Positions 1-64,000 of a DNA stretch of 64,000 nt are shown here, piece by piece. The notes under the pieces are model-generated. The model had not been told where the DNA came from. It searched no databases and saw only the letters and a list, made by a program, of their open reading frames with translations. This DNA is from Lysobacter terrestris (GTDB taxonomy: Bacteria > Pseudomonadota > Gammaproteobacteria > Xanthomonadales > Xanthomonadaceae), in the NCBI RefSeq assembly GCF_014489475.1, contig NZ_CP060820.1, positions 1,690,001 through 1,754,000 on the forward strand, written 5' to 3'. Both the position numbers and the translations under genes were made by a program. How positions within the stretch are numbered: position 1 is the first letter of the stretch; every line of letters begins with the position of its first letter.

Positions 1-879
1 CACCGCGTGCGGTTCGCCCGCCAGCCACGCATGCGCATCCGGCAGCGGGGCGTCGCCGTGGCGGCCGAGCGCGAGGAAGTCGTACAGCTTCGGATCGCTC
101 AGCTGCGACGGGCGGATGTCGCCCAGCGCGCGGGCGATGGTCTCGATGCGCCCGGGCGATTCCTTCTCCCACGCCTCCATCATCCGCTTGACCTGCTTGC
201 GCTGCAGGTTCTCCTGCGAGCCGCACAGGTTGCAGGGGATGATCGGGAACTGTTTCGCTTCGGCATAGGCGGCGATGTCGTCCTCGCGCACGTAGGCGAG
301 CGGGCGGATCACCACGTGCTTGCCGTCGTCCGAAAGCAGCTTCGGCGGCATGCCGCTGAGCTTGGCGTGGAAGAACAGGTTCAGGAAGAAGGTGGCGACG
401 AGATCGTCGCGGTGGTGGCCCAGCGCGATCTTGGTGAAGCCCTGTTCTTCCGCGTGCGCATACAGCGCGCCGCGACGCAGGCGCGAGCACAGCGAGCACA
501 TGGTCTTGCCTTCGGGCACCACGCGCTTGACCACCGAGTAGGTGTCCTGCTCGAGGATCCTGTACGGCACGCCGAGCGATTCGAGGTACGCGGGCAGGAC
601 GTGCGCGGGGAAGTCGGGCTGCTTCTGGTCCAGGTTCACCGCGACCAGCTCGAACTTCACCGGCGCCTTCTGCTGCAGCTGCAGGAGGATGTCGAGCATG
701 GTGTAGCTGTCCTTGCCGCCCGACAGGCACACCATCACCTTGTCGCCGTCCTCGATCATGCCGAAGTCGGCGATCGCGCGACCGACCTGGTGGCGCAGGC
801 GCTTGGCGAGCTTGTTGGACTCGTGCGCGCGCTTGTGCGCGCGGGGCAGCGGTTCGGCCAGGGGCAGGGCAATGTTCAC
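1..879 (-). CDS. ttcA: tRNA 2-thiocytidine(32) synthetase TtcA (3' end outside window)
   Basis: Cytoplasmic enzyme that thiolates cytidine 32 of certain tRNAs, using ATP and an Fe-S cluster. The PP-loop SGGKDS is at residues 52-57, and the two Cys pairs of the TtcA family are visible (C128/C131 in MCSLC, C216/C219 in PCNLC). The GTG at 879 is the best start: it gives a short N-terminal tail before the conserved [17 protein letters not shown] stretch, as in other TtcA proteins. 293 codons lie in the window and no stop is reached, so only the last few residues are missing. The gene is alone on this strand here. Family assignment is very secure; the start codon is less so. Confidence 0.95.
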
Positions 880-1098
880 GGCAGGACAGGTCGATACAGC
901 GGAGTGCCATTCTACCGTCGCCGTGTGGACGGCTCGCGGTTGCCGGGGCGGTGCGCTGCCGCGGCCGCGGATACGGGTGCTTGGCGCTTGCCCGCGGGCC
1001 GGATCGCGGGATCCCGCCAAGGCCGACGCGGCAATCGCACGCGTCGGCCTTGCGGGAACTGTCATGCGTCCGCTCCGGCCCCGGCGTAAGCTGTGCGC

Positions 1099-1308
1099 AT
1101 GATCGAAACCGACGATCCCGCCGCCATCGCCCAGAAGCTGGCCGAGCTGAAGCTCGAGCATCGCGACCTGGACCTGGCGATCGAGCGGCTGATGGTGGAT
1201 GCGGCCGCGGACGAGCTGACGGTCAAGCGCCTGAAGAAGCGCAAGCTGTGGCTGAAGGACTGCATCGCGCGGTTGGAGAGCGCGCTGATTCCCGACCAGC
1301 CGGCGTGA
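1099..1308 (+). CDS. YdcH/DUF465 family small protein
   Basis: A 69-residue, charged, all-helical protein matching the DUF465 (YdcH) family: an N-terminal helix ([17 protein letters not shown]) and a C-terminal basic helix ([21 protein letters not shown]) that would form a hairpin coiled coil. No molecular function is established for the family. An in-frame GTG two codons upstream (1093) is an alternative start; the ATG was chosen because the family normally begins just before the first helix. It is monocistronic, divergent from ttcA, and followed by a strong bidirectional terminator. Confidence 0.85.
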
Positions 1309-1327
1309 CGCGCGGCTGGCAGCCACG

Positions 1328-1355
1328 AAAAAGGCGGACTGCGGTCCGCCTTTTT
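1328..1355. terminator. Bidirectional intrinsic terminator between ydcH-like gene and plsB
   Basis: Perfect 12-bp stem AAAAAGGCGGAC / GTCCGCCTTTTT with a TGCG loop, with A-run on the left and T-run on the right. It therefore ends both the plus-strand small gene and the converging plsB transcript. Confidence 0.9.
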
Positions 1356-1383
1356 CTTTTTCCGATACCGTTGCGGCGAGCCG

Positions 1384-4164
1384 TCAGCCGGCCGGCGCCT
1401 CCGGCTTCGCGCTCTCCGGGCTGATCTTCTCGATCGTGTGCCGCAGTTCGCGGCCGAGCACCACCTTGGCGTCCTTCGCCCACGTGGTCAGGCGCTGGTC
1501 GAAGGCGAGCTTGCCGTTCTCGTCCGGCCACACCAGCTTGAGCTCGCGCAGCTTGAGGATGAAGCCGCGGAACAGCGACTTGTCGAAGAACTCCGGCGCC
1601 GCCGGTGCGTACAGCAGCGACAGGCGCTGCGCAGCGAGGTGGCACAGGCTTTCCAGTTCGCCCGAGGACAGCGTGCCCGCACCGTTCTTGGCCAGCACGG
1701 AAATGGCGATGTAGTAGCGCTCGAAGGCCTGCTGCAGCGAATGGCCGATCGCGCGCAGGCGGAACACCTCGTCGGTCTGGCCGGCGTTGCGGGCAAGGAT
1801 GCCGCCGTCGTCGTCGCTGACGCGTTCGAGCAGGCCCTCGCTGACGAACAGGTCGACGGTGCGGGTCAGGCGCTCGCCGAATTCCTCTTCGCTCCACGGC
1901 AGGAACAGCTCGGCCTGCAGGAACGGATACACGTTCCGGCCCAGTTCCTGCACGCGCGTCAGGCTCATGCGCCGGTTGTGCTGGAAGCAGCAGGCGATCC
2001 ACGCGGCCGCGGTGAACAGGTGCAGCACGTTGTTGCGGAAGTAGCTCAGTAGCACCGCCTTCTCGTCGTCGACGCCGAGCACGTCGCCGAGCGGATGCTG
2101 CACCCGCTCGAGCACGTTGATCTCCTCGCCGTGGGCGATGATCTGTTCGGGCGTGTGCGGGGTGACGGTGACGCGGTCGGAGTACGGCAGGTCGGCGAGC
2201 AGCTTCTGCGACAGCGCGATCTGGGTGCGCAGGTCGGCTTCGCCCATCGCGTGCTTGGGCGTGGACAGCAGCGCCAGCGCCAGCAGGTTGATCGGGTTCA
2301 CGTCCGCGGCGCGGTTGATATTGACGTTGATGCGATCGGCGAGGGTGGCGACGGTGTCGGCGAGCCACTTGGGCTTCTCGTCTTCCGGCACCGGCTTGCC
2401 GTCCCATTCGGGCGCGTGCTCGGCGAGCACGTCGCCGAGCAGGATCGGCTCGCCGAAGTTCACCACCACCTGGCCGTAGTTGCTGCGCAGCACCTTGGGT
2501 ATGCCGGTGAGCAGCTGCCAGATCGATTCCTTTTCCTTCGGCTTGCCGGTCAGCTCGTCGAGGTAGCTGTTGCCCTCCATCAGCTTCTCGTAGCCGATGT
2601 AAACCGGCTGGAACAGCACCGGGCGCGTGGGCTGGCGCAGGAAGCCGCGCACGGTCATCGAGATCATGCCGCCCTTCGGCTGCAGCAGGCGGCCGGTGCG
2701 CGAGCGTCCGCCTTCGGTGAAGTACTCGATCGAGTAGCCGCCGGCGACCAGTTGCGCCACGTACTCGCTCAGCACCGCCGAATACAGCACGCTGCCGCGG
2801 ATGCTGCGGCGGATGAAGAACGCGCCGCCCTTGCGCAGGATCGTGCCGATCACCGGCAGGTTGAGGTTGATGCCGGCGACGATGTGCGGCGGCACCACGC
2901 CCTTGGTGTAGAGCAGGTAGCTCAACAGCAGGTAGTCCATGTGGCTACGGTGCGATGGCACGTAGACCACTTCGTGGCCCGGCGCGGCCTGCTTGAGCTT
3001 GTCGAGGTGGTGCACCAGCACGCCGCGGTAGATGCGGTTCCATACCGTGGTCAGCAGGAAGCTGGCCGAACGCACCACCGGGTGCGAATAGTCCGCGGCG
3101 ATTTCGTAGGCGTAGCCGTGCGCCTTCTTCCACGCCTCGGTCAGCGAGGTCTTGTCGCGCGCGGCCTGGTCGGCGATGGCTTCCTTGACCGTGTCGGCGG
3201 CCAGCACCTGGTCGATCAGCAGGCGGCGCGTGGACAGGTCGGGGCCGATCACCGCCGCGCGCAGGCGGTGGAAGTGGGTGCGCAGCACGCGCGAGAGCTT
3301 GCGCACGGTGCGCTCGGGCGGCAGGCCTTCCTCGAGGATGTCGCGCAGCGACACCGGCGGGGCGAACTGCACCAGCGTGTCGCGGCCGTTCAGCGCGATC
3401 GCCAGCAGGCGGCGGAAGCGGCCGACCAGGGTCCAGTTTTCCGAGAACAGCACCGAGAACCAGCCGCTGCTCTTGTCCGGCGCGCGGCCGACGAAGATCG
3501 AGACCGGGACCAGCTGGACGTCGAGTTCCGGCTGCGCGCGGTGCGCTTCGAGCAGGCGCGCGAGCGAACCCGAATGGGTCTTCGCCGAGGGCGGCGCGTT
3601 GGTCTTGGTCCCGGTGATCGTGTCGGTGATGGTGTCGGCGAGCGGCGCCAGGGTGCTGACGTTGCGGCGCGACAACGCGAGGTAGGCGCGCTTGCGGCCG
3701 AGCGGATCGCCCGGCAGCGGCTGCAGTGGGGTGGGCAGGCCCGCCTCGCGGCAGGCGCGCTCCAGGATCAGGGCGTTGGACAGGCCGTAGTCCTCGAGCA
3801 CGTAGCAGACCGGACGGCCGTCGAGCTGGGCGACATGCTCGGCCGGGGTCTGCGGCTCGATCTTCAGCGCGACCCAGGGCTCCATCACCCAGCCCAGCAG
3901 CTTCGCCCACAGCGGGCGGCGTGGGGCGGGGCGCGAGCGGGCGTCGGTGGCGGCGCGTTCGGAGGTCGCGCGCGCGGACGTGGCGGGCGCCGGCATGGGC
4001 AGCTCGGGTTGGGCGGCGCTGGGGTCCGCCGCCGCTGCGGGCATGGCGTCCGCGGTCATTTCAGTGGGGGCGGCGGACGGCGCCGGCGCGGCCTCGGTGG
4101 CGGGCGTCGGGGCCTGCGGGCGCGTCGGTTCGTCGTCCGGGAACAGGGAGGTCTGGTTCGGCAT
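1384..4164 (-). CDS. plsB: Glycerol-3-phosphate 1-O-acyltransferase PlsB
   Basis: Inner-membrane enzyme that acylates sn-glycerol-3-phosphate at position 1, the first step of phospholipid synthesis. The acyltransferase HX4D motif is at H405-D410 (HRSHMD), followed by the glycerol-phosphate binding block with EGGRSRTGR about 70 residues later. At 926 residues it is longer than E. coli PlsB (about 807). The extra length is a Pro/Ala-rich, probably disordered N-terminus of roughly 75 residues (PNQTSLFPDDEPTRP...), before the conserved part begins near the LWAKLLGWVMEPW segment. The start ATG at 4164 is the only sensible upstream start. It converges with the ydcH-like gene and has its own promoter region of about 100 bp. 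Confidence 0.97.
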   Translation of the reverse strand: MPNQTSLFPDDEPTRPQAPTPATEAAPAPSAAPTEMTADAMPAAAADPSAAQPELPMPAPATSARATSERAATDARSRPAPRRPLWAKLLGWVMEPWVALKIEPQTPAEHVAQLDGRPVCYVLEDYGLSNALILERACREAGLPTPLQPLPGDPLGRKRAYLALSRRNVSTLAPLADTITDTITGTKTNAPPSAKTHSGSLARLLEAHRAQPELDVQLVPVSIFVGRAPDKSSGWFSVLFSENWTLVGRFRRLLAIALNGRDTLVQFAPPVSLRDILEEGLPPERTVRKLSRVLRTHFHRLRAAVIGPDLSTRRLLIDQVLAADTVKEAIADQAARDKTSLTEAWKKAHGYAYEIAADYSHPVVRSASFLLTTVWNRIYRGVLVHHLDKLKQAAPGHEVVYVPSHRSHMDYLLLSYLLYTKGVVPPHIVAGINLNLPVIGTILRKGGAFFIRRSIRGSVLYSAVLSEYVAQLVAGGYSIEYFTEGGRSRTGRLLQPKGGMISMTVRGFLRQPTRPVLFQPVYIGYEKLMEGNSYLDELTGKPKEKESIWQLLTGIPKVLRSNYGQVVVNFGEPILLGDVLAEHAPEWDGKPVPEDEKPKWLADTVATLADRINVNINRAADVNPINLLALALLSTPKHAMGEADLRTQIALSQKLLADLPYSDRVTVTPHTPEQIIAHGEEINVLERVQHPLGDVLGVDDEKAVLLSYFRNNVLHLFTAAAWIACCFQHNRRMSLTRVQELGRNVYPFLQAELFLPWSEEEFGERLTRTVDLFVSEGLLERVSDDDGGILARNAGQTDEVFRLRAIGHSLQQAFERYYIAISVLAKNGAGTLSSGELESLCHLAAQRLSLLYAPAAPEFFDKSLFRGFILKLRELKLVWPDENGKLAFDQRLTTWAKDAKVVLGRELRHTIEKISPESAKPEAPAG

Positions 4165-4267
4165 TGGCGGGATTATGCCGGCCGGCCCGGCGTAAATCCC
4201 GGATGCGGCCGGCGCGGCAGGGTGACCGCGGAGGGGAAAGGGAGGCGATCGTCCTCGAACGTGGCGC

Positions 4268-5149
4268 CTAGGGCGCCCGCGCGGCCTGCTGTCGGGCCTC
4301 CGCGCCGCCCGCCTCCGCCTCGGTCCGCGCGCGGCGCAACAGGTCGCTCAGGTACCACTGGCCCTCATCGCGCTCGAGCAGGACGTAGGCATCGATCGGC
4401 TGCCCGGCCAGGGTGTACTGCAGCCGGACCCGGGCCTGTTCGCCGGTCTGCTGCGCCAGAGTGATGCGCATGCCCGCCAGGGCGGCGTCGAAGTCGAGCC
4501 CGTAGGAGACCAGGGCCCGTTCCAGGCGCACGAAGAAGGGGCCCAGCCGCTGCAGGCTGCGGGTCATCCCGGCCCGGCGCAGGCCGTCGGGGCCGCCCAG
4601 GCCGGTGCTGCGGGCGGCCAGGGTGATCTGCGGCACGACCTGGCGCGCGTGGTCCGCATCGGCCAGCGGCGCGCGCTGGCCCCAGCGGGCGAGCGCGGCA
4701 ATCAGCTGGCGGTAGTGGTCGCGTTCCTCGTCGCTGTAGGCCGCCTCGTTCGCCACGTACTGGCTGGTGAACAGCCCCAGCGTGGTCGCGGCGGTGCGGA
4801 TTTCGGCCTGCGCACCGGCGAACTGGCGCCGGTAGGCGGTCAGCAGCGCCTGCTCCGAGCGCGGCTCGGCGAGGGTGGTCAGGAAGCCCTGGAACTTCTG
4901 GTCCAGCGGCAGTTCGGTCAGCGGCCACAGCGTGCGGCCTTCGCTCCAGGCGGCTTCCAGCCGGGCGTGCAGGGCGGGCGGGACGGCGTGGTGGCTGTAG
5001 CCGACCAGGTCGTCGCGGCGCAGGTCGTCGACCAGCTGCTGCACGGCAGCGACGGGCGAGGACGGCTGCTCCACCGGCGCAGGCGCGGGTTGGCAGGCGG
5101 CCAGGCACGACAGCAACAGGGCGGCGGTGACGCTTCGGATCCGGGGCAT
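4268..5149 (-). CDS. Putative lipoprotein of unknown function
   Basis: 293-residue protein with a type II signal peptide: MPRIRSV, hydrophobic core, lipobox LAAC with the lipidated cysteine at about residue 21. The mature part is mostly helical and contains no catalytic signature I recognise; its last third (VRLQYTLAGQPIDAYVLLERDEGQWYL) looks like a small beta domain of the NTF2/DUF4878 type, which would be consistent with ligand binding, but this is weak. ATG at 5149 was chosen because it directly precedes the signal peptide; the reading frame remains open further upstream. It lies 104 bp upstream (in genomic order, downstream of plsB's start) on the plsB strand and is divergent from the pilus operon. 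Confidence 0.75.
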   Translation of the reverse strand: MPRIRSVTAALLLSCLAACQPAPAPVEQPSSPVAAVQQLVDDLRRDDLVGYSHHAVPPALHARLEAAWSEGRTLWPLTELPLDQKFQGFLTTLAEPRSEQALLTAYRRQFAGAQAEIRTAATTLGLFTSQYVANEAAYSDEERDHYRQLIAALARWGQRAPLADADHARQVVPQITLAARSTGLGGPDGLRRAGMTRSLQRLGPFFVRLERALVSYGLDFDAALAGMRITLAQQTGEQARVRLQYTLAGQPIDAYVLLERDEGQWYLSDLLRRARTEAEAGGAEARQQAARAP

Positions 5150-5357
5150 GGGGGTTCGCAAGCGTCGAGCGCTGGGCGGATGGTGGCGTGCCCCGACGGG
5201 GCGGCACAAGCCAAGCCCGTCGCGAAACCCCCTTCCGGGGCCAGCGGCGATGCGACAAGGAAGGTCAGCTAATGACGCGGGCCCGCCGGACGGACGCTGC
5301 GCGGCGGGTGGCGGAAAGGCCCGAAACGGCAAAGCCTCGCCGAACCTGTGGCCAAAG

Positions 5358-5375
5358 TTGGCACGCTTCGTGCTT
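5358..5375 (+). promoter_or_regulatory. Putative sigma-54 (RpoN) promoter of the chaperone-usher operon
   Basis: TTGGCACGCTTCGTGCTT matches the -24/-12 consensus TGGCACG-N4-TTGCW: the invariant GG (5360-5361) and GC (5372-5373) are separated by exactly 10 bases. It lies about 58 bp upstream of the first pilin ATG, leaving room for a normal leader. No enhancer-binding protein is encoded nearby. Confidence 0.6.
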
Positions 5376-5432
5376 GCTTCTGCGACCCGGATCACATTCG
5401 CGCAAAGGACGGCCCCACCTTGAGACACCTGA

Positions 5433-5945
5433 ATGAACGCTTTGAAGATTTCGCTTCTCGCCGTCCTCGCTGCCGCTCCGTTCGCTGCTGACGCCGCCAA
5501 CACCTCGAGCTCCTTCGGCGTCGAGCTCACCGTGCAGAACTCCTGCACCGTCACCGCCGGCGGTACGGCCGCCGACATGAACTTCGGCACGGTCACCGGC
5601 AACATCACCGCCAACCGTGACGCCACGACCTCGCTGACCGTCAACTGCAACAACGGCGCGAACTACCACGTCGGCCTCAACGATGGCGTCAATGCCCTGA
5701 CCGGCCAGCGCCGCATGGCGAGCCTGACCACGTCCGGTTTCGTCAATTACGAGCTGTACTCCGACAGCGGCCGCACCGCGCGCTGGGGCGTGACCGCCGC
5801 CGGCGGCACCGCGACCGACGTCGACGGCACCGGCAACAACGCCGACCAGACCCTGACCGTCTACGGCCGCGTCCCGGGTGCCCCGGTGCAGTCCGTCGGC
5901 GCTGGTGTCTACCACGACACGATCACCGCCACGATCGAGTTCTGA
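5433..5945 (+). CDS. Spore coat U domain (Csu-type) major pilin subunit
   Basis: 170-residue secreted subunit with a cleavable signal peptide (cut after ADA, near residue 21). The mature protein is a single spore-coat-U (SCPU) domain: conserved early Cys (NSCTV), FGTVTGN strand, C in TVNCNNG, the YELYSDSGRTARWG block and the C-terminal beta strand DTITATIEF. SCPU proteins are the subunits of archaic chaperone-usher (Csu-like) pili, involved in surface attachment and biofilm. First gene of a four-gene operon; the chaperone starts 2 bp after its stop. Confidence 0.9.
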   Translation: MNALKISLLAVLAAAPFAADAANTSSSFGVELTVQNSCTVTAGGTAADMNFGTVTGNITANRDATTSLTVNCNNGANYHVGLNDGVNALTGQRRMASLTTSGFVNYELYSDSGRTARWGVTAAGGTATDVDGTGNNADQTLTVYGRVPGAPVQSVGAGVYHDTITATIEF

Positions 5946-5947
5946 TC

Positions 5948-6661
5948 ATGCGCAAGGCAGTTCCCGCCGCGCTCCTGGGCGCGGCGTTGGCCTTCTTCGC
6001 GCCCGCGTCCTGGGCGCGGGGGCAGTTGCAGGTGGCGCCCACCCTGGTCGAACTGGCCCCGGGTGCCGCCGCCGGCCGCCTCACGCTCGCCAATACCGGC
6101 GATGCGCCGGTGGCCGCGCAGGTCCGCGTCTTCGCCTGGAGCCAGGCCGAGGGCGAGGACCGGCTGGCCGCGACGCGCGAAGTCGCCCTCAGTCCTGCCA
6201 TCGTGCGGATCGCCCCGGGCGCGAGCCAGGTGGTCCGCGTGGTGCGGGAGGGCGTGGCCCCGGAACTGCGCGATGCGACCTATCGCATCGTCGTCGATGA
6301 ATTGCCGGTTCCCGGCGAAGCACAGGAAGCGGGAATCCAGTTCCGCCTGCGTTTCGTCGTGCCGGTGTACGTGCGCGCGGCCAGGGCCGCACCGGTGGCA
6401 CTGGTTTGCCGGCTCCACGCCGCGCGCCTGGCCTGCCGCAACAGCGGTGGCCGGTCGGCGCAGCTGGGCGCGACGCGCCTGCTCGATGCGCGTGGGCAGG
6501 CGGTGACGCTCACGCCGGGCCTGTTCGGTTACGTGTTGCCGGCGAGCGAGCGGCGCTGGTCGCTGGATGCGGCGTCGCTGGCCAAGCTGGGCGGCGCGCT
6601 GCGCCTGGAAAGCCGGGTCAACGGCGAACCGCTGACGGTGCCTGTCACCCGTGCGCCCTAG
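5948..6661 (+). CDS. Periplasmic pilus assembly chaperone (CsuC-like)
   Basis: 237-residue protein with a signal peptide (cleavage near SWARG) and the two-domain immunoglobulin fold of PapD-type chaperones: N-domain with LTLANTGDAPVAAQVRVFAW, the conserved basic/hydrophobic segment YRIVVDELP, and FRLRFVVPVYVR leading to the C-domain. Chaperones of this class donate a strand to pilin subunits in the periplasm and hand them to the usher. The 3' end overlaps the usher gene by 11 bp, indicating translational coupling. Confidence 0.9.
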   Translation: MRKAVPAALLGAALAFFAPASWARGQLQVAPTLVELAPGAAAGRLTLANTGDAPVAAQVRVFAWSQAEGEDRLAATREVALSPAIVRIAPGASQVVRVVREGVAPELRDATYRIVVDELPVPGEAQEAGIQFRLRFVVPVYVRAARAAPVALVCRLHAARLACRNSGGRSAQLGATRLLDARGQAVTLTPGLFGYVLPASERRWSLDAASLAKLGGALRLESRVNGEPLTVPVTRAP

Positions 6662-9050
6662 GTCGCTGGCCCTCGCTGTCGGGATCGCCCTCGCGGCGTT
6701 CGCCACGACGGCGAGCGCCGGCGCGGGCACCGATGCCGGCACCGATGCCGGCACCGATGCCGGATCCTTCTCGCTCGGCGAATTGGGCTTGCCGAGCCTG
6801 GGCGGCGTCGCGGCGATGGCGGTGAACGCCGGCGACGCGCAGACGCTGTACCTCGAGGCCTACCGCGGCGAACGCCCGCTGGGCCAGCTGGCGCGCGTGC
6901 AGCTGCGCCAGGGCCGGTTGTACGCGGTGCCGGACGACCTGCGCCGCCTCGGTGTCGTGATCGATGCCGGCTGGCCGACCGATGACACCGGCCTGCTCGC
7001 GCTCGACGACGTGCCCGGACTGAACTACCGCTACGACGTCGAGGGCCAGCGCCTGATCCTCGACGTGGCGCCGGACCGGCGCCCGAACCAGGCGTTGGGT
7101 TACCGCACGCCCGCGGCGGTCGCCGCCACGCGCAGTCTCGGCGTGCTGCTCAATTACGACGCCTACGCGCGCAGCGCCGGCGCGGAAGACACCCTGTCGG
7201 TGGCGACCAGCGTGCGCGCCTTCGGTCGCTTCGGTGCGATCGAGAACAGCTTCCTCAGCCGCGGCGGCGATGACGCCGACGCCTACCGGCGCCTGGACAC
7301 GCGCTGGACCCTGAGCGATTCCGAACACATGACCACCTGGACCGCCGGCGACCTCATCGGCGGCGGGCTGGGCTGGACCCGGCCGGTGCGCATGGGCGGC
7401 GTGCAGCTGCGGCGCAACTTCGGCGTGCGCCCCGACCTGATCACCTTCCCGGTGCCGCGCTTCACCGGCCAAGCCACGGTGCCGTCCTCGGTGGAGCTGC
7501 TGGTCGACAACGTCCGCCAGTTCGGCACCGAGGTCGATGACGGCCCCTTCGTCCTCGACAGTTTCCCGCGCATCACCGGCGCCGGCGAGGCGACGCTGGT
7601 CGTGCGTGACGCCCTGGGCCGCACCACCCAGACCAGCGTGCCGATCTACGTCGACTACCAGCGCCTGGCGCCGGGCCTGAGCGACTTCAGTGCCGAAGCC
7701 GGCCGCCTGCGCCTGGGCTACGCGACCGACGACGACCGCTACGACGACGAGTGGATCGCCAGCGGCAGCTACCGCCGCGGCCTCTCGATGTCGCTGACCG
7801 GCGAGGCGCACGCCGAATACGGCCCGGACCTGCGCATGTACGGCGCCGGCTTCGTCTGGGCGCCGGCCGGCCACCTCGGTGTCGCCACCGCCTCGCTCGC
7901 CCGCAGCGAAGGTGCCACGATCGGTTACCAGCGCAGCGTCGGCTACCAGTGGATGAATCCGCGTTTCGGCTTCGACCTGAAGACGCAGCGCCGCACCGGC
8001 GGTTTCCGCGACCTGGGCGACCTCGCCGAGGGCGGCGCGCGGCCGACGTCGCTGCAGGCCCAGGACCAGGCCTCGGCCTGGTGGGCGATGCCGCGCGGCA
8101 GCCTGGCGTTTTCGTGGGTGCGCTGGCGCAACCACGACGCCGACGGCGACACGGTGCGCACCATGACCTGGTCGCAGGTGCTGGGCCAGCGCCTCAACGC
8201 CAGCCTCGGCGTGTTCGACAGTGCCGGCACCGGGCGCGGCATCAACCTCAACTTCAACCTGCCGCTGGGCGAGCGCCGCGACGCGTCGCTGTCGGTCAGC
8301 CGCAACGACGGCCGCACCGATACGGTCGCTGCGGTCCGCCAGTCGCCCGGCTACGACGGCGGCTGGGGCTGGGAACTGCAGGCCGGCGACCGCGACGGCG
8401 AGTACGGCCTCGCCTCGGCGACGCTGCGCGGCCGCCACGGCGAGGCCACGGTCGGCGCCGACCATCGCGATGGCGACACCGGCTATTTCGCCCAGGCCAA
8501 TGGCAGCCTGGTGTGGATGGGCGGCACCGCGTTTGCCAGTCGCCGCGTCAGCGATTCCTTCGCCGTGGTCAGCACGCAGGGCGTGGCCGGCGTGCCGGTG
8601 CTGTACGAGAACCGCGTGTTCGGCAAGACCAACGCGCGCGGCTTCGTCCTGTTGCCCGACCTGCGCGGCTGGCAGCGCAACCGCATCGCCATGGATCCCG
8701 ACGCGCTCGGCGTCGACTACCGCGTGCCGCCGCTGGAACAACTGGTCACGCCCGCCGACAACGGCGGCGTGCTGGTGCGCTTCGACGTCGCCGCGGTGCA
8801 CCCGGCGATGGTGACGCTGCTGACCCGGTCCGGTGCGCCGGTGCCGGCCGGCAGCGAAGGCCGCATCGTCGGCAGCGCGGCCACCTTCCTGGTCGGGCTC
8901 GACGGCGAGACCTACATCGACGACCTGCCGGCCGGTGGCGCGCTCGAGGTCGAAGTCGCCGGTGCCGCCTGCCGCTATGCACTGCCGGCGCGGACCGCCG
9001 CGACGGGCGTGGCGCAGGTCGGTCCGCTCCGTTGCGAGGAATCGCCATGA
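6651..9050 (+). CDS. Outer membrane fimbrial usher (CsuD-like)
   Basis: 799-residue outer-membrane pore that secretes and assembles the pilus. It has a signal peptide, an N-terminal chaperone-binding region, the usher barrel with the plug domain (VPSSVELLVDNVRQ ... PFVLDSFPRITGAGEATLVVRDALGRTT), and C-terminal domains ending in conserved SCPU-usher blocks (ARGFVLLPDLRGWQRNRIAMDPDALGVD region). GTG at 6651 is the start that places the signal peptide correctly; it overlaps the chaperone gene. Odd: immediately after the signal peptide there are three tandem GTDA repeats encoded by a perfect 12-bp DNA repeat (about 6728-6763). Its stop overlaps the next start (ATGA). Confidence 0.92.
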   Translation: MRPRSLALAVGIALAAFATTASAGAGTDAGTDAGTDAGSFSLGELGLPSLGGVAAMAVNAGDAQTLYLEAYRGERPLGQLARVQLRQGRLYAVPDDLRRLGVVIDAGWPTDDTGLLALDDVPGLNYRYDVEGQRLILDVAPDRRPNQALGYRTPAAVAATRSLGVLLNYDAYARSAGAEDTLSVATSVRAFGRFGAIENSFLSRGGDDADAYRRLDTRWTLSDSEHMTTWTAGDLIGGGLGWTRPVRMGGVQLRRNFGVRPDLITFPVPRFTGQATVPSSVELLVDNVRQFGTEVDDGPFVLDSFPRITGAGEATLVVRDALGRTTQTSVPIYVDYQRLAPGLSDFSAEAGRLRLGYATDDDRYDDEWIASGSYRRGLSMSLTGEAHAEYGPDLRMYGAGFVWAPAGHLGVATASLARSEGATIGYQRSVGYQWMNPRFGFDLKTQRRTGGFRDLGDLAEGGARPTSLQAQDQASAWWAMPRGSLAFSWVRWRNHDADGDTVRTMTWSQVLGQRLNASLGVFDSAGTGRGINLNFNLPLGERRDASLSVSRNDGRTDTVAAVRQSPGYDGGWGWELQAGDRDGEYGLASATLRGRHGEATVGADHRDGDTGYFAQANGSLVWMGGTAFASRRVSDSFAVVSTQGVAGVPVLYENRVFGKTNARGFVLLPDLRGWQRNRIAMDPDALGVDYRVPPLEQLVTPADNGGVLVRFDVAAVHPAMVTLLTRSGAPVPAGSEGRIVGSAATFLVGLDGETYIDDLPAGGALEVEVAGAACRYALPARTAATGVAQVGPLRCEESP

Positions 9051-9970
9051 CCCTGCGCCTGGGACTGCTCCTGCTTGCGCTTATGCTGCTGTGGCCGGCA
9101 ACGGCCAATGCACAGAGCTGCACCTTGTCCGCGCAGTCGCTCGCCTTCGGCACGATCGGCACGCCGACCGCGCAGCGCGATGCCACTGCCGACGTGACCG
9201 TTACCTGCACCGGTTCGCCCGGCGTCGTGCGCGTATGCCTGACCATCGATGCCGGTACTGCGCCGAGCACCGCGATCAACCGCGTGATGCGCTTCGGTAC
9301 GAACCAGCTCGCCTATGCGATCTCGGCCACATCTGGCGGAACCACATGGGGTGACACCAACCTCACCGGTCAGGAAGTGCCCGTTACGATCAGCGGAAGC
9401 AGCGGCAACGCGACGGCGCGCATGTATGGGCGCATTGCCGCAGCCCAGAACGTGGTTGCCGGCACCTACTCCTCGACGCTCGCGGTGCGCGGCCGCATCC
9501 CCAGCGGCGGGTCGCCCTGCACCAGTGGCAGCAGCGGCACTACCCTGACTGCTGCATCGTTCACCGCCAACGCCACGCTGGGCGGCATCTGCTCCATAAC
9601 CGCCGCGCCGGTGAACTTCGGCACGGTAGCCAACCTATCGAGCGGGCTCAGTGCCAGCGGCGCGCTCAGCGTGACCTGCAGCAACACCATGCCCTACAGC
9701 ATCGCGCTCAATGCCGGCACGACCACGGGCAACACCATCGCTGCCCGCAAGCTGGCCCTGAACGGCGCCGGCGCGGGCGTCGTCTCCTACCAGCTCTACC
9801 AGGACAGCGGGCGCGCCACGCTCTGGGGTGACGGCAGCAGCGGCGCCACCTATCCCGGCACCGGCAGCGGCACCGCGCAGACCATCCCGGTGCACGCATA
9901 CGTGCCCAACCAGGCCACGCCGGGGTCGGGGACGTACCGCGACACCGTGACCGCGACGATCACCTACTGA
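9047..9970 (+). CDS. Two-domain spore coat U protein, probable pilus tip adhesin (CsuE-like)
   Basis: 307 residues with a signal peptide (cut after ANAQ) and two SCPU domains in tandem. The first starts at SCTLSAQSLAFGTIG, the second at GICSITAAPVNFGTV and ends TVTATITY. Two-domain SCPU proteins cap the tip of archaic chaperone-usher pili (CsuE in Acinetobacter). Tip function is inferred from domain architecture and last position in the operon. The ATG overlaps the usher stop as ATGA. Confidence 0.85.
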   Translation: MTLRLGLLLLALMLLWPATANAQSCTLSAQSLAFGTIGTPTAQRDATADVTVTCTGSPGVVRVCLTIDAGTAPSTAINRVMRFGTNQLAYAISATSGGTTWGDTNLTGQEVPVTISGSSGNATARMYGRIAAAQNVVAGTYSSTLAVRGRIPSGGSPCTSGSSGTTLTAASFTANATLGGICSITAAPVNFGTVANLSSGLSASGALSVTCSNTMPYSIALNAGTTTGNTIAARKLALNGAGAGVVSYQLYQDSGRATLWGDGSSGATYPGTGSGTAQTIPVHAYVPNQATPGSGTYRDTVTATITY

Positions 9971-10011
9971 CCGTCCGTGCGCGACCCGCACGGGTCGCGA
10001 TTCCAGGCAAA

Positions 10012-10037
10012 AGAAAGGGAGGCCACAGGGGCCTCCC
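10012..10037 (-). terminator. Intrinsic terminator for the acid phosphatase gene
   Basis: Stem GGGAGGCC (10017-10024) / GGCCTCCC (10030-10037); read on the minus strand it is followed by TTTCTTTT. It serves the phosphatase transcript arriving from 10204. A short GC hairpin at about 9980-9999 could end the pilus operon but lacks a U-tract. Confidence 0.7.
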
Positions 10038-10203
10038 GCAATCCGGCGCGAGGCCGGTGGACTTGGTTGTGGCGCGATTCCGGCAAGGCCGGATGCAGGC
10101 AGGTTAATCGCCTTCCGGACTTTAAGCAATACTTTTCTATATTGCTATAACTTATTGATTTACATAATGGATCATGCCAATAGCCGGTCGACTGACGCGA
10201 CGC

Positions 10204-11139
10204 TCACTCGCGCCCGTCGTCCAGCGCGGACTCCTTGGCGGCGCGGCGCGCGGCCTCGGGTTGGCGCCATTCGTTGTCGAACAGCGCCGGTTCCCAGCTG
10301 CCGTACAGCGGGTTGGGCAACGCCCACCAGCGCTCGCCGATCCACGCCAGGTACGGCGCGATCGCGGCGCGGCGGCCGTCGCGCGTGTTCGCGGTGACCT
10401 GCACGAAGTCGCCGACCTGGTCGCCGAACTGCATCAGCACGCGGTGCTTGCGCGCGACCAGCTGGCGCCGGCAGGCCTTCTCCGATCCTTCCTGCTCGCA
10501 GCCGTCGACCACAGTGCCCAGGCCGAGGAACTGGCCGTCGTCCTTGAGCGGAAAGCCCACCGCGCGCAGGTTCGCCAGCGTCGCCTCGGCCAGGCTCGCG
10601 TCGCGGTTGCTGATGTAGAAGACGGTGACGCCCTTCGATGCCGCGGCCGCCAGGAACTCGACCGCGCCCGGCAGCGGCCTGGCCTTGCGCTCGTTCACCC
10701 ATTCGCCCCAGGCGGCCTCGTTGAAGCCGCGGTGCTCGCGGATCTGCCGCACCGAGCTGGGCGAGTTGTCGAGCACGGTTTCGTCGATGTCGACGATGAT
10801 CGCCGGCGGCAGGCGCGCGAAATCGTTGCTGCGTTCCTCGTGCGGCAATGCATCCCAGTGCTTGTCGCGCAGCGCCGCATCCAGGCGCTGGCCCGCGGCG
10901 CGGTAGATCGCGGTGTAGACCAGGTCGCGCTCGACCGAGGTCTGGTACCACACCGCGGCGTTGAGGCTGTCGTCGGCCGGCGGATCCTGGGTGGCCGCGA
11001 CCGACGCGGGCATTGCAGCCGCGGCTTCGCCGGCGGCGTCCTGGTGAAGCGTGCCGTCGTGAAGCGCGCCGTCATGAAACGTGGCGCAGCCGCCGAGCAG
11101 GGCGGTGGCGAGCAGGGTCAGGGAAACGGAAGCGCGCAT
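10204..11139 (-). CDS. Class C acid phosphatase, 5'-nucleotidase lipoprotein e(P4) family
   Basis: 311-residue lipoprotein of the HAD superfamily that dephosphorylates nucleotides or other small phosphate esters at the outer membrane. The signal peptide ends in lipobox LLGGC (Cys about residue 18). The e(P4) family features are present: AVWYQTSVERDLVYTAIYRAA near the N-terminus, catalytic motif I DIDETVLDN (DxDET), motif II YISNRD, and the C-terminal FGDQVGDF motif with paired acidic residues. Length is typical. It is monocistronic with its own terminator. Confidence 0.92.
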   Translation of the reverse strand: MRASVSLTLLATALLGGCATFHDGALHDGTLHQDAAGEAAAAMPASVAATQDPPADDSLNAAVWYQTSVERDLVYTAIYRAAGQRLDAALRDKHWDALPHEERSNDFARLPPAIIVDIDETVLDNSPSSVRQIREHRGFNEAAWGEWVNERKARPLPGAVEFLAAAASKGVTVFYISNRDASLAEATLANLRAVGFPLKDDGQFLGLGTVVDGCEQEGSEKACRRQLVARKHRVLMQFGDQVGDFVQVTANTRDGRRAAIAPYLAWIGERWWALPNPLYGSWEPALFDNEWRQPEAARRAAKESALDDGRE

Positions 11140-11228
11140 GCGGTGCAGCCCGATGAAAGAATCCGGGCGAGTTTACCCAAGCGCCGTGGCAACGCCGTGG
11201 CGGTGCGCCGCGCGCAAGCCGTGCCGGA

Positions 11229-13208
11229 TCAGCCTTCCAGCAGCGCCTTGATCGCGGCGAAGCCGGCGCTCGCGCGTTCCTGCTTGCGCGCCGCGTCGGC
11301 GACCGGATCGGCGCCGTCGCGCTGCAGTTCGGCCGCGGGCAGCTCGTCGAGGAAGCGGCTCGGCTTGAGCCGCAGCTTGTCGCCCCAGCGCGAGGCCTCG
11401 CGCGAATGCGACAGCCACAGCTGTTCCTTGGCGCGGGTGATGCCGACGTAGAGCAGGCGGCGTTCCTCGTCGAGCGAGCCTTCCTCCAGCGCCATCTCGT
11501 GCGGCAGCGTGCCGTCCTCGCAGCCGACGATGAAGACGTAGCGGAACTCCAGGCCCTTGGCGCCGTGCATCGACATCAGCCGCACCTGGTTGCCGGCATC
11601 GCCCTTGTCGGCATGCGAGAGCAGCGCGAGCTGCGCGGCGAGTTCGCCGGGACCGGAACCCTTGCCGCCGTCGAACCAGCCGGCGAGTTCCTCGAGGTTT
11701 TCCTTGCGGCGCTGGAAGCTCGCCTCGTCCTTGCACTGCGCGCGGATCGACGCCAGCATCCCCGACTTCTCGCCGAGCACGCGCACCAGTTCGGCGGGGC
11801 TCAGGCGCTGCGCATCGCCGCGCAACGCACGCACGATGCCGGTGAAACCATCCAGCGCGTTGGCCGCGCGCGGCGCGAGCTGCTTGAGCGCGCCCACCGA
11901 TTCGGCGGCGCGCGACATCGGCATGTGCGCGCCGTGCGCGAGTTCGGCCAGCTTAGACAGCGTCGTCGCGCCGACTTCGCGCTTGGGCGATTGCACCGCG
12001 CGCAGGAACGCCGCGTCGTCGTCGGGATTGGCGATCAGCCGCAGCCAGGCGAGCGTGTCCTTCACTTCCTGACGTTCGAGGAAGGCGGTGCCGCCGCTGA
12101 GGTGGTAGGGAATGCGCAGCAGCTGCATCGCCTTTTCCAGCGGCCGCGACTGGTGGTTGCCGCGGAACAGGATGCAGAAGTCGCTCCACGGCGCGGAATG
12201 CTTCTGCGCGATGAAGTGGATCTCGCCCGCGACCTTTTCGGCTTCGTGCGCGTTGTCGCGGCATTCCCACACGCGGATGCGCTCGCCGTCGGGCTGGTCG
12301 CTCCACAGGGTCTTGGGATGCTCGTGCGGGTTGTGCGCGATCAACGCATTCGCGGCGCGCAGCACGCGGTTGGAGCAGCGGTAGTTCTGCTCCAGCTTGA
12401 CGATCTCCAGCGTCGGATAGTCCTTGCCCAACTGCAGCAGGTTGTCCGGGTTGGCGCCACGCCACGCGTAGATCGACTGGTCGTCGTCGCCCACGCAGGT
12501 GAACAGGCCCTTCGGCCCGGCCAGCGCCTTGAGCAGGCGGTACTGCGCGTCGTTGGTGTCCTGGCACTCGTCCACCAGCAGGTAGCCGATGCGCTCGCGC
12601 CAGCCCAGGCGCAGGTCCTCGTCGGCTTCCAGCAGCTGCACCGGCAGGCGGATCAGGTCGTCGAAGTCGACCGCGTTGAACGTGCTCAGGCGCTGCTGGT
12701 ACTTGCCGTACAGGATCGCCGCGTCCATCTCGCGCGGGCTCTGCGCCGCGGCGAGCGCCTCTTCCGGCGACAGTCCCGCGTTCTTCGCACGCGAGATCAG
12801 GTTGCGCGCGTTGTCGAGCACGTCCGGCTTGCTGCCCGCTGGCAGCAGGTCCTTCAATTGCGCGCCGGTGTCATCGCTGTCGAACACCGAGAAGCCGCGG
12901 CGCAGTCCGGCCTTGGCGTGTTCGATCTGCAGGAACTTCAGCCCCAGCGCGTGGAAGGTGCAGATGGTCAGCCCTTCGGCCGCGTCGCCCTTGATGCGCT
13001 TGGCGACGCGTTCCTTCATTTCCTTCGCCGACTTGTTGGTGAAGGTGATCGCGGCGATGCGGCGCGCGGGCATCCGTCCCGACGCGATCAGGTGCGCGAT
13101 CTTCTCGACGATGACGCGCGTCTTGCCGCTGCCGGCGCCGGCAAGCACGAGCAGGGGGCCGTCGGTGTGCAGTACGGCGGCGCGTTGGGGCGGGTTGAGG
13201 AAATGCAT
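11229..13208 (-). CDS. rep: ATP-dependent DNA helicase Rep (UvrD/SF1 family)
   Basis: 659-residue superfamily 1 3'-5' helicase that helps replication forks pass protein roadblocks. N-terminal motif Q (LNPPQRAAV), Walker A AGAGSGKT, ITFTNKSAKEMKERV, Walker B DECQDTN, QSIYAWRGA, EQNYRC, and C-terminal MSMHGAKGLEFRYVF and GITRAKEQLWLS are all present. Length matches E. coli Rep (673). The reading frame is open for another 48 codons upstream, but the ATG at 13208 starts exactly at the conserved MHFLNPPQ. Confidence 0.95.
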   Translation of the reverse strand: MHFLNPPQRAAVLHTDGPLLVLAGAGSGKTRVIVEKIAHLIASGRMPARRIAAITFTNKSAKEMKERVAKRIKGDAAEGLTICTFHALGLKFLQIEHAKAGLRRGFSVFDSDDTGAQLKDLLPAGSKPDVLDNARNLISRAKNAGLSPEEALAAAQSPREMDAAILYGKYQQRLSTFNAVDFDDLIRLPVQLLEADEDLRLGWRERIGYLLVDECQDTNDAQYRLLKALAGPKGLFTCVGDDDQSIYAWRGANPDNLLQLGKDYPTLEIVKLEQNYRCSNRVLRAANALIAHNPHEHPKTLWSDQPDGERIRVWECRDNAHEAEKVAGEIHFIAQKHSAPWSDFCILFRGNHQSRPLEKAMQLLRIPYHLSGGTAFLERQEVKDTLAWLRLIANPDDDAAFLRAVQSPKREVGATTLSKLAELAHGAHMPMSRAAESVGALKQLAPRAANALDGFTGIVRALRGDAQRLSPAELVRVLGEKSGMLASIRAQCKDEASFQRRKENLEELAGWFDGGKGSGPGELAAQLALLSHADKGDAGNQVRLMSMHGAKGLEFRYVFIVGCEDGTLPHEMALEEGSLDEERRLLYVGITRAKEQLWLSHSREASRWGDKLRLKPSRFLDELPAAELQRDGADPVADAARKQERASAGFAAIKALLEG

Positions 13209-13477
13209 TGCGATCGACGGGAGCTGGCCGCGCATTCTACTCGGGGCGGCGGTGGGCTTCCGCGGCCCGGGTGCGCTGAATGGTCGATCTGCGCGATCGC
13301 GGCGCGTGAGTTTCGGCATTCCGCGCAGCGATCGCGCCTGGATCTCGGACACATCGTCCGCCGTGCGGCGTCACTTTTCATTGCGGGAATCACGCGGCAC
13401 CCATAGGCCATCAGTTGGCTGTGACGCCGCGCACATCTCGCTAGACTTTGCGAATCTTGTTCACCGGAACGAAACGG

Positions 13478-14275
13478 ATGTCGAAGCTTCACGCACTGCA
13501 GCCCTCCGCCCTTGCACTGCTGCTCGCGATTGCGCCGGCAACGGCCCTGGCAGAACAGAAGTCGCCGCCGCCCGATCCGCTGGACAACCCGTTGTTGATC
13601 ACCGCGGGCTTCCTGAGTCACCACCAGGACATCCAGTACCGGCTGCTCGGCATGGACGCGTACAAGGAAAAGCGCTTCGAGGATGCCATGCGCTACTTCC
13701 GCCGCGCGGGCTACTTCGCGGACAAGCCCTCGCAGGGCATGGTCGGCGAGATGTACTGGAACGGAGAAGGCGTGGAAGCCGACCGTGCGCTGGCCTATGC
13801 GTGGATGGACCTGGCGGCCGAGCGCGGCTACACCGGGTTCCTCGGTTTGCGCGAAAAGTACTGGCAGGCGATGAACGAGGGCGAACGCGCCCGCGCCATC
13901 GAACAGGGGCAGGCGCTCTATGCCCGTTTCGGCGATGCCGCCGCCAAGCCGCGTTACGAAGCGGAGCTGCGCCGCGGCAAGAACAGCATCGTCGGCAGCC
14001 GCACAGGATTCAATCGCGGCGTGAAGATCGAAGTCCCGGGCCCCGCCGGTTCGCAGATGATCGATGGGTCCAAGTTCTACGACGAGCGCTACTGGAACGC
14101 AAAGAAGTACTGGGCATGGCAGGACGGCATCTGGGCGAAGCCGCGCGTGGGCAAGGTGAGCGTGGGCGAGGCCGAGGCGGTACACAAGAACGCGCCAGGG
14201 TCCCGCATCCCCGAAACCGAGCCTGAAATCGACGCGCCGGCTCCGGAAGTGCCCGAGCCCACGCCGTCGCCCTGA
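13478..14275 (+). CDS. Secreted Sel1-repeat-like protein (paralogue 1)
   Basis: 265-residue exported protein with a signal peptide (cut near TALAEQ). The central part (YKEKRFEDAMRYFRRAGYFADKPSQGM... GEMYWNGEGVEADRALAYAWMDLAAERG) resembles two Sel1/TPR-like helical repeats, a protein-interaction fold. The last 30 residues are rich in Pro/Glu. The next gene is a clear paralogue: both share AERG followed by REKYW/RENMW, then YGDA/FGDA, a PR-EAE-RR segment and GSR-GF. No enzymatic function can be assigned. Confidence 0.75.
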   Translation: MSKLHALQPSALALLLAIAPATALAEQKSPPPDPLDNPLLITAGFLSHHQDIQYRLLGMDAYKEKRFEDAMRYFRRAGYFADKPSQGMVGEMYWNGEGVEADRALAYAWMDLAAERGYTGFLGLREKYWQAMNEGERARAIEQGQALYARFGDAAAKPRYEAELRRGKNSIVGSRTGFNRGVKIEVPGPAGSQMIDGSKFYDERYWNAKKYWAWQDGIWAKPRVGKVSVGEAEAVHKNAPGSRIPETEPEIDAPAPEVPEPTPSP

Positions 14276-14389
14276 GTTGAGCGGAAGCGGTAAATCGCAA
14301 GCGCGGGCATTGCGGGCGACAGGGGGCGGGCGTAGGTTGCAGGCATCGGTTTTCCGCCTTGCATCGCCCCCTCCATCGGGACTACGGCC

Positions 14390-15139
14390 ATGAAAGTCGC
14401 AACCCTGGTGCTTGCGCTCACGTGCCTCGTGAGTGGCGGTGCATTCGCCGCCGAACCGCTGAAGCTCGTCAGCGCCGGCTTCCTCGACGTCGACGCGCAG
14501 CTGCACGCCGCCAAGGGCCATCCGAACGAGGAGTGGCGGCTGAATGGGCTCAAGTCCTACCTCGGCGGGCATTACGACGAAGCGGTCGATCGCTTCGAGC
14601 GGGCCGCCTACTTCGCCGACAAGCACGCCCAGCACTACCTGGGCCTGATCTTCTGGCACGGGCAGGGCGTGGCGACGGATCGCGTGCGCGGCTACATCTG
14701 GAGCGACCTGGCCGCCGAGCGCGGCAACCGCAGGCTGCTGGCGATCCGCGAGAACATGTGGTCGCAACTCAGTGCGCAGGAACGGCAGCAGGCGATGGCC
14801 GAGGGTGCGGCGTTCTACGACCGTTACGGCGATGCCGTCGCCCAGCCGCGCGCGGAGGCGGAGATCCGCCGCTTCGCCCGCGGCATGACCGGTAGCCGCG
14901 TGGGCTTCCGCAACCAGGCCATGGACGTACTCAACGGCGGGCCGATCAATGGCTCGTTCGGCAATGCGACGCCGGGCATGCTCGCGGCATCGGTGGCGGT
15001 CAATGGCGGCACCACCGGCGAAAAGCTCTATGCCGACGAGCGCGTCCGCCTGAAGGACTACTGGCGCGCGCAGGATCGGGAACTGGAGCGCACCGGCCGC
15101 GTCGAGCTCGGCCCGATAACGACCGCGCGCAAGCCCTGA
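14390..15139 (+). CDS. Secreted Sel1-repeat-like protein (paralogue 2)
   Basis: 249 residues with a clear signal peptide (cut after AFAAE). Sel1-like helical repeats (YDEAVDRFERAAYFADKHAQHYLGLIFWHGQGVATDRVRGYIWSDLAAERG region) align with the preceding gene over most of the length, so the two arose by tandem duplication. Here a Gly/Asn-rich stretch (about residues 175-205) replaces the loop found in paralogue 1. Function unknown; likely periplasmic or surface. 114 bp separates the two genes, so they may be transcribed separately. Confidence 0.75.
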   Translation: MKVATLVLALTCLVSGGAFAAEPLKLVSAGFLDVDAQLHAAKGHPNEEWRLNGLKSYLGGHYDEAVDRFERAAYFADKHAQHYLGLIFWHGQGVATDRVRGYIWSDLAAERGNRRLLAIRENMWSQLSAQERQQAMAEGAAFYDRYGDAVAQPRAEAEIRRFARGMTGSRVGFRNQAMDVLNGGPINGSFGNATPGMLAASVAVNGGTTGEKLYADERVRLKDYWRAQDRELERTGRVELGPITTARKP

Positions 15140-15192
15140 GCCGCATCCGCCCCGAGCGGCGGGCGGCCGCGCGCGACCGCTAAACTGTCGCG

Positions 15193-15822
15193 ATGGCCAA
15201 GCTCTACTTCTACTACTCGGCGATGAACGCCGGTAAGACCACCACGCTGCTGCAATCCGCCCACAACTACCGCGAGCGCGGCATGCGCGTGCTGATCCTG
15301 ACGCCGCGGCTGGACCACCGCGCCGGCAGCGGCACGGTCGCCTCGCGCATCGGCCTGACGGCGGAGGGGCATGCATTCGAGCGCGCCGACGACCTGGAGC
15401 GCGTGATCCGCGCCGACATCGCCGCGCACGGCAAGCTCGACTGCGTGCTGGTCGACGAGGCGCAGTTCCTCGCCAAGGCGCAGGTGTGGCAGCTCAGCGA
15501 GGTGGTGGATGCGCTGCGCATCCCGGTGCTCTGCTACGGCCTGCGCACCGACTTCCGCGGCGAGCTGTTCGAAGGCAGCCAGTACCTGCTGGCGTGGGCC
15601 GACGAGCTCAACGAGATCAAGACGATCTGCCACAGCGGCAAGAAGGCGACGATGACGGTGCGGGTGGACGATGCCGGCCGCGCGGTGCAACAGGGGCCGC
15701 AGGTCGAGATCGGCGGCAACGAGCGCTACGTCTCGGTGTCGCGCGCGGAGTTCAAGAAGGTGATGCGCGGCGAAAGCACGGTCGAGGGCCAGCCGGAACC
15801 GCAACAGCCTCCGTTGCTGTAG
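15193..15822 (+). CDS. tdk: Thymidine kinase (TK1 type)
   Basis: 209-residue enzyme phosphorylating thymidine in the salvage pathway. Walker A is SAMNAGKTT (residues 9-17), Walker B/catalytic region LVDEAQFL, then [20 protein letters not shown] and the thymidine-binding [10 protein letters not shown] near the C-terminus. Odd: of the four structural zinc ligands in E. coli Tdk (CxC...CxxH), only the first Cys (TICHSGKK) is visible; CHS replaces CFC and VSRAEF replaces VCRKH. The fold is otherwise intact and full length, so the enzyme is probably active without the zinc site. Confidence 0.93.
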
Positions 15823-15830
15823 GCGCTGCT

Positions 15831-15851
15831 GTAGGGCGGCTCAAGCCCGCC
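15831..15851. repeat. Short GTAGGGCGG...CCGCC palindromic element
   Basis: GTAGGGCGGCTCAAGCCCGCC, an imperfect palindrome just after tdk. The same type of element occurs at 24536-24557. Such GTAGGGCGGGCT-type palindromes are, as far as I know, scattered in intergenic DNA of Xanthomonadaceae. Confidence 0.5.
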
Positions 15852-15927
15852 GCATCGTGCGCCACAGCGAAGCCAAGGCTCCGTCCGCAGTAGCCGGTCG
15901 TGCGCAATGGCGGGGTCAGGGCCCGCG

Positions 15928-18738
<2,811 letters not shown>

Positions 18739-18790
18739 GGTGCCGCTCTGCTCCCCCGTGAGGGCCGCCGCGCGCGCGGCGGCGCGTGGC

Positions 18791-19354
18791 TCAGGAATCC
18801 TTCAACGACGCCAGCAGGAACATCCGCGCCTTCTGCCAGTCGCGGCGGATGCTGCGCTCGGAACGCTCGAGCAGGGCGGCGATTTCCAGTTCGGACAGGC
18901 CGGCGAAGTAACGCAGCTCCACCACCTGGGCCAGCTTCTGGTCGACCGCGGCGAGCTTGGTGAGCGCCACATCCAGGCCGAGCGTTTCCTCGTCCAGGCG
19001 CAGGCCACCCTCGACGTCCTCGGGCAGGTCGGTGACGCGGTGCAGGTCGCCGCCGCGCTTCTGCGCCAGGCGCTGGCGGGCGTAGTCGACCACCACGCTG
19101 CGCATGGCCGAGGCGGCGTAGGCGAAGAAGTGCGCGCGGTCGTCGAAGTGGGCTTCGCGCCGCCCGATCAACTTGAGGTAGGCCTCGTGCACCAGTGCGG
19201 TGGCGTCGAGGGTCTGCCCGTGCTGGCCGGCGAGCTGGCGCCGGGCCATCGAGTGCAGTTCGTTGTAGAGGCGCGCGAGCACGTTGTCGAGCGCGCCGCG
19301 ATCGCCGCCACGGGCCGCATCCAGCAGCAAGGTGATGTCCGCACTATCCGCCAT
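18791..19354 (-). CDS. ECF-family RNA polymerase sigma factor (EcfK/ECF43-like)
   Basis: 187-residue sigma factor with the sigma2 region (LYNELHSMARRQLAGQ, ALVHEAYLKL, FFAYAASAMRSVVVDYARQR) and the sigma4 helix-turn-helix (VVELRYFAGLSELEIAALLERSERSIRRDWQKARMFL). It belongs to the TIGR02999-type ECF group that is usually encoded with a Ser/Thr kinase, not an anti-sigma factor. The kinase gene follows directly. ATG at 19354 gives the standard MADSADITLLLDAARGGD start; the frame is open further upstream but that part is mutM antisense. Confidence 0.9.
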   Translation of the reverse strand: MADSADITLLLDAARGGDRGALDNVLARLYNELHSMARRQLAGQHGQTLDATALVHEAYLKLIGRREAHFDDRAHFFAYAASAMRSVVVDYARQRLAQKRGGDLHRVTDLPEDVEGGLRLDEETLGLDVALTKLAAVDQKLAQVVELRYFAGLSELEIAALLERSERSIRRDWQKARMFLLASLKDS

Positions 19355-19449
19355 GTGGTACCCGACCCCCGGAGGTGAAGCCGAATATAAACCCAATCGG
19401 CAACGGCGGAGCGGGCCGTTTCGCACGGCACGCGCCGGGCGATGCGCCG

Positions 19450-20268
19450 CTACTTCTGGCAATGCGGGCACCAGACCGTAGCCCGCTGCCCGATCGCGGC
19501 CTGCTTCAGGGCCCGCCCGCAGCGCGGGCAGGGTTCGCCGCCGCGGCCGTAGGCCGAGAGCTCGAGTTCGAAGTAGCCGGGCTGGCCGTCCGGGTTGATG
19601 TAATCGCGCAGCGTGGTGCCGCCGCGTTCGATCGCGTAGGCGAGGATGCGTTTCACCGCGGCCGCAAGCAGCGCATAGCGATCGCGTGACACCTTGCCGG
19701 CCGCGCGCAGCGGCGAGATGCCGGCTTCGAACAGCGCCTCGGCGGCATAGATGTTGCCCACGCCGACCACGATCTTCTGGTCCATCAGGAAGGTCTTCAC
19801 CGGCGCCTTGCGCCCGCGGCTCAGGGCGAACAGGTAGTCGCCGCCGAACGCGTCCGACAGCGGCTCGGGGCCGAGGTCGCGCAGCAGCTCGTGGGTTGCC
19901 CCGGGCGGCTGCCACAGCAGGCAGCCGAACCGGCGCGGGTCGGTGAAACGCAGCACGCGGCGGGACCCGTCATCCAGCTCGATGTCGACATGGTCGTGCG
20001 CCTTCACCGGCGTCGCCGCCGGCAGCACGCGCAGGCTGCCGGACATGCCCAGGTGCAGCAGGGCGCTGCCGGCCTGGGTGTCGAGCAGCAGGTACTTCGC
20101 GCGCCGGCGCACCTGCTCGATGCGCTGCCCGGGCAGGAGTTCGGCGACTTCGCGTGGAATCGGCCAGCGCAGGTCCGGCCGGCGCAGGACCACGCCGGTG
20201 ATCCGGCGTCCCTCCACATGCGGTGCGAGGCCGCGGCGGGTGGTTTCGACTTCGGGCAGTTCGGGCAC
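19450..20268 (-). CDS. mutM: Formamidopyrimidine-DNA glycosylase (Fpg/MutM)
   Basis: 272-residue base excision repair enzyme removing 8-oxoguanine and cutting the abasic site. The N-terminal MPELPEVET provides the catalytic Pro2 and Glu3, Lys60-region (LLHLGMSG follows), the H2TH domain ([19 protein letters not shown]), and the C-terminal zinc finger CPRC...CPHC with the intercalating DYINPDG. Because Pro2 must be the mature N-terminus, the start must be the GTG at 20268; it directly abuts an in-frame TGA. GAGG about 8 bases upstream can act as ribosome-binding site. Upstream are two more copies of the first nine codons (see the repeat). Confidence 0.95.
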
Positions 20269-20373
20269 TCAGGACCTCGGCTTGCGTGCATCCAGGGCCG
20301 CGGCGGCGGCGCAGGGCGTGCGGCGTCGGAGTGTCGCTCGCGGCGCGGTTTCGACTTCGGGCAGTTCGGGCAC
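20269..20373 (-). CDS. Possible 34-aa leader peptide from duplicated mutM start (inner copy)
   Basis: GTG at 20373 preceded by GAGG, encoding the same 34-residue peptide with one substitution (RRRTP for RRRAP), and stopping at a TGA immediately before the mutM GTG (TGAGTG). The arrangement would allow termination-reinitiation coupling into mutM. Whether it is translated cannot be seen from sequence. Confidence 0.35.
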   Translation of the reverse strand: MPELPEVETAPRATLRRRTPCAAAAALDARKPRS

Positions 20374-20478
20374 TCAGGACCTCGGCTTGCGTGCATCCAG
20401 GGCCGCGGCGGCGGCGCAGGGCGCGCGGCGTCGGAGTGTCGCTCGCGGCGCGGTTTCGACTTCGGGCAGTTCGGGCAT
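20374..20478 (-). CDS. Possible 34-aa leader peptide from duplicated mutM start (outer copy)
   Basis: ATG at 20478 starts [18 protein letters not shown]..., an Ala/Arg-rich peptide ending in ARKPRS at a TGA that abuts the GTG of the next copy. It is the only copy with ATG. No good ribosome-binding site is visible upstream, so translation is uncertain; it may simply be a by-product of the duplication. Confidence 0.3.
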   Translation of the reverse strand: MPELPEVETAPRATLRRRAPCAAAAALDARKPRS

Positions 20479-20679
20479 GACGCTAGCTTACGGAGTCGAT
20501 CGCGCGACGACCCCATTCAGTTTGCCGACCTTGCCGAACGCGCCCCCAATCCCCATCACAGTACCGTTCCATACAGGGGCGAACGTCATGCGGGGGTGGC
20601 AGAATCCCGCGTGGGACCGCGTCCTTCCACCCACCCACTTCGCCGCGGCGAAGGCGGGCGCGTCCGCTCCGGAGTTGTC

Positions 20680-21867
20680 ATGTCCGCATTGCTCGATTTC
20701 CTCGCCGGTGGCCTGTTGCAGGCCGGCTGGGTTGCCATCGCGATCTATTTCCTGGTCGCCACCCAGCTCACCATCTTCTCGGTGACGCTGTACCTGCACC
20801 GTTCGCAGGCGCATCGCGCCGTCGACTTTCATCCGGTGCTCGCGCACGTGTTCCGCTTCTGGACCTGGTTGTCGACCTCGATGATCACCAAGGAGTGGGC
20901 GGCGATCCACCGCAAGCACCACGCCAAGTGCGAGACCGAAGAGGATCCGCACAGCCCGCAGGTCAAGGGCATCAAGACCGTGTTCTGGCGCGGCGTCGAG
21001 CTGTACAAGGAAGCGCGCAACGATCGCGAGTCGATCGAGAAGTACGGCAAGGGCTGCCCGGACGACTGGATCGAGCGCCACCTGTACACGCCGCACGCCA
21101 CCCTCGGCCCGACGTTGTACCTGTTCATCAGCTTCGCCCTGTTCGGCTTCGTCGGCGTCGCGCTGTGGGCGATCCAGATGGCGTGGATTCCGTTCTGGGC
21201 CGCGGGCGTGGTCAACGGCCTCGGCCACTGGTGGGGCTACCGCAATTTCGAAAGCGCCGATACCTCGACCAACCTGTCGCCGTGGGGCGTGTGGATCGGC
21301 GGCGAGGAGCTGCACAACAACCACCACGCGTTCCCGTCGTCGGCGAAGTTCGCGCTGCGCAAGTTCGAACTCGACATCGGCTGGGTTGCGATCCGTGCGT
21401 TCGAGAAGGTCGGCCTGGCCAAGGTGCTGCGCGTCGCACCGACGCTCGACGTGCGCCCCAACATCGCCATGCCCGACGGCGAAACCATGAAGGCGTTGCT
21501 GGCGATCCGCTTCCAGGCGATGACCGACTATTACCGCAACGTCACCCTGCCGGCGCTGCGCGAAACCAAGTTCAAGCTGCCGCGCAAGCTGCGCCAGGGC
21601 CTGGCCGACGGCGGCCGCTGGCTCGACGACGACAAGCGCGCGCGCCTGCAGGCATGGCTGGCCGAGCGTCCGCGCATGGCGCAGCTGGCCGAATTCCGCG
21701 CCAAGCTGTCGCAGGTGCTCGACGAGCGCTCGCACGACGCGCAGGCCACCCTCGCCAAGCTGCAGGCGTGGTGCGCCGAAGCCGAGGCCTCGGGCAATGC
21801 CGCGCTGCAGGCGTTCTCGATGCGCATGAAGGGCTACGCACTGGCCCCGGCGCGCATCGGCGCGTGA
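20680..21867 (+). CDS. Acyl-CoA/acyl-lipid delta-9 type fatty acid desaturase
   Basis: 395-residue membrane desaturase. The three histidine boxes for the di-iron centre are HRSQAH, HRKHHA (IHRKHHAKC) and HNNHHAF (EELHNNHHAFPSS), with hydrophobic segments around residues 10-35, 60-75, 150-175 and 180-200. The C-terminal 120 residues are helical and charged, longer than the minimal desaturase and typical of the proteobacterial DesA-like type. It introduces a double bond into long-chain acyl groups, adjusting membrane fluidity. The ATG at 20680 starts just before the first hydrophobic segment. Upstream about 200 bp contains no obvious gene. Confidence 0.93.
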   Translation: MSALLDFLAGGLLQAGWVAIAIYFLVATQLTIFSVTLYLHRSQAHRAVDFHPVLAHVFRFWTWLSTSMITKEWAAIHRKHHAKCETEEDPHSPQVKGIKTVFWRGVELYKEARNDRESIEKYGKGCPDDWIERHLYTPHATLGPTLYLFISFALFGFVGVALWAIQMAWIPFWAAGVVNGLGHWWGYRNFESADTSTNLSPWGVWIGGEELHNNHHAFPSSAKFALRKFELDIGWVAIRAFEKVGLAKVLRVAPTLDVRPNIAMPDGETMKALLAIRFQAMTDYYRNVTLPALRETKFKLPRKLRQGLADGGRWLDDDKRARLQAWLAERPRMAQLAEFRAKLSQVLDERSHDAQATLAKLQAWCAEAEASGNAALQAFSMRMKGYALAPARIGA

Positions 21868-21959
21868 TGCGCGCACGCGACGGACGCACGACGACGGAAG
21901 GGGCGGCAACGCCCCTTCCGCGTTTGCGGCGCCGGCGCGGCCGCGGCACAGTGCCGCGC

Positions 21960-22301
21960 ATGCTGGCCCGCCTTCCCCTGCTGCTTGCCTGCGCCGCCGT
22001 GTTCGGCCCCGGTCCGGTGGTTGCGCAGGTCGTGGCCGCCCACGACTACGTCGCGCGCATGGACGCCGACCAGGACGGCCGCGTGTCGCTGGCCGAGTAC
22101 CAGGGCTGGATGGGCTATGCGTTCGAACGCATGGACGCCAACCGCGACGGCGTGCTGGCCGTGGATGAGCTGCCCGGCGGCAAGGGCAAGCCGGTTTCGC
22201 TGGTCGAACACCGCGAGTCGCTGGCGGCGATGTTCCGTCGCCAGGACGCGAACGCCGACGGCTTCCTCGACGCGAAGGAACTCGCCGCGCCGCCGCGCTG
22301 A
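21960..22301 (+). CDS. Small secreted EF-hand protein
   Basis: 113 residues with a signal peptide (cut near VVAQ). Three calcium-binding loops are visible: MDADQDGRVSLAEY, MDANRDGVLAVDEL and QDANADGFLDAKEL, each with Asp at 1, 3, 5 and Glu at 12. It probably binds Ca2+ in the periplasm; its partner is unknown. Short, monocistronic, 92 bp after the desaturase. Confidence 0.85.
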   Translation: MLARLPLLLACAAVFGPGPVVAQVVAAHDYVARMDADQDGRVSLAEYQGWMGYAFERMDANRDGVLAVDELPGGKGKPVSLVEHRESLAAMFRRQDANADGFLDAKELAAPPR

Positions 22302-22356
22302 ACCGGCGCAATGACGCGCGGGCGCAATCTTCCGGCGCGCTCACTAGAATGCGCGC

Positions 22357-23337
22357 ATGACCATCCTCGTGACCGGCGCGGCCGGCTTCATCGGCGCCCA
22401 CGTGTGCCGCGCATTGCTGGACCGCGGCGACGCCGTGGTCGGGCTCGACAACTACAACGATTATTACGATCCGCAGATCAAGCGCGATCGCATCAAGGCG
22501 TTGTGCCCGGATGCCGACATCCGCGTGCTCGACCTGGTCGACCGCGACGGTCTGGCGGCGTTGTTCGACGAGGTTAAGCCGGATCGCGTCGTGCACCTGG
22601 CCGCGCAGGCCGGCGTGCGCTACTCGCTGACCCATCCGCACGCCTACGTCGACAGCAACCTGGTCGGCTTCGTCAACCTGCTCGAGCTGTGCCGGCACCG
22701 CGGCGTGCAGCACCTGGCGTACGCCAGTTCCTCGTCGGTGTACGGCGATTCGGCGACGCCGCCGTTCTCCGAGGACCAGCGCATCGACCAGCCGCGCTCG
22801 CTGTACGCCGCGACCAAGGCGGCGAACGAGCTGATGGCGCACACCTACGCGCACCTGTACCGGCTGCATTCCACCGGGCTGCGTTTCTTCACCGTGTATG
22901 GCCCGTGGGGGCGCCCGGACATGGCGCCGCTGCTGTTCTCGCGCGCTGTGCTGGCGGGGCGGCCGATCGAGGTGTTCAACCACGGCCGGATGCGCCGCGA
23001 CTTCACCTTCATCGCCGACATCGTCGCCGGCGTGCTCGGCGCGCTCGACCATCCGCCCGAGGGCGGCATCTCGCCCGAAAGCGCGCCGCACCGCGTCTTC
23101 AACCTCGGCAACCACACCCCGGTCGAGCTGGAGCGCTTCATCGCGGTGATCGAGCAGGCGGCCGGGCGGCCGGCGCAGAAGGTGTACAAGCCGATGCAGC
23201 CCGGCGACATGGTCGAAACCATGGCCGACACCGCGCGGGCGCGGGCGGCGTTCGGCTTCGAGCCGGCCACGCCGATCGAGTCCGGCCTGCCGCAGGTGGT
23301 GGCGTGGTGCCGGGATTACTTCGGCGACCGCGCCTGA
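22357..23337 (+). CDS. NAD-dependent nucleotide-sugar epimerase (UDP-glucuronate 4-epimerase-like)
   Basis: 326-residue extended SDR enzyme. The NAD-binding GAAGFIGAH is at residues 7-15, followed by DNYNDYYDPQIKRDR, the catalytic region SSSSVYGDSATPPFSE and the YAATK motif (SLYAATKAANEL), then RFFTVYGPWGRPDMA. The DNYNDYYD and GRPDMA signatures are those of the CapI/LspL UDP-glucuronate epimerase group, which makes UDP-galacturonate for lipopolysaccharide or capsule. The exact substrate is inferred. Followed by a GT2 and a LAB_N gene on the same strand. Confidence 0.9.
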   Translation: MTILVTGAAGFIGAHVCRALLDRGDAVVGLDNYNDYYDPQIKRDRIKALCPDADIRVLDLVDRDGLAALFDEVKPDRVVHLAAQAGVRYSLTHPHAYVDSNLVGFVNLLELCRHRGVQHLAYASSSSVYGDSATPPFSEDQRIDQPRSLYAATKAANELMAHTYAHLYRLHSTGLRFFTVYGPWGRPDMAPLLFSRAVLAGRPIEVFNHGRMRRDFTFIADIVAGVLGALDHPPEGGISPESAPHRVFNLGNHTPVELERFIAVIEQAAGRPAQKVYKPMQPGDMVETMADTARARAAFGFEPATPIESGLPQVVAWCRDYFGDRA

Positions 23338-23434
23338 ACCGTCCTGCCGGCGAGACTGACGGCGCAACGGCGGGCGGGTACGATGCACGCCCACCGGACC
23401 CGTTCAGCCGCGCGCAAGGCCGCGCGGGCGCCCC

Positions 23435-24163
23435 ATGACCCCACAGCTGCCTCAAATCTCCGTCGTCGTGCCCGTGTTCAACGAACAGGACAACGTCCCC
23501 CCGCTGGTGCACGAGATCGTTGCGGCCCTGCGCGGCGTGGTCGCGTTCGAGATCGTCTATGTCGACGACCGTTCGCGCGACAACACCCTCGCCGTGCTGC
23601 GCGACCTCAAGGCGCAGGTGCCCGAGCTGCGCGTGCTCCACCACACCGACCAGAGCGGGCAGAGCACCGCGATCCGCACCGGCGTGAAGGCCGCGCGCGG
23701 CGCGTGGGTCGCCACCCTCGACGGCGACGGCCAGAACGACCCGGCCGACATCCCCAAGCTGATCGCCGAACGCGCCAAGGGCAGCGCAGACGTGAAGCTG
23801 TTCGCCGGCTGGCGCGTCAACCGCCAGGACAGCGGCAGCAAGCGCTGGGCCAGCAAGTGGGCCAACGCGATCCGCGCGCGCATGCTGCGCGACGCCACCC
23901 CCGACACCGGCTGCGGGATCAAGCTGTTCGAACGCGCCGCGTTCCTCGACCTGCCCTACTTCGATCACATGCACCGCTACCTGCCGGCGCTGATGCAGCG
24001 CGCGGGCTGGAAGACGGTGAGTGTGCCGGTCAACCACCGCGCCCGCACCGCGGGCGTGTCCAAGTACAACAACCTCAACCGCGCCCTGGTCGGCATCCGC
24101 GACCTGCGCGGGGTGGCCTGGCTGATCGTGCGCAGCAAGCGCACGGCGGTGGAGGAGGTCTGA
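23435..24163 (+). CDS. Family 2 glycosyltransferase (polyprenyl-phosphate glycosyltransferase type)
   Basis: 242 residues, single GT-A domain without C-terminal membrane anchors. SVVVPVFNEQDNVPPLV opens the Rossmann fold, VDDRSRDNT carries the nucleotide-binding Asp residues, and DGDGQNDP is the DxD-like metal site. It resembles dolichol-phosphate-mannose synthase/ArnC-type enzymes that load a sugar on a lipid carrier. The stop overlaps the start of the following LAB_N gene by one base (TGATG), so the products probably act together in lipid A or cell envelope modification. Confidence 0.9.
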   Translation: MTPQLPQISVVVPVFNEQDNVPPLVHEIVAALRGVVAFEIVYVDDRSRDNTLAVLRDLKAQVPELRVLHHTDQSGQSTAIRTGVKAARGAWVATLDGDGQNDPADIPKLIAERAKGSADVKLFAGWRVNRQDSGSKRWASKWANAIRARMLRDATPDTGCGIKLFERAAFLDLPYFDHMHRYLPALMQRAGWKTVSVPVNHRARTAGVSKYNNLNRALVGIRDLRGVAWLIVRSKRTAVEEV

Positions 24164-24534
24164 TGTTGCTGATGGCAGCGGCGGCGGTCGCCGCGGGTGG
24201 GGCGGACGTCATGGACGCGCCGATCCCGTGGCTGGACTGGACCGGCCTGCACATGTCGCCGTGGAAGCTGATCGGCCTGACCGGCGCGCTGATGTTCGGC
24301 GGGCGCTGGCTGGTGCAGTTCGTCGCCAGCAAGCGCCAGGGCAAGCCGGTGATCCCGCGGCTGTTCTGGTACATGAGCATCGTGGGCAGCGTGATGACCC
24401 TGGCCTACTTCGTCTTCGGCAAGAACGACTCGGTCGGCATCCTGCAGAACCTGTTCCCGACCTTCACGGCCTGCTACAGCCTGTGGCTGGACATCCGCCA
24501 CCGCGGCTGGCGCCGGGATAAGGCGACCCATTGA
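24163..24534 (+). CDS. LAB_N (lipid-A-disaccharide synthase N-terminal domain) membrane protein
   Basis: 123 residues with three hydrophobic helices. The conserved LAB_N features are SPWKLIGLTGALMFGGRWLVQFVASKRQGKPVIPRLFWY, then YFVFGKNDSVGILQNLFPTFTACYSLWL. Such stand-alone proteins are found beside GT2 enzymes and lipid A modification genes; their biochemical role is not settled. Translationally coupled to the GT2 gene. An extra hydrophobic N-terminal run (MLLMAAAAVAAGG) looks like a signal sequence. Confidence 0.88.
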   Translation: MLLMAAAAVAAGGADVMDAPIPWLDWTGLHMSPWKLIGLTGALMFGGRWLVQFVASKRQGKPVIPRLFWYMSIVGSVMTLAYFVFGKNDSVGILQNLFPTFTACYSLWLDIRHRGWRRDKATH

Positions 24535-24535
24535 C

Positions 24536-24557
24536 GTAGGGCGGGCTCCAGCCCGCC
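24536..24557. repeat. Short palindromic GTAGGGCGGGCT element
   Basis: GGCGGGCT-CC-AGCCCGCC hairpin right after the LAB_N gene; related to the element at 15831. It may also act as a terminator, though no T-run follows. Confidence 0.5.
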
Positions 24558-24647
24558 TCGCAGCCTTGCCCTCGCCCACCGGGGAGGAGTCCGGCCCATC
24601 CCAGCCCCGAAGCCTCGGCCCGTCGGGACCGGGCCTGTGGATAAGCC

Positions 24648-24676
24648 TTGCCCGGCCCGGTCGGCGCGGGCATAAT
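24648..24676 (+). promoter_or_regulatory. Putative sigma-70 promoter for rpmB-rpmG
   Basis: TTGCCC (24648-24653) and CATAAT (24671-24676) with a 17-bp spacer. Transcription would begin near 24683, giving a leader of about 175 bases with GC-rich inverted repeats. The 325-bp gap 24535-24859 otherwise contains nothing coding that I can support. Confidence 0.5.
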
Positions 24677-24859
24677 GCGCGGCTCGCTGCGTCCGGTCGG
24701 CTTAGGCCTAGACCGGGCGGGACCGGAACCACGATTCCCTCCCGCCGCCGGCAGCGGACATTTTTCCTACCTGTATCGTGAGCCGCCGCAATCCATCGCG
24801 GGCGGAGGGGCCGCCGCCTCCCTGGCCAAGGGAAGCATCAATTACCTCTCGAGGTGCGT

Positions 24860-25096
24860 ATGTCCCGAGTTTGCCAAGTAACCGGCAAGCGTACGACGAC
24901 CGGCAACAACGTCTCGCACGCAATGAACAAGACCCGCCGCCGTTTCCTCCCGAACCTGCATGAACGCCGGTTCTGGGTTGCCAGCGAAAACCGCTGGGTG
25001 AAGCTGCGCCTTTCCAACGCTGGCCTGCGCACCATCGACAAGAACGGCATCGACGCCGTCCTGGCCGACCTGCGCAAGCGCGGCGAGAAGATCTGA
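24860..25096 (+). CDS. rpmB: 50S ribosomal protein L28
   Basis: 78 residues, the normal length. [39 protein letters not shown] and [15 protein letters not shown] are diagnostic for bL28. GAGG 6 bases upstream of the ATG is the ribosome-binding site; the in-frame GTG/ATG two codons earlier was rejected. rpmG follows 15 bp later, as in most proteobacteria. Confidence 0.98.
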
Positions 25097-25111
25097 AGGA
25101 GGATCTGAATC

Positions 25112-25276
25112 ATGGCTTCCAAGCGCGACAAGATCCGTCTGATCTCCTCGGCCAACACCGGCCACTTCTACACCACGGACAAGAACAAGAAGAACACGCC
25201 GAACAAGATGGAGGTCAAGAAGTACGACCCCGTCGTTCGCAAGCATGTGATCTACAAGGAAGGCAAGATCAAGTAA
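25112..25276 (+). CDS. rpmG: 50S ribosomal protein L33
   Basis: 54 residues: [40 protein letters not shown] and [10 protein letters not shown] are typical of bL33. This is the Cys-free (non zinc-binding) form. A strong AAGGAGG precedes the ATG. Second gene of the rpmBG operon, ended by the terminator at 25321. Confidence 0.98.
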
Positions 25277-25320
25277 GTCTTCCGGCCGGCTCGTAACCGG
25301 CTTGTTCGAAGATGTACCGA

Positions 25321-25348
25321 AGCCCGCCGCAAGGCGGGCTTTCTTTTT
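25321..25348 (+). terminator. Intrinsic terminator of rpmBG
   Basis: Stem AGCCCGCC / GGCGGGCT with GCAA loop, followed by TTCTTTTT. It is 44 bp after the rpmG stop. Confidence 0.9.
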
Positions 25349-25373
25349 GCCCGCCCGAACGCCAGGAGACGAC

Positions 25374-25853
25374 ATGAACATCCAAGCGCCCAACCGCGTC
25401 GCCCACAGCTACGTGCAGCAGCTCGTCGCCGAACCCGCGCGCGTCTTCCCGCTGCTGTGCCCGGTGCGCGAAGCGGACTGGATCGAAGGCTGGAACCCGC
25501 TGCTGGTCGTGAGCGCGTCCGGCGTGGCCGAACCCGACTGCGTGTTCACCACCGCGGCCGAACCCGGCGACGCGATCTGGTACGTCACCCGGCACGAAGC
25601 CGACGCCGGCTTCGTCGAGATGCTGAAGATCACGCCGGGCGTCACCGCGTGCCGCCTGCGCATCCAGCTGCAGGCGAGCGCTGCCGGTTGCGACGCCATC
25701 GTCACGTACATGCACACCAGCCTGGGTGTGGAAGGCGATGCCTTCGTCGCCGGGTTCACCGCGGCGTACTACGAACAGTTCATGCGCGACTGGGAAGCGC
25801 GGCTCAACCATTATCTGGAACACGGCACGGCGTTGGCCGGCGCGCGCGAGTAG
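25374..25853 (+). CDS. SRPBCC-family (START/Bet v1-like) protein
   Basis: 159 residues, no signal peptide. The layout (APNRVAHSYVQQLVAEPARVFPLLCPVREADWIEGWNP near the N-terminus, beta strands, and a final long helix FMRDWEARLNHYLEHG) is that of the SRPBCC fold, which holds hydrophobic ligands. The substrate is unknown. ATG at 25374 has GGAGA 7 bases upstream. Starts immediately after the rpmBG terminator, so it has its own promoter or reads through. Confidence 0.75.
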   Translation: MNIQAPNRVAHSYVQQLVAEPARVFPLLCPVREADWIEGWNPLLVVSASGVAEPDCVFTTAAEPGDAIWYVTRHEADAGFVEMLKITPGVTACRLRIQLQASAAGCDAIVTYMHTSLGVEGDAFVAGFTAAYYEQFMRDWEARLNHYLEHGTALAGARE

Positions 25854-25860
25854 ATACGAC

Positions 25861-25891
25861 AAAAACAAAGCCCCGGTCGCAGCCGGGGCTT
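25861..25891 (-). terminator. Intrinsic terminator of the M28 protease gene
   Basis: AAGCCCCGG (25868-25876) / CCGGGGCTT (25883-25891); on the minus strand it is followed by TGTTTTTGT. Lies 29 bp past the protease stop and also faces the SRPBCC gene end. Confidence 0.8.
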
Positions 25892-25919
25892 GTGGCTTGC
25901 AGAAACCCGTGTCACTGCA

Positions 25920-28166
25920 TCAGAACGTGATGCCCCAGTTGTCGATCCTGCCGACATCGCCATTGGCGTTGTCGTTCACGCGCAGCTTCCACGTGCCGTT
26001 GAGCGCCTCGCTCGACAGGTTCAGCGTCACCGTCTTGTTGATGTTGTCGGTGCTGCTGCCGGTGCGGTTGTGGATGTTGTACAGCGTGCCGTCCGGTGCG
26101 ACCAGGTCGACCTTCAGGTCGCCGATGTAGGTGTGCACGATCGCCACGGTCGCCGAGGTGTCCGCCGGTGCATTACCGCTGCGGCCGGAGACCGTGACCG
26201 GCGAATCCACCGTGGCGTTGTCGTTGATCGCGTAGTCGGTCGTGTTGCTGTAGCTCGTGCGCGGACCGCTGATCGTGTAGCTGCCGGTGAGGCTCATCCC
26301 GGAGAAGGCAGAGTAGCCCTTGACCAGCACATGCCACGTACCCGGTGTCGCCGCCGGAAGATTGCAGGTTTCGGCAGTGGTACTGCCTTCGGACTTGCAG
26401 TCGTAGCTGGTGGTGGTCGGCGCGGTGCCGAACTTCACGTACAGGTCGGCATCGCCCGTGCCGCCGCTGGTGACGAACTTCAATCCGGTCGAGTCGCTTG
26501 GCACCTGCATCGTCCAGCGCTGTTCGCTGCCCGTGGCCCCGCTGATGCCGGTGACCGCGACGCCGTTCTGCAGGTTCGAACCGCTGCTGCCCACGGTCAC
26601 CGTCTGCGACTTGCTGTTGCTGGCGCCACCGTTGTCGGTGACGGTCAGCGTGACGGTGTAACTGCCCGCCGCCGCGTAGGTGTGGCTGGGATTGGTCGAG
26701 GTGGACGACGTACCGTCACCGAAGGTCCAGCTGCGCGACGCGATGCTGCCATCGCTGTCGCTTGACGCGTCGGTGAAGTTCACCGTGAGTCCGCTCACGC
26801 TGCTGCTGAAGTTCGCCACCGGCGGTGCGTTGCTGCTGCCGCCCGCGGTCTTTCCCAGTTCGCCGAGGAAGGCGAGGCCGAACTTGGCGAAATGCGCCGA
26901 CGGGGCCGCGCTGTCGCCCATGTTCGCCAGCGTGTCTGCGGTGGTGTGGATGTTCGGGTTGTACCCGCCACTGGCGGTGCCGCCTTCGAACATGATCGCG
27001 GCGGGATAGCCGGCGCTCGTCCACGAGGCGTGGTCGGAACAGCCGTAGCCGCAGGTGTAGGTGCCGCGCTGGATGCCGAGCGGCGCCAGGTACGTGTCGA
27101 ACAGGTCGGCGAGGAATTGCTTCATGTCCGCGCTCGAATAGTCGCTGACGATGCGCATCTCGGTGCTGCCTGTCTGGTAGTTGGTCATGTCCAGTTGCAG
27201 CACGCCGACGACGTTGGTGCCGGCGGTCTTGAACGACTGCGCGATAGCGTTGGAACCGCGTAGGCCGACTTCCTCCGCCGCATAACCCATGAACTTCACG
27301 GTGCGCTTCGGGCGCCAGCCATTGGCGAGCGACACGCGCAACACTTCGGTGAGCGTGGCGATGCCCGAAGCGTCGTCGTCCGCGCCCGGTGCGACTTGCG
27401 AGGTGCTGCCACCGGCACTGCCGTTGATCGAATCCAGGTGCGCGCCCAGCACTACCACTTCGTTCGGCAGCTCGACGCCCTGGATGGTGAGGATCACCGA
27501 CGGCTGCGTGGAACAGTTGCTGCAGCCGGTGTACAGCTCGCTGCTGACGTCGCTGCGGCCACTGGCGAGGCTGTCCCAGGTCGACTTGATCCATTCCGCC
27601 GACGTTTTGCCGGTGGTCGATGTGTAATAGCGGTTGGTGTAGCCCGACAGCGTGCCGATCGTCGCCTTGATGCGGCTGGCGTCGACGTTGCCCAGCCACG
27701 GATTCACCGTGGCGCCGTTGTCGATCGGTGCGGCGAGCAGTGCATTGGCAAGCGAAGAGCCCTTCATCGCCTGCGCGCTGCGATCGTTGCGGATGAAGGT
27801 CTCGGCATCGGTAAGGCTGTCGAAGGCGAAGAAGCCACCGCAGCGGTTCTCCTTCTCGTGCACGTGGCGGGCGAGGTCGCCGACCTGGTGTGAACGCAGC
27901 CTGGCGATGACCAGTTCATGGCCCTGGCTGTCTCGACGCGACAGGCCTTCAGTGGCCACGTCCTGCAGGCCGGCGAGATAGGTCGCGCGCGAGGCCACGA
28001 CATATACCGGCGCATGCGGGTCCTCGGCGGAAGCGGGCGTGGAGGTGCGCGTCTGCGCCTGCACGGAAGGCACGAGGACGGCGGCGCCAAGCAGCGCGGC
28101 CGACAGCAGGTGGACGACGGAAACCGGAGCGGCAAGCGATGCCCTCCGCATGGAACGGAACTTCAT
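25920..28166 (-). CDS. Secreted M28 family aminopeptidase with PKD, PPC and P-domains
   Basis: 748 residues. Signal peptide (cut near VQAQ), propeptide to about 150, then the M28 zinc peptidase: H243/D245 (GAHLDS), bridging D263 (PGADDDASG), catalytic and ligand Glu298-Glu299 (YAAEEVG), Asp near 326, and H407 (NIHTTADT). Downstream are a PKD domain (about 448-525), a pre-peptidase C-terminal (PPC) domain (533-628) and a P/HomoB domain (640-748). It would be an extracellular leucyl-type aminopeptidase. Its last 215 residues are nearly the same as those of the neighbouring M4 protease. The two genes lie in tandem on the minus strand. Confidence 0.93.
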   Translation of the reverse strand: MKFRSMRRASLAAPVSVVHLLSAALLGAAVLVPSVQAQTRTSTPASAEDPHAPVYVVASRATYLAGLQDVATEGLSRRDSQGHELVIARLRSHQVGDLARHVHEKENRCGGFFAFDSLTDAETFIRNDRSAQAMKGSSLANALLAAPIDNGATVNPWLGNVDASRIKATIGTLSGYTNRYYTSTTGKTSAEWIKSTWDSLASGRSDVSSELYTGCSNCSTQPSVILTIQGVELPNEVVVLGAHLDSINGSAGGSTSQVAPGADDDASGIATLTEVLRVSLANGWRPKRTVKFMGYAAEEVGLRGSNAIAQSFKTAGTNVVGVLQLDMTNYQTGSTEMRIVSDYSSADMKQFLADLFDTYLAPLGIQRGTYTCGYGCSDHASWTSAGYPAAIMFEGGTASGGYNPNIHTTADTLANMGDSAAPSAHFAKFGLAFLGELGKTAGGSSNAPPVANFSSSVSGLTVNFTDASSDSDGSIASRSWTFGDGTSSTSTNPSHTYAAAGSYTVTLTVTDNGGASNSKSQTVTVGSSGSNLQNGVAVTGISGATGSEQRWTMQVPSDSTGLKFVTSGGTGDADLYVKFGTAPTTTSYDCKSEGSTTAETCNLPAATPGTWHVLVKGYSAFSGMSLTGSYTISGPRTSYSNTTDYAINDNATVDSPVTVSGRSGNAPADTSATVAIVHTYIGDLKVDLVAPDGTLYNIHNRTGSSTDNINKTVTLNLSSEALNGTWKLRVNDNANGDVGRIDNWGITF

Positions 28167-28242
28167 CGGACTCTCCCTGTGATGCTCATCGGCGCGTCCT
28201 GCACGGGTGCCGGCGCGACCCAGCCGACGATGACGTGGATAC

Positions 28243-28275
28243 GAAGCCGGCGAGCCGCAACGGCTCGCCGGCTTC
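28243..28275 (-). terminator. Strong hairpin between the M4 and M28 protease genes
   Basis: Perfect 15-bp stem GAAGCCGGCGAGCCG / CGGCTCGCCGGCTTC with a CAA loop. No U-tract follows on the minus strand, so it may be a terminator without a tail, an RNA-stabilising hairpin, or both. Confidence 0.5.
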
Positions 28276-28335
28276 GAGGTTCAATGCGTTCGCAGCCAGC
28301 AGTCCGGACCGGTTGCCGGTCCGGACCACGCGGCA

Positions 28336-30573
28336 TCAGAACGTGACGCTCCAGCTGTTGATGTAGCCGGTGTCGGCGTTGGCGTTGTCGTTCACGCGTA
28401 GCTTCCACGTGCCGTTCAGCGCTTCGGTCGACAGGTTCAGCGTTACCGTCTTGTTGATGTTGTCGGTGCTCGAACCGGTGTGGTTGTGGATGTTGTACAG
28501 CGTGCCGTCCGGCGCCACGAGATCGACCTTCAGGTCACCGATGTAGGTGTGCACGATCGCGACCGTGACCGACGCATTGCTCGGCGCATTGCCGGTACGG
28601 CCGGAGACCGTGATCGGCGAATCCACCGTGGCGTTGTCGTTGATCGGATAGTCGGTCGTGTTGCTGTAGGTCTGCGTGCTGCCGCCGCCACCGGTGCTGT
28701 AGCTGCCGGTCAGGCTCATGCCCGAGTAGGTGCTGTAGGCATGGATGGTGACGTAGTACGTGCCGGCCTGGGCCGTGGTGATGTTGCAGGTCTCGGCGGT
28801 GGTGCTGCCTTCCGACTTGCAGTCATACGACGTCGTGGTCGGCTGCGAACCGAACTTCACGTACAGGTCGGCATCGCCCGAACCGCCGGAGGTCACGAAC
28901 TTCAGGTTGGTCGCACCGGCCGGCACGTCCAGCTTGTAGTACTTGTCCGCACCGGTCGAAGCGCCGATGCCGGTCACGGCCACGCCATTGCTCAGCGTCG
29001 TCACCGTGCCGCCACCGCCGCCACCCGAGCAGCTCACGCCGACGGTGGTGAAGGCTGCGGTCACGTCGGCCTTGGTGAAGCCCAGGTCGGTCGCCGCCGT
29101 TTCGACACCGCACGCACCCTGGTTGAAGGTCGAGCTGGCGGTCCAGTACAGCGCGTTGGCACGTGCCATCACCTTGAACGCCTTGGGCACGTCCCATCCG
29201 GCGGTCTTGGAGAGGTTGCAGAACGCCTTGTTGTACACGCCCGAGGAGTGGTGCACGTCCATGCTGGACGTGAAGTTGGCCGCGTTGTCGATCGAGCGGC
29301 CGTCCTGGGTCGGATTGCACATGTAGCGCAGCGCGCCGGTGGACTTGAAGATCTCCTGGCCGACGAGGTAGTCCGCCGTGCCCTTCCAGTAGTGTTCGGT
29401 GGCTTCGCCGCCCATGTCCGAGAACGCTTCGTTGATGCCGCCGGACATGCCCGAGTAGGTCAGGTTGGAGTGCTGCTCGGTGAAGCCGTGCGAGACCTCG
29501 TGGCCGGCGACGTCGGCGCTGACCAGCGGATAGAACGTGCTGGCGCCGTCGCCGAACGTCATGTTCGATCCGTTCCAGAACGCGTTCTCGTAGCTGGTGC
29601 TGTAGTGCACGCGCATGACCAGCTGGAAGCTCAACGCGTTGTAGCCGGTGTAGGCCGGATACATGTTGGTGATCACGCCGCCGAAGTAATGCGCGTCGTT
29701 GATCGGCGAGTAGCCGCCGTTGATGGTCTTGTAGGTGTTGCGCGGGCAGGTGTACGAATACGCCGTCGTGCCGCTGGTGCCACCGTTGAGGTTCACCGAC
29801 TTCACGTTGGTGTTGTTCATGGTGCAGGTGGTGCCGCTCTGCGCCACGTCGAGGAAGCCATAGATGCCGCCCGAACCCCACTCGTACTGGCCGGTCTTGG
29901 CGTTGCCGCCAGGGCCGGTGCCGACCAGCGCGTGGGTCAGGCCGTCCCACTGCTTGAGCACCTTGCCGTTGTTGGCATCGACGATCACGAACGGACGCGA
30001 CGGGGCGCCACCGTTCGAGCTGTCGGCGAAGTAGGACACGACATAGACCAGGTGCGCGCGGTCGTTGTCGTCGACCCAGATCGACAGGTCGCTCTTCTCG
30101 TTTTCGGTGCGCTTGGCCACCAGGCTGCTGCCGAGCCCGGCCTGCTTGCCGATCGCCAGGGCCTGGCCCTTGTCGAGCTTGGCCGCCGCTGCCGGCAGTT
30201 CGCGGGCGAGGCCGTCGACGCGGCGACCGAACATCGTGCGCACGTTGCCGTTGCGGTCTTCCGCGACGACGACGCTCTCACCGAACACCGGAATGCCGCG
30301 GAAGGTCTGCTGGTAGCGGCGCACCGTGCCGTTGCTGGTGTCGGTATCGAGCAGCTTGAGGCCGGAATCGGCATCGAGGCCGAGCATCTCGGCATGGCGG
30401 TCGGCTGCGCTGGCAGCGCCGCCGGAGCGCGCGGTGGCAGCCTGGTATTGCGCTTCGAGACGCTTGGCATCCTGCTGGTGCAGGTCGATGCGCGAGGCAG
30501 CCATGGCCGGTGCGCACGCGATAGCGAACGCCAGCGGCGAAAGTGCGAGCAGGTTCAACTGATTGCGTTCCAC
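28336..30573 (-). CDS. Secreted M4 (thermolysin-like) metallopeptidase with PPC and P-domains
   Basis: 745 residues. Signal peptide (cut near AMAAS), FTP/PepSY-type propeptide (to about 215), then the thermolysin domain: zinc motif HEVSH at 358-362 with the third ligand Glu in NEAFSDMGGE about 20 residues on, and the catalytic His in DVHHSSGVYNKAF (about 440). A Gly-rich linker leads to a PPC domain (about 527-625) and a C-terminal P/HomoB domain. The GTG at 30573 is chosen because AGGAGAG lies just upstream and the signal peptide follows at once; longer in-frame extension has no ribosome-binding site. Likely a major exoprotease. Confidence 0.93.
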   Translation of the reverse strand: MERNQLNLLALSPLAFAIACAPAMAASRIDLHQQDAKRLEAQYQAATARSGGAASAADRHAEMLGLDADSGLKLLDTDTSNGTVRRYQQTFRGIPVFGESVVVAEDRNGNVRTMFGRRVDGLARELPAAAAKLDKGQALAIGKQAGLGSSLVAKRTENEKSDLSIWVDDNDRAHLVYVVSYFADSSNGGAPSRPFVIVDANNGKVLKQWDGLTHALVGTGPGGNAKTGQYEWGSGGIYGFLDVAQSGTTCTMNNTNVKSVNLNGGTSGTTAYSYTCPRNTYKTINGGYSPINDAHYFGGVITNMYPAYTGYNALSFQLVMRVHYSTSYENAFWNGSNMTFGDGASTFYPLVSADVAGHEVSHGFTEQHSNLTYSGMSGGINEAFSDMGGEATEHYWKGTADYLVGQEIFKSTGALRYMCNPTQDGRSIDNAANFTSSMDVHHSSGVYNKAFCNLSKTAGWDVPKAFKVMARANALYWTASSTFNQGACGVETAATDLGFTKADVTAAFTTVGVSCSGGGGGGTVTTLSNGVAVTGIGASTGADKYYKLDVPAGATNLKFVTSGGSGDADLYVKFGSQPTTTSYDCKSEGSTTAETCNITTAQAGTYYVTIHAYSTYSGMSLTGSYSTGGGGSTQTYSNTTDYPINDNATVDSPITVSGRTGNAPSNASVTVAIVHTYIGDLKVDLVAPDGTLYNIHNHTGSSTDNINKTVTLNLSTEALNGTWKLRVNDNANADTGYINSWSVTF

Positions 30574-31438
30574 AACTCTCTCCTTGAAAACGATGGGATG
30601 TTGAAGCCGTTGCCGACGGCGACCCTCACTCAGTCCTCCTGGACGCATGGGGGCGGCTGCGGATGCAGCAGTCGGGCGGTCGGATTGGGGGAAATCACCG
30701 GGCGAGTTGGACTGCCAGATCGGATTGCCAGATCGCATTGCCAGAAGCGGCCGAACAGGGAAGGCCGTCGATCAAGGAACTGCAGTGGCTGCAAAGGCCG
30801 CGAGCGCTGCCGGCGCGCGTTCGACGGCATCCATCCGCACCTTCCGGTGCGAATGAACAATCGTCAGGACGTGATTCGGGGCCGCTCGGTGGCTGCGTGT
30901 CCCGGCGCGTTGCGGCGCGTGGAACACGATGGCGGCGTGGTGACGATCGCGTCGCGTGCGCGCTGCGGCGCATTGGACAGAATGGCGGCGTGGGGGCGGT
31001 CGGGGCGCTGCATGTGTAACTCCGGGGGAAGTCAGGGACGACAGGTGTCGTCACCCCGGCGAGAGCGCAGGCCATTCCGCGGCATGGCGCCGTCGGAGCT
31101 GACATCCCTGTGTCTTCGCGTCGACCCGCACCCGCCAGCGGCGCGCAGGTCGCGCCAGAGGAAAGTGCGGAGGTGACGACGAGTGGACGACCGGCCCGGG
31201 TCCCCACTCCTGCCGCGGCCCATGCGGCGCGCGCATCCTGCACACCGGGTCCGCCGCGTGCACGCCGCATCGCAGCAATGCGCCGCCGTTCTGTCCGCGA
31301 GCGCCGCAAACGCCGCTCAAGGAGCGACCCAACGCACCCGGGCAGCGATGCTCGCCGCTGCCTACGACTTTGGTTGCGCAGCCTCTGTCGCGCGCGGCGT
31401 GGGCCGTACACTCGCAGGCGAAGGCGCGACGGCGCGCC
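30574..31438. other. 865-bp intergenic region without a recognisable gene
   Basis: Divergent promoter region between the M4 protease and the hybrid kinase. It holds a 13-bp direct repeat in three copies (30713-30751) but no reading frame with family resemblance or consistent codon bias on either strand. I see no tRNA or riboswitch. Confidence 0.5.
30713..30751. repeat. 13-bp tandem repeat, three copies, upstream of the M4 protease
   Basis: TGCCAGATCGGAT, TGCCAGATCGCAT, TGCCAGAAGCGGC, about 140 bp upstream of the protease start. The spacing and location would suit a repeated regulator-binding site; no regulator is identified. Confidence 0.6.
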
Positions 31439-34400
31439 ATGCGAAGGCGGAGACAACCACGCGTGATCCCGGGCTGGATGCTGCTGCTGGTGTCGCTGGG
31501 CTATGTCGGCCTGCTGTTCACCGTCGCCTATATCGGCGACCAGCGCGAGCCCGGCACGAAGGCGCAGCAGCGCCGGCTGCGCCCGCTGGTGTATTCGCTG
31601 GCGCTGGCGGTGTATGCCTCGTCGTGGACGTTCTACGGCGCGGTGGGCACCGCCGCGCGCACCGGCCTGGGTTTCCTGCCGATCTACCTCGGCCCGATGC
31701 TGATGCTGCTGTTCGGTTGGCGCATCCTCGAGCGGCTGGTGCTGATCTCCGGCGAGCACCGCATCGTCTCCATCGCCGACTTCCTGTCCTCGCGCTACGG
31801 CCGCGCGCCGGGCCTCGCCGCGCTGGTCGCGACGGTGGCGCTGATCGCGGCGGTGCCGTACGTCGCGCTGCAGTTCAAGGCGGTGGCCTTGAGCGTGTCG
31901 GTGCTGGCGCCGGGCAGCGAGCAGGTCATGCCCGGCGATCCGGCGCTGTACGTGGCGCTGCTGCTGGCGGCATTCGCGATCCTGTTCGGCACGCGCCAGA
32001 TCGACGCGACCGAACACCACCGCGGCATGGTCCTCGCCGTCGCGCTGGAATCGCTGGTGAAGCTGCTCGCGTTCGTCGCCATCGGCGTGTTCGCGATGGC
32101 GCACCTGCCCGGCAGCGGCAACACCGCCGACCGCGTGGTGCAGGCGTCCGAAGTGGTCTTCGCCCAAGGCATGCCCGCGGGCTTCGTCGCGCAGACGCTG
32201 CTCGCCTTCGCCGCGATCGTGTGCCTGCCGCGCCAGTTCCACGTCGCCGTGGTCGAGTGCCAGGATGCGGGCGACCTGCGTCCGGCGCGTTGGCTGTTCG
32301 GCGGCTATCTCGTCATCGTCAGCCTGCTGGTGGTGCCGATCACGCTGGCGGGGCAATCGTTGCTGGCCGGCACCGGCACCTCGCCCGACACCTACGTGCT
32401 CGCGCTGCCCCTGGCGCTGGACCAGAACGCATTGGCGATGATCGCCTACGTCGGTGGCTTCTCCGCGGCGACCGGCATGGTCATCGTGGCGAGCGTCGCG
32501 TTGGCGACGATGGTCAGCAACGACCTGGTGATGCCGCTGCTGCTGCGCAGCGGCGCCCTGCGCGAAGGCGCGAGCATCGACCGCCAGGTGCTGTGGGTGC
32601 GGCGCGCGACGATCGTCGCGCTGGCGCTGATGGCCTACGCCTACCACCGCGGTTCCGCGGGCGAGACGCTGGCGCAGCACGGCCTGCTCGCGTTCGCCGC
32701 GGTCGCGCAGTTCGCGCCCGCGCTGATCGGCGGCCTGTACTGGCGCGGCGCCAGCCGCGCGGGCGCGTTCACCGGCCTGCTGCTCGGCGCGCTGCTGTGG
32801 GCGTACACGCTGCTGCTGCCGGCGCTGGCCCGCGCCGGCTGGCTCGACACCGGCTGGATCACGCAGGGACCGCTCGGCATCGGCTGGCTGCGGCCGGAAC
32901 AGCTGCTCGGCCTGAGCGGCTGGGACGCGCTCACCCACGGCGTGGTGTGGTCGCTGCTCGCCAATATCGCCGCCTTCGTCGGCGTCTCCGCGTGGAAGCG
33001 GCCGCGCCTGCAGGACCAGCTGCTCGCCACCTCCTACCTCGACCCGTACGCGCAGCGCTCCGCGCTCGGCCCCGGCGGCTGGGCCGGCAGCGTGCGCAGC
33101 GGCGAACTGCTGGCGCTGGCCGAACGCATCGTCGGCGAGCGCCACGCGCGCCGCGCCTTCGAGGAATACGCGCGGGCGCAGGGCCGGCCGTGGCATCCCG
33201 AACAACCCGCCGACCGCGCACTCGCGCAGTTCACCGAACGCCTGCTCGCCTCGGCGATCGGCGCGGCCTCCGCGCGCCTCACCCTCACTACCGCGCTGCG
33301 CGGCTCGGGCATGGAGCTGGGCGAAGTGGTGTCGCTGCTCGACGAGGCCAGCCAGGAGCTGCGCTTCAACCGCCAGGTGCTGTCGACCACGCTGGAGAAC
33401 ATCAGCCAGGGCGTGAGCGTGGTCGATGCCGAGATGCGCCTGGTCGCGTGGAACCGGCGCTACCAGGAACTGTTCGGCTACCCCGACGGCATGCTCTACG
33501 TCGGCCGCCCGGTCAGCGACCTGATCCGCTGGAACGCGCGCCGCGGCGAGATCGGCACCGGGCCGTTGTCGCCCGCGGGCGTGGAGGAACAGGTGCGGCG
33601 CCGCCTCGGCCATCTGCGCGCCGGCACGCCGCACGTGTTCGAACGCGTGCGCGCCAGCGGCCAGGTGGTCGAGATGCGCGGCCAGCCCCTGCCCGGCGGC
33701 GGCTACGTCACCAGCTACAGCGACGTCACCGACTACAAGCGCGTGGAAAGCCAGCTGCGCGAGGTCAACGAGACGCTGGAACAGCGCGTCGAGCAGCGCA
33801 CGCGCGAAGCCGAGGCGGCGCAGCAGTCGAAGACGCGCTTCCTCGCCGCGGTCAGCCACGACGTGCTGCAGCCGCTGAACGCCGCGCGCCTGTTCGCCTC
33901 GGCGTTGCGCGAGAGCGGCGTGAGCGGCGAGCAATCGCACCTGGCCGAGCGCGTCGACGCCTCGCTGCGTGCGGCGGAGGAACTGCTCGACGGCCTGCTC
34001 GACATCTCGCGCCTGGAAGCGGGCGCGCTGCAGCCCGAACGCAGCGACTTCGACGCCGGCGAACTGCTGCGCGAACTCGCCACCCAGTACGCACCGATGG
34101 CCGCCGAGCGCGGCCTGCAGCTGCGCGTGCGCCTGTGCGCGGAACCGTTGCCGGTGCACAGCGATCGCCGCCTGCTGCGGCGCGCGCTGCAGAACTTCCT
34201 CGCCAACGCGCTGCGCTACACCCGGCCGCGCGGTGGCCGCGGCGACGGCGTGCTGCTGACCGCGCGCGCGCGCGACGGCGCGGTGGCGCTGCAGGTGTGG
34301 GACACCGGCCCCGGCATCTCCGAACACCACCTCGAACAGATCTTCGAGGAGTTCCGCCGCTTCGAGCAGCCCGGCACCAGCGGCGAACGCGGCCTCGGCC

Positions 34401-34957
34401 TGGGCCTGTCGATCTGCCAGCGCATCGCACGCACGCTGGAGCATCCGCTCGCGGTGCGTTCGCGCGTGGGCCACGGCAGCATGTTCGCGATCACCGTGCC
34501 GTTCGGGCGCGCGCAGTTCGCGGTGCCACCGGAAGACGCGCGCATCGAGACGCCGCCGGATTCGCTCGCCGGCCTGCGCGCGCTGTGCATCGACAACGAC
34601 CGCGAGATCCTCGACGGCATGCGCGCGTTGCTGTCGCGCTGGCAGGCGCAGGTGCTGGTCGCGGCCGACGTCGACGAGGCACTGGCGCAGATGGACGCGG
34701 CGCACGCCGACGCGCGCCTGCCGGACGTGCTGCTGGTCGACTACCACCTGCACGACCGCCTCGACGGCCTCGGCCTGATCGCGGCCTTGCGCGCGCGCGC
34801 CGGCATCGAGCTGCCGGCCGCGCTGCTCACCGGCGACGGCAGCGACGCGGTGAAACTGGCTGCGCGCGAACGCGGCTGCGTGGTGCTGACCAAGCCAGTG
34901 AAGCCGGCATCGCTGCGCGCGTTCCTGGCCTCGACGCGACAGTCGGTGCAGGCCTGA
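31439..34957 (+). CDS. Hybrid sensor histidine kinase with sodium:solute symporter domain (CrbS/MxtR/NahK type)
   Basis: 1172 residues. Residues about 10-490 are a multi-helix sodium/solute symporter-like sensor (SSS) domain; then a PAS domain with PAC (SVVDAEMRLVAWNRRYQELFGYPDGM), a coiled coil, HisKA with the phosphorylated His in FLAAVSHDVLQPLNAARLF, HATPase (WDTGPGIS, GLGLGLSICQRIA) and a C-terminal receiver (CIDNDRE, phospho-Asp in LLVDYHL). SSS-domain kinases of this type (CrbS/MxtR) control acetyl-CoA synthetase and carboxylate uptake through a LuxR regulator (CrbR/ErdR); such a regulator and acs are 6 kb away. Start: ATG at 31439, giving basic MRRRRQPR before the first helix; GTG at 31463 is an alternative. 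Confidence 0.92.
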   Translation: MRRRRQPRVIPGWMLLLVSLGYVGLLFTVAYIGDQREPGTKAQQRRLRPLVYSLALAVYASSWTFYGAVGTAARTGLGFLPIYLGPMLMLLFGWRILERLVLISGEHRIVSIADFLSSRYGRAPGLAALVATVALIAAVPYVALQFKAVALSVSVLAPGSEQVMPGDPALYVALLLAAFAILFGTRQIDATEHHRGMVLAVALESLVKLLAFVAIGVFAMAHLPGSGNTADRVVQASEVVFAQGMPAGFVAQTLLAFAAIVCLPRQFHVAVVECQDAGDLRPARWLFGGYLVIVSLLVVPITLAGQSLLAGTGTSPDTYVLALPLALDQNALAMIAYVGGFSAATGMVIVASVALATMVSNDLVMPLLLRSGALREGASIDRQVLWVRRATIVALALMAYAYHRGSAGETLAQHGLLAFAAVAQFAPALIGGLYWRGASRAGAFTGLLLGALLWAYTLLLPALARAGWLDTGWITQGPLGIGWLRPEQLLGLSGWDALTHGVVWSLLANIAAFVGVSAWKRPRLQDQLLATSYLDPYAQRSALGPGGWAGSVRSGELLALAERIVGERHARRAFEEYARAQGRPWHPEQPADRALAQFTERLLASAIGAASARLTLTTALRGSGMELGEVVSLLDEASQELRFNRQVLSTTLENISQGVSVVDAEMRLVAWNRRYQELFGYPDGMLYVGRPVSDLIRWNARRGEIGTGPLSPAGVEEQVRRRLGHLRAGTPHVFERVRASGQVVEMRGQPLPGGGYVTSYSDVTDYKRVESQLREVNETLEQRVEQRTREAEAAQQSKTRFLAAVSHDVLQPLNAARLFASALRESGVSGEQSHLAERVDASLRAAEELLDGLLDISRLEAGALQPERSDFDAGELLRELATQYAPMAAERGLQLRVRLCAEPLPVHSDRRLLRRALQNFLANALRYTRPRGGRGDGVLLTARARDGAVALQVWDTGPGISEHHLEQIFEEFRRFEQPGTSGERGLGLGLSICQRIARTLEHPLAVRSRVGHGSMFAITVPFGRAQFAVPPEDARIETPPDSLAGLRALCIDNDREILDGMRALLSRWQAQVLVAADVDEALAQMDAAHADARLPDVLLVDYHLHDRLDGLGLIAALRARAGIELPAALLTGDGSDAVKLAARERGCVVLTKPVKPASLRAFLASTRQSVQA

Positions 34958-35034
34958 GGCCGGAGTCATCGCGAAACCCGTCGCCCGGGTACCGCTGGCC
35001 TACCCGGGGCTACGAACCTCCGTAGGTCGAGGCG

Positions 35035-35310
35035 TCGACCCTTGCAGCTTCGACCGTCGACCTCCCGGCGCCGCGGCTCGACCCCGACGGGTCGGCGCTT
35101 CGACCCGGAAGGGGCCAGCCGTGGACCTCCAAGCGCGGACCTTCGACCCATCAAGGTCGAAGCCTGGACCCCTCGGGGTCCAAGGTTGGACCTCCAAGCT
35201 CGGCGCTTCGACCCGGAGAGGTCGGCGGCTGGACCCCGACAGCTCCAACGCCGGAGCTCCGGGCTCGGCGCTTCGACCTGCCGAGGTCGGAGCGTGGAGC
35301 CGGGAAGGTG
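35035..35310. repeat. Degenerate ~65-bp tandem repeat with internal palindromes
   Basis: Units begin with CTTCGACC at 35048, 35098, 35141, 35206 and 35271; the last three are exactly 65 bp apart and clearly related (each ends ..AGCTCGGCG before the next). Within units there are short dyads such as CTTCGACC...GGTCGAAG (35141-35162) and TGGACCCC-TC-GGGGTCCA (35165-35182). The region stays open in several frames on both strands because of its composition, but nothing argues for coding. Not CRISPR: units are divergent and spacers are absent. Confidence 0.7.
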
Positions 35311-35328
35311 CAACGGCGGACGCCACGC

Positions 35329-35484
35329 CCCCTCACCCTGCGTTGCTGCGCAACGCGGTCCCTCCCCCCGCAAGCGGGGGGAGGGCAATCTCATGCAATG
35401 GTTTTGGGTTCCTTCTCCCCGCGAAAGCGGGGAGAAGGTCGAAACGGGCGCCAGCCCGTTGAGGGAAGGGCGGATGAGGGGCGC
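35329..35484. repeat. Dispersed intergenic element CCCCTCACCCTGCGTTGCTGCGCAACG (copy A)
   Basis: Contains two hairpins: CCCTCCCCCCGC-AAGC-GGGGGGAGGG and CTTCTCCCCGC-GAAA-GCGGGGAGAAGG, ending GGGCGGATGAGGGGCG. Related copies lie at 40918, 53763 and 53938. Their structure (outer CCCTCA...TGAGGGG plus internal hairpins) is REP/BIME-like. Confidence 0.7.
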
Positions 35485-35500
35485 TTGCCGCGCCCGGAAA

Positions 35501-35534
35501 CACAACGGCGAGGCCCCCAGGCCTCGCCGTTGTG
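35501..35534 (-). terminator. Terminator hairpin after the TPR-GGDEF gene
   Basis: Perfect 15-bp stem CACAACGGCGAGGCC / GGCCTCGCCGTTGTG with CCCA loop, 24 bp past the stop of the minus-strand gene. The U-tract is short (TTTCC). Confidence 0.7.
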
Positions 35535-35557
35535 CGTTACCGCGTTCCGCAGCGGGG

Positions 35558-37330
35558 TTACGCCGTCGCGCTCGTCCGCACCAGCACCGGCCGTTCCTCG
35601 TGCGTGCACACGCGGTCGCGGCCTTCGGCCTTGGCGCGGTACATCGCGCGGTCGGCGTGCATGAACAGGCTTTCGAAGCTGTCGCCCGACAGCCGCGTGG
35701 TGGCGCAGCCGAAGCTGGCGGTGATCGCCGGTGCGTCCTCGCCGATCGCCGCGGAGTCGATCACGGCGAGCCGCTCGCGGCACTGCTGCGCGATGCGTTC
35801 GGCCGCGTGCAGGTCGGCGCCGCAGGACAGGATCGCGAATTCCTCGCCGCCCAGCCGGCCGAACAGGTCGCCCTCGCGGCACGCCGCGTGGCACGCGGCG
35901 GCCACCTGCCGCAGCGCGCTGTCGCCGGCGGTGTGGCCGTAGCGGTCGTTGATGCGCTTGAAGTTGTCCAGGTCCAGCAACACCAACGCCGCCTCCTTGC
36001 CCGTCGCCTTGCAGCGCGCCAGGTGCACCTCGGCCTCCTCGCGGAAGTGGCCGCGGTTGCTGATCCCGGTGAGGCTGTCCACCTGCGCCTGCCGGCGGAA
36101 CATCATCTGCACGCGCTTGATCTTGTAGGCCCAGTAGGCGCCGACGCCGAGCACCATCAGCAGCATCGCCACCAGCAGCTGGTTGTTCTGCGCGGACTTC
36201 TTCGACAGGTCCTGCTGCAGGCGCAGCACGTCGTTCTGGCGCTGCAGCAGCTCGATCGACTGGTTCTTCTGCTGCAGCTCGTGGCGGCTGAGCTGGAAGG
36301 CGAATTCGCGGGCTTTTACTTCGTCGAGGCGGGCCTTGTCGGATTCGGCGTACTGGCGGTATTCGTTGAGGGCCGTCTTCAGGTCGTCGCGGCGCAGCGC
36401 GGCTTCATAGAGCACTTTGTGTGCTGAAACCAGAGGGAGTGAATATGCATCGTTGCCTCCCTTTTTCAGGGCGCGATGAGCATGAATCTCAGCGCCACGG
36501 ATGTCGCCATTGCGAAGGCGATACTCGGCTAGCAGGCCATTGATTTCGCCAATCAGGCGTGGATATCCGGTGTCCTCCACTTCTTTAAGATTTGTTTCGA
36601 GCAGTTCGATGGCTGCTGAGATCTTTCCCTTTGATGCCCAATGTCTTGCCAAGTAGCCGCGCAGGAGGTTCGTTGCGATAGGCTCTCGCAATGCGGCGCA
36701 CTGTGAGATGGCTGTGTTAATGCCAGTTTCGTCGTCGAGCGAAACTCCCAAGCCAAACAGCGCTTCAATTCGTAGCTGCTGTGCAAAACACTTGCTTCGT
36801 GGAGATGCATCTTGCGCCAAGAGGCGTTCAGCAAAGTGCTGGCCTAGTGCGAACTGCCCGTACTGGTTGTAGAGGATTGAAGCGGTCAGCGATCCGAGTT
36901 CTCTTTCCTCAGCGTTGCTCACTTGATCCTGGAGCGCCAGCGCGCTTTCCAGGTAGCGAAGGCCAAGGGAGAACTCACGCGTAATGGCAGCGCCATTGGC
37001 GACGAGCAGGGCCGCTCTGAACTTCAAGGACGTTTCAGGCGATTCCTCGTAAACGGAAAGTGCTTCTCTGATTGCGGTGTCGTATTTTCCCCCGGCCATC
37101 CGCTGATAGGCACGCAGCAACTTGATCTTCTGCTTCTGGCTCCGAGTTGCAGATCTTTGCGCTTCGTCCAGTTGGGTTAGCGCCGCTGCAAAGGCATGTG
37201 GGTCGCTGGTTCGGACCGCCTCAGTCTTGCGCAGCAAAGAATCAACGTCAGTGGCAGCGACCGCTGTGAAAGGAATCAACGCACCAAGGACGCATCCAAT
37301 CACGTCAATCCAAATCTTTTCCGGCTTCAT
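35558..37330 (-). CDS. TPR-domain membrane diguanylate cyclase (GGDEF)
   Basis: 590 residues. Signal peptide (cut near AVAATD), TPR-type helical periplasmic region (about 30-340), coiled coil, one transmembrane helix (about 384-402), then a GGDEF domain with VDSLTGISNR, LDLDNFKRINDRYGH and the active-site GGEEF (about 494-498). It should make cyclic di-GMP in response to an envelope signal. Odd: the sensor-coding part (roughly residues 1-303, 36420-37330) has about 50% GC and unusual codons, whereas the coiled coil, TM and GGDEF part is about 68%. The junction is abrupt near 36420, which suggests a recombinant gene. It lies downstream of the putative borosin genes on the same strand, separated by a hairpin. 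Confidence 0.93.
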   Translation of the reverse strand: MKPEKIWIDVIGCVLGALIPFTAVAATDVDSLLRKTEAVRTSDPHAFAAALTQLDEAQRSATRSQKQKIKLLRAYQRMAGGKYDTAIREALSVYEESPETSLKFRAALLVANGAAITREFSLGLRYLESALALQDQVSNAEERELGSLTASILYNQYGQFALGQHFAERLLAQDASPRSKCFAQQLRIEALFGLGVSLDDETGINTAISQCAALREPIATNLLRGYLARHWASKGKISAAIELLETNLKEVEDTGYPRLIGEINGLLAEYRLRNGDIRGAEIHAHRALKKGGNDAYSLPLVSAHKVLYEAALRRDDLKTALNEYRQYAESDKARLDEVKAREFAFQLSRHELQQKNQSIELLQRQNDVLRLQQDLSKKSAQNNQLLVAMLLMVLGVGAYWAYKIKRVQMMFRRQAQVDSLTGISNRGHFREEAEVHLARCKATGKEAALVLLDLDNFKRINDRYGHTAGDSALRQVAAACHAACREGDLFGRLGGEEFAILSCGADLHAAERIAQQCRERLAVIDSAAIGEDAPAITASFGCATTRLSGDSFESLFMHADRAMYRAKAEGRDRVCTHEERPVLVRTSATA

Positions 37331-37359
37331 TTCGCTTCTCCAGCGATTGCGGAACTAAA

Positions 37360-37400
37360 CCATGACGCCCGGTTGCTGATCCTGCAGTCAGGCGTCATGG
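37360..37400 (-). terminator. Inverted repeat between precursor 1 and the GGDEF gene
   Basis: CCATGACGCC (37360-37369) / GGCGTCATGG (37391-37400) with a 21-base loop, just after the precursor stop. No U-tract; could be a weak terminator or attenuator. Confidence 0.45.
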
Positions 37401-37409
37401 CGTGGGCTG

Positions 37410-37685
37410 TTAGGCCGCGCGTGACGTTGCTTCACGATCAGGGGCTTCTTCCTCGCCATCCTGCTCTTCTTCCTTCGGCTCATCGTTCTCTGCCGGTGCA
37501 ATCAGGCACATCATCGAAATACGGCCGCCTAGCAGTTGGTTCAGAGCGTTGGCATCACCCGCCAGCAGGGCTTGGTTCGCGGCTGGTTCAAGCTTTGCAT
37601 TAGCAACCGCTGCCGCGAAATCCTCAGCCGACAGCGTTTTCGGGTTGTGGGCCATGGCTTCCAGGAACTGCACGACGTTGGACAT
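37410..37685 (-). CDS. Putative split-borosin RiPP precursor 1
   Basis: 91 residues, soluble, no signal peptide. Residues 1-52 (MSNVVQFLEAM, then helices ending DANALNQLLGG) would be the helical borosin binding domain; the C-terminal part starts at GRISMMCLIAPAENDEP and ends in a very acidic tail. It is a paralogue of the next peptide: both begin MSNVVQFLEA, share SAxxFAAAVANAKL-type helices and a final LN-helix, then GR..M.C plus aliphatic residues. A tetrapyrrole-methylase-fold enzyme of borosin type is encoded two genes upstream. AAGGAG lies 6 bases before the ATG. Earlier in-frame ATG at 37760 is not supported. Function as substrate is inferred from context. Confidence 0.75.
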   Translation of the reverse strand: MSNVVQFLEAMAHNPKTLSAEDFAAAVANAKLEPAANQALLAGDANALNQLLGGRISMMCLIAPAENDEPKEEEQDGEEEAPDREATSRAA

Positions 37686-37722
37686 CTTCGACTCCTTACT
37701 GCTTGAGGGTGGACTACAAGGG

Positions 37723-37748
37723 GCTGGAGCGGCGTATGCCGCTCCAGC
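37723..37748 (-). promoter_or_regulatory. Hairpin between the two precursor genes
   Basis: Perfect 11-bp stem GCTGGAGCGGC / GCCGCTCCAGC with GTAT loop, in the 71-bp gap between the two precursor genes and without a U-tract. It could protect an mRNA end or set the ratio of the two peptides. Confidence 0.5.
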
Positions 37749-37756
37749 AAATTTCG

Positions 37757-37957
37757 TCAATCAGGTACAAAAACAAAGCAGCGCATGGCGGCGCGACCGC
37801 TAATCGCTCGATTCAGGCCGTCTTGGTCCCGTGCCACCAGCGCTTCGTGGGCGGCAGCGTCCAGCTTGGCTGCAGCAACAGCGCTGGCGTAATTGGCGCC
37901 GGAAATCTGATTCGGCGAAGCGCCAAGGGCTTCGAGAAACTGCACGACATTGGACAT
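37757..37957 (-). CDS. Putative split-borosin RiPP precursor 2
   Basis: 66 residues. MSNVVQFLEALG opens the same helical leader as precursor 1 (identical for 10 residues); the leader is predicted to end near residue 52 and the C-terminus GRAAMRCFVFVPD is the likely core. Compared with precursor 1 it lacks the acidic tail and differs at nearly every core position, but keeps GR..M.C followed by aliphatic/aromatic residues. A perfect AGGAGG lies 6 bases upstream of the ATG at 37957; the GTG one codon earlier is less likely. It is encoded 33 bp after the methyltransferase stop. Confidence 0.75.
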   Translation of the reverse strand: MSNVVQFLEALGASPNQISGANYASAVAAAKLDAAAHEALVARDQDGLNRAISGRAAMRCFVFVPD

Positions 37958-37990
37958 CACTAGCCTCCTGCTGGTTGGTGGTGGAACGGA

Positions 37991-38824
37991 TTAGTCAGCT
38001 GCGACGGCTGCGGCTTCAGCGCGCTCGATCGCCTCGATCCGCGCCAGCATCGCCTCGTCGCGTTGCAGCGGCGCGCACGGCGGTACCACCAGCGTCGAAT
38101 GCATGTACAGCGCGGTATCGGGCAGGTCGCACAGCGGCACGGTGTCCATGCGCGGCTGGGTGATCGGGAGCGTAGCGGCTTCGTACACGGTGACCGGGTG
38201 GTCGAGCGGGTAGTCCTCGCGCAGGCGTTCGACCAGCAGGCGGCGGTATTCGGGCCCGGTGGCGAAGCGGCGGTAGCTGCGGTCGCCGGCGATGCCGACC
38301 TGCCACAGCACCAGGTACGCCGACGGATCGATGCGGCGGCGGTAGAACATGAACTGGCTGGCTTCGAAGTGCGCGCAGCCGACGCGGCCCGGATCGATGC
38401 CGAGGTCGGCGTACAGGCAGTCCTCGGCGGACACGCCCGGTTCCATGTGCGCGTGGAAGCCCTCGCTGCGCGCCTGCGCGATCGCGTCGTGCGGCACCTT
38501 GGCGAACACGCCGGGGTGGCCATAGAACGCGCCGCACACGGTGCGGCCGGCGCGGACCTCGGCGAGCATGGCGTCGACCATCTCGCGGTAGGTCTGGTGG
38601 CGCGGCTTGCCCTCGGCGTAGTGCGGCTGCAGGCTGCGCACGTCGCGGTGCATCTGCTGGATCCACAACTCGACCACCGGGTCGGACACGGCGGCGAAGA
38701 CCACATCGGCCTGTTCGATATGCGCGCGGGCGCGTGGGCCGAGATGGGCCCCCAGCATCATCCCCAGCCCGACACAGGCCAGGCTGCCCGGCTTTTCAGC
38801 GTTGCTTGCCACGGATCCGTCCAT
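37991..38824 (-). CDS. Putative borosin-type peptide alpha-N-methyltransferase (tetrapyrrole methylase fold)
   Basis: 277 residues, SAM-dependent methylase of the tetrapyrrole-methylase superfamily. SLACVGLGMMLGAHL (14-28) opens the fold. Two features identify the borosin group: HYAEGKPRHQTYREM, with Y69, R75 and Y79 spaced as the catalytic Tyr66/Arg72/Tyr76 of OphMA, and FYGHPGVFA with Tyr101 corresponding to OphMA Tyr98. SAEDCLYADLGIDPG and FEASQFMFYRR are also conserved. Borosin enzymes methylate backbone amides of a peptide core. In OphMA the peptide is fused to the enzyme; here the protein ends at residue 277 with an Ala-rich tail and no core, so the substrate must be separate, as in the SonM/SonA system of Shewanella. 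Residue correspondence to OphMA is from memory. Confidence 0.85.
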   Translation of the reverse strand: MDGSVASNAEKPGSLACVGLGMMLGAHLGPRARAHIEQADVVFAAVSDPVVELWIQQMHRDVRSLQPHYAEGKPRHQTYREMVDAMLAEVRAGRTVCGAFYGHPGVFAKVPHDAIAQARSEGFHAHMEPGVSAEDCLYADLGIDPGRVGCAHFEASQFMFYRRRIDPSAYLVLWQVGIAGDRSYRRFATGPEYRRLLVERLREDYPLDHPVTVYEAATLPITQPRMDTVPLCDLPDTALYMHSTLVVPPCAPLQRDEAMLARIEAIERAEAAAVAAD

Positions 38825-38913
38825 CCCCCGAAAGACTCCGGGACGATACCGGGACCGCCTGATTTTGCAAACTTCGTCTCAGTCGGCGGTGCGCCGGGCG
38901 CGGCGTGGCCCTC

Positions 38914-39000
38914 GTAGCCCGGGTAAGCGCAGCGCACCCGGGGCTTTTCGTGCCGGCGAGATTCGACCCCGGGTGCGGCCTTCGGCCTTACCCGGGCTAC
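38914..39000. repeat. Inverted-repeat element GTAGCCCGGGTAAG
   Basis: GTAGCCCGGGTAAG (38914-38927) is perfectly inverted at 38987-39000, with an inner GCGCACCCGGGG / CCCCGGGTGCG pair. It lies between the methyltransferase and the GNAT gene. A related CCCGGGTA...TACCCGGG arrangement is at about 34985-35011. These are typical dispersed palindromic elements. Confidence 0.7.
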
Positions 39001-39013
39001 GGCTCTACGGGGC

Positions 39014-39574
39014 CTACGGTGTGGATTCGCGGCGAGCGGCCCAAGTCGCGCGCGGCAATTCCCAGCGGCATTGGCTCGGTGCGGTGGCGCGCTCCGGCGC
39101 GTGCACGAAGCCGAAGCGGTCGAGCAGGCGGTCAATGATGCGGGCGTGGTCGTCGTCCGGGCGTTCCGCGTACACCAATGCCAGGCCCATGCCGAGGAAG
39201 GCATGGTCGATCAGCGGCACGAAGGCCTCGCTGGAAATCCCGCGGTTCCACCAGCCATGGCGCAGCATCACCCCGAGTTCGGCGCGGTCGCCGCTGCGCA
39301 GCAGCGCAGCCATGCCGATGGCGCTGGCCGATTGCACGTCCTCGACCGCCTTGTGGTCGATCGCCCAGAAGCGGTGGCCCGGCGCGTCCTTCGCGTTGTG
39401 AGCGCAGGCGCGGCGGAAACTCTGCGTCGCCGCTTCGCTCGACAGCGGCGGCAGGATGCGGCGCATCACGTCGGGATCGGTGTAGAGGTGGCAGAACATC
39501 GCCTCGTCGCCGGCCTCCATCGGCCGCAGCCGCAGCCGCGGCGTCTCCAGCACGCCCGCTTCCAGCACCGCCAT
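39014..39574 (-). CDS. GNAT-family N-acetyltransferase (RimJ/RimL-like)
   Basis: 186 residues. LETPRLRLRPMEAGDEAMFCHLYTDPDVMR is the standard start of RimL-type enzymes; LGVMLRHGWWNRGISSEAFVPLIDHAF covers the acetyl-CoA-binding region, and FGFVHA closes the fold. The substrate (protein N-terminus, small amine or antibiotic) cannot be told. The start ATG overlaps the stop of the pepsin homologue by one base, so the two are co-translated. Confidence 0.85.
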   Translation of the reverse strand: MAVLEAGVLETPRLRLRPMEAGDEAMFCHLYTDPDVMRRILPPLSSEAATQSFRRACAHNAKDAPGHRFWAIDHKAVEDVQSASAIGMAALLRSGDRAELGVMLRHGWWNRGISSEAFVPLIDHAFLGMGLALVYAERPDDDHARIIDRLLDRFGFVHAPERATAPSQCRWELPRATWAARRESTP

Positions 39575-40881
39575 CAGTTCGACCACGCCGCATCGGCGCC
39601 GCGCGCCTTCGCCACGCGCACGCGGCCGCAGTCGCCGTCGCGGCATTCGCTGCGGTCGAACACGCTGTACTTCTCGGCCAGCAGCGGCAGGCCGAGGATG
39701 CTCTGCGCGGGCCAGCGCGGCAGCTGGCGCATCAGCAGGAAATACGCCTGCCCGGCCTGCATCGCGTTGCGCGGCCAGTAGTGCTCGTGGGTGCAGCTGA
39801 GGCGGGTCTCGCCGCCGCCGGGCGCACGCAGCCAGACGTGCAGGTCGGGCCAGTCGAGCGCATCGACGTCGGCATTGGCGATGCCCTGCTGGTGTTGCGC
39901 GAACGCCTGCTGGAAGCGTTCGGCCGTCGCGCGCAGGCGCGGATCAAACGCGTCGAACGCGGCAAGCACCGCGTCGTACAGCGAGTTCTCCAGGATCACG
40001 AAGCTGCAGCCGGTGTCGAGGAAGGCGTCGCTGCCGCCACGGCGCTGGTCGGCGGCCGACAAGGGCGGCGGCTGGATGCGCGGCGCGTCGCCGACCTGCA
40101 GCGCGATCAGGTCGACGTTGTAGTAGAGGTCATCGACCAACTGGATCTCGTCGAAGTCGCCTTCGTGCAGGCTGTGGGCGTGGTCGCCGTCCTGGCGCGC
40201 TGAACCGCCGAGCACCAGCACGCCCTGGTTGCGCGGATCGGCGACGAGCAGGGCCGGATCGGCGCTGTCGTCCTCGACGTGCACCAGCGGCCGGCGCAGC
40301 AGCAGGGCGAAGCGGTTCTCCACGCGGCCGGCATTGGCCAACGCGGTGAACAGCGGCGTCACCGCGACGCGCGGTTGCTGTTCGATCAGGGTCTCGAAGT
40401 CGGCGAGGTTCTCGTCCTCGCGGTCGAACGGCCACGGCCAGGTCAGCGGCGGTTCGATGCCGCGTTCGCTCAGGTAGGCCTGCATGTCGTGGGCCTTGTT
40501 GAGGCCGGTGTAGGCGAGCCCGAACAGGCCGTCGGCGCCGTGCAGGTCCTGCGCCGTGGCCTGCACCAGCGAGAACGGCGCGGCGTCGAGTTGCACGCAG
40601 TGCGCCTGGTCCTGCATCGGCAGCGCTTCGAAATGCACCTGCGCGTTGAGCACCGGCCCGGCCCAGCGGCCGGCGCCGTAACTGACTTCCTGCGCCCACG
40701 AGGTCGGCGCGTGGCTGCTGTCCTCGGTGGGGTCGTAGACGTGCGGCAGCACCGCGAGCGTGCTGCTGCCGGTGTCGAGCACGAAGTTGCCGCTGCGGCG
40801 TTCGCTGCCGAGCGCGAGGCGCACGGTGTAGGCGCCCTTGGCGTGGGCGAGGGTGATGGGCAGGTGGAGGGCGCGGGTCAT
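39574..40881 (-). CDS. Bacterial pepsin-like aspartic protease (A1 family, bilobed)
   Basis: 435 residues without a signal peptide. Two catalytic DTG motifs: D36 (FVLDTGSS) and D289 (AFLDTGCS), about 250 residues apart, as in the bilobed pepsin fold, rather than the single motif of retropepsins. GADGLFGLAY follows the first lobe (the pepsin GIxGLG block) and ILGLPLLAEKYSVFD near the C-terminus is the family's final conserved segment. It would resemble shewasin-type cytoplasmic bacterial pepsins. Overlaps the GNAT gene. The ATG at 40881 has the frame open upstream, but the N-terminus there is low complexity. Confidence 0.85.
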   Translation of the reverse strand: MTRALHLPITLAHAKGAYTVRLALGSERRSGNFVLDTGSSTLAVLPHVYDPTEDSSHAPTSWAQEVSYGAGRWAGPVLNAQVHFEALPMQDQAHCVQLDAAPFSLVQATAQDLHGADGLFGLAYTGLNKAHDMQAYLSERGIEPPLTWPWPFDREDENLADFETLIEQQPRVAVTPLFTALANAGRVENRFALLLRRPLVHVEDDSADPALLVADPRNQGVLVLGGSARQDGDHAHSLHEGDFDEIQLVDDLYYNVDLIALQVGDAPRIQPPPLSAADQRRGGSDAFLDTGCSFVILENSLYDAVLAAFDAFDPRLRATAERFQQAFAQHQQGIANADVDALDWPDLHVWLRAPGGGETRLSCTHEHYWPRNAMQAGQAYFLLMRQLPRWPAQSILGLPLLAEKYSVFDRSECRDGDCGRVRVAKARGADAAWSN

Positions 40882-40917
40882 GCGCGCATTGGAGCAGGCG
40901 GAAGGGGTGGCACGCCA

Positions 40918-41172
40918 CGGCCCCTCACCCTGCGTTGCTGCGCAACGCTGTCCCTCGCTCTGCCCCCGGCCCTTGCGCATGGCGCAAGGGCGTTCAGCCG
41001 GGCGTGCGCCAGTGGCGCACAAGCGCCCGCCTTCACCCCGCAGGCGGGGCGAGGGGAGCAGGGCGCGCAGGCTTTGCTATTTCTTCTCCCCGCGGTAGCG
41101 GGGAGAAGGTGCCCGAAGGGCGGATGAGGGGGCTTTTGCCGTTGCTGGAAGGGCGGATGAGGGGCACTTTTG
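40918..41172. repeat. Dispersed REP/BIME-like intergenic repeat (copy B)
   Basis: Starts CGGCCCCTCACCCTGCGTTGC and includes the CTTCTCCCCGC-GGTA-GCGGGGAGAAGG hairpin at about 41084-41109; AAGGGCGGATGAGGGG occurs twice at its end (41116 and 41149). It fills almost all of the 311-bp gap 40882-41192; nothing coding is visible. Confidence 0.7.
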
Positions 41173-41192
41173 CGTTGCTGCTCGGTGCTTCC

Positions 41193-41861
41193 TCAGTCGG
41201 CCTCTTCCGGCGGCAACGTCACCGCGCCCGGATCGATCGCCAGGCGGCCGGCGAGCAGCACGGCCTGGGTGCGGTTGCTGGCGCCGAGTTTGCGCAGGAT
41301 CGCGGTCATGTGCGCCTTGATGGTCGCTTCCGACACGCCCAGTTCGTAGGCGATCTGCTTGTTCAGCAGCCCCGCGCCGAGCATCTGCAGCACGCGGAAC
41401 TGCTGCGGAGTGAGCTCGCGCAGGCGCTGCGCGACGGCGTGCTCGTCGGCGTTCGCGGCGGGCGCATCGAGCGCGGATGCGGGCGCCCAGCGGTCGCCGG
41501 CGAGCACGCTGGAAATCGCTTCGCCCAGGGTGCGCGCATCGGCCGACTTCGGGATGAAACCGACCGCGCCGTGGTCGAGCGCGCGCCGCATCACCGCCGG
41601 TTCTTCGCGCGCGGACACCACCACGATCGGCAGCTGCGGTTGCAGCGCACGCAGGTGCACCAGTGCGGAGAAGCCCTGTGCGCCGGGCATGTTGAGGTCG
41701 AGCAGGAGCAGGTCCGCGTCGGGTTCGGCGTCGACCAGCAGGTACAGCGCGTCGACGCTGTCGGCCTCGCACAGCCGCGCCTCCGGCAGCACACGCGCGA
41801 CCGCGCCGCGCAGGGCTTCGCGGAACAGCGGGTGGTCGTCGGCGATCAGCAGGGTGGGCAT
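41193..41861 (-). CDS. LuxR-family response regulator (CrbR/ErdR-like)
   Basis: 222 residues. Receiver domain with ADD at 7-9 and phospho-acceptor Asp55 (LLLDLNMPG), Lys in FIPKS; a LuxR HTH at about 145-215 with LTPQQFRVLQMLGAGLLNKQIAYELGVSEATIKAHMTAI. That HTH wording is typical of ErdR/CrbR, the regulators that activate acs in Pseudomonas and Vibrio. acs is encoded 114 bp upstream on the same strand and a CrbS-like kinase at 31439. The regulatory link is inferred from synteny and family. Confidence 0.88.
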   Translation of the reverse strand: MPTLLIADDHPLFREALRGAVARVLPEARLCEADSVDALYLLVDAEPDADLLLLDLNMPGAQGFSALVHLRALQPQLPIVVVSAREEPAVMRRALDHGAVGFIPKSADARTLGEAISSVLAGDRWAPASALDAPAANADEHAVAQRLRELTPQQFRVLQMLGAGLLNKQIAYELGVSEATIKAHMTAILRKLGASNRTQAVLLAGRLAIDPGAVTLPPEEAD

Positions 41862-41975
41862 CGCTGGGGGCTTGGGACTAGAGGCTGGGGGTTGGCGGGG
41901 CGAAGTCGTTGTCGAAGTGCGGCGCAAGTAGCTGCGGATATCCAGCCCCCAGTCCCCAGTCTCGAGCTCCGGCTT

Positions 41976-43925
41976 TCACGGCACCCGCCGATGCTGCACC
42001 AGCGACTCCACTACCGAGGGATCGGCCAGGGTCGAGGTATCGCCGAGCTGGTCGGGCGCGTTCTCGGCGATCTTGCGCAGGATGCGGCGCATGATCTTGC
42101 CGCTGCGCGTCTTCGGCAGGCCCGGTGCCCATTGCAGGTGGTCGGGCGCGGCGATCGGGCCGATCTCCTTGCGCACGTGCGCGACCAGCTCCTTGCGCAG
42201 GTCCTCGCTCTCGCCCTCGCCGACGATCAGGGTGACGTAGGCGTAGATTCCCTGGCCCTTGATGTCGTGCGGGAAGCCGACGACCGCGGCTTCGGCGACC
42301 TTCGGGTGCGAGACCAGCGCGCTCTCGACTTCGGCGGTGCCGATGCGGTGGCCGCTGACGTTGATGACGTCGTCGACGCGGCCGGTGATCCAGTAATAGC
42401 CATCGGCGTCGCGGCGGCAGCCGTCGCCGGTGAAGTACATGCCCGGGTAGGTCCTGAAGTAGGTGTCGATGAAGCGCGGGTGGTCGCCGTACACCGTGCG
42501 CATCTGCCCGGGCCAGGAGTCGAGCAGGACCAGGTTGCCTTCGGCCTCGCCTTCGAGCAGCGCGCCGTTGGCGTCGACCAGCGCCGGTTGCACGCCGAAG
42601 AACGGCTTGGTCGCCGAACCTGGCTTGGTGTCGATCGCGCCCGGCAGCGGCGAGATCAGGATGCCGCCGGTCTCGGTCTGCCACCACGTGTCCACGACCG
42701 GGCAGCGCGAATCGCCGACGGTCTCGTAGTACCAGCGCCACGCCTCGGGATTGATCGGTTCGCCCACGGTGCCGAGCAGGCGCAGCGAGGCGCGCGAGGT
42801 CTTCTTCACCGGCGCCTCGCCTTCGCGCATCAGCGCGCGGATCGCGGTCGGCGCGGTGTAGAAGATCGTGACCCGGTGCTTGTCGATGACTTCCCAGAAG
42901 CGCGACACGTTCGGGTAGTTGGGCACGCCCTCGAACACCAGCGCGGTGGCGCCGTTGGCGAGCGGGCCGTAGACGATGTAGCTGTGGCCGGTGACCCAGC
43001 CGACGTCGGCGGTGCACCAGTAGATGTCGTCCTCGCGCAGGTCGAACACGCTCTCGTGGGTGTAGCTCGCCCACACGAGGTAACCGCCGGTGGTGTGCAG
43101 CACGCCCTTGGGTTTGCCGGTGGAGCCGGAGGTGTAGAGGATGAACAGCGGATCCTCCGCGTTCATGCGTTCGGGCTCGCACTGCACGGGCTGGCCGTCG
43201 ACGACGGCGTCGAACCAGCGGTCGCGTGGCATCTGCATGTTCACCGCGGCGCCGGTGTGGCGCACCACCAGCACCGTTTCCACCGAGTTGGTGCCGGGCA
43301 GCTTCAGCGCGGCATCGACGTTGGCCTTCAGCGGCACCTTCTTGCCGCCGCGCAGGCCTTCGTCGGCGGTGATGATCAGCTTGGACTGGCAGTCGTGGAC
43401 GCGGTCGGCGATCGATTGCGGCGCGAAGCCGCCGAACACCACCGAGTGGATCGCGCCGATGCGCGCGCACGCCAGCATCGCCGCGACCGCCTCGGGGATC
43501 ATTGGCAGGTAGATGGTGATGCGGTCGCCCTTCTTCACGCCGAGGCCGCGCAGGGCGTTGGCGAGCTGGCACACGCGCGCATGCAGGTCGCGGTAGCTGA
43601 TGTGCTGCGCGGTCTGCGCCGGGTCGTCGGGTTCGAAGATCAGCGCGGTCTTGTCGCCGCGCGTGGCGAGGTGGCGGTCGAGGCAGTTGACGCTGGCGTT
43701 GAGCTCGCCGTCGGCGTACCAGCGGATGTGGAAGTCGTCGAGCGCGTAGCTCACGTCCTTGATCTGCGTCGGTGCCTGCATCCAGTCCAGGCGCCTGGCG
43801 ACGTCGCCCCAGAACGCATCGGGTTCGCGCACCGATTGCGCGTACAGGCGCTCGTAGTCGTCGCGCTTGAGGCGTGCGGTTGCGGCGAATTCCGGCGGCA
43901 CGGGATGCAGGTCAGGGGGCGACAT
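41976..43925 (-). CDS. acs: Acetyl-CoA synthetase
   Basis: 649 residues, matching Acs (about 650). It activates acetate to acetyl-CoA through acetyl-AMP. ATP-binding P-loop [22 protein letters not shown], the [15 protein letters not shown] hinge and the C-terminal regulatory lysine in [14 protein letters not shown] (target of protein acetylation) are present. Followed on the same strand by the LuxR regulator; divergent from the porin/transporter genes. Confidence 0.97.
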
Positions 43926-44116
43926 GGGCGTGTTCTGGCGGGCGGGGACGGCCAGTGTGCCGCAAGCGCGCTGGCGCGAGTGAAGCCGGTGTTAGGAGCG
44001 CCGTTAGACCTTGGTCGAATGCCGCCCCAACTTCGACCATTGGCGAATAGGCGGCGCGCCGATGCCGCGCGCAGGCTGCGGGAATCGTGCACTCCGCACG
44101 TCGTCCGGGAGGGGAC

Positions 44117-45493
44117 ATGTCCACTGGTCTCGCAAGGCGTCACCGTCGGCCCCTCGCGGCTGCGGTGCTGGTCGCACTACTCGCTCCGGGTCTGGCGTTC
44201 GCCCAGACCGCGAAGGAAAAGGAACTCGAAGCGCGCGTCGCCCAGCTCGAACAGCTGGTGCAGCAGCTGGTCGCGCAGCAACAGCAGTCGCAGCAGCAAC
44301 TCACCCAGGTGCAGGCGGCGCAGGCCGCGCCCACGGTGGCGGCCGCGGACACCAAGCCGAAGATCCAGTCCACGCCGATCAACATCGCCGGCAACCCGGG
44401 CACGCGTTTCAGCTACGGCGGCTTCATCAAGATGGACGCGATGATGACCGACACCACCGACGGCGAGATCGCCGACGGCAGCGTCGGCCGCATGTTCTAC
44501 GTGCCCTCGGCCATCCCGGTCGGCGGCGCGAACGAAGGCACCGATACCGACTTCGGCGCGCAGTTCTCGCGCTTCTGGTTCGCCGCCGACACCGACATGG
44601 ACAACGGCAAGAAGGTCAAGGCGTACCTGGAGTTCGACCTGTTCGGCGGCGGCAACAACGCCTTCCTCGGCAACGAGGTCGCCACCAACACCCACGGCCT
44701 GACCGTGCGCCACGCCTACGTCAGCTACGACAAGTGGCTGGCCGGCCAGACCTGGTCGAACTTCCAGGACGTGGCCGCGCTGCCCGACAGCGTCGACTTC
44801 ATCGGCCCGACCGAAGGCACCATCTTCGTGCGCCAGGCGCAGGTGCGTTACACCAGCGGGCCGTGGTCGTTCTCGGTGGAGAACCCGGAAACCACCATCA
44901 CCCCGTTCCTCAACACCGGTGCGCGCATCAGCAGCGACGACAACCTCGCGCCGGACTTCACCGCGCGCTGGCTGAAGAAGGGCGACTGGGGCCACTTCAC
45001 CGTCGCCGCGCTGCTGCGCCAGTTCAAGTACGAGAACCCGGCCACCGGCATCGACGACAGCAGTACCGGCGGCGCGGTCAGCGTGTCGGGCAAGTTCAAC
45101 CTCGGCAAGAACGACGACATCCGCTACATGGTCAGCGGCGGCAGCGGCATCGGTCGTTACCTCGGCCTGGCCATCGCCAGCGACGTGGTGCTCGACGCCG
45201 GCGGCAACCTCGAGGCGATCGACGGCTACGGCGCGTTCGCCGCGTACCGGCACGCCTTCTCGCCGAAGCTGCGCAGCAACGTGTTCTACTCGATGGCGCA
45301 CTTCGACAACGATCGCGCGCTTACCGGGCTCAACGTCACCGAGCGCGCGCAGTCCTGGCACGCCAACCTGATCTACTCGCCGTTCCCCAAGCTCGATGTC
45401 GGTGCCGAATTGATCTGGGGCCAGCGTTCCCTCGAAGGTGAGGCCGACGGCGACCTGCGCCGCCTGCACACCCACGTCAAGTACAGCTTCTAA
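44117..45493 (+). CDS. DcaP-type trimeric outer membrane porin
   Basis: 458 residues. Signal peptide (cut after AFAQ), then a coiled coil (KEKELEARVAQLEQLVQQLVAQQQQSQQQ) typical of trimeric DcaP porins, and a 16-strand-like barrel with alternating aromatic residues ending HTHVKYSF with C-terminal Phe. DcaP porins import dicarboxylates and other small anions. GGGAGGGG before the ATG at 44117; the in-frame start 30 bp upstream lacks it. Same strand and 12 bp before the transporter gene, so a shared substrate is likely. Confidence 0.88.
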   Translation: MSTGLARRHRRPLAAAVLVALLAPGLAFAQTAKEKELEARVAQLEQLVQQLVAQQQQSQQQLTQVQAAQAAPTVAAADTKPKIQSTPINIAGNPGTRFSYGGFIKMDAMMTDTTDGEIADGSVGRMFYVPSAIPVGGANEGTDTDFGAQFSRFWFAADTDMDNGKKVKAYLEFDLFGGGNNAFLGNEVATNTHGLTVRHAYVSYDKWLAGQTWSNFQDVAALPDSVDFIGPTEGTIFVRQAQVRYTSGPWSFSVENPETTITPFLNTGARISSDDNLAPDFTARWLKKGDWGHFTVAALLRQFKYENPATGIDDSSTGGAVSVSGKFNLGKNDDIRYMVSGGSGIGRYLGLAIASDVVLDAGGNLEAIDGYGAFAAYRHAFSPKLRSNVFYSMAHFDNDRALTGLNVTERAQSWHANLIYSPFPKLDVGAELIWGQRSLEGEADGDLRRLHTHVKYSF

Positions 45494-45505
45494 AGGACCG
45501 CGCGC

Positions 45506-47173
45506 ATGAATACCGCATCGGCTACCGCCGGCCAAAAGTTCGAGAGCGGCCTCACCCAGGGCCACAAGAAGGTCATCCTGGCCTCCAGCCTGGGCACCGT
45601 GTTCGAGTGGTACGACTTCTACCTCTACGGATCGCTCGCGGCGATCATCGCCAAGCAGTTCTTCAGCGGCGTCAACGAGACCACCGGCTTCATCTTCGCC
45701 CTGCTCGCGTTCGCCGCCGGCTTCTTCGTGCGTCCGTTCGGCGCGGCGTTCTTCGGCAGCCTCGGCGACCGCATCGGCCGCAAGTACACGTTCCTGGTCA
45801 CCATCGTGATCATGGGCCTGTCGACCTTCCTGGTCGGCATCTTGCCCAGCTACGCCAGCATCGGCGTGGCCGCGCCGATCATCCTGATCGGCTTGCGCTT
45901 GCTGCAGGGCCTGGCGCTCGGCGGCGAGTACGGCGGCGCGGCGACCTACGTGGCCGAGCACGCGCCGCACGGCAAGCGCGGCCTGTACACCAGCTTCATC
46001 CAGATCACCGCGACCGCCGGGCTGTTCCTGTCGCTGCTGGTGATCCTCGGCTGCCGCGTGTACCTGGGCAACGAGGCGTTCGAAGCCTGGGGCTGGCGCA
46101 TCCCGTTCCTGGTGTCGATCGCGCTGCTCGGCGTGTCGGTGTGGATCCGCATGCAGCTGAGCGAATCGCCGCTGTTCCAGCAGATGAAGAGCGAGGGCAA
46201 GGTCGCCAAGACCCCGTTCCGCGACAGCCTGTTCTCCAGCAACGGCAAGCTGATGCTGCTGGCGCTGCTCGGCGCCACCGCGGGCCAGGCGGTGGTCTGG
46301 TACGGCGGCCAGTTCTACTCGCTGTTCTTCCTCACCCAGACGCTGAAGGTCGACGGCACCACCGCCAACCTGCTGATCGCCGCCGCGCTGCTGCTGGCCA
46401 CGCCGTTCTTCGTGGTGTTCGGCTGGCTGTCGGACAGGATCGGCCGCAAGAAGATCGTCATGCTCGGCTGCCTGCTCGCCGCGCTGACCTACTTCCCGAT
46501 CTTCAAGGGCCTGACCCACTACGCCAATCCGGCGGTGGAGGAGGCACGCGCCTCGGCGCCGGCGGTGATCCACGCCGATCCGGGCAAGTGCAGCTTCATG
46601 TTCGACCCGATCGGCAAGAAGGTGTTCACCAACTCCTGCGACATCGCCGCGACGGCGCTGGCCAAGGCCGGCATCCCGTACACGATCGAGCCGGCGTTGG
46701 CCGGTGCGGTGGCCACGGTGAGCATCGGTGACAGCCGTGTCGCCGGTTACGAGGGCGCCGGCCTGTCCAAGGACGACGGCAAGGCCAAGTCCGATGCGTT
46801 CGGCAAGGAACTCAAGGGCGCGCTGACCGCCGCCGGCTATCCGGAGAAGGCCGATCCGTCGCGCATCAACACGCCGATGGTGCTGCTGCTGCTGTGGATC
46901 CTGGTGCTGTACGTGACCATGGTCTACGGCCCGATCGCGGCGTGGCTGGTGGAGCTGTTCCCGACGCGCATCCGCTACACCTCGATGTCGCTGCCGTACC
47001 ACATCGGCAACGGCTGGTTCGGCGGCTTCCTGCCGACCATCTCGTTCGGCCTGGTCGCGGCCACCGGCAACATGTACCAGGGCCTGTGGTACCCGATCAT
47101 CATCGCGTTGATGACCTTCGTGATCGGCTCGCTGTTCCTGCGCGAGACCAAGGACGTGGACATCACCAAGTAA
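45506..47173 (+). CDS. MHS-family major facilitator (metabolite:H+ symporter)
   Basis: 555 residues with 12 predicted helices. MHS signatures: FEWYDFYLYG, FFVRPFGAAFFGSLGDRIGRKYTF, LRLLQGLALGGEYGGAATYVAEHAP and a second GWLSDRIGRKK. Between the halves (about 338-454) is an extra hydrophilic region with two Cys (362, 378) that ordinary ~430-residue MHS proteins lack. The location beside acs and a porin points to a short carboxylate as substrate; this is inference. GGACCGC 12 bp upstream; coupled to the porin. Confidence 0.9.
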   Translation: MNTASATAGQKFESGLTQGHKKVILASSLGTVFEWYDFYLYGSLAAIIAKQFFSGVNETTGFIFALLAFAAGFFVRPFGAAFFGSLGDRIGRKYTFLVTIVIMGLSTFLVGILPSYASIGVAAPIILIGLRLLQGLALGGEYGGAATYVAEHAPHGKRGLYTSFIQITATAGLFLSLLVILGCRVYLGNEAFEAWGWRIPFLVSIALLGVSVWIRMQLSESPLFQQMKSEGKVAKTPFRDSLFSSNGKLMLLALLGATAGQAVVWYGGQFYSLFFLTQTLKVDGTTANLLIAAALLLATPFFVVFGWLSDRIGRKKIVMLGCLLAALTYFPIFKGLTHYANPAVEEARASAPAVIHADPGKCSFMFDPIGKKVFTNSCDIAATALAKAGIPYTIEPALAGAVATVSIGDSRVAGYEGAGLSKDDGKAKSDAFGKELKGALTAAGYPEKADPSRINTPMVLLLLWILVLYVTMVYGPIAAWLVELFPTRIRYTSMSLPYHIGNGWFGGFLPTISFGLVAATGNMYQGLWYPIIIALMTFVIGSLFLRETKDVDITK

Positions 47174-47205
47174 CGCCCTCCCCGCAGTCGTGGTGCGTGG
47201 CAAGC

Positions 47206-47229
47206 AACGCCGGCCTTCGGGCCGGCGTT
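47206..47229. terminator. Bidirectional hairpin between the MHS gene and kdpE
   Basis: AACGCCGGCC-TTCG-GGCCGGCGTT, perfect 10-bp stem with a stable TTCG tetraloop between converging genes. U-tract weak. Confidence 0.7.
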
Positions 47230-47245
47230 GTGTCTTGTGGCGGGG

Positions 47246-47947
47246 TCAGGCGTCGCGCTCGCCGAGGAAGCGCAGGCCGACGCCGGGTTCGGTGGCGATC
47301 CAGCGCGGCGCGGCGGCATCGTCGCCGAGCTTCTGCCGCAACTTGGCGACGAGGATGCGCAGGTAGTGGGTGTCGTGCTGGTGGGTCGGGCCCCACAGTT
47401 CGCGCAGCAGCTGCGGCTGGGTGACGACGCGGCCGGCGTGGCGCAGCAGCAGGGTGAGCAGGGCGTATTCCTTGCGCGACAACGCCAGCACCGCGCCGGC
47501 GACGCTGACTTCGCGCCGCGCCAGGTCGATGCGCAGCGTGCCGTCGTCGAACAGCGGCAGCGCATCGGCCGGCCGCGCCTGGTTGCGCAGCAGCACGCGC
47601 ACGCGCGCCATCAGTTCCTGCACACCGAAGGGCTTGGTCACGTAGTCGTTGGCGCCGGCATCCAGCGCGGCGACTTTCTCCGCTTCGCCGGCGCGCACGG
47701 TCAGCACGATCACCGGCACCGGCGACCACTCGCGCAGGGCCTGCAGCACGGCGCGGCCGTCGATGTCGGGCAGGCCCAGGTCGAGGATGACCAGGTCCGC
47801 GCCCTGCGTCGCCAACGTCGCCAGCGCGGCCTGCCCGGTGTCGGCCTGCAGCACCGCGTAGCCCTGCGCGCGCAGGCCGATGTCGAGGAAGCGGCGGATC
47901 TGCGGTTCGTCGTCCACCACCAGGATGCGCGCCGGCGTCGTGTTCAT
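47246..47947 (-). CDS. kdpE: KdpE-type response regulator
   Basis: 233 residues. Receiver with VVDDE at 10-14 and phospho-Asp56 (VILDLGLPDIDG), K in YVTKPF; OmpR-type winged helix with LSRKEYALLTLLLRHAGRVVTQPQLLRELWG and HYLRILVAKLRQKLGDD. This matches KdpE, the activator of high-affinity K+ uptake. It overlaps the kinase stop by ATGA. The kdpFABC operon is not in this window; the gene across the kinase is kup. Confidence 0.92.
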   Translation of the reverse strand: MNTTPARILVVDDEPQIRRFLDIGLRAQGYAVLQADTGQAALATLATQGADLVILDLGLPDIDGRAVLQALREWSPVPVIVLTVRAGEAEKVAALDAGANDYVTKPFGVQELMARVRVLLRNQARPADALPLFDDGTLRIDLARREVSVAGAVLALSRKEYALLTLLLRHAGRVVTQPQLLRELWGPTHQHDTHYLRILVAKLRQKLGDDAAAPRWIATEPGVGLRFLGERDA

Positions 47948-49437
47948 GGCGCGGCCGCCGCGGGTTCGAGCAAGGGCAGGGTGATGCGCAGCGTCGTGCC
48001 GATGCCGTCGGCGTTCGCGAGCGCTTCGACTTCGCCACCGTGCGCACCGATCATGCCGCGGCAGATCGCCAGGCCCAGGCCGGTGCCGCCGCGGCTCTCG
48101 CGATCACGATCGCCGCGACTGACCGTGTAGAACATGTCGAAGATGCGGCGGCGTTCGTCTTCGGGGATGCCGGGGCCGCGATCGCTCACCTCGATGCGCA
48201 GCTGGCCGTCGTCGCGCCGTGCGGCGATGGCGATGGCGGCACCCGGCGGCGAGAAGCGCGCGGCGTTCTCGATCACGTTGAACAGCGCCTGTTCGATCAG
48301 CGCGGGATGCACCCAGAGCAGGCCGGCGTCCGCGGCGATGCGCACGTCGAAGCGCGTATCGGGGCGATGCCGCTGCAGGCGCGTGATGGCGGAGCCGACC
48401 AGTTCGTCGACGCCGATCCAGTCGCGGTGCAGGGTCAGTCCGCCGTGGCCGAGCCGGGTCATGTCGAGCAGGTTCTGGATGTAGCGGTCCAGGCGTTCGC
48501 CTTCCTCGCGGATCGTGGCCAGCAAGGCGCGCCGGTCTTCGGCGCTGATGGCATCGGCGTAACCGTCGAGGCTGTCGGCGGCGCCGATGATGCCGGCCAG
48601 CGGCGTGCGCAGGTCGTGCGACACCGACGACAGCAGCGCCGAGCGCAGGCGTTCGGTCTCGCCGGCCATGCGCTCGGTTTCGAGCGCGGCGACCAGGCGC
48701 ACGCGCAACAGCGCCTGCGCGATGTCGTCGGCCATGGCGCGGGCCAGCGCGCGTTCGCGCTCGTCCAGTGCGGGTGCCGGCAATGCGCGCTTCAGGCCGA
48801 TCTGGCCCAGCGTTGCGTCGGGGGCGCGCAGTGGCAGGAACCACCAGCCGTGTTCCTCCACGGTTTCGCGCGGCGCCTGCGGGTTAGCGGGGGCATCGAT
48901 CGCATCCAGGTGCAGCCACGCGTCGGCGCCGAGCCCGTGACGGAAGGCGCGGTGCGCGGCAGCGACGACCGCCGCCTCATCGGCGGCCACCGCGAGCCCC
49001 TGCGCCAGGTCCTGGCGTGCGCGCGCGTGCAGGTTGGCCGCGCGCAAGGCCTGCACCTGCATCGCCAGGCGCGCGGCCATGCGCCCGGCCAGCAGCGCGG
49101 CGGCGAGGAACAGGCCGACGGTGGCCACGCCCTGCCACGCGCTGATGTACAGCGTGTAGCGCGGAGCGATGAAGAAGAAGTTGTAGGCGAGGAAGCACAG
49201 CGTCGCGGTCAGCACCGCGGGGCCGGTGTGCGTGCGCGAGGCGACGACGAGAACCGCGAGCATGAACACCAGCGACAGGTCGCGCAGGCCCAGCCAATGC
49301 TCGGCGAGCGCCGCGACGAGCACGGCCACGGCGGCACCGGCGAGCGCGAGCGCGTAGCCCGCGGGCCCGGGCGCCGGCGACGACGCGGCCGGGAGCGTTT
49401 CGGCGGGCGGGGGCGCAGTGATCGGCATCGCCCGCAT
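47944..49437 (-). CDS. kdpD: KdpD-like sensor histidine kinase lacking the N-terminal KdpD/UspA regions
   Basis: 497 residues, about half of E. coli KdpD (894). It begins at the four-helix DUF4118 membrane region ([34 protein letters not shown]..., [18 protein letters not shown]), then GAF-like, HisKA ([23 protein letters not shown]), and HATPase ([33 protein letters not shown]). The cytoplasmic K+-sensing/UspA domain is absent. Start ATG at 49437 or 49428; open frame further up is not convincing. Divergent from kup, with 143 bp between. Confidence 0.85.
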
Positions 49438-49580
49438 TGTGCCTGCAATGCCCGTGGCCTCCGCGCGAGGCGTGCCGGGTTTTACGCGGAATTTACGCGC
49501 GCGGCGGCGGCGATGGCTTCTGCCTTTATGCGTGGCGGGCGAACACTGCGGGCCCAGGAAACGCCGCGCCCCACCGCCCC

Positions 49581-51491
49581 GTGAATACCGCCACTGCTCC
49601 CTCCCTGCCACACACCGCGAACCCCGGCCGCGCCGGCCTGCGCGCGATGATGCTCGGTGCCATCGGCGTCGTCTTCGGCGACATCGGCACCAGCCCGCTG
49701 TACACGATCAAGGAAGCCTTTGCGCCGCACTACGGCCTGGTGCCGGACCACGCCACGGTGCTGGGCATCCTGTCGCTGGTGTTCTGGTCGCTGCTGATCG
49801 TGATCACGGTGAAGTACGTCGCGGTGATCATGCGCGCCGACAACGACGGCGAGGGCGGCATCATGGCACTGACGGCGCTGGCGCAGCGCACGTTGCCGCC
49901 GGCGTCGAAGGGCGCGTACTTGGTCGGCATCCTCGGCGTGTTCGGCGCGGCGCTGTTCTTCGGCGACGGCGTGCTGACGCCGGCGATCTCGGTGCTGTCG
50001 GCGGTCGAGGGCCTGCAGGTCGCCACCCCCGCGCTGCAGAGCTGGGTGTTGCCGATCACCATCGCGGTGCTGGTGGTGCTGTTCGCCACCCAGCGCTTCG
50101 GCACCGACCGGGTGGGCAAGGCGTTCGGGCCGGTCATCGTCGCGTGGTTCCTCGCGCTGGCCGCGATCGGCGTGCACAACATCGCCGGCAACGCTGACGT
50201 GCTGCAGGCACTCAATCCGTGGTGGGGGTTGCGTTTCTTCCTCGATCACGGCTGGCATGGCGTGTTCATCCTCGGCGCCGTGGTGCTGGCGGTCACCGGT
50301 GGCGAGGCGCTGTACGCCGACATGGGCCACTTCGGCCGCCGCCCGATCCAGTACGCCTGGAACTTCATCGTGCTGCCCTCGCTCACGCTCAACTACCTCG
50401 GCCAGGGCGCGCTGTTGCTGGCCGATCCGCGGGCGGTGGCCAATCCGTTCTACCTCGGCGTGCCCGGTTGGGCGTTGTACCCGATGGTGGGCCTGGCCAC
50501 GGCAGCCACGGTGATCGCCTCGCAGGCGGTGATCAGCGGTGCGTACTCGGCGACGCGGCAGGCCATCCAGCTCGGCTACCTGCCGCGCATGGGCATCCGC
50601 CATACCTCGCGCGAAACCATCGGCCAGGTCTACATCCCGTCGATCAACTGGTTGCTGATGCTGGCCGTCATCGCCACCGTGGTCGGCTTCGGCAGTTCGA
50701 CCGCGTTGGCGACCGCGTACGGCGTGTCGGTCACCGGCACGATGCTGATCACCAGCGTGATCCTGATCGTGGCGATGCGCGCGCGCGGCGCGCTCCCGGC
50801 ATGGCTGTTCTGGCCGCTGGCGGCGCTGTTCGTGCTGGTCGATGTCGCCTTCCTCGCCGCGAACCTGGTGAAGTTCCTCGACGGCGCGTGGTTCCCGATC
50901 GCGCTGGGCGTCGTGGTATTCACCCTGCTGCGCACGTGGGGGCGCGGTCGCCGGCTGCTGCAGGAGGAGATCCGCAAGGACGGCATCCGCCTCGACAGCT
51001 TCCTGCCCGGCCTGCTGCTGGCGCCGCCGGCGCGCGTGCCCGGCACCGCGGTGTTCCTGACCGCGCAGCCGGGGATCGTGCCCAAGGCGCTGCTGCATAA
51101 CCTCAAGCACAACAAGGTGCTGCACGAACGCAACGTGCTGCTGACCGTGGAGACGAAGGCGGTGCCGCACGTGCCGGCGGACGAGCGGCTCGCGCTGGAA
51201 ACCATCGGCGACGACTTCTACCGCGCGACCGTGCGCTACGGCTTCATGGAAACGCCCGACGTGCCGTTGGCGCTGATGCGTTCGGCCGACCACGGCGGCC
51301 TGTGCTTCGATCCGATGGAGACGACCTACTTCGCCAGCCGCGAAAGCATCGTCGCGCGGCCTCGCGGCGGCATGCCGCTGTGGCGCGACCGCCTGTTCGC
51401 CTACCTGCACCGCAATGCCGCGCCGGCGACGGATTTCTTCCGGATTCCCGGCACGCGCCTGGTCGAACTGGGCGCGCCGGTGGAAATCTGA
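49581..51491 (+). CDS. kup: Kup-family low-affinity potassium transporter
   Basis: 636 residues, close to E. coli Kup (622), with 12 helices and a C-terminal cytoplasmic domain. [58 protein letters not shown] and [18 protein letters not shown] are diagnostic. GTG at 49581 gives the usual short N-terminus. Expression may be linked to the divergent kdpDE pair, an inference from position. Confidence 0.96.
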
Positions 51492-51574
51492 ACGGATGCA
51501 CGGCGCGGCGTGGCTTCCTGCACATGCATGTGCGCCACGGCAAGGCACCATCGCGGTTCCTTCCGTCCAACCCG

Positions 51575-53698
51575 ATGCCCATGGCCCTGCAACGCAACCT
51601 CCTGTTCCTCGCCCTGGCCTGCAGCCTTGCCGCCTGCAAGCCCGCGCCCAGCGACACTGCCGCCACCACCGCGCCGGCGGCCACCGCGCCCGCGGCGGCG
51701 GTGTCCGGCGTCGACCTCGCCGGCATCGACAAGGGCGTGCAGCCGGGCGACGATTTCGACGCCTATGCCAACGGCGGCTGGCGCAAGACCTTCGAGATCC
51801 CCGAGGACCGCTCCAACTACGGCTCGTTCACCGTGCTGGTGGAAACCGCCGAGCAGCGCAACGCCGAACTCATCGCCGCACTCGCCGCGAGCAAGCCGGC
51901 CGCCGGTACCGATGCGCGCCGCGTCGCCGACTTCCACGCCGCGTACATGGACGAGGCGGGCATCGAGCAGCGCGGCCTGCAGTCGCTGCAGCCGCAGCTG
52001 GATGCGATCAACGCGATCGCCTCGCGCGCCGACCTGTCGCGTGTGCTCGGCGCCAGCGTGCGCGCCGACACCGACCCGCTCAACGCCACCAACTTCTACA
52101 CCGACAACCTGTTCGGCGTGTTCGTCGCGCAGGGGCTGCAGGATCCGGAGCACAACGTCGCCTCGCTGATGCAGGGCGGGCTGGGCATGCCCGACCGCGA
52201 GTACTACCTGTCCGGCGACAAGGAGATGGTCGACGCGCGCAAGGCGTACGAAACCTACATCGCCGCGTTGCTGACCCAGGCCGGCATCGAGGATGCGAGC
52301 GCCAAGGCGAAATCGATCCTCGCGCTGGAGACGAAGATCGCCAGGGCGCATGCATCGGTGGTCGATTCGCAGGACGTGCACAAGGCGAACAACCCGTGGG
52401 CGCTGTCGGCGTTCGCGAAGCAGGCGCCGGGCATGGACTGGACCGCGTTCTTCACCGCCGCCGGGCTCGCCTCGCAGCCGACCGTCGTCGCCTGGCAGCC
52501 GCGCGCGATCAGCGGCGTGTCCGCGCTGGTCGGCCGCGAGCCGCTGCCGGCGTGGAAGGACTACCTGGCCTTCCATGCCCTCGACCACGCCGCCTGGAAC
52601 ACCGCCGTCCGCGGCCCCGGCGAGCTGCCCAAGGCCTACACCGACCTCGCCTTCGGCTTCCACGGCACCACGCTGTCGGGCACGCCCAAGGCGCGCGAGC
52701 GCAGCAAGCGCGCGCTCGATGCGACCAGCGTCGCGCTGGGTGATGCGGTAGGCAAGGTGTACGCGGAGAAGTACTTCCCGGCGTCGTCGAAGGCGATGGT
52801 CGAGGAGATGGTGCACAACATCCTCGCCGCGTTCGACGAGCGCGTGGATTCGCTGACGTGGATGACCGCGGAAACCAAGGCGAAGGCGCGCGAGAAGGCC
52901 AAGGCGATGCGCGTGGGCGTGGGCTATCCGGAGCAGTGGCGCGATTACGCCGCGCTGGAGATCCGCCCCGACGATGCGCTGGGCAACCGCCTGCGCGCGG
53001 AACTGCAGGAGTACCGCCACCAGATCGGCAAGCTCGGCAAGCCGGTCGAGCGTGGCGAGTGGTGGATGACGCCGCAGACGGTCAACGCGGTGCAGTTGCC
53101 GCTGCAGAACGCGATGAATTTCCCCGCGGCGATCATCGAGAAGCCGTTCTTCGATCCCAAGGCCGATCCGGCGGCGAACTACGGTTCGATCGGCGCGGTG
53201 ATCGGCCACGAGATCAGCCACGGCTTCGACGACACCGGCGCCGAATTCGACGCGCAGGGCCGGATGAGCAACTGGTGGACGCCGGAAGATGCCAAGCACT
53301 TCAAGGCCGCGACGCAGAAGCTCGCCGCGCAGTACAGCGCGTACGAGCCGCTGCCGGGCCTGCACGTCAACGGCGAGCTGACCTCGGGCGAGAACATCGC
53401 CGACGTGTCCGGCCTGACCATCGCCTACATGGCGTACAGGAAATCGCTGGGCGGCAAGGAAGCGCCGGTGATCGACGGATTGAGCGGCGACCAGCGCTTC
53501 TTCCTCGCCTACGGCCAGACCTGGCGCAGCAAGATCCGCGACGCCGCGCTGCGCCAGCGCATCCTCACCGACGGCCATGCGCCGGCGGCGCAGCGCGCGC
53601 AGACCGTGCGCAACATCGACGCGTGGTACGACGCGTACGGCGCGAAGGCGGGCGAGAAGCTGTACCTGGCGCCGGCGGACCGGGTGAAGGTCTGGTAA
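51575..53698 (+). CDS. M13 family metallopeptidase (PepO/neprilysin-like) lipoprotein
   Basis: 707 residues. Lipoprotein signal with lipobox SLAAC; Ala/Thr-rich linker; M13 N-domain (QPGDDFDAYANGGW) and catalytic domain with NAMNFPAAIIEKPFF, HEISH (H545, zinc ligands), GENIADVSGL (third ligand Glu) and AYGQTWRSK near the C-terminus. It cleaves oligopeptides in the periplasm or on the cell surface. Length is normal for bacterial PepO (about 680-710). Terminated by the palindrome at 53724. Confidence 0.93.
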   Translation: MPMALQRNLLFLALACSLAACKPAPSDTAATTAPAATAPAAAVSGVDLAGIDKGVQPGDDFDAYANGGWRKTFEIPEDRSNYGSFTVLVETAEQRNAELIAALAASKPAAGTDARRVADFHAAYMDEAGIEQRGLQSLQPQLDAINAIASRADLSRVLGASVRADTDPLNATNFYTDNLFGVFVAQGLQDPEHNVASLMQGGLGMPDREYYLSGDKEMVDARKAYETYIAALLTQAGIEDASAKAKSILALETKIARAHASVVDSQDVHKANNPWALSAFAKQAPGMDWTAFFTAAGLASQPTVVAWQPRAISGVSALVGREPLPAWKDYLAFHALDHAAWNTAVRGPGELPKAYTDLAFGFHGTTLSGTPKARERSKRALDATSVALGDAVGKVYAEKYFPASSKAMVEEMVHNILAAFDERVDSLTWMTAETKAKAREKAKAMRVGVGYPEQWRDYAALEIRPDDALGNRLRAELQEYRHQIGKLGKPVERGEWWMTPQTVNAVQLPLQNAMNFPAAIIEKPFFDPKADPAANYGSIGAVIGHEISHGFDDTGAEFDAQGRMSNWWTPEDAKHFKAATQKLAAQYSAYEPLPGLHVNGELTSGENIADVSGLTIAYMAYRKSLGGKEAPVIDGLSGDQRFFLAYGQTWRSKIRDAALRQRILTDGHAPAAQRAQTVRNIDAWYDAYGAKAGEKLYLAPADRVKVW

Positions 53699-53723
53699 TT
53701 CCGCGGGTGATTGTTGTGAGGAG

Positions 53724-53750
53724 ACGGCCGCAATTGCGGCCGTTTTCTTT
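53724..53750 (+). terminator. Intrinsic terminator of the M13 peptidase gene
   Basis: Perfect 20-bp palindrome ACGGCCGCAATTGCGGCCGT followed by TTTCTTT, 25 bp after the stop. Confidence 0.88.
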
Positions 53751-53762
53751 GTTGGTGGACGC

Positions 53763-53890
53763 CACCCTCGCCCCGCTTGCGGGGAGAGGGACCGCGTCGC
53801 GTAGCGATGCAGGGTGAGGGGACGTGACGCCACGGCAAGAGCGCCCCTCATCTGCCCTGCGGGCATCTTCTCCCCGCTGCGCGGGGAGAA
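53763..53890. repeat. Dispersed REP/BIME-like repeat (copy C)
   Basis: CACCCTCGCCCCGCTTGCGGGGAGAGGG ... GCAGGGTGAGGGG then GACGTGACGCCACGGCAAGAGCGCCCCTCATCTGCCCTGCGGGC and a TTCTCCCCGC-TGC-GCGGGGAGAA hairpin. Duplicated almost exactly about 175 bp downstream (copy D). Confidence 0.75.
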
Positions 53891-53937
53891 GAAAAACCCG
53901 CACCAGCGATTGCTCACAACACCAGCGCTTACTTCCC

Positions 53938-54060
53938 CTCGCCCCGCTTGCGGGGGAGAGGGACAGCGTCGCGCAGCGACGCAGGGTGAGGGGACGTGAC
54001 GCCACGGCAAGAGCGCCCTCATCTGCCCTGCGGGCTTCTTCTCCTCGCTGCGCGGGGAGG
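53938..54060. repeat. Dispersed REP/BIME-like repeat (copy D)
   Basis: A second, directly repeated copy of element C with a few substitutions (for example CTTCTTCTCCTCGCTGCGCGGGG). The two copies fill most of the 461-bp gap between the M13 gene and blaI. Confidence 0.75.
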
Positions 54061-54087
54061 GCAGAAACCGGGGGCGTAACCACCACT

Positions 54088-54150
54088 ACTAATTACATAG
54101 TTGACAACGCCGATCCGCCCCCGCAAAGTTGTCTCAACTAGTTAATTAGT
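54088..54150 (+). promoter_or_regulatory. BlaI-type operator: two ACTA-N6-TAGT dyads with promoter
   Basis: Dyad 1 at 54088-54101 (ACTAATTACATAGT) and dyad 2 at 54137-54150 (ACTAGTTAATTAGT), 49 bp apart, the recognition pattern of BlaI/MecI/CopY repressors. The outer arms also form a 10-bp inverted repeat (CTACTAATTA / TAATTAGTAG). A -35 TTGACA (54101-54106) abuts dyad 1; the -10 (near 54124) is weak. The region is strikingly AT-rich against the local GC. It should autorepress the blaI-blaR1 pair. Confidence 0.75.
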
Positions 54151-54159
54151 AGGCAAGCC

Positions 54160-54555
54160 ATGGCCCGGCCTCCGTCCCCCACGCTCACCGAATCCGAACG
54201 CGCGATCCTCGAAGTGTTGTGGGACAAGGGCGAGGCCTCGGTGCGCGAGGTCACCGACGAGCTGGCCGCGCAGAAATCGGTGGCCTACACCACCGTGCTG
54301 ACCATGTTCAGCACGCTCGGCAAGAAGGGCCTGGTCAGCCACCGCGCCGAAGGCCGCGCCTTCATCTACCGCGCGACGATCACCCGCGAGGCCGCGCGCC
54401 GGCAGGCGCTGGACCACCTGCTGCAGCAGTTCTTCGACGGCTCGCCCAACGTGCTCGCGCAGCACCTGCTCAGCGAGCACGACATCGCACAGACCGAACT
54501 CAAGGCGCTGCAGCACAAGGTCAGCGCCGCCAAGGCGAAAGGAAGGAAGCCATGA
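54160..54555 (+). CDS. BlaI/MecI/CopY-family transcriptional repressor
   Basis: 131 residues. Winged helix with TESERAILEVLWDKGEASVREVTDELAAQKSVAYTTVLTMFSTLGKKGLVSHRAEGRAFIY, then a C-terminal dimerisation helix. Proteins of this family are removed by proteolysis triggered by a BlaR1-type M56 protease, encoded next with ATGA overlap. Binding sites are upstream. No beta-lactamase is nearby, so the regulon may differ from antibiotic resistance. Confidence 0.93.
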   Translation: MARPPSPTLTESERAILEVLWDKGEASVREVTDELAAQKSVAYTTVLTMFSTLGKKGLVSHRAEGRAFIYRATITREAARRQALDHLLQQFFDGSPNVLAQHLLSEHDIAQTELKALQHKVSAAKAKGRKP

Positions 54556-56099
54556 TCGCGGACGTGATCGATGCGGCGCTGGCGCTCGCCGCCCAGCACC
54601 TGTGGCAGGGCGCCGCGCTGTTCGTGGTGGCGCTGGGGCTGATGCGGCTGCGCGCGTTGGGCGCGGAGCTGCGTTCGTGGCTGCTGCTGGCCGTCTTCGC
54701 GCTGGCGGTGCTGGCGCCATTGGCGTCGTTCCTGCCGGGCACGCCTGCGCCGGCGAAGACGCACCTGGCGACGACCGGCCACTACGACGTGATGGCGCGG
54801 GCCGGCGAAGGCGTGGGCCCGAGCGAGCCGTCGTTCGAAGCCGGGCTGTGCCCGGACACGCTGTACCTGGAAGTGCCGCGCTCGCTATCGTCGGTGCTCG
54901 CGCTGGCGTGGCTGCTGGGCGTGCTGGCGCAGCTGGTGCGCCTGTTCGATGGCTGGAACCAGGCACAGCGCCTGCGCCGTTCGGCCCGTCGCGCGCCGGC
55001 ACTCGAGGCCGCACTGGCCGACGTGCTGCCGCGCCACGCGCGCATCGCCACCACCGCCGTCGACGGCCCGATGCTGGTCGGCCTGCTGCGTCCGACCATC
55101 CTGGTGCCGCGCGCGCTGGTCGACACGCTGGAGCCCGCCGCGCTGCGCGACATCGTGCTGCACGAGATCGCGCACATCCGTCGCGGCGACCTGTGGCTGG
55201 CGGCGGCGCTGCGCACGGCGCTGGCAGTGTTCTGGTGGAGCCCGTTCCTGCGCCTGATCCACGCACGCCTGGAACTGGCGCGCGAGATGGCCTGCGATGC
55301 GCGCGCCGCGCAGGGCGGCGGCGCCAACGTCGACTACGCCGGCTCGCTGCTGGCCAGCGTGGAAAAACTGCTGGCGCTGGGCGAACGGCCGCCGTCGCTC
55401 GCGGTCGGCATGTTCGAACACCGCAGCCACCTCGCGCAGCGCATCGACGGCCTGATCGAAGACGACACCGCCGCCACGCCGCAGCGCCGCCGCGCATTGC
55501 TGGCGCTATGCGTGGCGACGCTGGTGGCCTTCGCCGGCATGGCCGTGGCGACCACGCCGCGCCTGGCCATGTCGTCGGCACCCGTTGTCGAACCCACGCC
55601 GCAGGTGCGGGCGCTGCTGGCGGCCGCGCGCAGCGGCGACGTCGCCACCGTGCGCCGCTTGGCCGCGACGGGCGTCGACCTCGATGCGCGTGCGCTCGAC
55701 CAGGGCACGGCGCTGATCCAGGCGGTGCGCGCGCGCGATCGCGGCATGGTCGATGCGCTGCTCGCGCTCGGCGCCGACCCGGACCGCGCCGCGCTCGGCG
55801 AAGGCAATCCGCTGATCGTCGCGTCCGCGCGCGGCGAGCAGGCCCTCGTCGAACGGCTGGTGCAAGCCGGTGCGGACGTGAACCGCGTGGTGACCTACGA
55901 CGAGACGCCGTTGATCAACGCCGCGCGCGAGGGGCACTTGGCCACGGTGCAGTACCTGGTCGCGCACGGCGCCAACGTCAACCTAGGCGTGGTCGCCGAC
56001 GGCTGGATGGGGCGCTGGCGTTCGCCGCTCAACCAGGCCACCGATCCGGCCGTGCGCGACTACCTGGCCCGCCACGGCGCGGTCGCCGGCCGACCCTAG
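54552..56099 (+). CDS. BlaR1-like M56 membrane metalloprotease with C-terminal ankyrin repeats
   Basis: 515 residues. Two N-terminal transmembrane helices, a further helix near 112-130, then the M56 zinc protease HEIAH at 204-208 with Glu245 (REMACDA) as third ligand, a helix at 315-335, and four ankyrin repeats (about 350-510: VRALLAAARSGDVATVRRLAATGVDLDAR, ...ADPDRAALGEGNPLIVASARGE..., ETPLINAAREGHLATVQYLVAHGANVN). In BlaR1 that C-terminus is a penicillin-binding sensor; here it is replaced by ankyrins, which by topology would face the periplasm. Translationally coupled to the repressor. Confidence 0.9.
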   Translation: MIADVIDAALALAAQHLWQGAALFVVALGLMRLRALGAELRSWLLLAVFALAVLAPLASFLPGTPAPAKTHLATTGHYDVMARAGEGVGPSEPSFEAGLCPDTLYLEVPRSLSSVLALAWLLGVLAQLVRLFDGWNQAQRLRRSARRAPALEAALADVLPRHARIATTAVDGPMLVGLLRPTILVPRALVDTLEPAALRDIVLHEIAHIRRGDLWLAAALRTALAVFWWSPFLRLIHARLELAREMACDARAAQGGGANVDYAGSLLASVEKLLALGERPPSLAVGMFEHRSHLAQRIDGLIEDDTAATPQRRRALLALCVATLVAFAGMAVATTPRLAMSSAPVVEPTPQVRALLAAARSGDVATVRRLAATGVDLDARALDQGTALIQAVRARDRGMVDALLALGADPDRAALGEGNPLIVASARGEQALVERLVQAGADVNRVVTYDETPLINAAREGHLATVQYLVAHGANVNLGVVADGWMGRWRSPLNQATDPAVRDYLARHGAVAGRP

Positions 56100-56165
56100 G
56101 TTTCAAACCACTCCTTCCGATCAATCGGCTCTCCCCGCACGGGGAGGGCACAGACGAGTATTGCC

Positions 56166-58394
56166 ATGAACAACCGTTCCGCACTGCGTCGCACGCAACT
56201 CGCCCTCGCGTTGATGTCGCTCGCCGGCAGCGCCCACGCCGCGATCGCCGTCGACGGCAAGCTCGACGAGCCCGAGTGGGCGCAGGCGCGCCGCTACACC
56301 GACTTCAAGACCACCCAGCCCTGGCGCCTGACCGCACCGGAGGCGGGCCTGGGCACGCAGGCGCGGCTGCTATCGACGCCCGAAGGCATCGCCGTGGCGT
56401 TCGTGCTCGAACAGGCGCCGGGCGTGCAACGCATCAAGCCGCGGCTGGAGCGCGACCAGGTCCGCAACGCCGACCGGGTGATCTTCAACATCGATTTCGA
56501 CGGCGACGGACGCACCGCCTACGCCTTCACCGTGTCGCTGTCCGGCTCGGTGCAGGACGGCGTGCTCACCAACGAGAACCAGTTCAGCACCGACTGGGAC
56601 ACCGACTGGAGTTCCGCCGTCAGCGAGAGCGAGGCCGGCTGGCAGGTCGAGATGCTGATCCCGTGGTCGGTCGCGCCGATGCGCGGCGCCGACACCGCCA
56701 ACCGCAACGTCGCGGTGTACTTCGGCCGCGTGGTCGGCAGCACCGGCGAACGCCAGGCGTTTCCCGCGGTGGCGCAGGATCGCGGCGGCCGCTTCGTCTC
56801 CGACTTCGACGCGCTCGAGATCCCGCAGTACCGCAGCGCGCTGTTGCACGTCTGGCCCTACGCCACCGCGCTGCACGACTTCATCGACGATCGCACCCGC
56901 TACAAGGCCGGCGTCGACGTGTTCTGGAAGCCGTCGCCGAACTTCCAGCTCAGCGGCACGATCAATCCCGACTTCGGTCAGATCGAAGCCGACGACCTGG
57001 TCATCAACTTCGACGCGGTGGAGACCTTCTTCAGCGACAAGCGGCCGTTCTTCACCGAGAACCAGGGCATCTTCGACCTGCGCACACCCGATTCGGGGCG
57101 CCTGATCCACACCCGCCGCATCGGCGCGGGCAACGACATCAACGCCGCGCTCAAGCTCAACGGCGGGCTCGGCACGCTCGGCTACGGCCTGCTCGCCGCC
57201 AGCGAGGACGGCGACGACGGCCGCGACTTCTACGCCGCGCGCCTGCAGCTGCCGCTGGGCGAGGCCTTGAACATCGGCTGGCTCGGCACCGACACCGAAC
57301 GCGCCGCCATCGATCGCCGCGCGCAGGTGCAGGCGGTGGACCTGCGCTGGAAGCCGTCCAACACGCTGATCGTCAGCGCGCAGGCGCTGGCCAGTGCCAT
57401 CGGCCAGCAGGGCGTCGACACCCGCGACAGCGGCGGCTGGGTGCGCACGTTCTGGACGCCGACGGACCGCTGGAGTTTCGAGGTGGAGGCCACCCATTTC
57501 GGCGCGCAGCTCAACTTCAACGACCTCGGCTACCAGCGCCGGCCCAGCCTCAACGAACTGGAAGTCACCGCCGACTTCAACCAGCGCATCGCCGCCGAAC
57601 AGTCGCGCCTGCGCAACATCCGCTGGGTCGCCGAAGTGCAGGCGCGCAGCAACGACAGCGGCGACCGCCTGCCGACCTGGTTGCTGCTGACCAACCTCTA
57701 CAACTTCCGCAGCGGCAACCAGCTGACGCTGTTCGCCGCCCCGCGCAGCGCCGGCTGGGACGACCGCATCTCGCGCGGCAATGGCCTGTACCGCGTCTCG
57801 GGCCGCTACGACGCCGAGGCCGAATTCACCAGCGCGCGTTACGGCGACTGGACCTTCGCGGCGGGCCTCGGCCTCGCCCCGGTAGGCTTGTCGGCGACGC
57901 CGTCGCGCACGCTCTCGCTTAGCGCCAGCTGGTATCCGAGCGAGACCTTCAACGCCGAATTCGAGCTGGCGCCGGAGTGGAGCGACGACTGGCTGATCTG
58001 GCACGAAGGCCGCGACTTCGGCCGCTACGCGCGCCGCCTCGATTACGCCGGCGTCAACCTCGGCTGGTTTCCCGCGGCGAAACACGAGCTGCGGCTGAAG
58101 TCGCAATGGCTGGCGATCCGCGCGCGCGACGGCCGCGCCTATCGGCTGCAACCCGCGGGCGACATGCAGGCAACGGGCGCGGCGCTGCCCAACTTCGACA
58201 TCAACGAGCTGGGCCTGCAGCTGCGCTACCGCTACCTGCTCGGGCCGCAGTCCGACCTGTTCCTGGCGTACTCGCGCGGCGGTGCCGGCGAGCACGAGCG
58301 CGAAGGCGGCATCGGCACCGACGAGCTGCTGGAAGAGGCGCTGCGCCTGCGCGATTCCGACCAGTTCCTGGCCAAGGTGCGGTATCGGTTCTAA
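56166..58394 (+). CDS. Outer membrane protein with CBM9-like N-domain and DUF5916 barrel
   Basis: 742 residues. Signal peptide (cut near AHAA), then a carbohydrate-binding family 9-like beta sandwich (IAVDGKLDEPEWAQARRYTDF, VIFNIDFDGDGRTAYAFTVS), and a DUF5916 region: LSGTINPDFGQIEADDLVINFD and RPFFTENQGIFDL are its hallmarks, followed by many amphipathic strands ending VRYRF with a C-terminal Phe as in barrels. Probably an outer-membrane barrel protein of unknown function. 66 bp after blaR1, possibly part of that operon. Confidence 0.88.
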   Translation: MNNRSALRRTQLALALMSLAGSAHAAIAVDGKLDEPEWAQARRYTDFKTTQPWRLTAPEAGLGTQARLLSTPEGIAVAFVLEQAPGVQRIKPRLERDQVRNADRVIFNIDFDGDGRTAYAFTVSLSGSVQDGVLTNENQFSTDWDTDWSSAVSESEAGWQVEMLIPWSVAPMRGADTANRNVAVYFGRVVGSTGERQAFPAVAQDRGGRFVSDFDALEIPQYRSALLHVWPYATALHDFIDDRTRYKAGVDVFWKPSPNFQLSGTINPDFGQIEADDLVINFDAVETFFSDKRPFFTENQGIFDLRTPDSGRLIHTRRIGAGNDINAALKLNGGLGTLGYGLLAASEDGDDGRDFYAARLQLPLGEALNIGWLGTDTERAAIDRRAQVQAVDLRWKPSNTLIVSAQALASAIGQQGVDTRDSGGWVRTFWTPTDRWSFEVEATHFGAQLNFNDLGYQRRPSLNELEVTADFNQRIAAEQSRLRNIRWVAEVQARSNDSGDRLPTWLLLTNLYNFRSGNQLTLFAAPRSAGWDDRISRGNGLYRVSGRYDAEAEFTSARYGDWTFAAGLGLAPVGLSATPSRTLSLSASWYPSETFNAEFELAPEWSDDWLIWHEGRDFGRYARRLDYAGVNLGWFPAAKHELRLKSQWLAIRARDGRAYRLQPAGDMQATGAALPNFDINELGLQLRYRYLLGPQSDLFLAYSRGGAGEHEREGGIGTDELLEEALRLRDSDQFLAKVRYRF

Positions 58395-58423
58395 GGCGCG
58401 TGCAATCCCGTTGGGCCAAAAAA

Positions 58424-58450
58424 GGAAGGCCCCGCCTGGTGCGGGGCCTT
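58424..58450 (-). terminator. Intrinsic terminator of the alpha/beta hydrolase gene
   Basis: AAGGCCCCGC (58426-58435) / GCGGGGCCTT (58441-58450); on the minus strand followed by CCTTTTTTT. It also lies past the converging DUF5916 gene. Confidence 0.85.
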
Positions 58451-58471
58451 CGCCATCCGATCGATCGCTGA

Positions 58472-59242
58472 TTACTTCTTGCCCTGCGCCGCCTGCACGA
58501 TGAGCTTGGCGACCGCTTCCGGCTTCGAGACATAGATCGCGTGGCTGCCGGGCACCTCGACCACCGTCGCGCCCGCGCGCTTGGCCATCATCTGCTGCGC
58601 CGGCGGCGGGATCATGTGGTCTTCGGTCGCGACCAGGTACCAGCTCTGCTTCGACTTCCATGCCGGCACGGTCACCGCACCGGCGAGGGCGGCCACGCCC
58701 CACGGTACCTGCGAGTCGGCCATGAAGGCCGCTTCGTCGGCGGCGACGTCGCCGGCGAACGAGGCCGCGAACTTCGCCCGATCCAGGAACAGGAACCCAT
58801 CCTGCGGCGGCAGGATCGGCGGCTGCGGCGCGCCCGGCTGCGGATTGGCGATCAGCGACTGCACCGACTCGCCCTGGTCGGGCGCGAAGGCGGCGATGTA
58901 GACCAGGCGCTGTACCTTGGGATCGGTGCCGACTTCGGAAATCACCACGCCGCCGTAGGAATGGCCCACCAGCACGACCGGGCCGTCCTGCTGCGCGATG
59001 GCGCGCTGGGTGACCGCGACGTCATCGGCGAGCGAGGTGGTCGGGTTCTGCACGACGGTGACGTTGTAGCCGTCCTTCTTGAGGATGTCGTAGACCTTGG
59101 CCCAGCCGGAGCCGTCCACGAATCCGCCGTGTACCAGCACGACATTCCTGATCGGTTCCGGGGCCTTGGCGGGTGCGGCGTTCGCGGGGGAGGCAAGGGC
59201 CATGGCAGCAGCAGCGGCGAGGCCGAGGGTCTTGATGTTCAC
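58472..59242 (-). CDS. Secreted alpha/beta hydrolase
   Basis: 256 residues. Signal peptide (cut near ANAA), VLVHGGFVDGSGW (oxyanion loop), nucleophile motif GHSYGG with catalytic Ser, Asp in TEDHMIP and His in GSHAIYVSKPEAV. It is of the AB_hydrolase_6 type (esterase/EstC-like; related to the salicylate-binding hydrolase group). The substrate cannot be told. Start GTG at 59242 is preceded by GGAGAAG at 5-6 bases; the frame-open TTG at 59257 overlaps that site and was rejected. Confidence 0.85.
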   Translation of the reverse strand: MNIKTLGLAAAAAMALASPANAAPAKAPEPIRNVVLVHGGFVDGSGWAKVYDILKKDGYNVTVVQNPTTSLADDVAVTQRAIAQQDGPVVLVGHSYGGVVISEVGTDPKVQRLVYIAAFAPDQGESVQSLIANPQPGAPQPPILPPQDGFLFLDRAKFAASFAGDVAADEAAFMADSQVPWGVAALAGAVTVPAWKSKQSWYLVATEDHMIPPPAQQMMAKRAGATVVEVPGSHAIYVSKPEAVAKLIVQAAQGKK

Positions 59243-59435
59243 GGGGGTCTTCTCCAAAGGGTTGGGTGCGGGGCGAGGCGGGGGAGCTACATCGCTTGGG
59301 GAGAGCGGTCATCGCGATCACCCTCGGGGCACAGGTTGCGCCCGGCACCCTGTGCGCACCATCGGTTGAATGACCGAGCTCGGGAGGGGAAGGGGCGGCG
59401 CTAGACTTCCTGCCCCGCTGGCAAGGTACTCCGAC

Positions 59436-60896
59436 GTGGACGTCTCCGCCGTTCCCCTGCTGGACGTGGTCCGCGCGCTCGCATTCGTGGGCGACCTGGC
59501 CATGGGGCAGCCCATCGACCACTCGCCGCGCGCGGCGTGGCTGGCCGGGCAACTGGCCCGGGCCGTTGGCAATGACGATGCCGGTCATCGCGAAGCCAGC
59601 GCCGTCGCCCTGTTGCGCTGGTCGGGCTGCACCGCGAACGCGCCCGAATTCGCCCAGTTGTTCGGCGACGACGTGGCCGGGCGCAAGGCGTTGCTCGCCA
59701 TCCAGTCGTCCGGCAGCGGATTCCGCTCCGGCACGCAGCACAAGGGCTCGGCCTTCCGCGCGCTGTCGCGCATCCATTGCGAGGTGGCGGGCGACATCGC
59801 CGCGCAATTGGGTCTGGACGAATCGACGCAGTTCGCATTGCGCCACCTGTTCGAGAGCCACGACGGCAGCGGCGCGCCCGATGGTCTGCGTGGCGAGCAG
59901 GTGCCTGCCGCGGTGTACATGGCGGCGCTGGCCGGCGACCTCGAGATCTTCCATCGCCTGTACGGACTCGAGCAGGCATGCAAGCTCATCGGCCAGCGCG
60001 CGGACACCCTGTATCCGCGCGCGCTCGCCAATGCGGTGGTCGCGAATGCGGCGCACTGGCTGGCGGCGCTGGCGGAAGACCCGACGCTGTCCGGCCCGTG
60101 TGCGCTCGACGCCGCCTTCACCGAGCGCACGACGTCACTGGAAATCCTGGCCCACGTCATCGACCTGAAGCTGCCGTGGATGACGGGCTATTCGCGCACG
60201 GTGGCGCAACTGGCCAGCCATGCCGCGGTGCAACTCGGGTTGGGTGCGCACAGCCAGCAGGCGCTGCATCGCGCCGCACTCATCCATGGCATGGGACGTG
60301 CGACGGTCCCCAACCTGATCTGGGAAACCGCGGGCAAGCTGCCGCCATCGGCCTGGGAGCGCGTGCGGCTGGTGCCCTACTGGACGGGCCGTGCGGCGCG
60401 GCAGATCGGCTCGCTCGCGGACGCGGCGGAAATCGCCTCGTATGCCTATGAACGCCCCGACGGCTCCGGGTACTTCCGCGAGGCGAAGGCCGGCGGCATT
60501 CCCATCGAGGGCCGCATCCTGGCGGCCGCCGCGGCGCTCGCGGCCCTGCGCGTCGCGCGGCCGTGGCGTGAAGCGTTCGCGGAAGATGCCGCAGGCGCGC
60601 TGCTGATGGCCGAAGCCACCGCGGGGCGTCATGACGCCGAGGTCGTGCGCGCGCTGTTGCAGAAGTCGCGAAACACGGCCAGGGCGCCTGCCGTACCGCC
60701 GGGTGGTTTGCTTACGGAGCGCGAGCGCGACGTGCTGCGCTGGATCAGCCTGGGTGCGAGCAACAAGACCGCAGCGCAGAAGCTGTCGATCAGCCCCAGC
60801 ACCGTGCGCACGCACGTCGAGAGCGTGTTCCGCAAGCTGGAGTGCTCCACGCGTGCGGCAGCCACGTTGAAGGCGACGCAGTTGGGTTTGTTGTAG
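59436..60896 (+). CDS. Degenerate HD-GYP domain regulator with LuxR HTH
   Basis: 486 residues (508 if the ATG at 59370 is used). The protein has N-terminal HD-like helices (LESHDGSGAPDGLRG) and a second HD-GYP half (HRAALIHGMGRATVPN; ERPDGSGYFREAKAGGIPIEGRILA), followed by a LuxR DNA-binding domain (LTERERDVLRWISLGASNKTAAQKLSISPSTVRTHVESVF). The HD of HDIGK is replaced by HG, so phosphodiesterase activity is doubtful and it may bind a ligand instead. GTG at 59436 has AAGG 9 bases upstream; the start is uncertain. It is monocistronic and divergent from the hydrolase gene. Confidence 0.8.
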   Translation: MDVSAVPLLDVVRALAFVGDLAMGQPIDHSPRAAWLAGQLARAVGNDDAGHREASAVALLRWSGCTANAPEFAQLFGDDVAGRKALLAIQSSGSGFRSGTQHKGSAFRALSRIHCEVAGDIAAQLGLDESTQFALRHLFESHDGSGAPDGLRGEQVPAAVYMAALAGDLEIFHRLYGLEQACKLIGQRADTLYPRALANAVVANAAHWLAALAEDPTLSGPCALDAAFTERTTSLEILAHVIDLKLPWMTGYSRTVAQLASHAAVQLGLGAHSQQALHRAALIHGMGRATVPNLIWETAGKLPPSAWERVRLVPYWTGRAARQIGSLADAAEIASYAYERPDGSGYFREAKAGGIPIEGRILAAAAALAALRVARPWREAFAEDAAGALLMAEATAGRHDAEVVRALLQKSRNTARAPAVPPGGLLTERERDVLRWISLGASNKTAAQKLSISPSTVRTHVESVFRKLECSTRAAATLKATQLGLL

Positions 60897-61102
60897 GTGG
60901 CTCACCGGCTCGCGGCCGAACACGCCATGCGTTGGTGGTGGAAGTCGACCCGTAGCGGCCACGCGCGCGGATAAATTGCGTCGGGGTCAAGGCCGGACGC
61001 TTGGCCAGTTTTTCGCTTGATCCGCATGGATCCGGTCGACTTCAATGGCCTGGCGTCTGCTCGAATCGCATGCGCCGCGGTGCAGCCCGGTATGCTTGCA
61101 CC

Positions 61103-61876
61103 ATGACACCACGCATCGTCAGCGCCGCCCGCTACGTCACGCCTTTGCGCGAAGGTGGCTCGATGCCGGCCGTGATCGAAGCCGATGATGATGGCCTGTA
61201 CGTGCTCAAGTTTCGCGGTGCCGGACAAGGCCCCAAGGCGCTGGTGGCTGAATGGATCGCTGGGAGCCTGGCGCGCGCGTGCGGGTTGCCGGTGCCGGAG
61301 ATCGTCTTCGTCGAACTCGATCCCGACCTCGCCCGTACCGAGCCCGATCCCGAGATCCAGGACCTGATCCGTGCCAGCGCCGGCCTCAACCTTGCCTTGG
61401 ACTACCTGCCCGGCGCGATCAATTTCGACCCGGTCGCCGAGCATCCCGAGGCCGAGTTGGCCTCGCAGATCGTATGGTTCGACGCCTATGTCAGCAACGT
61501 CGATCGCAGCGCCCGCAATCCCAACCTGATGATGTGGCACAACCGCTTGTACCTGATCGACCACGGCGCGGCGCTGTACTTCCATCACGGCTGGAACGGC
61601 CGGGATGCCGATCCAGGCAAGCCGTTCCCGCTGATCCGCGAGCACGTGCTGCTGCCGTGGGCCGACCGCATCGCACAGGTCGATGCGACGATGACCGCGC
61701 GGCTTACATCCGACGTTATCGCCGCAATCCTGGCCGCCGTGCCGGATGCATGGCTGCAAGGCGCGGACGCCTTCGCCGATGCCGATACGCAACGCGTGGC
61801 GTATGCGGATTATCTGGTTCGGCGTTTGGCCAGACCGCGGCACTTCGTGCAGGGGGCGATCGATGCACATGCATGA
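61103..61876 (+). CDS. HipA-family kinase-like protein
   Basis: 257 residues, shorter than HipA (440). The N-terminal lobe contains GLYVLKFRGAGQGPKALVAEWIAG (Lys for ATP), and the catalytic lobe shows FDAYVSNVDRSARNPNLM followed by LYLIDHGAAL, which are the HipA-like catalytic and DFG-like loops. It likely phosphorylates something, but the target is unknown. It overlaps the DUF3037 gene by 14 bp; the pair is recurrent in bacteria. Confidence 0.82.
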   Translation: MTPRIVSAARYVTPLREGGSMPAVIEADDDGLYVLKFRGAGQGPKALVAEWIAGSLARACGLPVPEIVFVELDPDLARTEPDPEIQDLIRASAGLNLALDYLPGAINFDPVAEHPEAELASQIVWFDAYVSNVDRSARNPNLMMWHNRLYLIDHGAALYFHHGWNGRDADPGKPFPLIREHVLLPWADRIAQVDATMTARLTSDVIAAILAAVPDAWLQGADAFADADTQRVAYADYLVRRLARPRHFVQGAIDAHA

Positions 61877-62258
61877 CAGCTACGATTATGCGGTGATTCG
61901 CGTAGTGCCGCGCGTGGAGCGCGAGGAATTCGTCAACGTCGGCATCCTGTTGTCTTGCCAGTCGGCACGCTATCTGGAAGCGCGCATCGAGATCGACGGA
62001 GCGCGCGTGCATGCGCTCGATCCAGACATCGACCTCGTCGCCGTGCGCCGCCACCTCGACAGCTTTCCCGCCATCTGCCGCGGCGGCCCCGGCAGCGGTC
62101 CGATTGGTGAGTTGCCGCTGCGCGCGCGCTTCCATTGGCTGACCGCCAAGCGCAGCGCCATCATCCAGACCTCGCCGGTACATACCGGCCGTTGCGTAGA
62201 CATGGCCGCGACGATGGAGCACCTGCTGGACCGCATGGTGCGTGTGCGTCGCGCATAG
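61863..62258 (+). CDS. DUF3037 family protein
   Basis: 131 residues: YDYAVIRVVPRVEREEFVNVGILLSCQSARYLEARIEID is the DUF3037 signature. Function unknown; the family occurs next to HipA-like kinases. The overlap with the kinase gene shows co-translation. ATG at 61863 or 61869 both possible. A close relative of antitoxin or co-factor roles has not been shown. Confidence 0.85.
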   Translation: MHMHDSYDYAVIRVVPRVEREEFVNVGILLSCQSARYLEARIEIDGARVHALDPDIDLVAVRRHLDSFPAICRGGPGSGPIGELPLRARFHWLTAKRSAIIQTSPVHTGRCVDMAATMEHLLDRMVRVRRA

Positions 62259-62339
62259 CGATGCTGTTGACTGTGGCGACGCCTCTGGCCTTGTGAGACT
62301 GCTGTGGGTCGGCCATCCGAGGTGTTGCGTCGACCTGGG

Positions 62340-62888
62340 TCAGGGAGCATCAGCGGGAGAGCTGCCGTCGGTCGTCGGCGCCGCTGCGGGTGTCGCCAAC
62401 ATGCCCAGTTGCTTCATCAATCCAAGCGAATCGGCGCAGGTCCATTCTTCAGCGATTCGGCCATCAGCCATGCGGAACAGCGTCGTGCCCGTGATCTGCA
62501 CTGCGCGACCGGTGGCCGGAATGCCATTGCCGGTGCCGGTGTTGGTCCCGCGCGCCGTCCAGCGCACCGCCACCAGGTCCCGCTCGGCAGCCTGCTTGTC
62601 GACCGTGACCTTCAGATCCGGAAACGCCTCGCGCCATCCCCTGGCTTCGGCCATGCCATCGGCATGGGTGAAGGTCGTCTTGCCGCCGTGGCCAACGAAG
62701 TCCGCACTGTAAGGCACCTCGAATCGGCCCTGGCTGAGACCTTCTTCGTACACCCTGCGGGTAATCGACTTGTTGAGTTCCGGCGACTCAGCGCGAACAC
62801 CGTCGGACCCAGTGGCCCCGCACGGCACAACGCAGATGAGACCGACGATCGTTGTCACTGCGGACAGCAGGATGTTGCTCGTTTTCAT
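62340..62888 (-). CDS. Secreted SnoaL-like ester cyclase family protein
   Basis: 182 residues with a signal peptide (hydrophobic ILLSAVTTIVGLICVV), then a SnoaL-like cone fold: ADFVGHGGKTTFTHADGMAEARGWREAFPDLKVTVDKQAAERDLVAVRWTARGT and GTTLFRMADGRIAEEWTCADSLGLMKQLGML. The family covers polyketide cyclases and many proteins of unknown role. GGAG is 7 bases before the ATG at 62888. Possible lipobox (VVPC) is weak. The C-terminus is Pro/Ala-rich. Confidence 0.8.
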   Translation of the reverse strand: MKTSNILLSAVTTIVGLICVVPCGATGSDGVRAESPELNKSITRRVYEEGLSQGRFEVPYSADFVGHGGKTTFTHADGMAEARGWREAFPDLKVTVDKQAAERDLVAVRWTARGTNTGTGNGIPATGRAVQITGTTLFRMADGRIAEEWTCADSLGLMKQLGMLATPAAAPTTDGSSPADAP

Positions 62889-63109
62889 GGTCAGCTCCGA
62901 AACGCGGAAGTGCGTGTTGCGGATCATGGGCTGTCGTGCGGCCGCTCGCGCCCCCTTGGTGCCAGGCGGAGGCGGTGGTGGGAGGAGTGGAGGCTGCGCA
63001 GGGACGGGGACGTCGGCGCAAACGCATGCCGTCTGCCGGCATGGGGCCCATCGAAGTTCCCGGGGGCGCTGGACTTCGCAATGGAGAGCGATTCCTGCCG
63101 ATAACAGCG

Positions 63110-63871
63110 TCAGCCCAGCAACACGTCGAGCGCCGCCCGATAGCGGCGGCTGCCGTTCACCTGCGCGCCATTCTTCAGCAGAACGACGAAGTCGCCGTTG
63201 AACAGTGGCTGCACTTCGCGAATCTGGGCAATGCTGACGATGGCCGCCCGCGATACCCGGATGAAGCGTTGTGGGTCCAGGCGGGACTCGAGGCTGGCCA
63301 TCGTCTCGCGCAGCAGGTGCTGTTTCGTTCCGGTGTGGATCTCGACGTAATTTCCTGCGGCGACGATGCGATCGACCTCATCGATGTCGAGCAATCGAAC
63401 GCGACCCTCGGAACGGATTGCGAGTCGCAGGGGGTAACGCGGCAGTTCGCCTCGATCGATCGACTTCAGAGCCTCGGAAACGCGGCGGACGAAGCCGTCA
63501 TCGGGCTGGGCCAGGTGGGAGCGAGCGCGCTGCAGGGCACGGCGAAAGCGTTCCGGATCGATCGGCTTCAGCACGTAGTCGAGTGCCTGCGCATCGAATG
63601 CCCGCACGGCGTGTTGATCGAATGCGGTCACGAATACGACCGCCGGCATGCGCTTGCCCCCGATGGCTTCAATGACGGTGAACCCATCACGTTCGGGCAT
63701 CTGCACATCGAGGAAGACGAGGTCGGGCGAAAGCGCGCTGATTGCCGAGATCGCCGCTTCGCCGTCACCGCACTCCGCGACGACTTCGATGTCCGGTTCC
63801 TGCCGCAGCAGCCGCAATATCCCGCGGCGGGCGACCGGCTCATCATCAACGATCAGTGCGCGGATGGTCAT
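63110..63871 (-). CDS. LytTR-family response regulator
   Basis: 253 residues. Receiver with VDDE at 8-11 and phospho-Asp55 (LVFLDVQMPERDG), KPID; then a LytTR DNA-binding domain (about 150-253: IVAAGNYVEIHTGTKQHLLRETMASLESRL, RVSRAAIVSIAQIREVQPLFNGDFVVLLKNGAQVNGSRRYR). It is the partner of the sensor kinase that continues past the window; ATGA overlap shows co-translation. LytTR regulators often control envelope or virulence genes; the target is unknown. Confidence 0.92.
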   Translation of the reverse strand: MTIRALIVDDEPVARRGILRLLRQEPDIEVVAECGDGEAAISAISALSPDLVFLDVQMPERDGFTVIEAIGGKRMPAVVFVTAFDQHAVRAFDAQALDYVLKPIDPERFRRALQRARSHLAQPDDGFVRRVSEALKSIDRGELPRYPLRLAIRSEGRVRLLDIDEVDRIVAAGNYVEIHTGTKQHLLRETMASLESRLDPQRFIRVSRAAIVSIAQIREVQPLFNGDFVVLLKNGAQVNGSRRYRAALDVLLG

Positions 63872-64000
63872 GGGACAGTGCGCCAGGGCAGCTCGATCTC
63901 GGCGATGACGCCGCCGTCGTCGGAATTTCGTACGTCGAGGCGTTGCCTGTCCGCATACAGCAAACGCAATCGCGCCCTGGCGTTCGCCAGGCCGACGCGC
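63868..64000 (-). CDS. Sensor histidine kinase, C-terminal fragment (5' end outside window)
   Basis: Only the last 43 residues are present: RVGLANARARLRLLYADRQRLDVRNSDDGGVIAEIELPWRTVP. GLANARARLRLLY is the G2 box and following helix of LytS/YehU-type HATPase domains. Its stop overlaps the LytTR start. Confidence 0.8.
   Translation of the reverse strand, partial: RVGLANARARLRLLYADRQRLDVRNSDDGGVIAEIELPWRTVP

Follow-up and report, generated by a model that had tools for sequence, protein, structure and literature searches.

The mutM gene of Lysobacter terrestris is preceded by two further copies of its own beginning, which raises the question of which of the three starts occupies the original place and which one leads to the protein. 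The window, namely the whole stretch of 64,000 nucleotides that was analysed, belongs to a genome assembled as a single contig of 3,148,097 bases with a completeness of 100. Tandem Repeats Finder places a tandem repeat at 20242-20477 of the window, with a period of 105, 2.2 copies, 99% matches and a score of 465, and the runner-up among its 31 rows scores 186. Read along the minus strand, the order is ATG (20478), 34 codons and TGA, then GTG (20373), 34 codons and TGA, and finally the GTG (20268) of mutM (Table 1). The repeat unit of 105 bp is composed of 27 nt of the mutM start and a 78-bp spacer, here called U, and the array consists of three starts and two spacers. Codons 2-9 are the same in all three starts. 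Comparison of the 105-nt units shows two differences, one at position 55 (G/A) and the other in the first letter of their start codons (A/G). A TGA stop directly precedes GTG 20373 and GTG 20268, and each GTG has GAGG 6 nt on its 5' side, whereas the outer ATG has none. The frame of MutM starts 210 nt downstream of the outer ATG, at a GTG led by a Shine-Dalgarno (SD) sequence. The first copy of U has a G+C content of 79% and contains no TA dinucleotide.

Table 1. Features at the start of mutM (positions count from the first letter of the window).
Feature	Position	Strand	Remark
Predicted -10 box TAAGCT	20485..20490	-	ends 6 nt before outer ATG; A of ATG is the predicted +1
Outer mutM start copy (ATG + codons 2-9)	20452..20478	-	predicted 5'-terminal leaderless start; no SD
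Predicted 5'-terminal uORF 1 (repeat unit 1)	20374..20478	-	34 codons, ATG...TGA
Spacer U, first copy	20374..20451	-	78 bp
GAGG, SD-like	20380..20383	-	6 nt before GTG 20373
Middle mutM start copy (GTG)	20347..20373	-	codons 2-9 identical
Predicted uORF 2 (repeat unit 2)	20269..20373	-	34 codons, GTG...TGA
Spacer U, second copy	20269..20346	-	homologous to the one U in Root494 (80 bp)
GAGG, SD of mutM	20275..20278	-	6 nt before GTG 20268; CGAGGTCCTGA identical in Root494
Inner copy, true mutM start (GTG + codons 2-9)	20242..20268	-	start of MutM frame
mutM/fpg	19450..20268	-	272 aa, GTG start; Pro2, Glu3 present

The product of the innermost start is an ordinary MutM of full length. It exceeds the cut-offs of two NCBIfam Fpg equivalogs, NF002211 (E 1.2e-104, 349.7 bits against a cut-off of 212, residues 1-272) and TIGR00577 (E 6.8e-87, 291.3 bits against 203.3, residues 1-271). 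It has PE at residues 2-3 and a CPRC...CPHC tail, the C-terminal Cys zinc finger, as an Fpg/MutM glycosylase should, and we take Pro2-Glu3 and this Cys tail to be its functional residues. MutM guards against oxidative mutation. The divergent neighbour of mutM, from 20680, is a gene for a DesA-family desaturase. The original prediction had described the first nine mutM codons as present three times in frame with a 105-bp period, both outer copies as opening 34-codon frames that end in TGA just before the next GTG, and each inner copy as having its own GAGG, and direct reading of the minus strand agrees with it on every one of these points. Its view that the repeat is compatible with a normal enzyme also holds, since the innermost GTG with its own SD gives the complete protein. 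Its count of one mismatch between copies holds for the units without their start codons; with these included, 2 of the 105 positions differ.

The outer ATG has to be seen against the mutM genes of the family. By its usual geometry, a -10 box that ends 6 nt before the start codon puts the start of transcription on the A of ATG. Bacterial leaderless genes are marked by TAnnnT at a distance of about 12 bp on the 5' side of the start (PMC3160421). For 104 distinct family mutM starts, which are not a random sample, the sequence upstream was scanned for TAnnnT. In 33 of them, the hexamer ends at a distance of exactly 6 nt from the start codon, against about 0.4 expected per gap from a background of 0.0038 per position at gaps 25-59. 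It lies at gap 7 in 3 of these starts, at gaps 5 and 8 in one each, and at any other gap from 0 to 23 in at most one. Consistently, T occupies -12 in 42 of the 104 starts, A occupies -11 in 64 and T occupies -7 in 58, and the looser NAnnnT is found at gap 6 in 54. SD 4-mers are not enriched at gaps 4-9 (5 of 104, compared with 3 to 8 in seven control bands), and the start codon is ATG in 99 genes and GTG in 5. This pattern suggests that mutM is normally leaderless in the family, and ancestrally so by the look of it, with a -10 box so near to ATG that the start codon should form the 5' end of the mRNA. Both TAnnnT at gaps 5-9 and an SD 4-mer are absent from 61 of the 104 starts, and NAnnnT at gap 6 covers at most 21 of these, so that the leaderless label is not established for every relative. 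A second peak of NAnnnT, unexplained, is seen at gap 11 in 17 of the 104 starts.

The outer ATG of the window has the family arrangement, TAAGCT-AGCGTC-ATG, with TAAGCT at gap 6 and no SD. The same TAAGCT-N6-ATG is present at the outer ATG of Lysobacter sp. Root494 and in the genomes G026, G007 and G058. The GTG of MutM does not have it, because the 210-nt leader in front of it contains no TA dinucleotide, and GAGG lies 6 nt upstream of it instead. A consensus scan gives no sigma-70 promoter with a -35 box, which tells against the interpretation that follows. Since the outer copy keeps the promoter/start spacing of the family, the outer ATG appears to stand in the ancestral place, and the MutM frame would be the part that has been displaced.

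The genus comparison covers three genomes, namely that of the window, Root494 (G002, contig NZ_LMFH01000001.1) and G001, and the MutM proteins of the latter two are 89% and 84% identical to that of the window, respectively. In Root494, the promoter block, a single U and mutM are colinear with those of the window, and mutM starts with GTG behind GAGGTCCTGA. Its leader is present in one copy of 85 nt with the same GAGG-TCCTGA-GTG, and its start is not repeated: the outer ATG is followed by two letters (ATGCC) and then by the spacer, without the outer 22 nt of the mutM start and without a second unit. This ATG opens a reading frame of 21 codons, whose stop leaves 19 nt up to the GTG. As the distance of 85 nt from ATG to GTG is not divisible by 3, the two are in different frames. 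The U sequences of the window and Root494 are 76% identical by BLAST, and their alignment score of 69 is reached by none of 200 shuffles (22.1 +/- 4.1). Identical aligned positions number 62 of 76 in U, 143 of 172 in the promoter and 694 of 813 in mutM, and U thus appears about as diverged as the promoter and gene that surround it. The last 11 nt of U, CGAGGTCCTGA, which contain the SD, are unchanged between the two. Because no TA dinucleotide, and hence no TAnnnT, occurs inside the 210-nt leader of the window or the 85 nt of Root494, transcription of mutM should come from the promoter before the outer ATG in both. In G001, BLAST finds no match to U, and ATG-mutM stands close behind TAACCT at gap 7. 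The intergenic stretch up to the ATG of G001 is, by eye, longer than that of Root494 up to its outer ATG, and with TAACCT at gap 7, this longer stretch and three genomes, a history other than that of a displaced leaderless start is conceivable.

The array is rare. An exact degenerate pattern of the mutM start, which would miss diverged copies, matches 384 of 395 family genomes and 379 of 397 order genomes, two overlapping sets of which the second alone contains 269 genomes (G395-G663). Two or more close matches on one contig are found in these sets only in the window genome (G000), which has three, and in the draft genome G158, and the 269 additional order genomes contain no tandem case. Therefore, the idea that such an array is common in relatives is rejected within the reach of this pattern. 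With the 237-bp array as query against 297 family genomes, Root494 alone, among the matches listed outside the window genome, has one that spans the whole spacer and the mutM start. G158 has four matches, forming two pairs 100 bp apart on two contigs (C5, L063 347-447; C4, L059 441-541). Its unit consists of about 70 bp of upstream DNA and about the first ten mutM codons, and the first copy opens a frame of 35 codons, the TGA of which overlaps the second start (ATGCCTGA). Since the borders of this unit are unlike those in the window, the duplication in G158 looks independent, in a draft with a duplicated contig where one copy has N and the mutM frame of the other ends after 52 codons. Two matches on different contigs occur in G022, G026, G159, G310 and G571, which are either redundant or mixed assemblies or carry true second copies of mutM.

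These observations lead to the following history. In the ancestor that the window organism shares with Root494, about 80 bp, namely U ending with GAGGTCCTGA before GTG, would have come to lie between the leaderless ATG and the gene. MutM would then have been produced from the SD-led GTG, and the old ATG would have stayed at the predicted 5' end of the mRNA, where it opens a short upstream frame. In the lineage of the window, the outer site would later have received a copy of the 27-nt mutM start, or recombination would have kept its sequence alike. Exchange or slippage between direct repeats would also have doubled the 105-bp unit to give ATG-U-GTG-U-GTG-mutM. The outer start of the window is identical to its own mutM start at 26 of 27 positions, whereas the mutM start of Root494 matches this outer start at 23 of 27, suggesting that the outer copy arose after the divergence from Root494 or has been homogenised by recombination. 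No genome other than that of the window shows the doubled 105-bp unit. Thus, the order of events was probably a step from leaderless to SD-led shared with Root494, followed by copying of the start upstream and doubling of the unit in the window lineage. The shared ancestor may have had start-U-start, in which case Root494 lost 22 bp, or U alone, in which case the window lineage gained the outer start. We regard the account as a whole, including the expression from the SD-led GTG described below, as fairly likely on the strength of these sequence comparisons. The recent duplication proposed in the original prediction is right in that the amplification is probably recent. Comparison with relatives, which the prediction had proposed as a check, shows at the same time that the leader U itself is shared with Root494. 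The prediction is mistaken or silent on two matters: the 78-bp spacer predates the repeat, because Root494 has U once without a repeated start, and the outer ATG does not represent one more SD-led start, because it has no SD and carries the leaderless mutM spacing of the family.

Alignments of U to promoter regions, mutM bodies, the desaturase gene and the genome itself reveal no donor. Comparison with the 200 nt before the outer ATG gives scores reached by 8 of 200 shuffles for the U of the window and by 10 of 200 for that of Root494, and comparison of the window U with the 300 nt upstream of G001 mutM and with the plus strand of the whole G001 locus gives 5 and 13 of 200, respectively. The nominal matches to promoter regions vanish with a second scoring, local and end-anchored, where the score is attained by no fewer than 138 of 500 shuffles, so that a decayed copy of the mutM promoter is rejected. 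Within 18800-19800, the window U gives a gapped alignment downstream of mutM, at about 19103-19163, with a score of 34 that none of 200 shuffles reaches. On the whole minus strand, 12 of 40 shuffles reach this score, and the match is taken as chance. Some BLAST matches run from the start past codon 9, and so U was also compared with mutM codons 10-39. The score is reached by 73 of 200 shuffles with the window body and by 71 of 200 with the U of Root494, the means and maxima against 49 distinct family mutM bodies are reached by 61 to 141 of 200, and only 23 of 78 positions agree in register, and a copy of these codons is rejected. A copy of the desaturase gene is not supported by alignment against shuffles. 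A multi-copy element is likewise rejected, as searches of the own genome give only short G+C-rich matches besides the array.

The expression of mutM may be envisaged as follows. A single promoter would lie in front of the outer ATG, and the predicted 5'-terminal AUG could be read as a leaderless upstream open reading frame (uORF) of 34 codons. The UGA of uORF 1 would abut the SD-led GUG of uORF 2, and the UGA of uORF 2 would abut the SD-led GUG of mutM, so that synthesis of MutM could rely on direct SD initiation, on termination-reinitiation from the uORFs or on both. Translation of the uORFs with reinitiation is plausible, and direct SD initiation with little or no input from the two minigenes seems at least as likely. 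There is the possibility that the minigenes are by-products.

A neutral array is compatible with the proposed history, because neutrality concerns what the array does and not how it arose. A recent small tandem duplication would have taken place in a leader equipped with an SD, MutM would be initiated directly at GTG 20268, and the upstream copies would be idle. The MutM frame and its SD stay intact at any number of units, U diverges about as its surroundings do, and a second, apparently independent duplication of the mutM start, with a 100-bp unit and other borders, is seen in the draft genome G158. However, the outer 27 nt are intact, and a 5'-terminal AUG can attract ribosomes (PMC4965119), so that full neutrality is not assured. 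We consider idle copies a serious possibility, although one that stops a little short of being probable.

Selection of the two 34-codon frames as leader minigenes, through which coupled termination-reinitiation would tune MutM, is rather unlikely; it too would be compatible with the proposed history. A TGA adjoins each GTG with GAGG 6 nt upstream, and a short distance between stop and start and an SD both help reinitiation in E. coli (PMC2268962). However, chance is excluded for the repeat itself and not for the open frames, which are what composition would lead one to expect: 4109 of 5000 dinucleotide shuffles of the 75 nt of U that precede TGA also stay open for 25 codons. Moreover, the arrangement is kept in neither relative, the frame of Root494 leaving a gap of 19 nt before GTG and G001 having no leader. 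Folds of the leader are no stronger than those of shuffles (z +0.37 to +1.69), with the start regions partly paired in the minimum-energy folds, and Rfam gives no match up to E 1. Of the two tandem leader minigenes of the original prediction, coupling at the two TGA|GTG junctions survives as possible, but selection for the minigenes is not supported by the frame of Root494 and the shuffles.

Repeats in mutL act as tandem-repeat switches in mutator genes. The mutM array resembles them in that direct repeats at a gene for DNA repair could allow units to be gained or lost, and it may be speculated that its 27-bp direct repeats form a self-preserving switch in which 105-bp leader units come and go, MutM always stays intact and zero units correspond to the ancestral leaderless mutM. 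If so, cells would shuttle between leaderless expression and SD-led, uORF-damped expression of MutM, and these modes would differ in their sensitivity to conditions that favour leaderless translation. In contrast to the mutL repeats, the units of the array are located outside the MutM frame, and MutM stays whole in every predicted allele. With one genome per species, no variation in unit number is seen. We regard such a switch as highly doubtful. An assembly artefact with one unit too many is very improbable, because the genome is complete in a single contig, the units differ at two positions, and U with SD and GTG occurs independently in Root494, so that the leader itself is real and only the unit count could be artefactual, even though the window genome is the sole source of the second unit and the collections searched contain no second strain of the species.

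In E. coli, 5'-terminal upstream AUGs (uAUGs) on SD-led mRNAs bind 70S ribosomes (Beck, Fleming and Janssen 2016, PMC4965119), and destruction of the uAUG in thirteen genes affected many of them little, while some gained and some lost downstream expression. The locus of the window resembles these mRNAs in its predicted +1 AUG, in a uORF that can be read as a leaderless cistron and in a main gene with its own leader, SD and start, the last being found also in Root494 (GAGG-TCCTGA-GTG). Unlike in E. coli, the uAUG would be the ancestral start of mutM itself together with a copy of its first nine codons, and the uORF is doubled in tandem with its stop abutting the next start. It is these features, the own ancestral start as uAUG, the copied start and the tandem-doubled uORF, that distinguish the locus from the known cases. 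With TA-led leaderless genes (PMC3160421) it shares TAnnnT about 12 bp upstream, at the outer ATG as at 33 of 104 family starts, but the MutM frame is SD-led from a GTG 210 nt downstream. With translationally coupled cistrons (PMC2268962) it shares a stop directly before an SD-led start, twice, but the upstream frames are short copies of a gene start without a known product, and Root494 lacks the abutment. Searches of an open-licence library give no earlier report of a leaderless mutM or of a tandem duplication of its start or leader, and by title they give nothing on mutM for leaderless genes in Xanthomonadaceae and no transcript map of the genus for leaderless genes with Xanthomonas.

Within one genus, a conserved leaderless gene seems to have turned SD-led in nature, with the old start still at the predicted tip of the mRNA, and this displaced start is of greater interest than the minigenes. 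The gene is available in three natural states, namely without U in G001, with a single U in Root494 and with two units in the window organism, so that the switch from leaderless to SD-led expression can be tested at a single gene. Should the uORFs matter, the amount of an enzyme that protects against oxidative mutation would depend on them.

Several minor observations concern the surroundings. The intergenic region between mutM and the desaturase gene (20480-20680) has blocks such as TGTGATGGGG and GTTC(A/G)GCAAGGT in common with Root494, and these are partly present also in G001, by eye. The blocks shared with Root494 are possibly a promoter or operator of the desaturase gene. The window contains a second, more diverged tandem array at 35122-35320, with a 65-bp period and 2.7-2.8 copies. 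Among the 352 ATGs of the window that open at least 150 codons, TAnnnT is found at gap 6 in 3 and at gaps 0-5 or 7-17 in none, a count that lends support to the history proposed above. The three, at 15193, 22357 and 61103, all on the plus strand, have TAnnnT exactly 6 nt upstream, which suggests that they are further leaderless genes of this genome.
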